Of a stretch of 39,840 nucleotides of DNA, positions 1 to 39,840 are shown in pieces. Location: positions 1 through 39,840 of IMG/VR virus record IMGVR_UViG_3300044714_000068; one strand, written 5' to 3'. Every line of letters starts with the position of its first letter. The stretch's first letter is position 1. Under the pieces are notes generated by a model. It ran no database searches, was not told the origin of the DNA, and worked only from the letters and a program-made list of their open reading frames with translations. This DNA comes from a virus. A program made the translations under genes and the position numbers.

Positions 1-127
1 ATTCATAACTGAAGGCGGCAGGTCAAAAGAGAAAAGCGATTACGATGGAAGATAGGATTGAAGCATTAGAGAGAAATTATAAAGAGTTAGTACTAGCTAT
101 TCATAAGAATGTTGACTATATGGCATA
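1..127. repeat. Terminal direct repeat, left copy (circular-contig overlap)
   Basis: These 127 bases are identical to 39714-39840. The length of exactly 127, a common largest k-mer of de Bruijn assemblers, and the reading frames that continue through the join indicate that the contig is circular and the repeat is an assembly overlap. A true terminal repeat of a linear virion genome cannot be excluded from sequence alone, but P22-type packaging does not produce a short exact repeat like this. Confidence 0.93.
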
Positions 128-218
128 TTTTCATGGTGAGCAAACTTCATTGAAGGCTATTATTGAAAATGTTTTAGAATCTGAAAGGAGCAATGACGAT
201 GGCACTACCAGCAGATAA
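45..218 (+). CDS. Small acidic helical phage protein, 57 aa
   Basis: The frame starts MEDRIEALERNYKEL and ends in TAA. The N-terminal 45 residues have a heptad-like pattern of leucine, isoleucine and charged residues, so a short coiled coil is likely. The start lies inside the terminal repeat, so a truncated second copy of its first 27 codons is present at 39759-39840. It follows the 42-aa gene at 39640-39768, overlapping it by about 10 bases across the circular join, and overlaps the next gene at 199. This looks like a translationally coupled run of tiny genes downstream of the scaffold gene. Function unknown. Confidence 0.6.
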   Translation: MEDRIEALERNYKELVLAIHKNVDYMAYFHGEQTSLKAIIENVLESERSNDDGTTSR

Positions 219-354
219 TGGCAATGCACCAAAGGAAAAGAAAGAAGGGGATGCGCGAATTAATCATGTTTGCAATACAGGCGCTTATGTTCAGCAAGAA
301 GTTAAAATGAACAAACCAGCACCTAAAGAAGATTGTATTTTTGGGAGAATCTAA
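199..354 (+). CDS. Small hydrophilic protein, 51 aa
   Basis: An AAGGAG sequence at 185-190 lies 8 bases before the ATG at 199. An in-frame ATG at 193 is too close to that ribosome site. The product is lysine- and glutamate-rich with two cysteines (C25, C46) and no membrane segment. Its stop is 2 bases from the next ATG. I do not recognise a family. It belongs to the small-gene island between scaffold and coat. Confidence 0.6.
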   Translation: MALPADNGNAPKEKKEGDARINHVCNTGAYVQQEVKMNKPAPKEDCIFGRI

Positions 355-356
355 TC

Positions 357-521
357 ATGAAAAAGAACGGCTATGATTATGACGAATGTTGCTATGAAGA
401 AATGACCGATCGCGTTGGAGGTCAGAGTCAGCCACAACCATGTTATGACGAGCCATTTCAGAATGAGTATGAAATGCGCCGCAATAATCAGTTTGATCAA
501 TCTGGTATGAAAGGTAAATAG
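357..521 (+). CDS. Small Tyr/Gln/Asn-rich protein, 54 aa
   Basis: The ATG at 357 is preceded by GGGAG at 343-347. A longer in-frame TTG at 333 is less likely because it would lie inside the previous gene without a ribosome site. The protein is polar, with a Cys-Cys pair near residue 11 and a stretch of glutamine and proline. No family recognised. It sits in a tight rightward run of small genes. Confidence 0.55.
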   Translation: MKKNGYDYDECCYEEMTDRVGGQSQPQPCYDEPFQNEYEMRRNNQFDQSGMKGK

Positions 522-523
522 TC

Positions 524-754
524 ATGAACGAACGCGATTCCACCAAGGTGGCTTATGAGACTGGTCCGAAAGAAGTTAGAGACGGTAAAGGTTTGCCATC
601 TACTGGTAAACAATTCGGTAAGGATAAGATGCCGCAGAAAGATGTAGATGTAACGCCAGGTTATCCAGCTAATCCTACGATGGAGAGTAATAAGCGAGAG
701 TTGCGGATGAGTGGTGAGAGACATCCTAAACATAGGCATAAGGAGTTTCGTTAA
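524..754 (+). CDS. Basic small protein with His/Lys-rich C-terminal tail, 76 aa
   Basis: The start codon is 2 bases after the previous stop and the stop overlaps the next ATG (TAATG). The product is hydrophilic, with proline/glycine turns (residues 45-55) and a C-terminal tail HPKHRHKEFR. The same HRHKExR tail closes the gene at 1065-1325, so the two share a terminal motif although the rest differs. This could be a nucleic-acid or metal-binding tail or a targeting tag; the sequence alone does not decide. Function unknown. Confidence 0.6.
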   Translation: MNERDSTKVAYETGPKEVRDGKGLPSTGKQFGKDKMPQKDVDVTPGYPANPTMESNKRELRMSGERHPKHRHKEFR

Positions 755-912
755 TGGGCAATGTTGTTCCATTAAAAGTGCCTTGTGAAATATTGGAATG
801 CACTAGATGTGGAAGTGAAACCTTTCATATTCAGCCTAATTTCGTAGCGGTTTGTACTGGTTGCGCTTATGAAATAGTATTAGTAAGTTCTTCTTGTGAT
901 ATTTTGGAGTAA
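754..912 (+). CDS. Small zinc-ribbon-like protein, 52 aa
   Basis: The frame has two CxxC pairs (CTRC at 16-19 and CTGC at 34-37) separated by about 14 residues, the layout of a small zinc ribbon. Its ATG overlaps the previous stop, with AAGGAG at 740-745 upstream. Small zinc-ribbon proteins are common phage accessory genes with roles that cannot be assigned from sequence. A further cysteine (C48) near the end is not part of an obvious site. Confidence 0.6.
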   Translation: MGNVVPLKVPCEILECTRCGSETFHIQPNFVAVCTGCAYEIVLVSSSCDILE

Positions 913-916
913 CCAA

Positions 917-1063
917 ATGAATAAAGCAGAGATTGATATCATCATCATGAGTTTGAACTCGATCATTTCACTATTAACCACACTTGATCCAGCATTAGCT
1001 CAAAACAAAGTAGTTGCTGATTTACAGGCGGCTATTTCTACATTACAGGCGTTGGGAATCTAA
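917..1063 (+). CDS. Small hydrophobic helical protein, 48 aa
   Basis: The product consists of two amphipathic or hydrophobic helices (IDIIIMSLNSIISLLTTL, then VVADLQAAISTLQAL) with no signal peptide or clear charged boundary. It may be a helical hairpin and not a membrane protein. It is 4 bases from the previous gene and 1 base from the next. The upstream TTTTGGAG at 904-909 can act as ribosome site. Unknown function. Confidence 0.5.
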   Translation: MNKAEIDIIIMSLNSIISLLTTLDPALAQNKVVADLQAAISTLQALGI

Positions 1064-1064
1064 C

Positions 1065-1325
1065 ATGCCTAGACTAGCCTCTGATATTCCATTAATGTCT
1101 AAGCAACGCAATCCTGCTTATTCGATGATTAAGGAGCATAAAGAAATGCCACTGAATACTGGAAAGAAAGCTAAGACTGAAAAAGGTTTTAGTGAAAATG
1201 TAGAAACAGAAATGCATGCTGGAAAACCTCAAAAACAAGCAGTCGCCATTGCTTATAGTGAAGCTGGCGAACACAAGAAACATAAATCTCATTCATCAAC
1301 CCACCGACATAAGGAACACCGATAA
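1065..1325 (+). CDS. DUF6496-like small basic protein, 86 aa
   Basis: The ATG at 1065 directly follows the previous stop; a longer in-frame alternative start at 1014 would run inside the previous gene. The segment GKPQKQAVAIAYSEAG (residues 59-74) matches the short motif of phage and bacterial proteins grouped as DUF6496, whose function is unknown. The C-terminus is extremely His/Lys-rich (HKKHKSHSSTHRHKEHR) and shares HRHKExR with the protein at 524-754. The family call rests on the one motif. Confidence 0.65.
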   Translation: MPRLASDIPLMSKQRNPAYSMIKEHKEMPLNTGKKAKTEKGFSENVETEMHAGKPQKQAVAIAYSEAGEHKKHKSHSSTHRHKEHR

Positions 1326-1408
1326 TGGCTAAAGATCACATGAAAGACAAAATGAAAGACAAGAAGAAAGAGAAAGAAATGCCAAAGAAGAAAAAGGATT
1401 GTAAGTAA
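1325..1408 (+). CDS. Lys-rich mini-protein, 27 aa
   Basis: This frame overlaps the preceding stop (TAATG) and consists almost wholly of Met, Lys, Asp and Glu, with repeated KDKMKDK. It ends 8 bases before a strong hairpin. It could be a real peptide at the end of the operon or a decayed tail of the preceding gene. The stop-start overlap, used throughout this cluster, favours translation. Confidence 0.4.
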   Translation: MAKDHMKDKMKDKKKEKEMPKKKKDCK

Positions 1409-1415
1409 TCGATAG

Positions 1416-1444
1416 ACCTACCAATTCAGCGCGAATTGGTAGGT
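1416..1444. terminator. Bidirectional terminator-like hairpin
   Basis: A perfect 12-bp stem (ACCTACCAATTC / GAATTGGTAGGT) with a 5-base loop sits between a rightward operon ending at 1408 and a leftward one ending at 1454. There is no long T-run on either side, so it may need Rho or act mainly as a transcript-end stabiliser. Confidence 0.65.
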
Positions 1445-1453
1445 TATTGGTAG

Positions 1454-1705
1454 TTAGTCATCCATATTTGGTAAGTGAAAGTGTTTAGCAAACGGTTCGG
1501 TTGGCGCGCTCGGTTTATTCTTTGTCGCTAATACAATATTCTGTATCACTTCATTATCATCAACGTTCACGTTCTCTAATAGCAACTCACCACGATTGAG
1601 TTTGGCCAGCATCTCGTTCATTTGTGCTTTCTGTTGAGGGGTTAAGCTGTTCCATAGTAATTTGGCTTGTCTGCGTGACATCTTGGGGTCTGCTATACTT
1701 TTCAT
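1454..1705 (-). CDS. Unknown small protein, 83 aa
   Basis: Start chosen at MKSIADPK because AGGAG lies about 8 bases upstream. The protein is polar and helical in its first half (RQAKLLWNSLTPQQKAQMNEMLAKL) with a disordered-looking C-terminus. Its first 119 bases overlap the 3' end of the gene at 1587-1904 in another frame, an unusually long overlap for this genome. It is the last gene of a leftward eight-gene run. No family recognised. Confidence 0.55.
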   Translation of the reverse strand: MKSIADPKMSRRQAKLLWNSLTPQQKAQMNEMLAKLNRGELLLENVNVDDNEVIQNIVLATKNKPSAPTEPFAKHFHLPNMDD

Positions 1706-1904
1706 GTAATTTCTCCTGATTGTATGCGTCTAAACATTGAAGGAAATAGTTTATCGCTTCCTGATCTTTAATAATAATCGGAAACTTAGCATGTAAACGA
1801 ATGAATACCATTAGTTCCGTACTTTCTAAGCTATCTCTATCAGTATCCACATAATATATATCGCTTAGGTCAATCCATAAGGTGCGGGTTATTTGGGTTA
1901 GCAT
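1587..1904 (-). CDS. Unknown small protein, 105 aa
   Basis: The N-terminal 65 residues look like a small beta-rich domain (TLWIDLSDIYYV, then ELMVFIRLHAKFPIII followed by a helix); the remaining 40 residues are polar and probably disordered. The last 119 bases are shared with the gene at 1454-1705 in a different frame, so the tail may be constrained by, or secondary to, that gene. The start overlaps the preceding stop by one base. A similar layout (LVPINRIKYV ... SIKIVSDDG) occurs in the protein at 2763-2969, suggesting distant relatedness. Confidence 0.55.
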   Translation of the reverse strand: MLTQITRTLWIDLSDIYYVDTDRDSLESTELMVFIRLHAKFPIIIKDQEAINYFLQCLDAYNQEKLHEKYSRPQDVTQTSQITMEQLNPSTESTNERDAGQTQSW

Positions 1905-2191
1905 TATTTATCCTTAGGTGGTGATGGTAAAGTCATCCAGTATGGATAACATTCGAATGGAGTAAGCGATGCGAAGTGAGATAGTGTGTGGTCGGATCGA
2001 TAATTTGTATCTAACCCCCATCCATTACCACGATAAGATGCTATTTCAATATGTCTATCACCATTAAAAACCAATACACGCTCGTGAATATTTGGCATTT
2101 TTTCTTTAATTGAAATCCACTCATGCTGACAATACTTAATAGTTATTTCATCTAAATTTCGTGGCTGCATATTAAAATCAATGGTTGTCAT
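1904..2191 (-). CDS. DUF551-domain phage protein, 95 aa
   Basis: The protein has the landmarks of DUF551: WISIKEKMPNIHERVLVF near residues 25-42 and a C-terminal YWMTLPSPPK close to the usual THWMPLPEPP. DUF551 proteins are common in phages and prophages and have no established function. The start overlaps the previous gene's stop by one base, and it lies mid-way in the leftward island between scaffold and coat. The family assignment is firm; the role is unknown. Confidence 0.78.
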   Translation of the reverse strand: MTTIDFNMQPRNLDEITIKYCQHEWISIKEKMPNIHERVLVFNGDRHIEIASYRGNGWGLDTNYRSDHTLSHFASLTPFECYPYWMTLPSPPKDK

Positions 2192-2382
2192 TATTCCAAT
2201 TCCTTATATTGAATACTAACAATGAAGATTCCATTTTTTGTCAGGGGATTTGGTAAAAATCTAGCTAGTGGATTTATCATAGGGTCATTGCACTCTCTAA
2301 TATCATCAATAATATCGCTTATTACTGCGCCTTTATCTGGATAGACTTTACGGAATAGGATGAAATCGTTTTTAGTCGTCAT
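2191..2382 (-). CDS. Unknown small protein, 63 aa
   Basis: The start codon overlaps the stop of the upstream gene (ATGA), implying translational coupling. It reads as a small alpha/beta protein ending with a beta strand (GIFIVSIQYKELE). No signal peptide, membrane segment or cysteine pair. No family recognised. Confidence 0.55.
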   Translation of the reverse strand: MTTKNDFILFRKVYPDKGAVISDIIDDIRECNDPMINPLARFLPNPLTKNGIFIVSIQYKELE

Positions 2383-2759
2383 TCATTATCCTCATCATCC
2401 AAATCATCCTCTGGTGTAGGCTTTTCATTTTTCTTTCGCTTATCAATAGCTTTAATCAACTCTGGTTTTTTTAAATTATTAAGAGAAATAATTTTAATTA
2501 GCGATCTATTTAGGTCTTTGATTAAGAGTTTTATATCATCTATCTCTTTTTTGTTAGTTTTAATAAGAAATTCCTGATCTTTCCTGAAGTCCTCTAGTTT
2601 TTTGCTAATTTCTTTAGAGAATTTCTCTTTCTGGGTGTCTATTGATCGTTTTAAATATTCATCCAGCATGAATAGGTGTACTCCATATTTAGGCTTTGGG
2701 TCGTTGATGTTGTAGTGTCCATAGTAACTATGCATATTTCCTTGTTTTCCTTCGTACAT
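2379..2759 (-). CDS. Coiled-coil protein with acidic tail, 126 aa
   Basis: Residues about 30-105 are rich in Lys, Glu, Ile and Leu with heptad spacing, predicting a long coiled coil. The tail is strongly acidic (PTPEDDLDDEDNE). AAAGGAAAA upstream supports the start at 2759; M9 is an alternative. Coiled coil plus acidic tail suggests a protein-protein or DNA-mimic role, but this is only inference. Confidence 0.6.
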   Translation of the reverse strand: MYEGKQGNMHSYYGHYNINDPKPKYGVHLFMLDEYLKRSIDTQKEKFSKEISKKLEDFRKDQEFLIKTNKKEIDDIKLLIKDLNRSLIKIISLNNLKKPELIKAIDKRKKNEKPTPEDDLDDEDNE

Positions 2760-2762
2760 TAT

Positions 2763-2969
2763 TCATTTTCCTTTTAGTATCTTCTTTATTTCTTCATAAC
2801 GAGCTATCGCTTTTTCTTCCTCATGTCCAAAATGTTCTTCCCAATCACCATCATCAGATACGATTTTTATTGAAGTTTTGTCGCCATATAAAAAATTCAC
2901 ATATTTAATTCTATTTATTGGCACTAATGCTTCATTTCCTAAAAATGTAATAGTTTCTAGAAAATTCAT
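2763..2969 (-). CDS. Unknown small protein, 68 aa
   Basis: A small alpha/beta protein: a first strand (ETITFLG), LVPINRIKYVNF, SIKIVSDDGDWEEHF, then a charged C-terminal helix (EEEKAIARYEEIKKIL). The start overlaps the upstream stop. The pattern of hydrophobic strands followed by a helix resembles many small phage proteins of unknown role, including the one at 1587-1904. Confidence 0.55.
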   Translation of the reverse strand: MNFLETITFLGNEALVPINRIKYVNFLYGDKTSIKIVSDDGDWEEHFGHEEEKAIARYEEIKKILKGK

Positions 2970-3226
2970 TTTTTCACCTTCTTATTCGCTTTATGTTTTT
3001 TAAAGCACTCATTTTCATAAGCGGTGTAATCAGCGCTTGCTGATAATATATCATCATCTCTATGGATAACCTGACCAAGTTTTAGTGCTGAATCGACTAT
3101 AAATGCCAATGCATGACATTGATCTGATTCTGTTTCATATAAGAAGCAGCAAGCCTCTCCTAAATGATCTAACGCGGTTTTAAGTATGTCTTTTTCACTT
3201 AATTTGTTACCTTTTTCGTCTATCAT
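2966..3226 (-). CDS. Unknown small helical protein, 86 aa
   Basis: The start is placed at MIDEKGNKLSE because AAAGGAG lies 8 bases upstream; an in-frame start 13 codons earlier lacks a ribosome site and would overlap the previous gene. It is mainly helical (DILKTALDHLGEACCFLYE, then CHALAFIVDSALKLGQVI) with four cysteines scattered and no zinc pattern, and a Lys-rich end. No family recognised. Confidence 0.6.
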   Translation of the reverse strand: MIDEKGNKLSEKDILKTALDHLGEACCFLYETESDQCHALAFIVDSALKLGQVIHRDDDILSASADYTAYENECFKKHKANKKVKK

Positions 3227-3239
3227 TTTTATGCTCCTT

Positions 3240-3374
3240 TTAGTTATTACATAAACAAGATGCATAACAGTTCAAGCATTCACTAGAATCTTGATCACCT
3301 TGTATTCTGGGATTATCACAGCAGGTTTTTAAGCAAGGGCATTTGTCTTCAATTTCGCTATCTGGTTTTTGCAT
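3240..3374 (-). CDS. Cysteine-rich mini-protein, 44 aa
   Basis: This frame encodes nine cysteines in 44 residues (CPC, CC, and C-x2-C, C-x-C near the end). GAGAGGTG upstream of the ATG can act as ribosome site. The density of cysteines suggests a metal-binding protein or disulphide-rich peptide; without a signal peptide, metal binding is more likely. It is the first gene of the leftward island that faces the coat gene, so its promoter must lie in 3375-3599. Confidence 0.55.
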   Translation of the reverse strand: MQKPDSEIEDKCPCLKTCCDNPRIQGDQDSSECLNCYASCLCNN

Positions 3375-3393
3375 GTTTCACCTCTCTCGTGAT

Positions 3394-3569
3394 CCTCGAG
3401 AATCCTACCAAGTCAGCCAGCGAGGTTCTGGCATTCAGGAATGACCCTAGACTTGGTGAGAAAATAGTATCATACTTTGATTGCGTGAGTGAAACAGGCA
3501 ATTCCGCGCATGCCGAAATGGTGTGTATAGTCATCCGCCGGACAATCAAATGATGGCCAATTTATTGGC
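3394..3569 (+). promoter_or_regulatory. Structured, gene-free leader ahead of the coat gene
   Basis: The 225-bp divergent gap 3375-3599 contains an 8-bp stem ACCAAGTC (3407-3414) / GACTTGGT (3450-3457) enclosing a hairpin GCCAG/CTGGC (3416-3432). CCTCG at 3394-3398 can instead pair with CGAGG at 3421-3425. A last hairpin GCCAAT-TT-ATTGGC lies at 3556-3569, about 30 bases before the coat start. I find no convincing sigma-70 promoter pair, though one is expected for the leftward genes. Role inferred only. Confidence 0.4.
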
Positions 3570-3599
3570 TTAACTTTAATTGTTTTGGGAGACATATCC

Positions 3600-4853
3600 A
3601 TGTCCTTTTCCGGCAATTCATTTTCTACTACTAATTATATCTTAGACGAAACATTCATCCGGTTTATCAATTATCTTAACTTCGCCAAAGTGGCAAACAG
3701 AAACCTTGAAGGTGACTTCAAAGGTCTGAAATATGCAACTGGCCAAACCATTAACTATCGTTTAGAAGAAAGATATTTAGGCGGTTTCGGTGCGACTGCG
3801 ACATCCGAAGCTCGTGTTCAAGTTGTCAGACCATTAACTATTGATACACAGTTCCACACGATGGTTGAGTTCTCTGGCTTTGAACTGACCTTTGATCGCG
3901 CACGTGATCAGCCATATCTCGATCAGATGTTAAATCCACGCGCTAAGCGCTTGGCTAACATGGTCGAGTCATTTATTGCGACACAAAATTTCCAATTAGA
4001 TACTTACCAAGCAACTGGTACACCTGGCGTTCCTATTGATCAATCGACTGTATTCAATACCGATGCTTATATGACGGAATTGGGTATTCCAGAAGATGGT
4101 AATAGATACTGGGCAAACTCACCTTCTGTTTCCGCTACATTGACCAATGCTCTGTACAACGTATTTAACATGACAGTTAACCGTGGTGCATTGTTAGATG
4201 GCTTTATTGGTCACTTATCTGGTTTTGACTTCTTCAAGACTAATTTCTTGAATAGGCAAATTGCTGGTGTTGGTGAAACGGGTGGTACGCCTCCAACTGG
4301 TTATTCATTGGCAGGTACAGTAACGAATGGCCCTATTACTGGTGGCAACACGATTGTTGTTACAGGTTTGGTGGCTAACCAAGCAGCGGCATTTAACGTT
4401 GGCGACATCATTACAGTTGCGGCAGCTTCCGGTGTTTATATGGTTAATCCACTAACATATCAACCATTAGCTCAAACCGCTCAGTTTGTTGTGACCGCAC
4501 AGGTTGCATCTGATGGTTCGGGTAATGCAACTATTCCTGTCAATCCAACGATTGTCATTAGTGGAGCAAGACAAAATATTTCTGCTGCTATTCCAAATGG
4601 TGCGCAATTGTATTTGGCTAATAGTCATAACGTTTCTATCGCATTCCACAACCAAGCGATTGTGTTTGCTGCGCCTCCGATTAAAGAATTAAAAGGTGGT
4701 GTTGAAGCGGTAACTTCCTACAGTGACCTGTACAAAATGGCAATGACGTACTCTCTTGGTGCTGATATCCGCAACTATGTTCAATTAGATCGTATTGACA
4801 TTATTGCTGGTGTGGCTATTAACCCAGAGTTTGCTGTACGCGTTATGTCATAA
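3600..4853 (+). CDS. Major capsid (coat) protein, P22 coat family
   Basis: The start ATG at 3600 has GGGAG just upstream; an in-frame TTG at 3585 is rejected. The 417-aa length is close to P22 coat (430). Residues about 40-130 hold the HK97-fold N-terminal region with FDRARDQPYLDQ; residues about 240-345 look like the P22-type inserted beta domain, including GDIITVAAASGVYMVNP and FVVTAQVASDGSGNATI. It forms the icosahedral shell around the scaffold. In P22 the coat gene follows scaffold directly; here about 3.6 kb of small genes intervenes. A strong terminator follows, so coat can be transcribed at a different level from the tail genes. Confidence 0.93.
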   Translation: MSFSGNSFSTTNYILDETFIRFINYLNFAKVANRNLEGDFKGLKYATGQTINYRLEERYLGGFGATATSEARVQVVRPLTIDTQFHTMVEFSGFELTFDRARDQPYLDQMLNPRAKRLANMVESFIATQNFQLDTYQATGTPGVPIDQSTVFNTDAYMTELGIPEDGNRYWANSPSVSATLTNALYNVFNMTVNRGALLDGFIGHLSGFDFFKTNFLNRQIAGVGETGGTPPTGYSLAGTVTNGPITGGNTIVVTGLVANQAAAFNVGDIITVAAASGVYMVNPLTYQPLAQTAQFVVTAQVASDGSGNATIPVNPTIVISGARQNISAAIPNGAQLYLANSHNVSIAFHNQAIVFAAPPIKELKGGVEAVTSYSDLYKMAMTYSLGADIRNYVQLDRIDIIAGVAINPEFAVRVMS

Positions 4854-4862
4854 AGGTTTTGG

Positions 4863-4896
4863 GCGACCAGTTCATCCGCTGGTCGCTCTTTTTTTT
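4863..4896 (+). terminator. Rho-independent terminator after coat gene
   Basis: Perfect 8-bp stem GCGACCAG/CTGGTCGC with an 8-base loop followed by TC and eight T. It lies between the coat stop and the next ribosome site (AAGGAG), so some readthrough must supply the tail genes unless there is a promoter I cannot see. Confidence 0.92.
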
Positions 4897-4907
4897 AAGG
4901 AGATTTC

Positions 4908-5168
4908 ATGACAGTTAAAAATGATTCACATGAAGGTCAATTTATGTATTTAGGTCGATGGGTAGATAAATCAACTTTCAGGGCTTTTGTTTATAATGAA
5001 AAAGGCGAACATCGATTAGCAACTAATCACAAAGAATTTGAAGATTTTACGGCAAGTGGTATTTGGTTTCCGTCAAGAGAAAGTATTCCAGTTAAAGCGC
5101 AGACGATTGCAAATGACGTTTCCTCTAAAGTAGAGAAGCCAAAAAATGCTATACGCTCAAACAGCTAA
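4908..5168 (+). CDS. Small virion-region protein, 86 aa
   Basis: AAGGAG lies 8 bases before the ATG. The first 55 residues read as a compact beta-rich domain (FMYLGRWVDKSTFRAFVYNEKGE ... SGIWFPSRESIP) and the tail is polar. It sits where P22 has small genes between coat and gene 4, and it overlaps the tail accessory gene by 23 bases. A head-completion or decoration role is possible. No family recognised. Confidence 0.65.
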   Translation: MTVKNDSHEGQFMYLGRWVDKSTFRAFVYNEKGEHRLATNHKEFEDFTASGIWFPSRESIPVKAQTIANDVSSKVEKPKNAIRSNS

Positions 5169-5871
5169 AGAATTTGTGCAAGATGCGTATCAACTGATAA
5201 GCGCTAACTCGCCTACGGTGCCATTACAGGGCAATGATATGTCGAAAGGCATACATTTTTTGAATAATTTATTGAAATTTTACAGTTCTTCTGCATTATT
5301 GCTGACTATTTCGAAAAAAATTATGTTTCAAGTGCAAATTGGTCAGCAATTTGTGACATTTGGTGATCCATCCTTTGTTCCAGTGCCAAATGTGACACAA
5401 GGTCGATTAGCTAATCTCGAGAATGCCTGGTTAGAGTTAGATGGTGTGGATTATCCACTGATTAATGAGTCAAGAAATGTGTTTTATGGAAGTTATAAAT
5501 ATTTTCCACAAAAAGGTTTACCACGTTTCGTGATTATTGATAACGATACCAATTTAACAACGATGCAATTATATCCATCGCCTTCACAAGTTTATAATGT
5601 ATGGGTATATGGTAAGTTTCAGCTCGCATACATCTCTGAAAATGATGATATGTCTAGTTTGCCGCAATATTATCAGAGATTTTTGTTGTTTGCATTGGCG
5701 CGTGATCTTGCATTGTTTAAGGGGCGTTCTCGAGCTTGGACACCAGACCTCGAAAAGATGTACTTGGAAGCGTTCGACCAAATTGAATCTGTTTCTTCAT
5801 TAAACTTAGTAATAGATACTGGAAATGAGAGTTATTTAAATGGTAGTTGGCGTGTCAGAGCGGGGATATAA
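5146..5871 (+). CDS. Tail accessory factor, P22 gp4-like
   Basis: The 241-aa product starts MLYAQTAKEFVQDAYQLI and continues with a helical region (GIHFLNNLLKFYSSSALLLTISKKI), the pattern of P22 tail accessory factor gp4, which attaches below the portal and closes the head-tail junction. It is longer than P22 gp4 (166 aa), with an extra C-terminal half. Position directly after coat and before the gp10-like gene supports the call. In some relatives gp4 has muralytic activity; I see no catalytic motif here. Confidence 0.75.
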   Translation: MLYAQTAKEFVQDAYQLISANSPTVPLQGNDMSKGIHFLNNLLKFYSSSALLLTISKKIMFQVQIGQQFVTFGDPSFVPVPNVTQGRLANLENAWLELDGVDYPLINESRNVFYGSYKYFPQKGLPRFVIIDNDTNLTTMQLYPSPSQVYNVWVYGKFQLAYISENDDMSSLPQYYQRFLLFALARDLALFKGRSRAWTPDLEKMYLEAFDQIESVSSLNLVIDTGNESYLNGSWRVRAGI

Positions 5872-5874
5872 CCT

Positions 5875-7716
5875 ATGCAAATGCCAATGGATGACTTTGA
5901 CATTGCACCGCTTCCGATTATCGGACAATATAATCGTCAACGTTTTCCGCAATGGTCGCCAGAAGATAATGCTAACTGGCCAGTGCAGAAGGGAAATGAA
6001 GGTACAAAGCGTCAATTTGCATTATATCCGGCGATGGGTCGTTCGCACATATCCTATCTTGGCAATAATGTATTAATATTTCCAGCAGAACCGCGTGGAC
6101 ACTTTCACTCTATTAATTATTGGTATTCTGTCGTTGGAAGCATTGTTTATCGTGTTGATGCTAATTACAACCAAGTTAATATTGGCAGTCTTCTTTCATT
6201 AGCTGGAAATGTATTTTTCACTTATCTTGTAGTTAACTCACTTGTATTCGCTTGCTTTGTTGATACACAGAAGATTTATATTTATCAAGAGCCAACGACA
6301 GCAAATCCTGGTGGAACTTTCTCTGTTGTTACTGATCCAAAAGCACCAGGAAATATTATAGTTGATGGAGTTCTAACAAAACCAGGATATATTGCCGCGT
6401 TTGGTAATAGGATTACGGTTTCTGTTGCTGGTAGTTCACAGTTTTTCCTTTCTCAAATTAATCTTGGTGGTTCAGCATTTAATGCTGCTACTTGTTTTAC
6501 AATTGCTGGAGCTGCTGTATTTGCTCAGGAAGATGGTGTCATTGGTCAAATGGCTGTATTGAACAATCGTCTATACATTTTTACGGATTACACAACTGGT
6601 GTTTGGTCAAATATTCTTGCGGTTTTTTCAGGAACAAATGCTTATTTTCCTTGGAAGAAATCAACCAGTGTTGGCTGGGATTTTGGTATGGCTGATCCGT
6701 TGTCGCTGGATGTTGGTTTCGGTTTCTTGATATTCTTGGCTCAGAATGATGACGGTTTGCTGCAAGTAATGTTGAGCAATGGTGACTATCCTATCCCTGC
6801 AAGTTCAGATGCACAGAAAGCGATTGATGTATTATTTCAGCGCTATACTAATAGATTTGGAAATTCGAGTCCTTTTCTTTCAGGCAATGCAGTAGGATTT
6901 ATTTATCAATATGAAAATACTATTTACTATAGATTATCGGGTGGCGTTTACACGGGTAATGGAATATTAGATCAAGAGCAATCTGCAAATAGTATTGAAT
7001 ATAACTTTGATACCAAAACATGGCATCGAGTAATAGAGCTTAATGGTGAGAGAAATAGAATTCAGCGTCATATTTATTTCAATACTCAGCATTTGGTTAC
7101 CGTTCAGGGTGATAATACAGTTTATCAAATGGGTGGACAGTTCTATTTTAATGAAATAACCAATCCTGCCTCAACTCCTCAAGCAACCGATGCCTATCTT
7201 CAAGAACCTTTCAGGTATGAACGTATTACACCAATCATTTCGGAAGATAATTATGCGGAATTTGAAACTCAATACGTTGAAATTGATTTTGTATTTGGTG
7301 ATAGCAATATAAATTATTCATTAGCGCCATTTCAAAATACTCAATTCATTATTGACGAAATGCCAGCCGCTGATGGCAGTCCTCAATATGTTATAGCAGA
7401 GCAACCTGATAGTGATGGTCAGCCTATATTTATGGTGACAGAACAAGGTAATACGCCATCATTAAATGAGTTAACTTATAACTCATTATTTAAGCCTTCT
7501 ATTGAGTTATATGTATCTGATGATGGTGGCATTTCATTTTATTCTGCTGATGAAAGACAGTTTAGTGATGGCGGCGTGTATCAATGGCGTATGCGCTGGT
7601 ATCAGTTGGGAACTTCAAGAAATAGAGTTTATAAGTTGATTGCGGTAAGTCCAGTACCTATTACGGTATTGGGTGGCGTTATGATGATTAAGAACATTAG
7701 CGGAGGTGCTAACTAA
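5875..7716 (+). CDS. Packaged-DNA stabilisation / tail hub protein, P22 gp10-like
   Basis: A 613-aa beta-rich protein of the P22 gp10 type. Typical features are the N-terminal PLPIIGQYNRQRFPQWSPED region, repeated strand-rich segments such as VYRVDANYNQVN, and blade-like motifs (NNRLYIFTDYTTGVW, EYNFDTKTWHRV). gp10 forms the hexameric tail hub that seals DNA in the head and binds tailspikes. It is longer than P22 gp10 (472 aa). Residues about 485-535 carry short DGSPQYVI / DGQPIFMV repeats. The gene starts 4 bases after gp4-like and overlaps the next by one base. Confidence 0.8.
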   Translation: MQMPMDDFDIAPLPIIGQYNRQRFPQWSPEDNANWPVQKGNEGTKRQFALYPAMGRSHISYLGNNVLIFPAEPRGHFHSINYWYSVVGSIVYRVDANYNQVNIGSLLSLAGNVFFTYLVVNSLVFACFVDTQKIYIYQEPTTANPGGTFSVVTDPKAPGNIIVDGVLTKPGYIAAFGNRITVSVAGSSQFFLSQINLGGSAFNAATCFTIAGAAVFAQEDGVIGQMAVLNNRLYIFTDYTTGVWSNILAVFSGTNAYFPWKKSTSVGWDFGMADPLSLDVGFGFLIFLAQNDDGLLQVMLSNGDYPIPASSDAQKAIDVLFQRYTNRFGNSSPFLSGNAVGFIYQYENTIYYRLSGGVYTGNGILDQEQSANSIEYNFDTKTWHRVIELNGERNRIQRHIYFNTQHLVTVQGDNTVYQMGGQFYFNEITNPASTPQATDAYLQEPFRYERITPIISEDNYAEFETQYVEIDFVFGDSNINYSLAPFQNTQFIIDEMPAADGSPQYVIAEQPDSDGQPIFMVTEQGNTPSLNELTYNSLFKPSIELYVSDDGGISFYSADERQFSDGGVYQWRMRWYQLGTSRNRVYKLIAVSPVPITVLGGVMMIKNISGGAN

Positions 7717-8090
7717 TGTTTAATAGAATTGCACTTCCTAATCTTGATCCAGCGCAGGGCACAGAAGATTTAAATCAGTTATTTGTTATTTGGTTGTCAG
7801 ATGTTGTTGATATTTTAAATCAGGATATTGATACGCTGGAGAATGCTTTTGCTAATTTGATTACATCGGCAGCGATTGACGTTGGTGGCGGGGGGGCTGG
7901 GCCGATAAATGTGACAGTTCTGGGATTGACATCGGCAGGTTACGTGACGGCAACGTTAATATCTTCAACCAATCCTAATATTACTATTTTGAGCGTTGTT
8001 CCTGGTCTAAATAGTTTCGCAATTACTTTTAGTGCTGATCCTGGTGCTAGCGCTATTATTAAATATACGGCTTTTACATCGCAGCCATAG
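7716..8090 (+). CDS. Tail-needle-region protein with ADPGAS beta domain, 124 aa
   Basis: The N-terminal 50 residues are helical (LNQLFVIWLSDVVDILNQDIDTLENAFANL), like an oligomerising stalk. After a glycine-rich linker at 57-62, residues 63-120 form a beta domain ending FSADPGASAIIKYTAF. The same ending occurs three times in the protein at 17728-19116. Its place after gp10-like corresponds to P22 gene 26 (needle), but it is much shorter than gp26 (233 aa) and similarity is positional. It may be a short needle or an adaptor. Confidence 0.6.
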   Translation: MFNRIALPNLDPAQGTEDLNQLFVIWLSDVVDILNQDIDTLENAFANLITSAAIDVGGGGAGPINVTVLGLTSAGYVTATLISSTNPNITILSVVPGLNSFAITFSADPGASAIIKYTAFTSQP

Positions 8091-8099
8091 GAGTTTGAA

Positions 8100-8720
8100 A
8101 TGGGTATGTTTGATTTATTTAGTGGTGTTGGAAATATGCTGGACAGCTTTATGCACCCTGAAAGGGGATACAAGGAAGCACAAAAACCACTTAAAGAAAG
8201 TTGGAATCAAGCGCAGGGATTTCAATTGCCATTTTTAAATAATGGTAAAGCGCAAATTAATCCATTAACAGATGCTGAAACGAAGCTAATGCACCCTGGT
8301 GATTTACAGAATGAATGGGCATCTCAATATGAGCAATCTCCCTATGCTCAACAATTATTAAAACAGAATCAAGCGCAGGGGATGGATGCTGCAAGCGCAA
8401 TGGGGTTAAATGGTAGTAGTGCTGCTATTGGTAATATTCAGCAAGGCGCTGGTGAGATCATGTCTAAAGATAGACAGCAGTTCATGGATGATTTGATGAG
8501 GAAATTCTTGGCTGCTATTGGTATTGGTCAAGACATTTATGGAAAAGGTGCAGCAACCGCTGGCAATCTTGGCCAGCAATCAATGGGCTTTGGGGAGAAT
8601 ATGGCTAATCTTCGTGGTAATGAAGTTAATGCGCCAGGTAATCAGTTTAATAACTTATTGAAAACTGCCGCACAATTCTTTGGTGGTTCATCAGGTGCGC
8701 CAGCAGGGGCAGGAGGATAA
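8100..8720 (+). CDS. Putative DNA ejection protein, P22 gp7-like by position
   Basis: A 206-aa protein that is Gln/Gly/Ala-rich with amphipathic helices (residues 85-160 contain AASAMGLNGSSAAIGNIQQG and IGIGQDIYGKGAATAGNLGQ). Length is near P22 gp7 (229 aa), and it is the first of three consecutive genes in the ejection-protein slot. P22 gp7, gp20 and gp16 leave the head with DNA and form a conduit across the envelope. GAG lies upstream of the ATG. Similarity is in composition and order; no catalytic motif. Confidence 0.6.
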   Translation: MGMFDLFSGVGNMLDSFMHPERGYKEAQKPLKESWNQAQGFQLPFLNNGKAQINPLTDAETKLMHPGDLQNEWASQYEQSPYAQQLLKQNQAQGMDAASAMGLNGSSAAIGNIQQGAGEIMSKDRQQFMDDLMRKFLAAIGIGQDIYGKGAATAGNLGQQSMGFGENMANLRGNEVNAPGNQFNNLLKTAAQFFGGSSGAPAGAGG

Positions 8721-8721
8721 T

Positions 8722-9672
8722 ATGGCAGTAGGATTACCGAATATTGATCCAAGCAAATGGGGCGACTTCACAGACGTTTTTAATGATATTTCTAAAAATA
8801 AATTGCAAAAAGCCGAGGCAGAAAAAGCAAGTATGATTGCGCGGCTTCTCAATCAGGTCATGGGAGGTGGTGGTAATTCCGGTAGTTCAGGTGGTGGAAA
8901 TTTAGGTATTTCACAAAAAGAACTTGCGCGTGGAATATTGGGATTGCCTGCTGAAACTCCACAAGAAGGAGAAGAAAGACAAACCAGATTGGCTAAAAAT
9001 AAAGGTAAAAATGAAGCTGATTTGAAAACATCAGGGGAAATTGAAGAAGATGCTAGTAAGTTATACGAGTTGAAAGATTTGGTTACAAGAGCAAAAGCTA
9101 TTCTTAAAAGAAGACCTGATTTAACGGGTCGTACTGCTGGTTTTCTTGGAAAAATGGGTGTATCCACTGATCCTGATATTGCTGCATTGGATGAAATATT
9201 TGGTAATATTCAAGCAACAAAAGCGAGAATTGCTGGCGAGAGAGGCGGTGTTGGTCTTATTAATTGGGCTGCTAATGTTAAGCCAAGTATAAGTAAGCAA
9301 GGTGCTTACAATATGAGTATGCTTGACTCTATGGATACTGGCCTTGATAGAAAATATCGAGAATTAACTCATCGTTATGGGATAAAAACAGGAAACAGCC
9401 TTGATGATGTGTTAGGCCAAAAACTTGAATCTAATAATCAATTGCCTGAACAAACGATGGAGGAATCTAATTCTCAACAATCTTTACCTCAAGTTAACCA
9501 GCAGCCGGATCAACAAGCGGCAAGTCCGCTGGTACCGACATCAGCAAATGCAAAAGGTAGATTGAAAACTATTATCACTCCAGATAATGCTGAACATCAG
9601 GTATATGAACAGCATGTTCCAGCTGCATTAGCTAAATATCCTGGTTCAAGATTGAAAGAGGAGGCATCCTGA
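8722..9672 (+). CDS. Putative DNA ejection protein, 316 aa
   Basis: Start placed at 8722, with GGAGG 5 bases upstream; a longer in-frame start at 8680 lies in the preceding gene. Residues about 33-60 are a Gly/Ser/Asn linker, then a charged helical central domain (EEDASKLYELKDLVTRAKAIL, ALDEIFGNIQATKARIAGERGG), then a Gln-rich tail. It overlaps the following ATG (TGATG). By position it corresponds to P22 gp20 or gp16, though sequence identity is not evident to me. Confidence 0.6.
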   Translation: MAVGLPNIDPSKWGDFTDVFNDISKNKLQKAEAEKASMIARLLNQVMGGGGNSGSSGGGNLGISQKELARGILGLPAETPQEGEERQTRLAKNKGKNEADLKTSGEIEEDASKLYELKDLVTRAKAILKRRPDLTGRTAGFLGKMGVSTDPDIAALDEIFGNIQATKARIAGERGGVGLINWAANVKPSISKQGAYNMSMLDSMDTGLDRKYRELTHRYGIKTGNSLDDVLGQKLESNNQLPEQTMEESNSQQSLPQVNQQPDQQAASPLVPTSANAKGRLKTIITPDNAEHQVYEQHVPAALAKYPGSRLKEEAS

Positions 9673-11003
9673 TGCAAAGAAAGTATGATCTTTCTGAATT
9701 TGGTCCAACCACTAAGGAATCAGCGCCTAAAAAATATGATCTTTCTGAATTTGGTCAGACGTCTAATGTAAATAAAGAAGGAAATGCCTTTAAGAATATG
9801 CCTCCTTTGATGCAATTTATGGCGAAAGCATTTCCAAATCTTAAAAAGCCCGTCTCTCAAGGATTTCCAGAAAAAGCTGCTGCAATGGGTCGTGGATTTA
9901 CTGATATTGGGCAGGGAGCCAAACAGGCAGCGTTGCAAGTTGGTGAACTTTTAGGTTCAAGTAAACCTGGAAGTGCAGAAAAATACACAAAACAAACTAA
10001 TGCTGAACGGGCGCAATATGAAAAAACGCCAGAAAGCCAAGACGTATTGAATAAAACGATAAGAAGCGCTACGGCAATGAGTCCGTTGTTTGCATTTGGA
10101 CTGCCAGCTGCTACTGCTGAAACATTAGCTGGTAAAGCATTGTGGGGCGGTCTTGGTGGTGCAGCGCAAGGAACTACAGAATTTCTACCTGATGAAAAAA
10201 ACAGACAAGCTAAAATTGTTGAACGTGCTGGTGAAGGTACTGCGCTTGGTGTATTGCCATCTGTTGCAAGTAAGGCGATGGAAGGACCAGCTTATATTAA
10301 ATCGCTATTTAGTAAAGCTGACCCTAAAAAATGGATGAGTAATATTCAGGGCGCGCATACTAAATTATTAAATCAATCATCTGATATATATAATTATGTT
10401 AAAAATGAAGTTAATCCTCGAGGTGTTGGTATTATAGATGTTGGTAAAGATTTGATTGATCAGGCTAAAAAATATCTTCCAAAAACTGATGCTTCAAAAG
10501 CTCTTATTAAGAAAGCTGAATCTGGTGATTATGATGCCTTGCATGAAGTTCAATCTGATCTTGGAAAAAGAGGGTATAAGTCTACTCAACATGAATTGAA
10601 TTCGGAAAGAAATAAAGGTTTTGAAATGCTAGATGTAAGGGAAAAAATAAATAAAGCCATTCGTGATAAATTCGAAGAACACGGACATGGTGATTTATCT
10701 AAACTTTTGGATGAGGCTAGCGGTAAATATAAAACAATGAAAGAGGTTTATGAATCTATTCCTGCTATTAAAAAACTGGTCGGTAAAAACAAAAAAATTC
10801 CTCATGATCCAATGGGATTATTTTCAGAAGAATCAGAACCAATGCAAAGATTATTTGAACATCATCCTGAAATTCAGAAAGAAATGGATGAATTGACTAA
10901 GAAAGAATTTATGAAAAAGTTATTAACACGCAGCGCTCTTGGTTTGGGCGGCGCTGGTGGTACTATTGCTGGTGGTAGTTATTTATTAGATAAGTTTGGT
11001 TAA
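9672..11003 (+). CDS. Putative DNA ejection / injection protein, 443 aa
   Basis: The N-terminus carries KYDLSEFG twice (residues 4-11 and 21-28). Residues about 130-210 are Gly/Ala-rich and hydrophobic (MSPLFAFGLPAATAETLAG, GGLGGAAQG), suggesting membrane interaction, and the C-terminus ends in LGLGGAGGTIAGGSYLL. The middle is charged and helical. Such Ala/Gly amphipathic segments are typical of podovirus ejection proteins. It is third of the three-gene ejection block. The repeated N-terminal motif could be a packaging or processing signal; that is inference. Confidence 0.62.
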   Translation: MQRKYDLSEFGPTTKESAPKKYDLSEFGQTSNVNKEGNAFKNMPPLMQFMAKAFPNLKKPVSQGFPEKAAAMGRGFTDIGQGAKQAALQVGELLGSSKPGSAEKYTKQTNAERAQYEKTPESQDVLNKTIRSATAMSPLFAFGLPAATAETLAGKALWGGLGGAAQGTTEFLPDEKNRQAKIVERAGEGTALGVLPSVASKAMEGPAYIKSLFSKADPKKWMSNIQGAHTKLLNQSSDIYNYVKNEVNPRGVGIIDVGKDLIDQAKKYLPKTDASKALIKKAESGDYDALHEVQSDLGKRGYKSTQHELNSERNKGFEMLDVREKINKAIRDKFEEHGHGDLSKLLDEASGKYKTMKEVYESIPAIKKLVGKNKKIPHDPMGLFSEESEPMQRLFEHHPEIQKEMDELTKKEFMKKLLTRSALGLGGAGGTIAGGSYLLDKFG

Positions 11004-11014
11004 GGTAAAGTTTT

Positions 11015-11647
11015 ATGCCGGGAAAGAAAGATTATACAGGTATGATTTTTGGAATCTTTACAGTTATTAAAGATTTAGGAATCAGATATGGCGCAAAAAA
11101 TGGTAAGAAAAAATACCATTACATGATTGCCATGTGTAAATTATGTAAAAAATCAAGAGAATTTCATATTGAATCCTTAAGAAATAAAAGAACAAAATGC
11201 AAATGCCAATATAAACCATTGGTCACCAAAGAATGGTTAAGGTGTAATCGGATACATCATCACATGATAATGAGATGTTATGACGAAAATGATAAGGATT
11301 ATGCTCGTTATGGCGCTAGAGGAATAAAAGTTTGTCGTGGATGGAAAAATAATGCAAAAGCATTTTATGAATGGAGTATTAAAAATGGATATCGTGCTGA
11401 TTTATCTATAGATAGAATAAATAATAATAAAGGATATTCTCCTGATAATTGCCGCTGGGCGACCAGGTCGCAGCAACAACAAAATAGAAGAAATTCAATT
11501 CCCATTAAATTGGTCATGAATGTTAAAAAATTAATGAAAGATGGGTATTCTCGATCAGAGGTATCAAAAATATTTAATATTACATACGATAATGCAAAAT
11601 ATATTGATAGAAAAAATCATTGGGATTTAACTAAGGAGATACATTAA
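11015..11647 (+). CDS. HNH-type endonuclease, probable homing intruder
   Basis: Residues 75-155 match a phage HNH family: HHHMIMRCYDENDKDYARYGARGIKVCRGW, then LSIDRINNNKGYSPDNCRWATRSQQ. The DRIxNNxGYxPxNCRWAT block contains the conserved Asp/Asn residues, and N-terminal cysteines at about 41, 44, 61 and 63 could bind zinc. The C-terminal 45 residues look like a helix-turn-helix (MKDGYSRSEVSKIFNITYDNAKYI). Codon use is more AT-rich than in flanking virion genes. Stand-alone HNH genes between morphogenesis genes are usually homing endonucleases. It is neatly placed 11 bases after one gene and 1 base before the next. Confidence 0.82.
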   Translation: MPGKKDYTGMIFGIFTVIKDLGIRYGAKNGKKKYHYMIAMCKLCKKSREFHIESLRNKRTKCKCQYKPLVTKEWLRCNRIHHHMIMRCYDENDKDYARYGARGIKVCRGWKNNAKAFYEWSIKNGYRADLSIDRINNNKGYSPDNCRWATRSQQQQNRRNSIPIKLVMNVKKLMKDGYSRSEVSKIFNITYDNAKYIDRKNHWDLTKEIH

Positions 11648-11648
11648 T

Positions 11649-13796
11649 ATGAGCTTAACGAGATCAGAAAATCCCATTTGGTTTTTTAATAATTTGACTG
11701 GACAGCCTCTTGATGATCGTTATTATGCATTCTTTCTCCAGAATGTTTTGCCATATAATTTCCAAAATGTCTGGAAAGATCCAAATAGAATAAATGTTTG
11801 GAGCAATCCGATACAGTTTGGTCCTAATGGTGGCCTCCCTGATAATATATATTTTGATCCAAATTTAGTGTATCGAATTCAGGTGCGAGAAGGAAACACT
11901 ACAGCAGATCAACTAATCTATGATATACAAAATTATATACCTAATGGCGGAGGTGGTGGATCAAGCTCATCTAGCAACTTTGCTGGCGTTCAAAATTTAA
12001 TAACAAATCCACAATTTGGAAATATAAACTTTGCTAATAATTCAGTAAATCCTTATACGATTACAATGCCTGGTACTTATCCTATTGCGCCTGGTTGGAA
12101 TTTGGTATTAACAGGTACTGGATCAACAACATTGTTACAAGTTCAACTTCCTGGAACTGACTTTTCTACTGTTCCACCTATTACTGGAAATCCACCTACT
12201 GCTTTGCAGATAAATAATACTGGATGGACTAGCGCTCAACTTGTTCAGACTGTCCTTGGTAATGGTGCTATTTTTTCTAATGGCTCTGTATCGATGAGCG
12301 CATTACTTGATCCATCATCTGCTGGTCAAGCGATATCCTTAAGTTATTTTCCTTCTCTTGGATCGCCAATTGTTATAGCTACCTCAAATACTTTATCACC
12401 TGGTATATTTTCTATATTAAGTGGTGCAGTTAATATTCCAACTTCAATCAATACCAATACAGGGAATGCAGCATTTGTTAATTTTGTTATTACGTTAGCC
12501 CCAACAGGACAAATTGAAATTTCAAATGTACAAGTATTGGGACAAAGTGTTCCATTAGCTGTTTCTCCAGCTCCTACAGCTAGCGTTCCTCTATTCCAAG
12601 AATTATCGCCTGAGCAAATTGTTAATAATGAATTCAATGCTTACGCCAATTCATTAATTATGCAGCCTAAAAATAGCATTCTGACTGGATGGAATTTCGC
12701 ATTAAATCCGTTTCAGTTTTCGCCTGTTGCTCAAACTACGGCTACCAGTATTGCATCTTACATTGCTGATCAAACTATTATGGTTCAGCAAACTGCATCT
12801 AGCTTCACAACTGGGCAGTCTAATATTCCGGCTAATTCACTTTTATTTTTAGAGCCACAAACGTCGACTGCAAATAGAGTAGCTATAATTCAATATATTG
12901 ACCCAGTTACAATAAGGCCATATTGGGGGGATGTATTATCTATCTTAGCGAATGTTTCCAACACAAGTTCAAATCCTGCATCAATGGTGAGATTGAAAGC
13001 TCGTTTGATTTGGAGATCGACACTTCCATCTACTATTGGAAATGCAGAACCTATTGTTTCGTGGCCGGCGGGCGGCGATCCTGTGTTTTCTGCTGGATGG
13101 ACCGCTATTGCGCCTTTAAATGATCCAGCTTATGTTCTACCGATCAATGCTATTCCGCCATTAGCCGGACTTGCTTTCAATGGATTTCAAATGCCAGCAA
13201 CGTCTGCCTTTGATCAAACATTAGGAGTGGTTATTTATACAATGGATAATGTAAGTAACATCACTACCGATTCATTATTGTTTGATAAAATATCATTAGT
13301 ACCAAATGATTTTGCTCTTGAAGCTAACCCTCAAACATTCGATCAAGTATTGAGAGAATGTCAATTATATTATGAGACTAGTTATAATCCTTTTACTGTT
13401 CCTGGTGCAGCATCTGGTACTTTATCTAATCTTCAAAGTCAACAATCAATTGTATTTGCGGGAGGGAATGTAGCGCTTTATCCATCGGTATTTGATTATA
13501 GATTTAATACGATGAAACGAGCAGCTCCGACGTTGAAATTTTATGCCCCTAGTGATGCAAGTTCTGGCAATACCGATGTTGTTATGACAACTGGCGGCTC
13601 GGTTGTGACGACAAATAAAGTTGCTATTGGATCATATTACTCGTCTCGATATATAGGAAAAAAAGGTTTTCAATATGTTGCCAATACAAATACTGCTATT
13701 GCCGGTCCTATATCGAGTTCCGTTGGTGCTGGATATGGTTATATAGCTTTTCAATTTACTGCCAATGCTTGTCTAGGCAATCCAACTTTACCTTAG
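11649..13796 (+). CDS. Tail fibre/spike with head-binding-like N-terminus, 715 aa
   Basis: The first 100 residues resemble the tailspike head-binding domain: PIWFFNNLTGQPLDDRYYAF, then NPIQFGPNGGLPDNIYFDPNLVYRIQV, followed by a Gly/Ser linker (residues 99-109). The rest is beta-rich with few charged residues, as in trimeric fibres or carbohydrate-binding modules (two PGWNL/TGWNF-type jelly-roll starts near 155 and 345). AAGGAG precedes the ATG. It likely attaches to the gp10-like hub and contacts the host surface. No endoglycosidase motif is evident. Confidence 0.72.
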   Translation: MSLTRSENPIWFFNNLTGQPLDDRYYAFFLQNVLPYNFQNVWKDPNRINVWSNPIQFGPNGGLPDNIYFDPNLVYRIQVREGNTTADQLIYDIQNYIPNGGGGGSSSSSNFAGVQNLITNPQFGNINFANNSVNPYTITMPGTYPIAPGWNLVLTGTGSTTLLQVQLPGTDFSTVPPITGNPPTALQINNTGWTSAQLVQTVLGNGAIFSNGSVSMSALLDPSSAGQAISLSYFPSLGSPIVIATSNTLSPGIFSILSGAVNIPTSINTNTGNAAFVNFVITLAPTGQIEISNVQVLGQSVPLAVSPAPTASVPLFQELSPEQIVNNEFNAYANSLIMQPKNSILTGWNFALNPFQFSPVAQTTATSIASYIADQTIMVQQTASSFTTGQSNIPANSLLFLEPQTSTANRVAIIQYIDPVTIRPYWGDVLSILANVSNTSSNPASMVRLKARLIWRSTLPSTIGNAEPIVSWPAGGDPVFSAGWTAIAPLNDPAYVLPINAIPPLAGLAFNGFQMPATSAFDQTLGVVIYTMDNVSNITTDSLLFDKISLVPNDFALEANPQTFDQVLRECQLYYETSYNPFTVPGAASGTLSNLQSQQSIVFAGGNVALYPSVFDYRFNTMKRAAPTLKFYAPSDASSGNTDVVMTTGGSVVTTNKVAIGSYYSSRYIGKKGFQYVANTNTAIAGPISSSVGAGYGYIAFQFTANACLGNPTLP

Positions 13797-13805
13797 GAGT
13801 TAGTT

Positions 13806-14153
13806 ATGACAATTTTTAATTCTCAGTATGAGAGAACCTTCCCAGTAAGTGATGCTGGCGTAATGATGCTGTTAGCTGCTAGCACTGCTCTGCCATATAC
13901 AGTTCCAGGGTTGCCAAACCAAGTTTATCGCGCTGCATTTTCTGTATCGTCAAGTGCGGATGTTTGGGTTAGTAATAATGGTACGGCGGCAGTACCTACT
14001 TCTAATACATCTACGACCACTTATAATCAATGGCGTATTAATCCATGTGACAATGCAAGATATGTTAAAGGTGGAGATGTATTAAGTTTTATATCAACAG
14101 GGACTCCACAAGTCGGTATAGAGTTATTGAAGTTGCCACATAGTAATATTTAA
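13806..14153 (+). CDS. Small virion-associated protein, 115 aa
   Basis: A beta-rich protein with no charged clusters (FSVSSSADVWVSNNGTAAVPT), resembling small phage decoration or fibre-adaptor proteins. TAGGAG lies 7 bases before the ATG. It is located between two fibre genes and is followed after 10 bases by the long fibre, so a co-assembled fibre base or chaperone is likely. No named family. Confidence 0.6.
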   Translation: MTIFNSQYERTFPVSDAGVMMLLAASTALPYTVPGLPNQVYRAAFSVSSSADVWVSNNGTAAVPTSNTSTTTYNQWRINPCDNARYVKGGDVLSFISTGTPQVGIELLKLPHSNI

Positions 14154-14163
14154 GGAGATTGAA

Positions 14164-16818
14164 ATGGTTTCGACCGTTAAGTTCAGCCAATTTGCTAATG
14201 CCACTATATCTAATGTAGGAAATTTATTTGTTGGTGAGGGCGGTGGAAACAATTTCAAAACACAATTTCCATATCAATGGACAACTGCAACTCGCCCCGC
14301 ATCGCCTTATGATGGTTTGCTCGGATATAACACCAATGAGTCAGCTTATGAGTATTGGGATGGTGTATCCATGGCATGGGTAGAGCTAGCATCTGGTTCT
14401 ACAGGAACAGTTAGTTTGGTTAATTCTGGGACTGGTTTGACTGGCGGTCCTATTACCACGACTGGAACATTATCATTTGCGGCAATCGCGGCTGATAGTC
14501 TTTGGGCTAATACAACTGGCAGTACAGCAGTTCCAACTGTTACACCATTAAGTACATTTTTATTAGCAGCTAATAATCTATCTGATTTAACAAATACAGC
14601 AACGGCTCGTACAAATATCGGTTTAGCTATTGGTGTTAATGTTGAAGCATGGAGTGCCATTCTGGATGACATTGTTGGTGGATTAATGCCGACATCGGTT
14701 CAGTTGCAAATTGGAAGTTTCAATCATGGTACAGGTGCAAGCTCGTCTACATTTTGGCGCGGAGACGGTACATGGGCTGCATCTGGTGGTTCTGGTACTG
14801 TTAATTCTGGCTTGATTAATCAGATGGCGTGGTATGCTGCAACTGGAACCACTGTCTCTGGGCTACCGACTGCTAATAGCGAAGTACTAGTAACCTCAAG
14901 TGGTGGTGTTCCAGGTTTCAGCGCAACATTACCTGCTCAAGTGCAGGGTAATATCACAGAAGTTGGCACAGTCACATCTGGCACATGGAATGGTTCGATA
15001 ATCGGATTACTTTATGGTGGAACTAATGCAGCTTTAACGGCTAGCAATGGTGGAATTGTCTATTCAAGCGCGAGTGCATTAGCTATTTTGGCAGGAACAG
15101 CAACAGCTAATCAAATGTTGCAATCAGGTTCCAGTTCCGCACCCACATGGTCAACGACTACATGGCCAGCAACAAGTACTATTAATCAGCTTTTATATTC
15201 AAGTTCAGCAAATGTGATTTCAGGTTTGGCTACTGCTAACAATGAGGTTTTGATTACATCAGCAGGCGGTGTTCCCAGTTTTAGTGCGACATTACCAGCA
15301 GCAGTTCAAGCAAATATTACAACTGTTGGAACAATTACATCTGGCATATGGAATGGTTCAGTAATTGGTTTGGTTTATGGTGGTACGAATGCTGACTTGA
15401 TAGCATCTAATGGTGGTATTGTTTACTCAACCGCAAGTGCGATGGCAATCCTTGCTGGTACTGCAACAGCTGATCAGGTTTTATTATCTGGCGCTAGCGG
15501 CGCACCTGCTTGGTCTACTGCAACCTATCTTGCAACTATGACGGTCAATGAAATTCTTTATGCTAGTTCTGCAAATGTTATGGGTCAGATTTCGACCGCG
15601 AACAATTCTGTATTAGCAACAAATGGTAGTGGTGTGCCTGCATTTACAACATCATTACCAACTGCAGTTCAGGTTGGTGTAGGTAGTTTAAATAGTGGTA
15701 CTTCGGCTTCTAGTTCTACGTTTTGGCGCGGTGATGGAACCTGGGCGGCACCTGCTGGGTCAGGTACGGTAAATAGTGGAACGATTAATTATCTAGCTTA
15801 TTATGCTGCAACAGGTACAGCAGTATCAGGATTAACAACACCGACAAGCGGTGTGCTGACTGCTTCTGGTGGTGTTCCAACATGGGCAAGTTTGCTTGGC
15901 TTATCATTAGGTGGAACGAATGCAAACTTAACAGCAAGCAATGGTGGTATCGTTTATTCTACTGCATCAGCAATGGCGATACTTGCTGGCACTGCATCGG
16001 CTGGCCAAATGCTGCAATCTGGAGCAAGTAGTGCACCAGCATGGTCAACTAGCACTTATCCGGCAACTAATGCTGCTAATACTTTATTGTATGCAAGTTC
16101 AGCTAATACAATGGCGGCTCTCGCTACGGCTAATAGTTCAGTATTGGTTACGAGTTCGGGTGGCGTTCCTTCTCTTTCGACTACATTGCCAGCAAGTTTA
16201 ACTATTCCATCGCCTAAAATAACGACTGGATTGTTTGATTCGAATGGAAATGAGATGCTTGGATTTAATCCGGCAGCTTCAGCGGTTAACTATATTCAAA
16301 TTCAAAACTCTGCGACCAACCAAGCTGTAGCTTTAGGGGCGGTTGGTTCGGATTCAAATATTGTCATGTCTTTATCAGGAAAAGGTACATCAGGCGCTCA
16401 AACTCAAGGTAAATCTAATGCTGGCAGTAATAGCGCAGGATATATTGGTGAAGTAATTAGTTCTGTCGTTCTAGCCGCTTCCGCCGTATCTATGACTAAT
16501 AATACAAATAAAGATATTACAACTATTAGTTTAACCGCTGGCGATTGGGATGTTTTTGGAAATATACTTTATCAAAGTAGTGTAGCTGCTACTGATTATC
16601 AATGTTGGGTAAGCTTAACTTCCGCTAGCTATCCTGATCTTTCTAGTATAAATGCTATTCAAGGTGCAAGTCTTGGCGCTACAGTGGGCGGTCTTAACGC
16701 GCCGTATTTACGCGTTAATGTTTCAACCACAACAACAGTTTATTTATCAGGAGTAGCCTCTTTTGTAAGCGGCACTACCACAGCTTGCGGCAGACTTTAT
16801 GCTAGACGCGCAGGATAA
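14164..16818 (+). CDS. Long repeat-containing tail fibre, 884 aa
   Basis: A Ser/Thr/Ala/Gly-rich fibre. Residues about 137-153 carry the fibre motif NNLSDLTNTATARTNIGL. The central part has repeated modules: (Y/L)GGTNA near 283, 404 and 581, each followed by ASNGGIVYS and AILAGTA; STFWRGDGTWAA occurs at about 198 and 519. The C-terminal 120 residues (from about 765) look like a globular receptor-binding head (ITTISLTAGDWDVFGNI). AAGGAG upstream supports the start. It probably forms trimeric fibres. Near-identical repeats allow length change by recombination. Confidence 0.8.
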   Translation: MVSTVKFSQFANATISNVGNLFVGEGGGNNFKTQFPYQWTTATRPASPYDGLLGYNTNESAYEYWDGVSMAWVELASGSTGTVSLVNSGTGLTGGPITTTGTLSFAAIAADSLWANTTGSTAVPTVTPLSTFLLAANNLSDLTNTATARTNIGLAIGVNVEAWSAILDDIVGGLMPTSVQLQIGSFNHGTGASSSTFWRGDGTWAASGGSGTVNSGLINQMAWYAATGTTVSGLPTANSEVLVTSSGGVPGFSATLPAQVQGNITEVGTVTSGTWNGSIIGLLYGGTNAALTASNGGIVYSSASALAILAGTATANQMLQSGSSSAPTWSTTTWPATSTINQLLYSSSANVISGLATANNEVLITSAGGVPSFSATLPAAVQANITTVGTITSGIWNGSVIGLVYGGTNADLIASNGGIVYSTASAMAILAGTATADQVLLSGASGAPAWSTATYLATMTVNEILYASSANVMGQISTANNSVLATNGSGVPAFTTSLPTAVQVGVGSLNSGTSASSSTFWRGDGTWAAPAGSGTVNSGTINYLAYYAATGTAVSGLTTPTSGVLTASGGVPTWASLLGLSLGGTNANLTASNGGIVYSTASAMAILAGTASAGQMLQSGASSAPAWSTSTYPATNAANTLLYASSANTMAALATANSSVLVTSSGGVPSLSTTLPASLTIPSPKITTGLFDSNGNEMLGFNPAASAVNYIQIQNSATNQAVALGAVGSDSNIVMSLSGKGTSGAQTQGKSNAGSNSAGYIGEVISSVVLAASAVSMTNNTNKDITTISLTAGDWDVFGNILYQSSVAATDYQCWVSLTSASYPDLSSINAIQGASLGATVGGLNAPYLRVNVSTTTTVYLSGVASFVSGTTTACGRLYARRAG

Positions 16819-16848
16819 AAAAACTCCGCTCTAATATATAGAGCGGAG
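16817..16848 (-). terminator. Rho-independent terminator for leftward genes
   Basis: Stem CTCCGCTCT / AGAGCGGAG (9 bp) with a 7-base loop. Read leftward it is followed by seven T (16823-16817). It separates the rightward fibre operon from the leftward operon ending at 16872; the stem may also end the rightward transcript. Confidence 0.88.
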
Positions 16849-16871
16849 AAAACAACATATAGCAGGAAATA

Positions 16872-17078
16872 TTACGAATCTACTTTAACAATACAGTCGC
16901 CAAAGATAAAGACTACTTTTTTGGTTTTATCTTCCGTCATGCTAAATATACCCATATCGTAAGATGCATCTTTACCTTCACCGCTATAAATCAAAGTTCC
17001 ATGACTATAGCATCTTAAAGTATCTGCAATTGCCATGACAGATATTAAACTTAATATTAAGCCAATTAGGTATTTCAT
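16872..17078 (-). CDS. Small exported protein, 68 aa
   Basis: The first 19 residues are a signal peptide (MKYLIGLILSLISVMAIAD, with a cleavage-like AIA-D). The mature part is about 50 residues with two cysteines that could form a disulphide bond in the periplasm. It overlaps the upstream gene (ATGA). Phage-encoded periplasmic mini-proteins are often exclusion or host-modifying factors, but no specific role can be read here. Confidence 0.65.
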   Translation of the reverse strand: MKYLIGLILSLISVMAIADTLRCYSHGTLIYSGEGKDASYDMGIFSMTEDKTKKVVFIFGDCIVKVDS

Positions 17079-17335
17079 GCGGCATCCTGTGATTGAATGT
17101 CAGCTACTTTTTCTGCTGGGGTGACGGCATCTGGAGTGGCTGCTGACTCTTGTTCAGGAGCAACTTGCATGTGATCAATACCTAAATTAGCCCAATACAT
17201 ACCTTGATCTAAATTCATGAAAGCATAACCTCTAATTTGTGGGTTCAAAGGTAAGCGATTAATGAAGGTAATTAAATTAGAATAGAGTTGCCCAACGGTT
17301 TCTTTGCTCATGGTTTTTACTTGATCTTGAGACAT
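17075..17335 (-). CDS. Acb2/Tad1-like hairpin protein, candidate cyclic-nucleotide sponge, 86 aa
   Basis: Residues about 15-55 read as a helical hairpin: LYSNLITFINRLPLNPQIRGYAFMNLDQGMYWANLGID. The pattern R-x4-A-x3-L-(E/D)-x-(A/G)-x2-WA-x2-I matches the Acb2/Tad1 hairpin domain of phage anti-CBASS and anti-Thoeris sponges, which sequester cyclic dinucleotides or gcADPR. The C-terminal 30 residues are Ala/Glu-rich and probably disordered. It lies in a small accessory cluster between two terminators, near fibre genes, as morons often do. The call rests on pattern recognition of one domain and needs a profile search. Confidence 0.5.
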   Translation of the reverse strand: MSQDQVKTMSKETVGQLYSNLITFINRLPLNPQIRGYAFMNLDQGMYWANLGIDHMQVAPEQESAATPDAVTPAEKVADIQSQDAA

Positions 17336-17375
17336 GATTAATCCTTATTTGGTGGAATACACGAAAAAAGATTAT

Positions 17376-17408
17376 AAAAAAACCCCGCTATTTAAGCGAG
17401 GTTTTTTT
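17376..17408. terminator. Bidirectional terminator
   Basis: AACCCCGCT / AGCGAGGTT stem with one internal mismatch, flanked by a run of A on one side and T on the other, so it can act in both directions. It separates leftward genes at 17430-17672 and 17075-17335, implying a promoter in the 17340-17370 gap for the latter. Confidence 0.85.
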
Positions 17409-17429
17409 GATAAATTATAATTAACGATA

Positions 17430-17672
17430 TTAAGACCTGTCGTCGTTATAGTTATAATTGTTATCCTCAGCTTTTGGGCCAAGTTGTTTGTTCACCTTGT
17501 CCATTTTTATAGGTGTAACAGGATGTGCAGTGTTCGCCATGTCTTTCATGTCGTTATACTTCATCCCTTTGTTCATTTCCATATTGTTGCGAGCTTGCCA
17601 AGATTTTGGCATCGCAGAATATTGCTCATCTTTTACATTTTCAACAGCACCACTTTCGCCATCATCTATCAT
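17430..17672 (-). CDS. Small hydrophilic protein, 80 aa
   Basis: A Met/Asn/Asp/Lys-rich protein with little predicted structure (NNMEMNKGMKYNDMKDMANT) and an Asn/Tyr/Asp tail. AGGAG precedes the ATG. It lies between terminators as an independent small transcription unit. Composition is similar to the small hydrophilic proteins at 1065-1408. No family recognised. Confidence 0.55.
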   Translation of the reverse strand: MIDDGESGAVENVKDEQYSAMPKSWQARNNMEMNKGMKYNDMKDMANTAHPVTPIKMDKVNKQLGPKAEDNNYNYNDDRS

Positions 17673-17697
17673 TTTATATCTCCTAATTAGGTTTGGA

Positions 17698-17722
17698 TAA
17701 AGGAGGCTATTAACCTCCTTTA
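17698..17722 (-). terminator. Terminator-like hairpin after the inverted appendage gene
   Basis: Perfect 9-bp stem TAAAGGAGG / CCTCCTTTA with a 7-base loop, 6 bases beyond the stop of the leftward gene at 17728. There is only a short T-run. The stem contains a strong Shine-Dalgarno-like AAAGGAGG on the plus strand, so a double role is possible. Confidence 0.6.
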
Positions 17723-17727
17723 CGATC

Positions 17728-19116
17728 TTAGATTACTACAAAGCCAAAGATCAAAGTTCCGTTAAGTGCGGCGGCTGCAATATCATTGTTCTTGATTGAG
17801 ATTGCTGCGCTTCCAGCACTTGGAACAACACTGAAATTAAGGCCGATTCTGGTATTTGTTCCACCCATTAATTGAAGAAGCACAACCGAGGTTGATAGGA
17901 TTCTAGAATTGGTTAAAGTGAAACTATAGGTGGAACCTGATGCAGTTGTTAACGCCTCAGTGGTAATGACGCCCGCTTGATGATTGACAGTCGCAGCACC
18001 CGCGGTACTTGTAGCTGTTCCGCGATCTAACAAGATGGAGCCAGTCATCTGACCACCAGCTAATGGTAAACCTCCAAGGTTTGCCAATGATGCTGAGGCG
18101 CTCGCTACATCTGATAGATTGTTTGCACTTGTTAAGAATGTACCACCTGATGCGCCTGCAATTGTTGCTTGATAGCCAACAACAGATGCGCCTGGATCAG
18201 CACTAGCTAAAACAGTTAGTGTGCCAGCAGAAGGTGTAACTTTACGAACAACTGCTGCATTGGCTTGCGATTTGAAATCCGCAGTTACAATACTTGATGC
18301 GGTAATATTTGCATCGGTGATTGTAATAGTTGCGGAACCACCTGCATTAACATAACTTGCACCTAGTAGACCTAATGCTGTCAAATCAGCCGTTGGTACG
18401 AATGCAGAGTATTCAACAACGGATGCGCCAGGATCAGCACTGGTAACAACTGTAAACGATCCAGCAGCGGCTATAACAGTACGAATTGATGACGTATTTG
18501 CTTGGCTTTGGAAGTTAGCATTAATTACCATCCCCGCAGTAACGTTTGGATCAACAATTGAAAATGAAGCTGCGCCGCCAGCATAAGTACCTTTCCCAAC
18601 AACAATACCTTCATCTAACAATGAGACTGATGGACGATAGGCGATGTACTCAATAACAGATACGCCAGGATCAGCAGTTGAGATAACTGTTAATGTGCCA
18701 GCACCTGGTAATACAGTTAATACGTTTACAAGGTTGGCGCTGCTTACAAATCGCGCTATTACCACATCACCAGCAGCAATTGCTGAATCGGTGATGGAGG
18801 ATGTTGCAGAGCCACCAGCAATAGAAGCCAATGCTGAGTGAATACCAAGCTTAGCTAGTCCTTCCGTTGCAAGATTCATTGCAATAAGAGTTGTAAAAGC
18901 AGCATTAATGGTTGCCCAAAGATTACCATCAGAGGCTGATAAAAGAATGGTGTCATTGGTAAACCAGGTAAACGGACCTTCATTAGCAGCGATAATATTG
19001 GCAGCTTGAGCGGTGATATACCCAGAAGCTTGAGCGGCGGCAAGTGTATCGGTGGTTTGAATGGTGACGATATTGACACCATCATTGAAATAACGACGTA
19101 TATTGCTAATACCCAT
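17728..19116 (-). CDS. Repeat-rich tail appendage/fibre protein on opposite strand, 462 aa
   Basis: AAGGAG lies 7 bases before the ATG. Three beta repeats of about 80 residues (about 101-161, 179-241, 258-317) each end in a (T/S)ADPG(V/A)SV core, at residues 148, 227 and 307. A fibre-type motif NNLSDVASASASLANLGG follows at about 332-349, then a beta-rich C-terminal domain (about 350-462) resembling fibre tips. The ADPGAS repeat is shared with the needle-region protein at 7716-8090, so it is probably a virion component although separated from and inverted to the structural operon. A swappable adhesin or decoration fibre is the best guess. Confidence 0.65.
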   Translation of the reverse strand: MGISNIRRYFNDGVNIVTIQTTDTLAAAQASGYITAQAANIIAANEGPFTWFTNDTILLSASDGNLWATINAAFTTLIAMNLATEGLAKLGIHSALASIAGGSATSSITDSAIAAGDVVIARFVSSANLVNVLTVLPGAGTLTVISTADPGVSVIEYIAYRPSVSLLDEGIVVGKGTYAGGAASFSIVDPNVTAGMVINANFQSQANTSSIRTVIAAAGSFTVVTSADPGASVVEYSAFVPTADLTALGLLGASYVNAGGSATITITDANITASSIVTADFKSQANAAVVRKVTPSAGTLTVLASADPGASVVGYQATIAGASGGTFLTSANNLSDVASASASLANLGGLPLAGGQMTGSILLDRGTATSTAGAATVNHQAGVITTEALTTASGSTYSFTLTNSRILSTSVVLLQLMGGTNTRIGLNFSVVPSAGSAAISIKNNDIAAAALNGTLIFGFVVI

Positions 19117-19127
19117 TACGATCTCCT

Positions 19128-19144
19128 TATGTGAGTTTCACATA
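19128..19144. promoter_or_regulatory. Inverted repeat upstream of appendage gene
   Basis: TATGTGA-gtt-TCACATA, 7-bp arms with a 3-base spacer, lies in the 69-bp gap before the leftward gene at 19116 and partly against its ribosome site. It could be an operator or an mRNA hairpin. The half-sites look like CRP halves but the 3-base spacer does not fit CRP. Confidence 0.4.
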
Positions 19145-19185
19145 TTGTGATCTTAGATGGGTATAGATGCAATCGGCGTTAAAGC

Positions 19186-19647
19186 TCAAAAGGGTAAATC
19201 TACATCTCCTAAGCCATCATCGTTCTGTTTGGCAATATTTATCTTGGCTTCTGTTTTAGCGCGCTGAACATCATCAGTTGGTATATAATCTGCAATAACA
19301 GATTTGTCAGGATATTGATTTGTTTTGTCGGCCTGTATAATAATTTTACATTTTCCTGATTTTCCGATACATTCATGTGCATTCAAAGAACCGGATTGAT
19401 ATGTGTCTAGTAGCCCTGTGGCCTCTGCAAAATGTCCTACCTTAAATTCTAATGCTTCTAAAAGATAATCAAATAGAATTCTTTCACGACCGTCAGGCAT
19501 ATAAATTCTAACTTGGAGTTTAATCATTTCATTGCCTGATTTACTAAGGACTTCTTCTGCATTGATAATAGAAAAATCGTAAATACCTTTTGGTATTAAA
19601 TCACCTTCTGCCAATTGTTTTTCATTTAATGGATTATTGATTCTCAT
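19186..19647 (-). CDS. DUF669-like single-strand-DNA-binding protein, 153 aa
   Basis: The protein has the layout of phage DUF669 proteins: GDLIPKGIYDFSIINAEEVLSKSGNEMIKLQVRIY, then ILFDYLL and a helix, consistent with an OB-like fold. It ends in an acidic tip GDVDLPF, resembling the DDDIPF tip by which SSB recruits partner enzymes. It overlaps the Sak4-like gene directly upstream, a pairing common in phage recombination modules. Most likely it coats single-stranded DNA for the Sak4 annealing/recombination step. Confidence 0.7.
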   Translation of the reverse strand: MRINNPLNEKQLAEGDLIPKGIYDFSIINAEEVLSKSGNEMIKLQVRIYMPDGRERILFDYLLEALEFKVGHFAEATGLLDTYQSGSLNAHECIGKSGKCKIIIQADKTNQYPDKSVIADYIPTDDVQRAKTEAKINIAKQNDDGLGDVDLPF

Positions 19648-20522
19648 GCGGTTGCTCCTTCTCTAATTTTCAAGTTATCAATCATGCGTTGTGCATCTAC
19701 TTTGTTTATTTGATCTATAGTGGCGCATCGAAGAGCAGCCAATCTTTTATTTACGATTTCATCTGAAATATCTAAAGCATTAAACAAGCGGCGCAATTCA
19801 GTTAATTGATCATTACTAGCAAGCTCTTCGGTCTTTACTTCTTTTTCAAATATTTCTTTGCCTAATCTATCGCATAAAATTTGATATCCGCTATCAAAAT
19901 CTAGAAATTCATGCGTTTTAAGTTGCGTGTAACGCGATTTTTCAATGTATGCCTTAACTTTTTCGCCAATTCTACGAAGATTTATTACACTACCAAGCGC
20001 ATATTCTATTTTTTCACTTACATCAGACACTTTTCCTATTTCAATATTTTTTTCAAATTTAATTTTTTCATGCGCTGTGATTAAGCAGTTCATATCAAGG
20101 CGCGTGATCAACATACCAAGCTCAAAGGTTTGACGTTTAGCTTTAGCTAAATTGCGACCGAATGCTGTACCGTCACCATCTTTACTTTGCTTTTCTAATC
20201 GTTCAGCTTCTAAATTAGCAAGCAAGTGAAATGGAAAGGTAATGGAATCGATGACTAGCGTTTTGAATTCATGTTTTGTGGATAGCAGACTTTTTACTTC
20301 TTCGATTATATCGCCCATTTCATTTATTCTAGCAATAATACTATTATTATCTTCAAGCATTTTTACGAAATGTGGATGTTTAGAAAGACCTTCCGTATCA
20401 ATATAGTAGGTATTTGGAAATGAACAACAAAAATGAGTCTTACCTACACCACGATTACCATATACTACCGCTTGAAAGCGCGCATCTTCAACAACAGGCT
20501 TTTTACCTTTTAATTTATTCAT
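19644..20522 (-). CDS. Sak4-type RecA-like ATPase (AAA_24), 292 aa
   Basis: Walker A GNRGVGKT at residues 22-29, an FPNTYYIDTEG strand typical of AAA_24 at 36-45, and Walker B TLVIDS at 88-93. The C-terminal region contains helices ending at LKIREG. Sak4 proteins are small RecA/Rad51-like single-strand annealing proteins used by phages, acting with a phage SSB. The gene overlaps the SSB-like gene downstream by 4 bases and follows a 107-aa gene. Because no phage polymerase is visible, recombination-dependent steps probably use host replication proteins. Confidence 0.85.
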   Translation of the reverse strand: MNKLKGKKPVVEDARFQAVVYGNRGVGKTHFCCSFPNTYYIDTEGLSKHPHFVKMLEDNNSIIARINEMGDIIEEVKSLLSTKHEFKTLVIDSITFPFHLLANLEAERLEKQSKDGDGTAFGRNLAKAKRQTFELGMLITRLDMNCLITAHEKIKFEKNIEIGKVSDVSEKIEYALGSVINLRRIGEKVKAYIEKSRYTQLKTHEFLDFDSGYQILCDRLGKEIFEKEVKTEELASNDQLTELRRLFNALDISDEIVNKRLAALRCATIDQINKVDAQRMIDNLKIREGATA

Positions 20523-20543
20523 GTTTATTCCTTTTATTTTATA

Positions 20544-20867
20544 TTAAGCGAATGGATCGGATGCCATAATACTTTGTTCATCTTCAATTAAAGCGATAAT
20601 TTGAGATGCATAAGCCAATCTAATACAACGTTTAATGCATTCTAGTAAATCTTCAACCGTATCATGATTTTCGTTTTGGAGCACTTTTGCTATATGGTTT
20701 ACTATTTGAAGATCAGCAAGCGCTCGTTCAAAAGTTGAAAATTCTTCTTTTCCAATATCATCAGCTAAAAACGCACCTGCTAATTCGTTCATTTCTAATA
20801 TTGATATTTTTTTATCAGTTTCTGCATGCATTCTGATTAGCTTTTTCCAGTGCGGTATTTCAACCAT
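20544..20867 (-). CDS. Unknown helical protein at head of recombination operon, 107 aa
   Basis: All-helical, acidic protein (MNELAGAFLADDIGKEEFSTFERALADLQIVNHI; HDTVEDLLECIKRCIRLAYASQIIALI). The 88 bp upstream form a divergent promoter with a CI/Cro-like gene and contain the TATAC-N5-GTATA operator, so this operon is probably under that regulator. No family recognised. Its position ahead of Sak4 and SSB suggests a DNA-metabolism role. Confidence 0.65.
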   Translation of the reverse strand: MVEIPHWKKLIRMHAETDKKISILEMNELAGAFLADDIGKEEFSTFERALADLQIVNHIAKVLQNENHDTVEDLLECIKRCIRLAYASQIIALIEDEQSIMASDPFA

Positions 20868-20895
20868 TTTCTACTCCTTATTGAAAAAACGATTA

Positions 20896-20910
20896 TATAC
20901 CATCCGTATA
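20896..20910. promoter_or_regulatory. Operator-like palindrome TATAC-N5-GTATA
   Basis: TATAC-CATCC-GTATA in the divergent gap between the Sak4 operon and the CI/Cro-like gene. The same arms and spacer occur at 32816-32830 and 32910-32924. A further half-site GTATA lies at 20929-20933. This is a good candidate binding site for a phage repressor. Confidence 0.65.
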
Positions 20911-20954
20911 CAATTACAATAAGTTTGGGTATAGTCTGGTTGGAGGTTAAATCA

Positions 20955-21200
20955 ATGAGTGATAAGGTAATTGAGATAATTGGATTATTAAAAGATAAAT
21001 TAGATATGTCTAATCCTGATCTATCTAAAATGTTAGGATTTAAATCTATTTCTCATATTTGGATGATTGAATCAGGTTATAGAAAGCCTAGTTTTTTATT
21101 ATGTAAACGGTTGCTTGAAGCTGCAAAAGAATGCGGTATAAAGGATTTAACAATTGATATGTTGATGGATGATAATTTCGATGACGCAAGATCAGGTTAA
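20955..21200 (+). CDS. CI/Cro-like helix-turn-helix regulator, 81 aa
   Basis: Start at MSDKVIEIIG because GGAGG lies 10 bases upstream; a longer in-frame start at 20850 would cross the operator region. Residues about 17-60 form an Xre-type HTH (NPDLSKMLGFKSISHIWMIESGYRKPSFLLCKRLLEAA). It has no C-terminal dimerisation or LexA-like cleavage domain. It faces the recombination operon across a shared operator, the usual layout of a phage switch. The HTH departs from consensus (HIWMIESGYRKPS), so DNA binding is inferred. Confidence 0.72.
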   Translation: MSDKVIEIIGLLKDKLDMSNPDLSKMLGFKSISHIWMIESGYRKPSFLLCKRLLEAAKECGIKDLTIDMLMDDNFDDARSG

Positions 21201-21375
21201 ATTAAATGATGCGGTAAAGTTATTATGCTTTGCAATTAGCTTTATTGATGAAATGAAATATGAAGCAAATGATGATGTTCGTTTGTTAAGATGCACTCAA
21301 GCACATGCGTATTTGAATATGAGTTTAGATGATATACTTTCTAATTCTGATACACTTCCGCCAGGAAAGGAATAG
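21181..21375 (+). CDS. Small helical protein after regulator, 64 aa
   Basis: The frame overlaps the regulator by 20 bases; starts at 21169 and 21181 are both possible and neither has a strong ribosome site. The product is helical (VKLNDAVKLLCFAISFIDEM, LLRCTQAHAYLNMSLDDIL). Translational coupling to the regulator is likely. No family recognised. Confidence 0.5.
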   Translation: MTQDQVKLNDAVKLLCFAISFIDEMKYEANDDVRLLRCTQAHAYLNMSLDDILSNSDTLPPGKE

Positions 21376-21458
21376 TAACCCAGCGGGTGTATAATGATGC
21401 TCGGAGTTAAACATGAAATCGCGCCATGAAACGCTGACCCCATAATTAGTATATCTGA

Positions 21459-21626
21459 TTATTTGTTCTTTTCAACTTTTTTTCTACCACCTTTCTTTTC
21501 TCTCTTTGCTTTAATCATATCTTTTATTTCGCTTAATATAAATTTTACCTTATCTTTAAATGATGAAAAATCATCTTTCAATTTTTCAAATTCTGCTTTA
21601 GTAGGGTATTTTCTTGATTCTTTCAT
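21459..21626 (-). CDS. Small coiled-coil protein with basic tail, 55 aa
   Basis: The leftward frame starts MKESRKYPTKAEFEKLKDDF with GGAG upstream, continues as an amphipathic helix, and ends in a Lys-rich tail. The opposite strand also has an open frame over this stretch, but its Phe/Leu/Ser-rich translation is the usual shadow of such a gene. A small DNA- or RNA-associated protein is plausible. Confidence 0.5.
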   Translation of the reverse strand: MKESRKYPTKAEFEKLKDDFSSFKDKVKFILSEIKDMIKAKREKKGGRKKVEKNK

Positions 21627-21701
21627 CCGGTGCTCCAGTTTGTTATTGTGAAAAGTTGGTTATTAGATCAAAATAAAAAACATTAATCAAAGGAAATAAA
21701 C

Positions 21702-21962
21702 ATGAAGCCACGACACGATCGAGAGCCAACGACGTTCCCGTCTACACCAAGAAGGCATGCCACTCTTGAGTTGCCACCACCATCGCAAGATGATGAAAGC
21801 GAGGAGGAAGATAAAACACCTGCTATTGTTAGAAAAAGAATGTATTATCAGCGCACTCAGCATAAATCAACTTTCTTCAAAGAAGAAAATCCATCACACA
21901 AAGAAGGCGATGGACAGATTCTTGTAAAATCTAAAAAGAAATCAATTTTCGGATGTTTTTAA
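21702..21962 (+). CDS. Pro/Glu/Lys-rich hydrophilic protein, 86 aa
   Basis: AAAGGAAAT lies about 7 bases before the ATG. The first 45 residues are disordered-looking (TTFPSTPRRHATLELPPPSQDDESEEEDK); the C-terminus is basic and ends KKSIFGCF. It is a lone rightward gene between leftward genes. The composition is unlike typical phage enzymes and recalls disordered host-interaction proteins, but no family can be named. Confidence 0.55.
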   Translation: MKPRHDREPTTFPSTPRRHATLELPPPSQDDESEEEDKTPAIVRKRMYYQRTQHKSTFFKEENPSHKEGDGQILVKSKKKSIFGCF

Positions 21963-21973
21963 TAATGTATCCA
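21961..21973. repeat. 13-bp direct repeat, left copy
   Basis: AATAATGTATCCA, identical to 22175-22187. The two copies bracket the 63-aa zinc-site gene at 21982-22173, as expected if that gene was gained or can be lost by short-repeat recombination. Confidence 0.6.
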
Positions 21974-21981
21974 AGTGCATA

Positions 21982-22173
21982 TTATACGATAGATGTGGGA
22001 AATGGATTTTTGTTTTGATGATCTTTGCAGGTAAAAAACACTTCATCATCTCCGCGAAAACAATTTATTTGCCAAATAACTTTTTGTGTAGCTTTATTAG
22101 AGCAAAATTTACATTTTATATTTTTATATTTCGGGATGTTTTCTTTTCCTTGAAAATATGGATAAACTTTCAT
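21982..22173 (-). CDS. Small zinc-site protein, 63 aa
   Basis: Start ATG at 22173 overlaps the previous gene's stop (TGATG). Residues 21-24 are CKFC; C38 and a C-x2-H near residues 49-52 (FTCKDH) complete a possible CCCH zinc site around KATQKVIWQINC. It is flanked by a 13-bp direct repeat. Unknown role; last gene of the leftward operon that begins at 24507. Confidence 0.6.
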   Translation of the reverse strand: MKVYPYFQGKENIPKYKNIKCKFCSNKATQKVIWQINCFRGDDEVFFTCKDHQNKNPFPTSIV

Positions 22174-22574
22174 CAATAATGTATCCAGATATATTTCTGA
22201 TCGGATGTTGTTAATTCTGGCGAGTTGGCGATCTGTGTTGAGGCAGTAACAGAGTGATTACCTGTTTGTTGGTAAACAGTATCGTGATACAAATCATTAT
22301 CCCAACTTATCTCTTGTCCATGTTCTAACCCTAAGCGTGTTTTGAATATTTCACATTCGCCATTTTTACCCTTGTCAGCTGCACATAAAGTCATTGTCAT
22401 CTGGTAGATTTGTTTCATACCTGTAAGGTTTTGGAGATGATAATGGTGATGTGAATGCAAACGTGTAAATCGATTGACGATGCTTTCTCCACCTTCGACA
22501 TACGTTGTGGTAAGCATTGGGGAGGCTAATGCGATTGATGGTGCTAGTAGTAAAGTTAATAGTTTTAATTTCAT
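22173..22574 (-). CDS. Exported protein with His-rich patch, 133 aa
   Basis: Start placed at MKLKLLTLLLAPSIALAS, a signal peptide with an ALA-S cleavage-like site; twelve upstream in-frame codons are rejected. The mature protein has HSHHHYH at about residues 40-46, which may bind metal, and two cysteines (about 69 and 80). The signal peptide is almost the same as that of the next gene (22576-22788). It is probably periplasmic or outer-membrane associated in the infected cell. No family recognised. Confidence 0.6.
   Translation of the reverse strand: MKLKLLTLLLAPSIALASPMLTTTYVEGGESIVNRFTRLHSHHHYHLQNLTGMKQIYQMTMTLCAADKGKNGECEIFKTRLGLEHGQEISWDNDLYHDTVYQQTGNHSVTASTQIANSPELTTSDQKYIWIHY
22175..22187. 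repeat. 13-bp direct repeat, right copy
   Basis: AATAATGTATCCA, identical to 21961-21973; it lies across the stop codon of the exported-protein gene and the start of the zinc-site gene. Confidence 0.6.
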
Positions 22575-22575
22575 A

Positions 22576-22788
22576 TTATATTTTCCATTCATGTTGTTCA
22601 TCAGGTACAAAAGTCATCGCATAACTATGCTCACCACCGCCAGCAGAATTATCACTAGTAACGATCCATCCTTTCGGAACCGTCATTCGCCATGTATTAC
22701 ATGCGCCCAATGTTCGATTTATACATTCCCATCCAGACCCAAATGCTAATGACGGCATTAATAAAAACGCTAAAAGTTTAAGTTTCAT
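22576..22788 (-). CDS. Exported small protein with VP-GW...FVPD module, 70 aa
   Basis: Signal peptide MKLKLLAFLLMPSLAFGS, then residues 33-66 TVPKGWIVTSDN ... YAMTFVPDEQ. This VP-G-(W/Y/K) ... (M/L)-x-FVP(D/G) module also occurs in the cytoplasmic-looking proteins at 23996-24250 and 23124-23981 of the same operon. Two cysteines (21, 29) may form a disulphide. An exported version of a phage module otherwise found without a signal peptide is unusual. Overlaps the preceding gene (ATGA). Confidence 0.62.
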   Translation of the reverse strand: MKLKLLAFLLMPSLAFGSGWECINRTLGACNTWRMTVPKGWIVTSDNSAGGGEHSYAMTFVPDEQHEWKI

Positions 22789-22934
22789 TTTTTAATCTCT
22801 TCATTCGTAATGATGGATTTTCCATTTACCGCTAAATAAGCCAGATTATAACTAGCCCAACTTATTGTTAAACATACAAATAAATACATTAAGCACATTA
22901 CAAAAATTATTATCGCCATATCAGTATCTTTCAT
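22785..22934 (-). CDS. Single-span membrane mini-protein, 49 aa
   Basis: One hydrophobic segment (about residues 6-34: MAIIIFVMCLMYLFVCLTISW) and a short polar C-terminus. The stop overlaps the next start (ATGA) and GGGAATGAG precedes the ATG. It is one of several tiny membrane proteins of this operon; role unknown. Confidence 0.5.
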   Translation of the reverse strand: MKDTDMAIIIFVMCLMYLFVCLTISWASYNLAYLAVNGKSIITNEEIKK

Positions 22935-22935
22935 C

Positions 22936-22968
22936 TCATTCCCTTAATAATAAAAGTTTAAGTTTCAT
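22936..22968 (-). pseudogene. Remnant of a signal-peptide gene (10 codons)
   Basis: MKLKLLLLRE then stop. Its first 20 bases (22951-22970 on the plus strand) are identical to the start of the exported-protein gene at 22788 (22771-22790). It looks like a duplicated signal-peptide start whose body was lost. It still overlaps the upstream stop as ATGA, so it may be translated as a short peptide. Confidence 0.5.
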
Positions 22969-23114
22969 TTTGTTTCTTCTATAATTAAAATTATTATTCC
23001 AACAACCAAACATATAAAACAAATTATATCTACTAGATTTCCACCGTTATCATCATGTATTCTTCTGCCAATCAAGCCTGCCGCAAAAGATATTATTAAA
23101 ACTGGCCAATTCAT
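22965..23114 (-). CDS. Two-segment membrane mini-protein, 49 aa
   Basis: Two hydrophobic stretches (WPVLIISFAAGLIG; VDIICFICLVVGIIILII) around a polar RRIHDDNGG turn, as in a helical-hairpin membrane protein. GGGGATGAG precedes the ATG. The topology would fit a small holin or antiholin, but the endolysin is 5 kb away, so this is weak. Confidence 0.5.
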   Translation of the reverse strand: MNWPVLIISFAAGLIGRRIHDDNGGNLVDIICFICLVVGIIILIIEETK

Positions 23115-23123
23115 CTCATCCCC

Positions 23124-23981
23124 TCAATAACACGCGGTGCATATCATTTTAACTGGTACGCCATGCGGGCATAGTTTTAATGTGTCGCGGGGATGGTCTT
23201 TAATAAATGGTCGAAGGTCTACTTCGAAACCACAATGCACGCAACGTTTAGTGTAATTACGTAAATTATCTACAAAATTATGCTCGCATTCTTGTTTTTC
23301 TGGGCATCCTTTTTCCGCATCTCTATCTTTGAAAAGTGATTCTAATTTTTCTATTCTTTCAAAACATTTATCGACTCCTTCTTTTTCTAATGTGTCAATT
23401 AATGCTCGGTTATGACATTCATATCTGTCAATTTCATCAATATGTTTCTCCATGTCTTCTAGTTTTTCGATTCTTTGTCTTAAGTCATTTATTGATTTTA
23501 TGTAATCAAGAGAAAATAGACAATCAACTTTGTCTTCTAATGTTTTTATCTTTTCTTCTAGCTTATTATCTAGCTTAGCAAAGCATTCGTTTGCTAAATC
23601 TGCACGTTCTTCTAAATTAATTATTCGATTAATCAATGTTTCATCACGTTCTAATTGGTGGACAATCGCTGCTTGATTATTAATATATGATTCTAGTTTT
23701 CCAATTCTTTCGCTTAATTTTATCATTCCTTCTTGTAAAGGATTTATTCTTTGTTTCTCAAATTCCCGCCAATCAGATTGCATCTTGTTTAGTTTGATTG
23801 AGAGGTCGCCAATCATTTTAAATAACTCATTTGGGTCGGGAAAGGATAAGCTATTTATATTGTCTGGAACGAAGCACAAATTAGTGCCATTTTCTAAATA
23901 ATATAGCTTTCCATTCGGAATAGTTAATATATTTATGTTTGCTTTATAATCTGAATTATCTCTATCATCAGTCTTTGTCAT
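23124..23981 (-). CDS. Coiled-coil protein with N-terminal FVPD module and C-terminal zinc sites, 285 aa
   Basis: N-terminus (residues 15-45) LTIPNGKLYYLENGTNLCFVPDN matches the module of the neighbouring genes. Residues about 50-225 form long coiled coils with repeated (I/L)xxLExx(I/M) units. The C-terminal 60 residues hold CEHNF, CVHC, CPHG and CTAC pairs, consistent with one or two zinc ribbons. A scaffold-like adaptor joining a ligand module to a zinc domain is one reading. Unknown function. Confidence 0.65.
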   Translation of the reverse strand: MTKTDDRDNSDYKANINILTIPNGKLYYLENGTNLCFVPDNINSLSFPDPNELFKMIGDLSIKLNKMQSDWREFEKQRINPLQEGMIKLSERIGKLESYINNQAAIVHQLERDETLINRIINLEERADLANECFAKLDNKLEEKIKTLEDKVDCLFSLDYIKSINDLRQRIEKLEDMEKHIDEIDRYECHNRALIDTLEKEGVDKCFERIEKLESLFKDRDAEKGCPEKQECEHNFVDNLRNYTKRCVHCGFEVDLRPFIKDHPRDTLKLCPHGVPVKMICTACY

Positions 23982-23995
23982 ATAATATTCACCCT

Positions 23996-24250
23996 CTATC
24001 TTATTCCATCTTTAAAGCCTTTTTCATACCCGTTTTCGTATGCATTTTGAATGGCATCAATATTACCTGGAACGAAAGTCATATTTACATGATAATTTGT
24101 TCGAAGTAATGTATTACGGTAAAGATAGCCATGCTCTACTTTCATCCTTTCCAATGCTTCTACACCTTCAATGTGATAAACAATTTCCCATTTTGGCTCA
24201 TCTTTATCAGTCGGCAACTTTAGGCCGTCTTGGTAGTGTTCTTCTGTCAT
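23996..24250 (-). CDS. Phage protein with VP-GWLYR-type module, 84 aa
   Basis: Residues 20-62 read WEIVYHIEGVEALERMKVEHGYLYR ... VNMTFVPGN, a module widespread in phage hypothetical proteins (often MKVPGGWLYR ... FVPD). The C-terminal helix (AYENGYEKGFKDG) is polar. It overlaps the upstream gene by 4 bases. No known activity, but the module occurs three times in this operon. Confidence 0.65.
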   Translation of the reverse strand: MTEEHYQDGLKLPTDKDEPKWEIVYHIEGVEALERMKVEHGYLYRNTLLRTNYHVNMTFVPGNIDAIQNAYENGYEKGFKDGIR

Positions 24251-24507
24251 TCCTCAACCCTCTCATAAGATGCTTCAAAAATATCTGGCTTGCATGGGTA
24301 AATCTCATCTTTAATTCCTTTGATAATATAATCGCCTTTTTGTGCGATCATCCATCCTTCAAGCGTTTTTATCGTAATATGATCGGCATGCAATTCACAT
24401 AATTCTAAATTATTAAATAATTCTCTTAACCATTTTGGACAATCAAGACAATCTATTGAGTGTAATTTATAAGCATCAATTACTAATGGTTTTTTGCGAT
24501 ATTTCAT
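24247..24507 (-). CDS. Widespread phage protein (KYRKKP ... YPCKPDIFE family), 86 aa
   Basis: Starts MKYRKKPLVIDAYKL and ends ITIKTLEGWMIAQKGDYIIKGIKDEIYPCKPDIFEASYERVEE, the signature of a small beta-rich protein found in many tailed phages, with no assigned function. AAGGAAG precedes the ATG. It is the first gene of the leftward operon that ends at 21982; its promoter must lie within 24508-24660, which is full of inverted and direct repeats. Confidence 0.72.
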   Translation of the reverse strand: MKYRKKPLVIDAYKLHSIDCLDCPKWLRELFNNLELCELHADHITIKTLEGWMIAQKGDYIIKGIKDEIYPCKPDIFEASYERVEE

Positions 24508-24540
24508 TTGTTAATTCTTCCTTTATCAGAGGTTAACTTG

Positions 24541-24573
24541 TCATGTATAGAAATCTGATAATTTTATACATGA
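24541..24573. promoter_or_regulatory. Large inverted repeat in promoter of leftward operon
   Basis: TCATGTATA (24541-24549) and TATACATGA (24565-24573), perfect 9-bp arms around 15 bases, 34 bases upstream of the gene at 24507. Spacing fits binding of a dimeric regulator on one DNA face. Confidence 0.5.
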
Positions 24574-24580
24574 ATTCAAT

Positions 24581-24640
24581 GTCATATATCTTTTTGTGTT
24601 AAATGTATATATGACGATTTGTTAATTCCTTGTCATATAT
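24581..24640. promoter_or_regulatory. Three GTCATATAT operator-like boxes
   Basis: GTCATATAT at 24581-24589, its inverse ATATATGAC at 24607-24615, and GTCATATAT again at 24632-24640. Centre-to-centre distances are 26 and 25 bp. The array lies between the leftward operon start and the structured segment, and differs from the TATAC-N5-GTATA operator, so a second regulator (perhaps the Xre protein at 24956) is suggested. Confidence 0.5.
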
Positions 24641-24641
24641 C

Positions 24642-24950
24642 TACTACAATTTGATGTTGTAGTACTTTGCTTATTATTGGCAATCGGCCAGAGTTGCACT
24701 GGCACCCTAGTGCGCTGCGTAACACCTAGGACGTGGACATGCAGTTCTTTCTAACGCAATCCGCATGAATCGTGAGTCCACTGATACTCCCCGCGATTGC
24801 CATAAATATTGGCGCACATTCCTCACATTCTAGTCGTTTCAAGGCCGAACTAGAGCCTGTATCGAACAGGCTATGCGCCGTAAATCTTTAATGCCATTCA
24901 CCCCCTAGGAGGATGCTCAAACGCTTGTGGTAGGCATCTATGAGCGCTTA
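24642..24950. ncRNA. Non-coding, GC-richer, highly foldable segment: candidate structured RNA
   Basis: The 448-bp gap 24508-24955 has no convincing gene. From about 24670 it is visibly GC-richer than the flanks. An 8-bp hairpin TACTACAA/TTGTAGTA is at 24642-24664. Domain 1 closes with TGGCAATCG (24678-24686) / CGATTGCCA (24794-24802) and contains a hairpin GCACT/AGTGC (24696-24713) and a GTGGAC/GTCCAC stem (24733-24781). Domain 2 closes with GGCGCA (24811) / TGCGCC (24879) and contains TCTAGT/ACTAGA and GCCTGT/ACAGGC hairpins, a three-way junction. CCTAGG occurs at 24725 and 24904. Strand is not decided. Its place between immunity-type regulators recalls antisense immunity RNAs of P1/P4-type phages, by analogy only. 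Confidence 0.5.
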
Positions 24951-24955
24951 GTCTT

Positions 24956-25129
24956 TTATGCTGGCCATCCCATTAACTTGTGAAATTTCTTTACCATCTT
25001 AAGGGATGGTTCACACCTACCTGTTTCCCAGTGTGATATTGTACTTTGCATCACACCTAACTTCTTAGCCAACTGTAGCTGGCTTAACTCTAATTCTCTA
25101 CGCATCTTTTTATATTTATTGCTTGCCAT
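24956..25129 (-). CDS. Xre-family HTH mini-regulator, 57 aa
   Basis: A complete HTH_3 domain: MRRELELSQLQLAKKLGVMQSTISHWETGRCEPSLKMVKKF (residues 9-49), with the canonical SQ-x2-LA-x3-GV-x4-ISxWExG pattern. AGGAGT lies upstream of the ATG. It has no other domain. The gene upstream in the same direction encodes a stand-alone DUF2384 domain, the part that normally follows an HTH in Xre/ParS antitoxins. Downstream is the structured non-coding segment. Likely a Cro-like repressor of this control region. Confidence 0.82.
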   Translation of the reverse strand: MASNKYKKMRRELELSQLQLAKKLGVMQSTISHWETGRCEPSLKMVKKFHKLMGWPA

Positions 25130-25172
25130 TATCCACTCCTAAAATATATTAGAATTGATATTACATTGATAT

Positions 25173-25367
25173 TTATAAATGTCCATTATTTTTTACAATT
25201 TGTTTGTCGATATAGCGCATTAACTTTTTAGCTTGTCCTGTTTTAATCATTTCTAGTGGTGTTTTTCCTGCAAATAATGGATGAATAGTTTGAAACCATT
25301 CAAACGTTTTTGTAGGGTTTTTATCGAAGAATTCATGAACGAGTGAGAAATATTTTTGAGGTATCAT
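25173..25367 (-). CDS. Stand-alone DUF2384 (MbcA/ParS/Xre C-terminal) protein, 64 aa
   Basis: Residues 8-58 match the DUF2384 toxin-binding domain: HEFFDKNPTKTFEWFQTIHPLFAGKTPLEMIKTGQAKKLMRYIDK, including the W-x6-P-x-(L/F)-x-GKTPLE-x2-x-TG core. In Xre-RES and related toxin-antitoxin systems this domain binds the toxin and sits C-terminal to the HTH. Here it is separate from, and precedes, the Xre gene. I see no RES-domain or other toxin nearby. It may be an adaptor for a host toxin or a split antitoxin. Confidence 0.72.
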   Translation of the reverse strand: MIPQKYFSLVHEFFDKNPTKTFEWFQTIHPLFAGKTPLEMIKTGQAKKLMRYIDKQIVKNNGHL

Positions 25368-25430
25368 AAGTTGTTATTAATCAATTACTTTTCATTGCTG
25401 ATATATTATTTTGGGTGTACAGTTTGAGAC

Positions 25431-25459
25431 TGATTGGGGAGAGGTTAACTCCCCGATCA
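25431..25459. promoter_or_regulatory. Hairpin/operator between DUF2384 gene and initiator gene
   Basis: TGATTGGGGAG / CTCCCCGATCA, an 11-bp stem with one T-G pair and a 7-base loop, in the 172-bp divergent gap. There is no T-run following it in either direction, so it is more likely an operator or leader hairpin than a terminator. Confidence 0.45.
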
Positions 25460-25539
25460 AAAAATCCATGTAATAATTTGAAACCCTAACCAGATTTCAT
25501 TTTATTACATCCCAGCAACCAGCGCAATAAGGGATGTGC

Positions 25540-25860
25540 ATGTCGAGACAAATAACCGACCTAGAAGTTCTTTGGGCGATACGTGATATTCCATCGGTAA
25601 TTTTAAATACCAAGAAAAAAGGCATTTTAGCAATGTTTGTTGCATGCATTGGTATGCATAAAAACACACGATGGAAAATGAAAAATCTTGAAAACAGATT
25701 GGGCGGATCAGAAAGACGCTTACGAGATAGTTTTCATGATTTGGAAGAATTGGGTTTTTTGATTGTTGTGCGACCAAAAACATACAAAAGAGGAGAGACA
25801 AATGAATATTATTTGGACTACGAAGCAATAATAGAGGCAGCAAGAAGGTATAAAAAGTGA
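25540..25860 (+). CDS. Winged-helix putative replication initiator, 106 aa
   Basis: Start at 25540 because AGGGA lies 7 bases upstream; the ATG at 25534 is too close to it. Residues about 27-75 form a winged helix of the HTH_36 / phage-O type: GILAMFVACIGMHKNTRWKM, then LENRLGGSERRLRDSFHDLEELGFLIVVRP. Such domains form the N-terminus of many phage and plasmid initiators that bind iterons. Four palindromic iterons start 25 bases after its stop, which supports an initiator role. It lacks a helicase-loading or primase domain, so it presumably recruits host proteins. Confidence 0.65.
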   Translation: MSRQITDLEVLWAIRDIPSVILNTKKKGILAMFVACIGMHKNTRWKMKNLENRLGGSERRLRDSFHDLEELGFLIVVRPKTYKRGETNEYYLDYEAIIEAARRYKK

Positions 25861-25884
25861 TCTATTTTCGTGAGCAGAACACCA

Positions 25885-25990
25885 CCGGACGAAACGTCCG
25901 TCATAGCATACCACCGGACGAAACGTCCGTCATAAACAGCTCTATCGCCGGACGAAGTGTCCGTCATACCACCGGACGAAACGTCCGTCA
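25885..25990. repeat. Four palindromic iterons
   Basis: CCGGACGAAACGTCCGTCA at 25885-25903, 25914-25932 and 25972-25990, and a variant with AAGTG in the centre at 25948-25966. Each exact unit contains the palindrome CGGACG-AAA-CGTCCG. Start-to-start spacing is 29, 34 and 24 bp. The unit is GC-rich in an AT-rich genome. The most likely role is initiator binding. The open frame through the repeats at 25857-26114 is judged accidental. Confidence 0.85.
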
Positions 25991-26001
25991 GTATATAAAA
26001 G

Positions 26002-26048
26002 CAAGATATACCTTAGAAACAAGATATAAAAAGCAACAACAAGATATA
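26002..26048. repeat. Three AT-rich direct repeats CAAGATATA (candidate unwinding element)
   Basis: CAAGATATA at 26002-26010, 26020-26028 and 26040-26048, spaced 18 and 20 bp, directly beside the iterons. Three AT-rich repeats next to initiator sites is the arrangement of plasmid and chromosomal origins. Together with 25885-25990 this forms the probable replication origin. Confidence 0.65.
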
Positions 26049-26097
26049 TGTTCAAGCGTGTTGTTTTTTCTTTTTTTAAAAAACAGGAGTAAAAAAT

Positions 26098-26502
26098 ATG
26101 ATGTCAAAATATGAACAATGTTTGAAAATGTTTAAAACTTATAAATTTAGAGAATTGAAATTGGGCTTGGGTGAAAAGGCAACTTTATTAGCTATTGCAA
26201 AAGAGTGTGATCGTTTGCAGCTCGACACTGTAGAGATTTCCGATGATAGAATATTAGAGTTGGTTAATGAAGAAAGAATTTTTCTTGCTGCTGAAAGATG
26301 CAAAAAACTTTTCAAAATGATTGGAGATGAAGATACCTCGGATGAAAAGATTCAATCTTTTATGTATCATTTATCAATCGTAATGAATAAAGATTTAGAA
26401 TATATTTACAAGGAAAGTAATCGATTAATGAAAATTATAAAACCTCTTTCAATGAAAAAAAGGAAAGAACTTATTGTAAATTTTAAAATGGTTGTGAATT
26501 AA
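26098..26502 (+). CDS. Unknown helical protein downstream of origin, 134 aa
   Basis: AGGAG lies 8 bases before the ATG. The protein is all helical and charged (FRELKLGLGEKATLLAIAKECDRL; DRILELVNEERIFLAAERCKKLFKMI). No catalytic motif. It is the first gene after the origin in a rightward run, a location typical for replication accessory proteins such as helicase loaders, but it has no Walker motif, so no function is assigned. Confidence 0.65.
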   Translation: MMSKYEQCLKMFKTYKFRELKLGLGEKATLLAIAKECDRLQLDTVEISDDRILELVNEERIFLAAERCKKLFKMIGDEDTSDEKIQSFMYHLSIVMNKDLEYIYKESNRLMKIIKPLSMKKRKELIVNFKMVVN

Positions 26503-26518
26503 CAAAAGGAATAAACTA

Positions 26519-26833
26519 ATGGCATATGATGACACCCCGCTATATCAACAAAATAAAGATGCACAAAAGGCTCAAGTTGTGAGAGGTGGTCTTTCTTATC
26601 TATATCCAACGGCTACGCATCCATCACCGATTTATTCATGGTATTGGAGAGAATATGATAAGCGTTCGAAAGGACAGCAAAATGAAATTGACGAAAACGA
26701 AATAAAAGCCGCCGCTAAAGGTGTAAAGAATAAATGGCATGCAAGATACTGGAGTGATCCTAAAAAGTTTCAGCCTATAATTGAAAATCGTTCTTATGAC
26801 TGGAATGAGATTATAAATTATTGCGTAAAGTAA
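26519..26833 (+). CDS. Unknown protein, 104 aa
   Basis: AAAGGAATAAACTA precedes the ATG. Tyr/Trp-rich central part (SYLYPTATHPSPIYSWYWREYDKRSKGQQNEIDENE) followed by a basic helix (IKAAAKGVKNKWHARYW). No membrane segment. The basic aromatic character would fit nucleic-acid binding. No family recognised. Confidence 0.62.
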   Translation: MAYDDTPLYQQNKDAQKAQVVRGGLSYLYPTATHPSPIYSWYWREYDKRSKGQQNEIDENEIKAAAKGVKNKWHARYWSDPKKFQPIIENRSYDWNEIINYCVK

Positions 26834-26867
26834 CGTGTCGTAAGTTTACGAGTTAATGGAGTAATAA

Positions 26868-27104
26868 ATGACCAAATGGTACGATAAAGGCAAGGAACAT
26901 CACGTTAAGTCTATGGAGGCTATGAGCGAGCTTTATGGTAGACCAAAAATTGATCATAAAGGATTAGATCAATTGGTCAAGAGTATTTCACCTTGGAAAG
27001 ACTACATTCATGCGCAAATGGAAACTCTACCAAGAAAACCACTTACAAGTTCAAATTTAGTGGCAGGAGACAACTCTATTGACGATAATAGAGTAGAATC
27101 TTAA
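26868..27104 (+). CDS. Unknown protein, 78 aa
   Basis: GGAG lies 7 bases before the ATG. Mainly helical and charged (WYDKGKEHHVKSMEAMSELYG; HKGLDQLVKSISPWKDYIHAQME) with a polar tail. No cysteines or membrane segments. Part of the rightward run between origin and lysis genes. Confidence 0.6.
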   Translation: MTKWYDKGKEHHVKSMEAMSELYGRPKIDHKGLDQLVKSISPWKDYIHAQMETLPRKPLTSSNLVAGDNSIDDNRVES

Positions 27105-27140
27105 AATCTGGATGTAAATTTAAATAGGAGTTTATATAGC

Positions 27141-27434
27141 ATGTCCCTGCCACGAATTAAGATTTTACCAGAAAAATTAAAAAAGAATGGGTTTGAGTAT
27201 AGATTGATCAAAAGAATAAGTAATCGAGCAATTTATTCGCAACATGAAGGGCTTGGCCAAATTGTTGCTTTTGAGGTTTTTAAAATAAAAACAGGAAAAC
27301 CACATCCAAAAGCCATAGATGACTTAGAAAATTATGATGTAGTTGAGCGTTTCCCTTTGGACGAAGATTTTGGAAAGACAGCTTGGACATATCCAAGTAT
27401 TGAGTTAGCGCAAGCGCGTTTTGAAGGAGCTTGA
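27141..27434 (+). CDS. Unknown phage protein, 97 aa
   Basis: TAGGAG lies about 13 bases upstream. Reads as an alpha/beta domain: FEYRLIKRISNRAIYSQHEGLGQIVAFEVFKIKTGKPHP, then a C-terminal aromatic segment. Similar small proteins precede nuclease genes in other phages by my recollection. Its TGA stop is in the same frame as the downstream VRR-NUC frame, with no other stop between. Confidence 0.6.
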   Translation: MSLPRIKILPEKLKKNGFEYRLIKRISNRAIYSQHEGLGQIVAFEVFKIKTGKPHPKAIDDLENYDVVERFPLDEDFGKTAWTYPSIELAQARFEGA

Positions 27435-27437
27435 TTT

Positions 27438-27779
27438 ACGTCATACGCTAAACGGATTGATAGCAATCAAAATGAAATGGTGAAAATCTTACGCAAAATG
27501 GGGTGTTCGGTATGGATAACCTCATCTTGTGGTCAAGGTGCACCAGATTTGGTGGTTGCCATTGGTAAGCGAAACATTCTGATTGAACTCAAAGACGGTT
27601 CAAAGCCACCCAGTCAGCGAAAGCTTACACCAGCCGAGGCGAAGTTCCACGATGAATGGCACGGTGATTTATATATAATCAACAACGAACAAGAGGCGAT
27701 TGCGTTAGTTAATCGGATTAGGCGAGAGTGTGATGTTGTCAAAATGTTGCAACCAGTACGTGAGAGTAGTATCAACTGA
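27438..27779 (+). CDS. VRR-NUC nuclease, apparently with a non-ATG start
   Basis: Core motif GAPDLVVAIGKRNILIELKDG (PD ... ELK) plus SQRKLTPAEAKFH match VRR-NUC, a PD-(D/E)XK nuclease fold used in Holliday-junction or flap processing. The first in-frame ATG is 27477, but the 13 codons before it (KRIDSNQNE) encode the conserved N-terminal helix, and AAGGAG at 27424-27429 is 8 bases before an ACG at 27438. So the true start is probably ACG at 27438 (113 aa), or the protein arises by readthrough of the TGA at 27432. It lies 3 bases after the preceding gene. Confidence 0.75.
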   Translation, partial: TSYAKRIDSNQNEMVKILRKMGCSVWITSSCGQGAPDLVVAIGKRNILIELKDGSKPPSQRKLTPAEAKFHDEWHGDLYIINNEQEAIALVNRIRRECDVVKMLQPVRESSIN

Positions 27780-27885
27780 AAATGGATCGTACTTTGCGTG
27801 CGATTATTGTAGACTTCCTTGTGAGACAAAAGTTAGTTTTTTATGGGATATAAACGAAAAGGAATTGGAAGATGCCGCAGTTTAG
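27733..27885 (+). CDS. Small Cys-rich (zinc-ribbon-like) protein, 50 aa
   Basis: The frame MLSKCCNQYVRVV ... FACDYCRLPC has CC at 5-6 and CxxC at 23-26 (plus C30), a plausible four-cysteine zinc site. It overlaps both the VRR-NUC gene (47 bases) and the endolysin gene (14 bases) in other frames, as other genes here do. GAGAG lies before the ATG. Moderately likely to be real. Confidence 0.5.
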   Translation: MLSKCCNQYVRVVSTENGSYFACDYCRLPCETKVSFLWDINEKELEDAAV

Positions 27886-28294
27886 CCAACAATCACTTAT
27901 GAGGCTCGCAGAATGTCATCCTGATTTGCAGGTTTTGTTTCATGAAGTAATAAAAACATTTGATTGTACTATTTTGCAAGGTTATCGCGGAGAAGCTGAT
28001 CAAAATGAAGATTACGCCTCTGGCAAGACGCAGTTGAAGTGGCCTGATAGCAAACATAACAAAAACCCCAGTGAAGCAGTTGATGTAATGCCATATCTCG
28101 ATAATGGAAAAGGCTTAGAATGGGATAAGCCCACTAATACTGCATATTTTGCTGGTTATGTAATGGCGACCGCAGAACAACTAATGGCGCGCGGTATAAT
28201 GACGCGTGGAGTGAGATATGGGGGTGATTGGAAGCAGGATAACGATTTAGCAGATAATCACTTTGCTGATGGAGATCACTTTGAACTTTTGTAA
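27872..28294 (+). CDS. Endolysin, M15 peptidase (L-Ala-D-Glu / VanY-type), 140 aa
   Basis: Zinc-peptidase motifs of family M15: S60-x-H62-x8-D71 (DSKHNKNPSEAVDVMPY) and D133-x2-H136 near the end (DGDHFEL). Length and motif spacing fit the single-domain phage endolysins that cut peptidoglycan cross-bridges. No signal peptide, so it needs a holin. AAAGGAATTGGAAG precedes the ATG. The next gene, overlapping by 26 bases, is a small membrane protein, a natural lysis partner. Confidence 0.88.
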   Translation: MPQFSQQSLMRLAECHPDLQVLFHEVIKTFDCTILQGYRGEADQNEDYASGKTQLKWPDSKHNKNPSEAVDVMPYLDNGKGLEWDKPTNTAYFAGYVMATAEQLMARGIMTRGVRYGGDWKQDNDLADNHFADGDHFELL

Positions 28295-28475
28295 ACCTGA
28301 TAAACAATCCATTATTCTTTTCATCTTGAGCATTTGCTTACTGTTAGAGGTTTATGATATTTATCGACCGAGCAATACTGTAAAACAAATAGAAAAAGAA
28401 GGATTAGAAACAGCCATGGAATTAGTTGAAGATACCGCGCCTGATTCTGATCCTTTTTTGGATAATGAGAAATGA
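28269..28475 (+). CDS. Small membrane protein next to endolysin, candidate holin or spanin
   Basis: One hydrophobic segment (SIILFILSICLLLEVYDIY) follows a short basic N-terminus, then an acidic C-terminal part (KQIEKEGLETAMELVEDT). The start is unclear: ATG at 28269, or TTG at 28281, which has GGAG 6 bases upstream and gives MNFCKPDKQ. Single-span class III holins and inner-membrane spanins have this shape. No outer-membrane lipoprotein spanin is seen. Confidence 0.55.
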   Translation: MEITLNFCKPDKQSIILFILSICLLLEVYDIYRPSNTVKQIEKEGLETAMELVEDTAPDSDPFLDNEK

Positions 28476-29104
28476 ATAACAATATAAGTATTTTTGATAA
28501 TATAAATAATGATAATGATAGAATAACGCTGCTTAATGAATTAAAAAAAGAGCAATTTCATGTACATGAACAACAAAAAGAAGAGAAAAGAATTACAGAG
28601 AATGAAAGAGTTCGCAATATTCACAGCTACAAGAAAAGATTAAAACAAAAAAAACAAGAAAAAAGACAACTTCAAGAAGAATATACAGCTCTTCATAAAA
28701 ATGAACCTTTATTTTTAACCTTCAATAAGCATGAAATAATCATCCAAGCTGAATTTTATCATCAATGTAAAAATACAAAAATGGAATGTTTTCTTGAGGT
28801 TGGTATGGTTACAGTTGGAAGAAAGTACAGAGGAAGAATTGATATCATTATAAAATATAAAGGTAAAAATTTCGGAATAGAATGTAAGCAAGATATACAA
28901 TCAAATATAGTTTCATTAAAAGATCAATTAAAAAGATATAAACAGCTAGATATTCCAATATTTTTGGTAGATTCTATTCATAATGTGGAATTAGTCATTC
29001 AGGCAATTAAGTATAAAACATTAATTAATGAAATTTATCATTTTAAACCTCATGATGATAAATTACACATTTTAAAAATTGTTGAATTAACTGAAATAAA
29101 TTAA
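28472..29104 (+). CDS. Coiled-coil plus PD-(D/E)XK nuclease-like protein, 210 aa
   Basis: Residues about 15-75 are a charged coiled coil (Lys/Glu/Gln-rich). Residues about 108-145 show a restriction-nuclease core: RGRIDIIIKYKGKNFGIECKQD, fitting D-x(9-13)-E-x-K with a hydrophobic strand on both sides. An upstream Glu (FLEVGMV) could be the first acidic residue. It overlaps the membrane gene by 4 bases. Candidate resolvase or host-DNA-degrading enzyme. Codon use is strongly AT-rich. Confidence 0.62.
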   Translation: MNNNISIFDNINNDNDRITLLNELKKEQFHVHEQQKEEKRITENERVRNIHSYKKRLKQKKQEKRQLQEEYTALHKNEPLFLTFNKHEIIIQAEFYHQCKNTKMECFLEVGMVTVGRKYRGRIDIIIKYKGKNFGIECKQDIQSNIVSLKDQLKRYKQLDIPIFLVDSIHNVELVIQAIKYKTLINEIYHFKPHDDKLHILKIVELTEIN

Positions 29105-29113
29105 TTATCCACA
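29105..29113. promoter_or_regulatory. Perfect DnaA box TTATCCACA
   Basis: Exact match to the consensus in the 14-bp gap between convergent genes, starting 1 base after a stop codon. A weaker CAATCCACA follows at 29129-29137 within the leftward gene. A single 9-mer can occur by chance in AT-rich DNA, so function is uncertain. Confidence 0.4.
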
Positions 29114-29118
29114 GGGTT

Positions 29119-29256
29119 TTAGACTAAACAATCCACAGATTTTGTGGAAACTTTCATCTCATTTTCCATAGAAAATATAAGAGAATTCCACACACAGTAA
29201 TGACTAGCCATGTTTCTTGAAGACATTCTGATATAATCTGGTAAATCATGCTTCAT
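29119..29256 (-). CDS. Unknown mini-protein, 45 aa
   Basis: Start at MKHDLPDYIRMSS because AGAGAGGAAA is directly upstream; an earlier in-frame start would lie inside the previous gene. Polar, no membrane segment. Last gene of the long leftward chain from 32794 to here. Unknown function. Confidence 0.45.
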   Translation of the reverse strand: MKHDLPDYIRMSSRNMASHYCVWNSLIFSMENEMKVSTKSVDCLV

Positions 29257-29461
29257 TTTCCTCTCTTGTTTCACAATATGCCGGACACGATTTATATATA
29301 AATTCACTTTCTTGTGGTTCTCTATATTGGATAGTCTTCGATCCATCGGAATAGTAGTTCATGATTGCTATTATTTTAGCTTGTTTAATTGTCCCCATAT
29401 CACGACATGTCATACATTTGAACTTTTTCTTTTTGATGAATAATCGTTTAATGAAATTCAT
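29246..29461 (-). CDS. Small zinc-binding protein, 71 aa
   Basis: Two CxxC-like pairs: CMTCRDMG (16-19) and CPAYC (59-63), the first resembling a DnaJ-type CxxCxxxG knuckle, with about 40 residues between. The N-terminus is very basic (KRLFIKKKKFK). Starts within the stop of the upstream gene (ATGA). Unknown role. Confidence 0.6.
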   Translation of the reverse strand: MNFIKRLFIKKKKFKCMTCRDMGTIKQAKIIAIMNYYSDGSKTIQYREPQESEFIYKSCPAYCETREENEA

Positions 29462-29670
29462 ATTTCATTCTCGATTAATTTTGATAGACGCATTAGCTCT
29501 TCAAGAGTGAATGAATCATTTGTTAAAATTGCTCCAGCGGGATGACCAAGAACGATATAGCTATCCTTGCATCTTTTGTATCTGGATAATAACTCTTGAT
29601 CATCTTCGGTTAACCCTATTTCTTCTTCGCCATCATATCCATAATCAATATCGTCAGTTGCGTCAGTCAT
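29458..29670 (-). CDS. Acidic small protein, 70 aa
   Basis: Very acidic N-terminus (TDATDDIDYGYDGEEEIGLTEDDQE) then an alpha/beta part ending in a helix (TLEELMRLSKLIE). AGGAATAAAAA precedes the ATG. Such acidic small proteins can be DNA mimics, but this is only a composition argument. Confidence 0.55.
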   Translation of the reverse strand: MTDATDDIDYGYDGEEEIGLTEDDQELLSRYKRCKDSYIVLGHPAGAILTNDSFTLEELMRLSKLIENEI

Positions 29671-29699
29671 TTTTTATTCCTCATTCATCTTTATTGTCC

Positions 29700-30092
29700 T
29701 TATTCTTCTATTTCTATCTCTATGATGTGATAATCATTTTGATTAACATTTTGACTTATCATCATTTCTAATAACATTTCTTTTGAGTCATATGCATATG
29801 TTGTGAAAAATTTTTTATCGATGACGATAGGATTTTTTTCAACACCCATCCATAATTTCTTTTTTATTGTTGTCATAAATAAGTCATTACCGTTTGAGGG
29901 GCTTAAATCAGTACCATCTTTTCTAAGTAAACCAATAGTATCAGTATTGTCATTTTCAATGCAGGCGACTAAAGGAAAAGGATGATTGGCATTTTCAATT
30001 AAATGTATATTTTTTACTTTTCTTCCATCTCTTGTCACGCATGGTTTTCCTGTAAGCGCATCTTCAAGATTAAACGGTTTTAAATTAGTCAT
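29700..30092 (-). CDS. Phage protein of the KPFNLEDAL-G-PCVTRDGR type, 130 aa
   Basis: The start MTNLKPFNLEDALTGKPCVTRDGRKVKNIHLIE matches a widespread family of phage and prophage proteins (PFxLExALxGxPVxTRDGRxV) with a small beta domain. Residues 85-125 add KKLWMGVEKNPI and a polar tail. No activity is known to me. The start overlaps the upstream gene by 8 bases. Confidence 0.65.
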   Translation of the reverse strand: MTNLKPFNLEDALTGKPCVTRDGRKVKNIHLIENANHPFPLVACIENDNTDTIGLLRKDGTDLSPSNGNDLFMTTIKKKLWMGVEKNPIVIDKKFFTTYAYDSKEMLLEMMISQNVNQNDYHIIEIEIEE

Positions 30093-30354
30093 TGTGGCCT
30101 TTCAATTTATTTAAATTTTCTTTTAAGTTATCAATTGCTTCTTGAATGGTGTTACCTTTTCCACACGGTGGAAATCCATCATAATGATGCCAGAAATCAA
30201 AACATTCTGAATCGCCAGATTGCTGATCGAGCGGCATTTGTCCTATATGTACTCGCCAAGCAATCCATTTTGCACCACTGTAAACGCCCCCATATCGATC
30301 AAGTATTATTTGTAAGGGCCATATATCTCTGCATTCATTGATTTCATCAGTCAC
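30085..30354 (-). CDS. Small phage protein with GxGNTxQEAIDxL ending, 89 aa
   Basis: A Trp-rich alpha/beta domain (DRYGGVYSGAKWIAWRVHIG, then FDFWHHYDGFPPCGKGNTIQEAIDNLKENLN). The ending GxGNT-x-QEAIDxLK is shared with the 52-aa protein at 31580-31738, as in HicB-like small proteins. Overlaps neighbours on both sides. No HicA-like partner is apparent. Confidence 0.6.
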   Translation of the reverse strand: MTDEINECRDIWPLQIILDRYGGVYSGAKWIAWRVHIGQMPLDQQSGDSECFDFWHHYDGFPPCGKGNTIQEAIDNLKENLNKLKGHND

Positions 30355-30583
30355 TTAATTTTTCCTTCTCTAATTCTTTGTAAAGTAATTTTTGGATGTT
30401 ATCAGCTAATATTGTAATATCAATACATAAATCTTCTTCATATATACCTTCGTATTGTTCTTTGATTTTTATAATCGGATCATTCTCTGAAATTAATATT
30501 AAATTATCTTGAAATGAGGCTTCATAATCCCATTCATTTAGCATGGTTTCTAAAGCTAATGATTCTGCGGGGGTCATTTTCAT
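30347..30583 (-). CDS. Unknown small protein, 78 aa
   Basis: Start at MKMTPAESLALE with GGGAG 8 bases upstream; it overlaps the stop of the Tad2-like gene (ATGA). Acidic alpha/beta protein (NLILISENDPIIKIKEQYEGIYEEDLCIDITILADNIQKLLYKEL). No family recognised. Confidence 0.55.
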   Translation of the reverse strand: MKMTPAESLALETMLNEWDYEASFQDNLILISENDPIIKIKEQYEGIYEEDLCIDITILADNIQKLLYKELEKEKLSD

Positions 30584-30894
30584 TCTATAATCTCCCAATC
30601 ATCATTCATAATTAAAAATAAATTTAACTGCGGATAAGAATGTAGATCAGGATTACAGCATGGTTGACGTGTAGGGAAATTTTGAGGAACCATATCAGGA
30701 TGCTGTCTATCATCTTGCATTTTGACTATAGACATTCCTCGCTTCTTTACTTCCTCGAAACTTTCAGGGGGTAAGCCAAATAATTCCGTATCTAATCCCA
30801 CGTAACATCCCATTAAATATTCATTCTCTTTGAAAAATGGCGATCTTATTTTTTTACCTTCTCTTAAGGCTGTTAAGGCTTCTTCAAATTTCAT
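30580..30894 (-). CDS. Tad2-like (DUF2829) protein, candidate anti-Thoeris sponge, 104 aa
   Basis: N-terminus MKFEEALTALREGKKIRSPFF and C-terminus LFLIMNDDWEIIE are the two conserved ends of the Tad2/DUF2829 family, whose characterised members bind signalling nucleotides such as 1''-3' gcADPR made by Thoeris. The middle carries a longer than usual insertion (about residues 38-85, including two adjacent Cys, QPCCNPDLHSYPQ). Ligand residues cannot be judged by eye. It lies in a chain of small early-type genes, where anti-defence genes are common. Confidence 0.68.
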   Translation of the reverse strand: MKFEEALTALREGKKIRSPFFKENEYLMGCYVGLDTELFGLPPESFEEVKKRGMSIVKMQDDRQHPDMVPQNFPTRQPCCNPDLHSYPQLNLFLIMNDDWEIIE

Positions 30895-30977
30895 TCTGAT
30901 TTACTCGCTATTAAAAAGACAACTGCAAATACTAATATTAATACGACTGCTATGCCAATTACTGTGAAGTCGATCAT
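30891..30977 (-). CDS. Single-span membrane peptide, 28 aa
   Basis: MIDFTVIGIAVVLILVFAVVFLIASKSE, essentially one transmembrane helix. Its stop overlaps the Tad2-like start (ATGA). It is one of three consecutive tiny membrane peptides. Translation is supported only by coupling and composition. Confidence 0.4.
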   Translation of the reverse strand: MIDFTVIGIAVVLILVFAVVFLIASKSE

Positions 30978-30986
30978 TCTATTTCC

Positions 30987-31118
30987 TTATTCAAACCAAG
31001 ATATTGCCATATAGATGATGCACATTATCAAACAAATAGCACTAAATAATCCATGTGTTATTACCCCAAGAATCAAATATAACAATGCGATAATATAATT
31101 GTTTTTTGATTCACTCAT
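30987..31118 (-). CDS. Membrane mini-protein, 43 aa
   Basis: Two adjacent hydrophobic stretches (YIIALLYLILGVITHGLF; AICLIMCIIYMAISW) with no polar domain. GGGAAATATAA precedes the ATG. Possibly a hairpin membrane protein. Unknown role. Confidence 0.45.
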   Translation of the reverse strand: MSESKNNYIIALLYLILGVITHGLFSAICLIMCIIYMAISWFE

Positions 31119-31128
31119 TTATATTTCC

Positions 31129-31194
31129 CTATTTCATTTTGCAAATAATGACAAGGATAAGAATAATTATCGTTAAGAGATATGTTTCGATCAT
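31129..31194 (-). CDS. Single-span membrane peptide, 21 aa
   Basis: MIETYLLTIIILILVIICKMK, one hydrophobic helix with a basic end. The start overlaps the previous stop (ATGA). Tiny, and given low confidence, but it fits the coupled chain. Confidence 0.35.
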   Translation of the reverse strand: MIETYLLTIIILILVIICKMK

Positions 31195-31388
31195 AGACTG
31201 TTTTCCCATTGCGCCATTCTTGCATTAGAATCTTCAATTTGTGTTTGAATCTGTTGTTGCTTTAACTGTTGACGCTGTAAGTCTAATGATTGCTGTTGGT
31301 ATTTCTCTTGCGTATATTCGTCGTACCCATATTGTGCATGAGCGTTGATGCTGATTAGGGATAAGGTGATAAGTAATAGTTTTTTCAT
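31191..31388 (-). CDS. Exported Gln-rich protein, 65 aa
   Basis: Signal peptide MKKLLLITLSLISINAHAQ with an AHA-Q cleavage site. The mature part is a Gln-rich amphipathic helix (QEKYQQQSLDLQRQQLKQQQIQTQIEDSNARM). GGAAATTTAACC precedes the ATG. Likely a periplasmic coiled coil; function unknown. Confidence 0.62.
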   Translation of the reverse strand: MKKLLLITLSLISINAHAQYGYDEYTQEKYQQQSLDLQRQQLKQQQIQTQIEDSNARMAQWENSL

Positions 31389-31412
31389 GGTTAAATTTCC
31401 TCATTTAGTTAA

Positions 31413-31577
31413 TTATATCTTTGAGTCTGTTAAAGCATCATATTCGTTGCAATATTTTATGATATCCTCCGCTCTCGCTCTAGCGTAATTGATGTTTATA
31501 CTCCCTAAATTTTTACACATTAATTTAATTTCATTTTCAATTAATATACTTAGCTCATAATGTGTTAATACTCGCAT
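31413..31577 (-). CDS. Unknown helical mini-protein, 54 aa
   Basis: AGGAG lies 8 bases before the ATG. All-helical (HYELSILIENEIKLMCKNLG; ARARAEDIIKYCNEYDALT). It starts 2 bases after the preceding gene's stop. No family recognised. Confidence 0.5.
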   Translation of the reverse strand: MRVLTHYELSILIENEIKLMCKNLGSININYARARAEDIIKYCNEYDALTDSKI

Positions 31578-31579
31578 GG

Positions 31580-31738
31580 TTATTTCTCCTCGGTTAATAT
31601 TCTTTTTAAATCATCAATAGCTTCCTGTTCTGTATTTCCTGTTCTTTCTGGCTGATATCCTGAATCTGGCGCGCCATCATAATTTTCTGTTACAGCGTGC
31701 CAAACTCCGAAATAATCTTGTTCGGTGTGTATTTTCAT
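31580..31738 (-). CDS. HicB-like small phage protein, 52 aa
   Basis: MKIHTEQDYFGVWHAVTENYDGAPDSGYQPERTGNTEQEAIDDLKRIL resembles a family of small phage proteins with a HicB-like half-fold (strand, strand, GNTxQEAIxDLxx helix). It shares the ending with the protein at 30085-30354. No toxin partner is present. Confidence 0.58.
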   Translation of the reverse strand: MKIHTEQDYFGVWHAVTENYDGAPDSGYQPERTGNTEQEAIDDLKRILTEEK

Positions 31739-31745
31739 GAATCAC

Positions 31746-32054
31746 CTATTTTAAAGTAAATTGATTATAAGAGATTCGTTTATTGTATTTTTCATACACC
31801 TCTGGTAATTCTTCCTTAAGGCGCTTTGAGTCTATATTATCTCGTGAACGCTCATCGTAAGTGAGTAATATTCGATTGTTGTAGACAAACTCGTTGTGAG
31901 TGGCAAAGTGACCTTTGATCAGCCAGTCTTTAACGTCTGCCTCGTCTTTTTCTAACATTTTCATCTGGCGACGGATGTCACGAAACAGCTCGACATGTTC
32001 ATAAGTTTCGTCAGTGATGATTCTTTGTGGTGATAGAGCGATTATATTTGTCAT
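31746..32054 (-). CDS. Orphan protein resembling the C-terminus of YqaJ-type exonucleases, 102 aa
   Basis: Residues about 22-102 follow the pattern that ends phage YqaJ recombination nucleases: a helix (LFRDIRRQMKMLEKDEADVKDWLIKG), NNRILLTYDERSRDNIDSKRLKEELPEVYEKY, then YNQFTLK. The nuclease core (PD ... ExK) is absent. It could be a domain remnant or a stand-alone accessory acting with the Sak4/SSB pair. The resemblance is from memory of the family and should be checked by profile. Confidence 0.5.
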   Translation of the reverse strand: MTNIIALSPQRIITDETYEHVELFRDIRRQMKMLEKDEADVKDWLIKGHFATHNEFVYNNRILLTYDERSRDNIDSKRLKEELPEVYEKYNKRISYNQFTLK

Positions 32055-32067
32055 GGGTTTATCCTCG

Positions 32068-32403
32068 TTATGCGGCTAATGATTGTTTTTTAATTGCTAT
32101 GGTGCCGCTACCACAACAATTGCTATAGTTAATGCCTTCATAAATTCCATCATCGTATGATGAAAAGTAATCTCTACTGCTTCCTACTAGCCAAATGCCA
32201 TAATATCCAAAGTTATGCTTTTCATGGGGATGCATAGCTGTTGATTCAGAGGCAGCAACAAACTTTCTTTGAGCGCGGGGTGTAAATTCTACGCAATCAG
32301 TCATTCCATCAAAGCTACTTTCTTGCATGATGAACATGATATTTTTGTTTTTCTTGATGAAGCTTTTGAATGTAGCTAAAGTAATTCTTTTTTGGTTTAT
32401 CAT
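32068..32403 (-). CDS. Widespread small phage protein (ATFKSF ... NCCGSG type), 111 aa
   Basis: ITLATFKSFIKKNKNIMFIMQESSFDGMTDCVEF, then FGYYGIWLVGSSRDYFSSYDDGIYEGINYSNCCGSGTIAI. Proteins with this set of landmarks occur in many phages with no assigned function. Double-Cys near the end (NCC) is typical. Ribosome site AGAGGAATAAAACC upstream. Confidence 0.62.
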   Translation of the reverse strand: MINQKRITLATFKSFIKKNKNIMFIMQESSFDGMTDCVEFTPRAQRKFVAASESTAMHPHEKHNFGYYGIWLVGSSRDYFSSYDDGIYEGINYSNCCGSGTIAIKKQSLAA

Positions 32404-32446
32404 GGTTTTATTCCTCTTTTGAGTAAATCATTTTTGGTTGGTTTGA

Positions 32447-32794
32447 TTAAACGCCTGGATTAATGCGATCCAGAATAAATATTTCGCCGAATTTCTTTTT
32501 ATGCGCTATACAATACGCACGAAAAAATTTTTGCTCTGTTTTGTAATCATAGCCGTGCAATTCCTCTCTCAGCTCATCGTCCATATAGCTAGCTATCATT
32601 GGTTGTGTCATTTTAAGACCTGATCTTAATTTTATTTTGCTCAGCATTATTGGTTTATTCCTTAATTCAATTGGCGAATATTTATTAAGCAAAAATTGTA
32701 ATGCCACTACTTTTGATTCATCATCAACATATAATTCAGGATGATTTAATATTTCTTCTAATTGGTTTACTAATGCTTGTTGTTCTATGGTCAT
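32447..32794 (-). CDS. First gene of leftward chain, unknown, 115 aa
   Basis: Start placed at MTIEQQALVNQLEEIL (32794); AAAAGGATT lies upstream and the longer frame would cross the operator. Helical N-terminus followed by a basic region (IMLSKIKLRSGLKMTQPMIASYMDDELREEL) and an aromatic C-terminus (FFRAYCIAHKKKFGE). It faces the packaging genes across a promoter region with two TATAC-N5-GTATA sites. A regulatory or early role is likely. No family recognised. Confidence 0.6.
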   Translation of the reverse strand: MTIEQQALVNQLEEILNHPELYVDDESKVVALQFLLNKYSPIELRNKPIMLSKIKLRSGLKMTQPMIASYMDDELREELHGYDYKTEQKFFRAYCIAHKKKFGEIFILDRINPGV

Positions 32795-32815
32795 GGTTTT
32801 AATCCTTTTGGTTTG

Positions 32816-32830
32816 TATACAGGAAGTATA
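32816..32830. promoter_or_regulatory. Operator-like palindrome TATAC-N5-GTATA (left)
   Basis: TATAC-AGGAA-GTATA, 22 bases upstream of the leftward gene start at 32794; overlaps where its promoter or leader must be. Same arms and spacer as 20896-20910. Confidence 0.62.
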
Positions 32831-32834
32831 TATC

Positions 32835-32864
32835 ACTAATATTTGGTATGTCAAACTAATATTT
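32835..32864. promoter_or_regulatory. Direct repeats ACTAATATTT in divergent promoter
   Basis: ACTAATATTT at 32835-32844 and 32855-32864, exactly 20 bp apart, each followed by (GG/AA)TATG; a degenerate third copy (TGATATTTGATAT) lies near 32888-32900. Two-turn spacing suggests a second protein-binding array or curved promoter DNA. Confidence 0.5.
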
Positions 32865-32909
32865 AATATGTTTTAATCTATTAAGTGTGATATTTGATAT
32901 AAGATTGCA

Positions 32910-32924
32910 TATACGAATGGTATA
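32910..32924. promoter_or_regulatory. Operator-like palindrome TATAC-N5-GTATA (right)
   Basis: TATAC-GAATG-GTATA, 42 bases before the small-terminase ATG, overlapping TATA-rich DNA (TATAGTATATTTTG) that could be its promoter. With the left copy it frames the divergent promoter. Confidence 0.62.
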
Positions 32925-32965
32925 TAGTATATTTTGTATGTGTATTGAACAGGATCGGGCTTATT

Positions 32966-33322
32966 ATGATACAGGCAGACTGCCAACGCGGTGCTTATCC
33001 TCACTATCCTACGGATGAAACACGAAAACTTGTTAAAGAATTATACGCGGCTGGCATTCCCAGAGAGCGTATAGCTAAACGGTTCGAAATTGATGCAGAT
33101 ACCCTTAACAAGCATTACAAGGCTGAATTGGATGATGCTAAGGATAAGATGACCTCTGACCTTGGCACAGGCTTGTATATGGACGCCATAAACGGTGACG
33201 CTGGTGCGCGTGAATTTTGGCTCAAATGCCAAGGCCGATGGTCTTATGCTAAGGCAGCCGAAGATAGTGAGAAAGACAAACAGCAGTTATCCCTCATGGA
33301 AAAGTTGATTGATAAGTTATGA
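32966..33322 (+). CDS. terS: Terminase small subunit
   Basis: A 118-aa protein with an N-terminal HTH (ETRKLVKELYAAGIPRERIAKRFEIDADTLNKHYKAEL, residues about 14-52) and a helical middle (GTGLYMDAINGDAGAREFWLKCQGRW), the usual build of small terminases of this size. It recognises the packaging site and loads the large subunit. The ATG at 32966 is preferred to a TTG at 32945; AGGA lies 12 bases upstream, so the site is weak. It is first in the packaging-head operon, 0.6 kb before the large subunit. Confidence 0.78.
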   Translation: MIQADCQRGAYPHYPTDETRKLVKELYAAGIPRERIAKRFEIDADTLNKHYKAELDDAKDKMTSDLGTGLYMDAINGDAGAREFWLKCQGRWSYAKAAEDSEKDKQQLSLMEKLIDKL

Positions 33323-33501
33323 TAAACAGAGAGCTATTTGTTACTCGTATCACTGTACCTGGTCATAATGAAGGTACGCTCACTTTCGAGAAAACAGATA
33401 CAAATCTGGGCACCGTTTGTGTGAGTCTTAGAAAGGGTGAGGAATTTATTCACTTGATTGCTTATGTCGAAGACCTAAAGAAGGCGATAGATAAGTTATA
33501 A
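33319..33501 (+). CDS. Unknown small protein, 60 aa
   Basis: The ATG overlaps the small terminase stop (ATGATAA). Beta-rich (ELFVTRITVPGHNEGTLTFEKTDTNLGTVCVSLRKGEEFIHLI) with a short C-terminal helix. A strong hairpin and T-run follow. Coupled to packaging; no family recognised. Confidence 0.6.
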   Translation: MINRELFVTRITVPGHNEGTLTFEKTDTNLGTVCVSLRKGEEFIHLIAYVEDLKKAIDKL

Positions 33502-33502
33502 A

Positions 33503-33533
33503 GGAGGGGGACAATTTGTACCCTCCCTTTTTT
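33503..33533 (+). terminator. Rho-independent terminator between small and large terminase
   Basis: GGAGGG ... CCCTCC stem with an AATTT-containing loop followed by six T. Its presence inside the packaging operon means the large terminase and head genes need readthrough or a second promoter in 33535-33562. Confidence 0.8.
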
Positions 33534-33562
33534 GATATGTCTCACGTGGAACATGGTGATTG

Positions 33563-33736
33563 ATGGATGAGCTAAAAAGTTGTCCTTTTTGTGGAAGTGA
33601 TGCTGCGCTTGCTGATAAACAAGATGGTGTATATGTATTTTATTATGTGGTTTGCACCAAATGTCAGGGAAAATGTGGTGGGTATCCTAATAAACAAGTA
33701 GTTATCGATAATTGGAATATGCGACCCAATGGATGA
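33563..33736 (+). CDS. Lar-like restriction-alleviation zinc protein, 57 aa
   Basis: MDELKSCPFCGSDAAL ... VVCTKCQGKCGG ... VVIDNWNMRPNG. The LKxCPFCGxxA start, second CxxC and WNxR end are the marks of the Lar family; Rac-prophage Lar modulates EcoKI restriction. Many phage members are untested, so anti-restriction activity is a family inference. It overlaps the following gene by 8 bases and lies near the methyltransferase gene, another means of avoiding restriction. Confidence 0.7.
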   Translation: MDELKSCPFCGSDAALADKQDGVYVFYYVVCTKCQGKCGGYPNKQVVIDNWNMRPNG

Positions 33737-33953
33737 CTCAAAATTAGAAAAAGATAATCGCAGTTTTTTGAAAAAACTATGGTGTAAATTGTTTCACACT
33801 GATGAGCGGTATATTGATAGTACCGCTACCGCAAGAATTAAAACCATATGCTTGGCTCATAAATGTTTTAATAAAAGTCTTTTTATAAGTAAATTTTGGT
33901 TGGAGGATGAGTTTGGACAAGAAGTAAAGGAATGGCCGCGTGGACGAAAGTAA
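33729..33953 (+). CDS. Unknown basic small protein, 74 aa
   Basis: Basic, with FLKKLWCKLFHTDERYID near the N-terminus and ISKFWLEDEFGQEVKEW near the end. Overlaps both neighbours (8 and 14 bases), so it is translated in a coupled chain ending in the large terminase. No zinc pattern; three cysteines scattered. No family recognised. Confidence 0.55.
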   Translation: MDDSKLEKDNRSFLKKLWCKLFHTDERYIDSTATARIKTICLAHKCFNKSLFISKFWLEDEFGQEVKEWPRGRK

Positions 33954-35457
33954 ACTAGAAACTCTCCGTGATCTCAAAAAATTTGCGCCTAAGTTTCTCA
34001 TCATCCGTACTAAAGCTGGCAATCCTAAATCATTTGAACTGAATAGAGCGCAAGAATACATTCACTTGAGACTTGAGACACAGTTACGTGAGACTGGTAA
34101 GATACGTGCGGTCATCCTCAAAGGTCGTCAACAAGGATGCTCAACATACATTCAAGCAAGATATTTTCACAGGGTGGTAACAGGCCGTGGCAAGAAAGCA
34201 TTCATCCTTACGCATGATAAAGAGGCTACTAAAAATCTATTTACTATGGCTAACCGCTTCTATGACAATTTGGAGCCTGGGTTGGTTCCTGTCGCCGATA
34301 CCGCAAACGCTAAGGAATTATATTTCCGACAATTCGATAGCGGGTATTCTGTTGGTACCGCTGGTAATAAGTCTGTTGGAAGGTCTCAGACTATTCAACT
34401 CTTCCATGGATCAGAGGTAGCCTTCTGGCAATTTGCTGAAGAACACGCAAAAGGTATTCTACAGGCAATTAGTAGTGAACCAGGAACGGAGGTGATACTT
34501 GAGTCAACAGCAAACGGAATCGGAAATTATTTTCATCAGCGCTGGGTCGCTGCAATGTCTGGTGAGAGCGAGTATCAAGCTATATTTGTGCCTTGGTACT
34601 GGCAGAACGAATACACGCATGATGCTGTAGGTTTCCAGCCTAATGATGAGGAAGAGTATCTATTAAAGCTATATAGCCAAGATGGTTTAACGAATGCCCA
34701 TTTGTCTTGGCGACGAATAAAGATTGCAGATTTAAGCAAAGACGCAGACGCAGCTCATGAACAGTTCAAACAAGAATATCCATTCTCCGCACGTGAAGCT
34801 TTTCTTAATCCTGTAGCTAATGTGTTTATCAATGCTAAGCACGTGATTAACGCACGCAAGGCTAATGTAGAGGGAATAGGACGATTAATCATTGGTGTCG
34901 ATGTCGCAGTGAGCGATAGAGATAGAACGGCTATTATACGTAGGCGTGGACGATTGGCTTACAACCTAGAAAAGTTTGGCAATCATAATACGATGGAAAT
35001 ATGCGGACGATTGAAACGTATCATTACTGAAGAAAAGCCAGACAGAGTATATGTAGACTGTATTGGTATTGGCGCTGGTGTAGTCGATAGAATGCAAGAA
35101 ATGGGCTATGAATGCGTAGAAGGTGTGAATGTCGCACGCAGTGCTAATGAAAAAGAGAAGTTTAAGAATCTACGCGCAGAATTACATAGTGAGATGCGTG
35201 ATTGGTTAACTCAAGAAATGCCAGTACAAATTCCAGATTCGGATGACCTCCACGGAGAAATGACATCTTATGGCTATAAGTTTACGTCTAATGGCCAGTT
35301 ACAGATTGAGTCTAAGGATGACTTGAGGGCGCGTGGTATGCCAAGTCCAGATGGTAATGATGCGCTGATGCTCACAATGTATGCTGGCCAAGGTGGTGGC
35401 TATATGCCGATTGAGGTGCCGCAGAAAATGGCTGGGGAAGATAGGATGTTTCGCTAG
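33940..35457 (+). CDS. terL: Terminase large subunit
   Basis: A 505-aa motor-nuclease (P22 gp2 is 499 aa). GTG start with AAAGG upstream. ATPase: Walker A-like GRQQGCST at residues 62-69, Walker B VILES at 185-189, followed by coupling residues TANG. RNase H-like nuclease: IIGVDVAVSDRDRTAII (about 317-333), DRVYVDCIGIG (about 365) and DGNDALML (about 470), supplying the three acidic metal ligands. It pumps and cuts concatemeric DNA at the portal. Its stop overlaps the GTG of the methyltransferase gene. Confidence 0.95.
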   Translation: MDESKLETLRDLKKFAPKFLIIRTKAGNPKSFELNRAQEYIHLRLETQLRETGKIRAVILKGRQQGCSTYIQARYFHRVVTGRGKKAFILTHDKEATKNLFTMANRFYDNLEPGLVPVADTANAKELYFRQFDSGYSVGTAGNKSVGRSQTIQLFHGSEVAFWQFAEEHAKGILQAISSEPGTEVILESTANGIGNYFHQRWVAAMSGESEYQAIFVPWYWQNEYTHDAVGFQPNDEEEYLLKLYSQDGLTNAHLSWRRIKIADLSKDADAAHEQFKQEYPFSAREAFLNPVANVFINAKHVINARKANVEGIGRLIIGVDVAVSDRDRTAIIRRRGRLAYNLEKFGNHNTMEICGRLKRIITEEKPDRVYVDCIGIGAGVVDRMQEMGYECVEGVNVARSANEKEKFKNLRAELHSEMRDWLTQEMPVQIPDSDDLHGEMTSYGYKFTSNGQLQIESKDDLRARGMPSPDGNDALMLTMYAGQGGGYMPIEVPQKMAGEDRMFR

Positions 35458-36347
35458 TGAGGGAATTCACTCATCTCGATTTATTCTCTGGTATTGGTGG
35501 GTTCGCATTAGCTGCGAGATGGGCTGGTTTTAAGACAGTAGCATTCTGTGAAATCGATCCTTTTTGTAGAAAAGTTTTAAATAAGCATTGGCCATTAGTA
35601 CCAATTGCACATGATATTAAAACATTTAGCTATCATGGCGAGGTTGATATATTGACTGGTGGATTTCCTTGCCAGCCTTTCAGTATAGCTGGTAAGAAAA
35701 AAGGAAAAGATGATGATAGATACTTATGGCCTGAAATGTTTCGAATTATTAGAAAGTGCAAGCCCACTTGGATTATTGCGGAAAACGTTGCTGGGATCGT
35801 GGGAATGGAACTCGACAATATCGTTAATGATTTGGAAAGTGAGGATTACAGAGTGCAATCATATCTTATTCCAGCTTGTGCAGCAGGCGCGCCACACAAA
35901 AGGGAAAGGCTATGGATTATTGCCAACCGTGACGGTGAGCGATTCAACGAGTGGAGCAATAATCGGCAAGAAAGATACTTTCAAGATGACTGGAAACGGA
36001 ACGTTGAGGCGTTACAATCAGAATGGACACAATTCAAGCCTAAGTCTTGGGAGACTTTTAACGCTCAAGAATGGCTCGATGCTGCCAACACCGCAAGCAT
36101 CAGATCATCGACCAAGAGGGAATCTAAACAACCCATGCATTCAGAGACGAATAGAGAAAGGACAACAACTAATGCTATCAATGATCTTGACGAGTTTCAG
36201 TGGGAAGAAGATCAACCCCCAGTTTCTGGAATGGATGATGGGCTACCCCAAGGATTGGACCGATGTAAGTCCTTAGGAAATGCCATTGTTCCACAAGTAG
36301 CATTCCCAATGTTTGCGCTTATCAAGTCAATTCTGCTAAGATATTAG
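35457..36347 (+). CDS. C5-cytosine DNA methyltransferase
   Basis: All key motifs are present in 296 aa: I FSGIGG (10-15), IV GGFPCQPFS with catalytic Cys72, VI ENV (110-112), VIII KRERLWIIAN (148-157), and a C-terminal MDDGLPQGLDRCKSLGNAIVPQVA (motifs IX/X, about 258-282). The target-recognition part (160-255) is polar and low in hydrophobics. GTG start overlaps the terL stop, with AGGA upstream. It probably protects phage DNA from host restriction. Insertion between terL and portal is unusual in P22-like phages. Residues 86-273 are overlapped by another long open frame (see next entry). Confidence 0.92.
   Translation: MREFTHLDLFSGIGGFALAARWAGFKTVAFCEIDPFCRKVLNKHWPLVPIAHDIKTFSYHGEVDILTGGFPCQPFSIAGKKKGKDDDRYLWPEMFRIIRKCKPTWIIAENVAGIVGMELDNIVNDLESEDYRVQSYLIPACAAGAPHKRERLWIIANRDGERFNEWSNNRQERYFQDDWKRNVEALQSEWTQFKPKSWETFNAQEWLDAANTASIRSSTKRESKQPMHSETNRERTTTNAINDLDEFQWEEDQPPVSGMDDGLPQGLDRCKSLGNAIVPQVAFPMFALIKSILLRY
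35713..36276 (+). CDS. Overlapping second-frame ORF inside the methyltransferase gene, 187 aa
   Basis: Read in the +1 frame of the methyltransferase gene, AAAGGA lies 7 bases before ATG 35713 (ATG 35710 is an alternative). The translation has recognisable phage motifs: YGLKCFELLESASPLGLL, GKGYGLLPTVTVSDSTSGAI, MLPTPQASDHRP and INPQFLEWMMGYPKDWTD; proteins with LLPTPxASD and LNPxFxEWMMGFPxGWT are frequent beside phage methyltransferases. The last motif is the same DNA as the SGMDDGLPQGLDRCKSL of the methyltransferase. Either a real overprinted gene or a conserved shadow of the conserved frame. Confidence 0.4.
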   Translation: MIDTYGLKCFELLESASPLGLLRKTLLGSWEWNSTISLMIWKVRITECNHILFQLVQQARHTKGKGYGLLPTVTVSDSTSGAIIGKKDTFKMTGNGTLRRYNQNGHNSSLSLGRLLTLKNGSMLPTPQASDHRPRGNLNNPCIQRRIEKGQQLMLSMILTSFSGKKINPQFLEWMMGYPKDWTDVSP

Positions 36348-36380
36348 CCATTATTCTTCGCATTGCTAAGCAGGCAGCAC

Positions 36381-38558
36381 ATGGCAGTCACCAAAGACCC
36401 CGAAATCTGTACCACCATCCGCGACCGTGTAGACAAATGGAATAAATACTGGACAATTAACCGTTCATATTATTATGACTGGGTTGATTTCATCATGGGT
36501 GACCAATGGCGAGAGGATGAATCTAAATTATTCGAGCGCTATAACAAAGTACCTCTCACATTTAACAAACTTGGCGTGCTGATGAACCACATGTTAGGCG
36601 ATCAGATGCAAAATACGCCTAATTTGCAGATTCTTCCTGATGAGCAAGTCCCTGTTAAGACCGCAGAGACTAGAGCGGCATTGATCAAGCAAATATCTCT
36701 CAATTCTGATGCTAAAACGGTTTATCAAGTTGCTTTTTGGCAATCAATTGTCGGTGGATATGGTGCGTATCGAATCTATACTGATTATGCTGCTAATGCT
36801 GGGAAAAATGCGTTCAGTCTTGATATTAAAATAGGTTCATTTAACGATCCAAACAAATGTTATTGGGATATTGCAGCTACGACACTATGCAAAACCGATG
36901 GTATGTACGCTGGTTTCCAAACAAGAATGTCACGCAAGAAGTTTAGAGATAAATATGGCCGCAAAGTTGAGCAAGACATTGGTACCTCGTCGATCACTGA
37001 AGATTCAACGATGGCATTTGCGGACGATGACTCAATCACCCAAATTGATGACTTTGAAAGAGTGGCCAAAAAAGTCAAAATATATAAGCTATCTGATAAC
37101 GAAGGCTCAGTAATTGATAGTGATGAGTTTAAATCATTAGAGAAGATCAATATTGATGGCAAGAAGATTGCAATATACAACGGTCAACCTGTCACGATTG
37201 TAGAAACACGCGAAACAGTTAAATACACCATTAAACATCGTCAGATTGCGGGTGACTATGTATTAGAAGAGACAGAATTCCCAAGCGAGCAATTGCCTAT
37301 CGTATTTGTTGATCAGAAAAGTTATTACACGAAGCAACAGCAACAGCTCACTCGATCATTTTTCAAAGATGTCAAAGACGCTCAACGATATCTTAATTAT
37401 TTGGCTACCCAGTCAGCGTACATCATGAAGGTATCACGCTATGATCAGTTCATGGCACCAAGGAAATGTGTGTCAGCACCTGATACTGCGCAGCAGTGGC
37501 GTGATCCTTCCGTTGTGCGTGGAGCGCTAGTATATGATGAAACGCCAAGTGGTGCCAAGCCCGAACCATTACATCCACCCGAATTATCCGCATCACTCAC
37601 GCAACAGTATGAACGCACGCTCATGGATTTACAGAGCGGCACAGGGATGTATAACACGCAATTAGGAGAATTGGGCAATGAGGTTTCAGGGACGGCTATT
37701 GATGCGCGCACGCAGCGTGGCACTAAAAATACTTACGTACCGTATAACTCGCTTAATATTGCGATTGCAGTTGGCGGCGAGATTATCGATGAGATGATTC
37801 CGAATGTTTATGATACGCAACGTTTGTTAATGTTGACGATGCCAGATAGTGAAAGCCAACCAATATCCATTAATAAACCAACGGATGAATATGGTCTCAA
37901 TATTGAGAATGATATGACTCAGGGTCGATATAAGATACGATTAAAACCTGGACCAAGTTATGAGGGGCAAAAAACAGAAGCCCTTCAGTCGTTACAGTTA
38001 GTATTACAGGCCGATAAATCCGGCCAAGTGTTCCCAATGATTGCCGATCTATATGCTGAAAATTTGCCTTTAGATAATAATCTTGAATTACGTAATCGTT
38101 TAAGGACATTAGTGCCACCTGAAATCATTGAAGCTGGTAAGACTGGTAAGCCATTGCCACCTAAGCCGCCACAGCCCTCACCTGATGCTATGTTAGTTCA
38201 GCTAAAGCAGCAAGAGATACAGCAAAAGGCTCAAGCTGCGCAACAAGAAACGCAAATTAAGATGATGGACTTAGACCGAAAGCAGAAAGAATTGCAATTG
38301 AAAGCGTTAGAATCTAATCATGAAATGTCAATTGAGATGCAAAAGATTGAGGCCGAGAAAGAAGAAGCGGCGGCACAGTTGCAAGAGTCAATTCTAAGAT
38401 ATCAAGCTGAAACACAACGATTAGAAGCTGATCTCAATATCAGTCAATCACAAAACTTGATTAAGCTGTTAACGCATTCTAGTCAATTGCAGCATGAGAA
38501 AGAGATGCACCATAAAGAACTAGCACATAAATCAAGAACAGAGAACAGGAATCCATAG
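36381..38558 (+). CDS. Portal protein, P22 gp1 family
   Basis: Start at 36381 gives 725 residues, the length of P22 portal; a TTG 18 bases upstream is rejected. The N-terminus (DKWNKYWTINRSYYYDWVDFIMGDQWREDE ... NKLGVLMNHMLGDQMQNTPNLQI) and core (FVDQKSYYTKQQQQLTRSFFKDVKDAQRYLNYLATQSAYIMK; LGELGNEVSGTAIDARTQRGT) match the family. Residues about 605-720 form a long Gln/Glu/Lys coiled coil, the barrel region. It forms the dodecameric DNA channel and docks terminase and the gp4-like protein. Confidence 0.93.
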   Translation: MAVTKDPEICTTIRDRVDKWNKYWTINRSYYYDWVDFIMGDQWREDESKLFERYNKVPLTFNKLGVLMNHMLGDQMQNTPNLQILPDEQVPVKTAETRAALIKQISLNSDAKTVYQVAFWQSIVGGYGAYRIYTDYAANAGKNAFSLDIKIGSFNDPNKCYWDIAATTLCKTDGMYAGFQTRMSRKKFRDKYGRKVEQDIGTSSITEDSTMAFADDDSITQIDDFERVAKKVKIYKLSDNEGSVIDSDEFKSLEKINIDGKKIAIYNGQPVTIVETRETVKYTIKHRQIAGDYVLEETEFPSEQLPIVFVDQKSYYTKQQQQLTRSFFKDVKDAQRYLNYLATQSAYIMKVSRYDQFMAPRKCVSAPDTAQQWRDPSVVRGALVYDETPSGAKPEPLHPPELSASLTQQYERTLMDLQSGTGMYNTQLGELGNEVSGTAIDARTQRGTKNTYVPYNSLNIAIAVGGEIIDEMIPNVYDTQRLLMLTMPDSESQPISINKPTDEYGLNIENDMTQGRYKIRLKPGPSYEGQKTEALQSLQLVLQADKSGQVFPMIADLYAENLPLDNNLELRNRLRTLVPPEIIEAGKTGKPLPPKPPQPSPDAMLVQLKQQEIQQKAQAAQQETQIKMMDLDRKQKELQLKALESNHEMSIEMQKIEAEKEEAAAQLQESILRYQAETQRLEADLNISQSQNLIKLLTHSSQLQHEKEMHHKELAHKSRTENRNP

Positions 38559-38559
38559 A

Positions 38560-38748
38560 ATGGCCGAATTAAGATGCGGAACTTGCGGCCAACTTGATGA
38601 AGATATTATCTGGGATGAAGGATGGAAAGCCGCTATTGAAATGGTCATAGATAAACTTGATTTTTATGATAGCAATGAATTAGCAAAACTTTCAGTATAT
38701 GAATTTATAGAAAAGTTTAAAGATAATTTACATGAACAGGATGATTAA
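38560..38748 (+). CDS. Unknown small acidic protein, 62 aa
   Basis: Starts 1 base after the portal stop, ends 2 bases before the scaffold start. N-terminal CGTC (residues 6-9) gives one cysteine pair, followed by an acidic helical part (WKAAIEMVIDKLDFYDSNELAKL). Location between portal and scaffold suggests late expression. No family recognised. Confidence 0.6.
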   Translation: MAELRCGTCGQLDEDIIWDEGWKAAIEMVIDKLDFYDSNELAKLSVYEFIEKFKDNLHEQDD

Positions 38749-38750
38749 AT

Positions 38751-39626
38751 ATGAGTGAAGTACACAATGTTGATGCGATATTAGTACCACGTGAACAAGC
38801 AATGCTAGCCAATGAAACGATTCCACCACAGCCAGCCGATCCAGAGATAAGTTCAATATCGGCTGATCCAAAGCCAGAGGTTGAATTAGCCGCACCAATT
38901 GCACCAGAGATTGAAGCGATTGAACCAGAGGCACCAGAACCAGTAGAAACCCCAACTGAGGCTAGTGATTCCCCTATTGATGAATATGGTAATCCAATAG
39001 AAAAGCCGCGAATGTACACCGAAGAAGAAGTTAACCAACGGATTCGTGAGCGTTTAGCGCGTGGCAAGTTTGCAGAGATGCCTCAACAACAAACGCAGCA
39101 AGCAGCTAAGGATTTTACGCCCGATCCTAATAGTGAGGAGACTTGGGAGACTCAATTAGAGGCATTTGTTGAGAAAACGATTGAAAAGCGTCAACAAAAG
39201 TTAAGTCAACAAGAATGGCAAGACAGAGAACGCGCCAAACAAGCAGATTTTGAAACCAGGTTCACGACAGGGATGTCAAAGTATCAGGATTTCCATAAGG
39301 TGGTAGAGGGAAAGAAGATCACTAACGATATGATGATGGCTACGCGTGGGTTAGATAATCCAGCAGCGTTTATTTATGGTGCTGCAAAGCTGCACCCTCA
39401 AGAATTGGCGCGTATTGCGCAAATTTCTGATCCTTATACACAAGCGGCAGAGGTTGGTAGGTTGCATGAACGTATGGTTAAGACGCGAAACGCTGCAACG
39501 AAGGCGGCTAAGCCATTAGAAGCTGTTAAAGGTGATGTACCGGTTAACCGTACATCTGATAGACCTAATTTGGATGCATTGATTAAACAACATGAAAAGA
39601 CAAAGTTCATCGGAAACAAGCGATAG
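38751..39626 (+). CDS. Scaffolding protein, P22 gp8-like
   Basis: A 291-aa acidic protein (P22 gp8 is 303). Residues 25-75 are Pro/Glu/Ala-rich and disordered; residues 90-200 are charged helices (TEEEVNQRIRERLARGKF; QLEAFVEKTIEKRQQKLSQQEWQDRERAKQADFE); the C-terminus is basic (DALIKQHEKTKFIGNKR), the position of the helix-loop-helix coat-binding domain in P22. Placement after portal fits. It guides coat assembly and leaves the procapsid. Confidence 0.85.
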   Translation: MSEVHNVDAILVPREQAMLANETIPPQPADPEISSISADPKPEVELAAPIAPEIEAIEPEAPEPVETPTEASDSPIDEYGNPIEKPRMYTEEEVNQRIRERLARGKFAEMPQQQTQQAAKDFTPDPNSEETWETQLEAFVEKTIEKRQQKLSQQEWQDRERAKQADFETRFTTGMSKYQDFHKVVEGKKITNDMMMATRGLDNPAAFIYGAAKLHPQELARIAQISDPYTQAAEVGRLHERMVKTRNAATKAAKPLEAVKGDVPVNRTSDRPNLDALIKQHEKTKFIGNKR

Positions 39627-39639
39627 GTTGTGCGAGAAT

Positions 39640-39768
39640 ATGGAATGTGAGCATAATTATCCATTGATGAGGCCGCATTCTCATATGAGAACGGTTAATG
39701 GGAGTTATGTTAAATTCATAACTGAAGGCGGCAGGTCAAAAGAGAAAAGCGATTACGATGGAAGATAG
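39640..39768 (+). CDS. Small His/Lys-containing protein, 42 aa
   Basis: MECEHNYPLMRPHSHMRTVNGSYVKF ... ends within the terminal repeat, so the last 18 codons are also present at 1-55. GCGAGAA precedes the ATG, 13 bases after the scaffold stop. It overlaps the start of the 57-aa gene (45-218 in the left copy) by about 10 bases. First gene of the small-gene island between scaffold and coat. Unknown. Confidence 0.55.
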   Translation: MECEHNYPLMRPHSHMRTVNGSYVKFITEGGRSKEKSDYDGR

Positions 39769-39840
39769 GATTGAAGCATTAGAGAGAAATTATAAAGAGT
39801 TAGTACTAGCTATTCATAAGAATGTTGACTATATGGCATA
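39714..39840. repeat. Terminal direct repeat, right copy
   Basis: Identical to 1-127. It includes the 3' end of the 42-aa gene and the first 27 codons of the 57-aa gene whose complete copy is at 45-218. Removing one copy gives a circle of 39,713 bp. Confidence 0.93.

Follow-up and report, generated by a model that had tools for sequence, protein, structure and literature searches.

Gene layout at the locus

The analyzed window, a phage record of 39,840 nucleotides, contained a C5-cytosine methyltransferase gene at 35457–36347, here referred to as alpha, between the gene for the terminase large subunit (33940–35457) and the portal gene (36363–38558). A P22-type coat protein (PF11651) was encoded at 3585–4853. 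Because this coat protein occurs together with a methyltransferase between the terminase large subunit and portal genes, the record is probably a P22-like podovirus. Alpha, like the other features of this locus described below, lies on the plus strand. It encoded 296 aa with motifs I–VIII and X, and matched PF00145 (E = 2.6e-48) and phrog_363.

The +1 frame of alpha was stop-free over 35689–36273 and closed with a TAG at 36274–36276. This second frame, here referred to as beta, can start from an ATG at 35710 (188 aa) or from an ATG at 35713 (187 aa), and matched phrog_1008 (E = 1.2e-18). A preliminary description of this DNA, made from the sequence alone, had proposed a 187-aa second-frame ORF at 35713–36276 within the methyltransferase gene, preceded by a ribosome site. 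The ORF is real, with its open frame and TAG stop confirmed, and a Shine–Dalgarno-like AAAGGA (35700–35705) is located 7 nt before ATG 35713. The second-frame motifs quoted there were likewise all present: LLPTVTVSD at 35917–35943, LPTPQASD at 36082–36105 and INPQFLEWMMGYPKDWT at 36211–36261. The same description had the ORF overlapping the conserved C-terminal DDGLP...GNAIVP region of alpha. This held for DDGLP but not for GNAIVP, part of motif X, which starts at 36276, at the stop of the ORF. Motif X (SLGNAIVPQV, 36270–36299) was assigned by reading the sequence and from the alpha profile, and is single-coded past the beta stop.

The beta start was conserved across part of the family. At the position aligned with ATG 35713, 52 loci had AYG and 46 of these had ATG, vs. 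about 47% expected from the share of GAT among aspartate codons (binomial p = 4e-10, a value that is overstated since the sequences are related). For some members, the alpha codons specifying K-K/R-K-G and D-D also serve as the beta ribosome site and start. The Shine–Dalgarno core was present in only 30 of 100 loci, and a subgroup in which G replaces D must begin beta elsewhere.

Openness of the second frame

Relatives of both frames were gathered from viral contigs, phage records, plasmids and bacterial genomes. As a null, synonymous codons were permuted within each gene, keeping the methyltransferase protein and codon usage fixed. Among 101 distinct methyltransferase loci, the longest +1 run had a median of 227 codons vs. 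95 in the synonymous shuffles. A long +1 ORF was found in every one of these loci and exceeded 95% of shuffles in 96 of them; the other five, where it did not, were mostly GC-rich. The third frame behaved as chance predicts (longest run of 53 vs. 51 in shuffles). For an identical copy of the window gene (L012), the longest +1 run was 195 codons vs. a shuffle mean of 89, and none of 300 shuffles reached 195. The +1 translations also resembled that of the window beyond the shuffle expectation (median z of 6), and this similarity is therefore not forced by the methyltransferase protein.

Stops between motifs VIII and IX were counted over 22,699 codons from 249 loci; beta contained 0, alpha 20 and the third frame 1,196. 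This motif-based count missed a number of loci; four of the de-overprinted relatives described below (seven in all) were among these and were read by eye. As many of the 249 loci were found via beta, the search itself somewhat favors a stop-free beta frame. The 80 loci fetched via alpha, each of which had a long +1 ORF, are independent of this bias, as is the dN/dS result. A search for loci seeded with a narrow beta alignment found alpha in the −1 frame at all 282 loci with a beta match, and 275 of these were stop-free in the overlap.

Selection in each frame

Changes were counted by codon position, and by our own OLGenie-style scheme, in nucleotide alignments of related pairs. Two single-coded segments defined the null for a non-coding +1 frame. 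In the N-terminal control, dN/dS was 0.11 for alpha and 0.72 for the +1 frame, and past the beta stop the values were 0.14 and 0.87, which sets the null at 0.72–0.87. Over motifs VI–VIII, the double-coded segment that also encodes the N-terminal part of beta (35713–35924), both frames were constrained, with dN/dS of 0.23 for alpha and 0.42 for beta (95% bootstrap, 0.32–0.50). In the variable region between motifs VIII and IX (35925–36195), alpha rose to 0.82 (0.66–0.98) and beta fell to 0.27 (0.15–0.42; both 95% bootstrap). The window's own relatives (L014, L095, L096 and L015) gave 0.75 and 0.27 for the same region, and the codon-position pattern flipped in 13 of 13 clusters.

Beta is thus under selection, and the ORF is real and no shadow. 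The annotated methyltransferase frame is instead the shadow between motifs VIII and IX, because dN/dS there reverses that of the flanking single-coded segments. The preliminary description had left a choice between two overprinted proteins and a shadow of conserved methyltransferase DNA, to be settled by second-frame stops in close homologues and by selection in each frame. Close homologues contained no such stops and constraint was not limited to the methyltransferase frame, which supports overprinting.

Exchange of the variable region

Lacticaseibacillus phages of the R9.2 and R9.1 types were 92% identical over motifs I–VIII and 97% identical past the beta stop, but the variable region was only 47% identical. 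The variable region was likewise swapped in several more pairs that kept about 90% identity over motifs I–VIII, and some closely related pairs showed no variable-region exchange. This pattern looks like the exchange of a specificity module, which would be read in the beta frame.

Conserved motifs and predicted folds

Alpha carried the catalytic PCQ and ENV motifs and a large-domain fold similar to that of M.HhaI, placing it among the C5-cytosine DNA methyltransferases. Residues C72 and E109-N110 were invariant in 87 sequences. The alpha consensus proceeded from the variable region directly to DGxPxRxDRLKALGNAIVP and contained no LTPRECARLxGFP-like segment (motif IX). The structural model of alpha was confident for residues 1–160 and for the C-terminal motif X helix (271–296). 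Residues 161–268 were mostly at pLDDT <55, and across the variable region alpha is predicted to be a disordered linker.

In the variable region, beta encoded a recognition-type region with PTP motifs. It ended in a conserved LNPxxVEWxMGYPxGWT (87 beta proteins; INPQFLEWMMGYPKDWT in the window) that adjoins motif X and had no PF00145 profile match. This motif IX-like segment was assigned by position and pattern, with its M.HhaI counterpart HPRECARVMGYPDSY visible in the alignment. The phrog_1008 family matched 86 of the 87 beta proteins, whereas Pfam and NCBIfam searches of the same 87 gave nothing meaningful and a PDB sequence search with the beta profile gave a chance match only. The beta model had moderate confidence in its core (39–57 and 80–115) and low confidence overall. 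Foldseek and VIA-align searches with it returned no methyltransferase or PDB match, a result that carries little weight given the low model confidence.

De-overprinted relatives

At seven loci, one in a Spirochaetia genome (L148, with the methyltransferase at 2194–3391) and six viral (L294, L299, L302, L332, L333 and L350), alpha closed after motif VIII or decayed further on, leaving 3–10 stops in the overlap, whereas the beta frame was open. At all seven, the open beta frame extended past the motif IX-like segment to include motif X. Two of them (L294 and L302) were near-identical over much of their length, so the seven loci are not seven independent events. At loci where alpha need not reach motif X, its middle has decayed and beta has not. 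A further question raised by the preliminary description was whether the second-frame family exists apart from an overlapping methyltransferase. Part of the family showed this for the half comprising the variable region and motif IX, which occurred with no open methyltransferase frame over it; Pfam did not recognize motifs IX–X in the proteins joining beta to motif X.

Between motifs IX and X of L333 (about 1150–1500), a further frame resembled an HNH-type zinc-binding nuclease segment (CERCGG..HHRDRNPAND..NIETLCQVCH), apparently an insertion. Two other loci (L128 at about 2725 and L214 at about 2740, the latter on the same contig as L358) had a lone alpha stop soon after motif VIII, with the remaining alpha frame, motif X included, open. 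This stop may be a real split or a sequencing error.

A probable two-subunit enzyme encoded in overlapping frames

The reading we favor, with a probability of roughly 85%, is that the locus encodes a two-polypeptide C5-cytosine DNA methyltransferase from two overlapping frames of one gene, in the architecture of M.EcoHK31I. In such an enzyme, alpha would form the catalytic, AdoMet-binding large domain (motifs I–VIII), closed by motif X. Translation of beta would begin within alpha, at a ribosome site and ATG of its own, and the resulting polypeptide would provide the small domain, which comprises motif IX and the variable target-recognition region. From motif VIII to motif IX, alpha would be a mere translated linker, a shadow of beta carrying through to motif X. 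Beta would then bind alpha and read the target sequence, and the enzyme may shield phage DNA from host restriction. The role of beta is thus most likely that of the DNA-recognition subunit.

Beyond the window, we consider it probable that this holds for C5 methyltransferases of phages and bacteria across a large clade. Their specificity would reside in the overprinted frame and the recognition cassette would be exchanged and selected in beta. The annotated frame across the cassette would be a translated shadow kept open only for motif X, decaying once motif X enters the beta frame.

The alternative that survives best, itself very unlikely, is a programmed +1 frameshift after motif VIII that would fuse the catalytic half of alpha to the recognition half of beta, leaving the beta start unused. 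Such a shift would yield a single chain with motifs I–VIII, the recognition region and motif IX, joined in the seven relatives by motif X. In the window, however, motif X lies in the alpha frame again, and the shifted product would lack it. The beta frame over motifs VI–VIII is also itself constrained (0.42 vs. the null of 0.72–0.87), and the internal ATG is conserved.

Ranked behind it, and similarly improbable, is that beta is a separate functional protein outside the methyltransferase, such as an anti-restriction or regulatory factor. The lack of a fold or family match between beta and known methyltransferase domains would agree with this, but alpha is without a constrained recognition region or motif IX, and beta always accompanies alpha. 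Beta also ends in the motif IX-like segment, after which the seven relatives have motif X in frame, and it is the variable region coded by beta that is exchanged as a cassette. The second frame is therefore taken as most likely a subunit of the same enzyme rather than an unrelated phage protein.

Least probable, with almost nothing left to it, is a shadow ORF, open and conserved only through conserved methyltransferase DNA: alpha motifs VI–VIII do constrain the +1 frame and five of 101 loci stay within their shuffles, but synonymous shuffles reproduce neither the ORF nor its similarity, the variable region is unconstrained in alpha and constrained in beta, and beta is intact in seven relatives whose alpha frame is full of stops, so that it was rejected on the decayed alpha and the per-frame dN/dS.

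If the locus does encode a two-subunit enzyme, a two-frame layout with few characterized examples would extend across phages and numerous bacterial phyla, in most cases under a single-protein annotation. Cloning, modeling or specificity prediction from alpha alone would use the wrong frame for the recognition region, and the resulting enzyme may be inactive. The family would also offer a clean natural system for the evolution of overlapping genes, in which constraint is readable per frame and the de-overprinted relatives serve as the control.

Comparison with known enzymes and existing annotations

Lee, Kam and Shaw reportedly described in 1995 that the small subunit of M.EcoHK31I (YGGCCR) is encoded in an alternative frame within the large one. 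M.EaeI is a related enzyme. In line with that layout, the window beta is nested entirely within alpha, in the +1 frame, where selection acts on it. M.EcoHK31I consists of two polypeptides, the larger with motifs I–VIII, X and the predicted TRD and the smaller with motif IX only, and the smaller subunit of M.AquI holds motifs IX–X (PMC3404938). Consistent with the published description of M.EcoHK31I, the large polypeptide of the window has motifs I–VIII and X and is without motif IX. Unlike M.EcoHK31I, in which the TRD is placed in the large subunit (PMC3404938), the variable region of the window is constrained only in the small-subunit frame, which would place the recognition region in beta. 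The window gene further differs in being a phage gene with no restriction enzyme adjacent to it in the window.

The seven de-overprinted relatives resemble M.AquI (CYCGRG; two polypeptides split in the variable region) in their division into I–VIII and IX–X. Unlike M.AquI, the window has motif X in the large polypeptide, and its overlap covers beta from end to end; an AquI-like placement of motif X in the small polypeptide was found only in the seven relatives. This series links the EcoHK31I and AquI layouts. Alpha is similar to the single-chain C5 methyltransferase M.HhaI in fold (Z 24.4) and in the motif order I–VIII, X; in M.HhaI, however, the recognition region and motif IX also belong to that frame and chain.

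A search for distant relatives in E. coli genomes recovered four related loci, at least one of them flagged as a pseudogene, but no recognizable EcoHK31I system, and none was recognizable among the plasmid matches listed. A prophage copy in E. coli PCP07014 (L364, 3998–4759) is annotated as a pseudogene with an internal stop: one stop codon cuts alpha, and beta also has a stop, within motifs VI–VIII.

The second-frame family is already present in annotations. Paenibacillus phage proteins Shelly gp56 and Lily gp63 belong to it, annotated respectively as a g55 and a g62 internal gene, and phrog_1008 and the Shelly and Lily records are labeled DNA methyltransferase with no subunit role given. In the literature searched, the scope of which excluded most subscription papers, we found no description of the phage-wide overprinting pattern. 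The layout is known in kind; the present analysis contributes its breadth, the per-frame selection, the assignment of the recognition region to beta and the series of de-overprinted relatives.

Several annotations divide the gene in other ways. KT997847 (L005, 1252–2088) is annotated as an 80-aa N-terminal methyltransferase piece followed by the beta frame as a methyltransferase, with the C-terminal part of alpha unannotated. In Mycobacterium phage Ochi17 (gp73/gp74; L117, 1220–1980), alpha is split between frames and the two parts are annotated as separate DNA methyltransferase genes, and this paired annotation recurs in several related mycobacteriophages. One further locus (L026, about 1550–3280) carried a tandem pair of alpha/beta overprinted methyltransferases.
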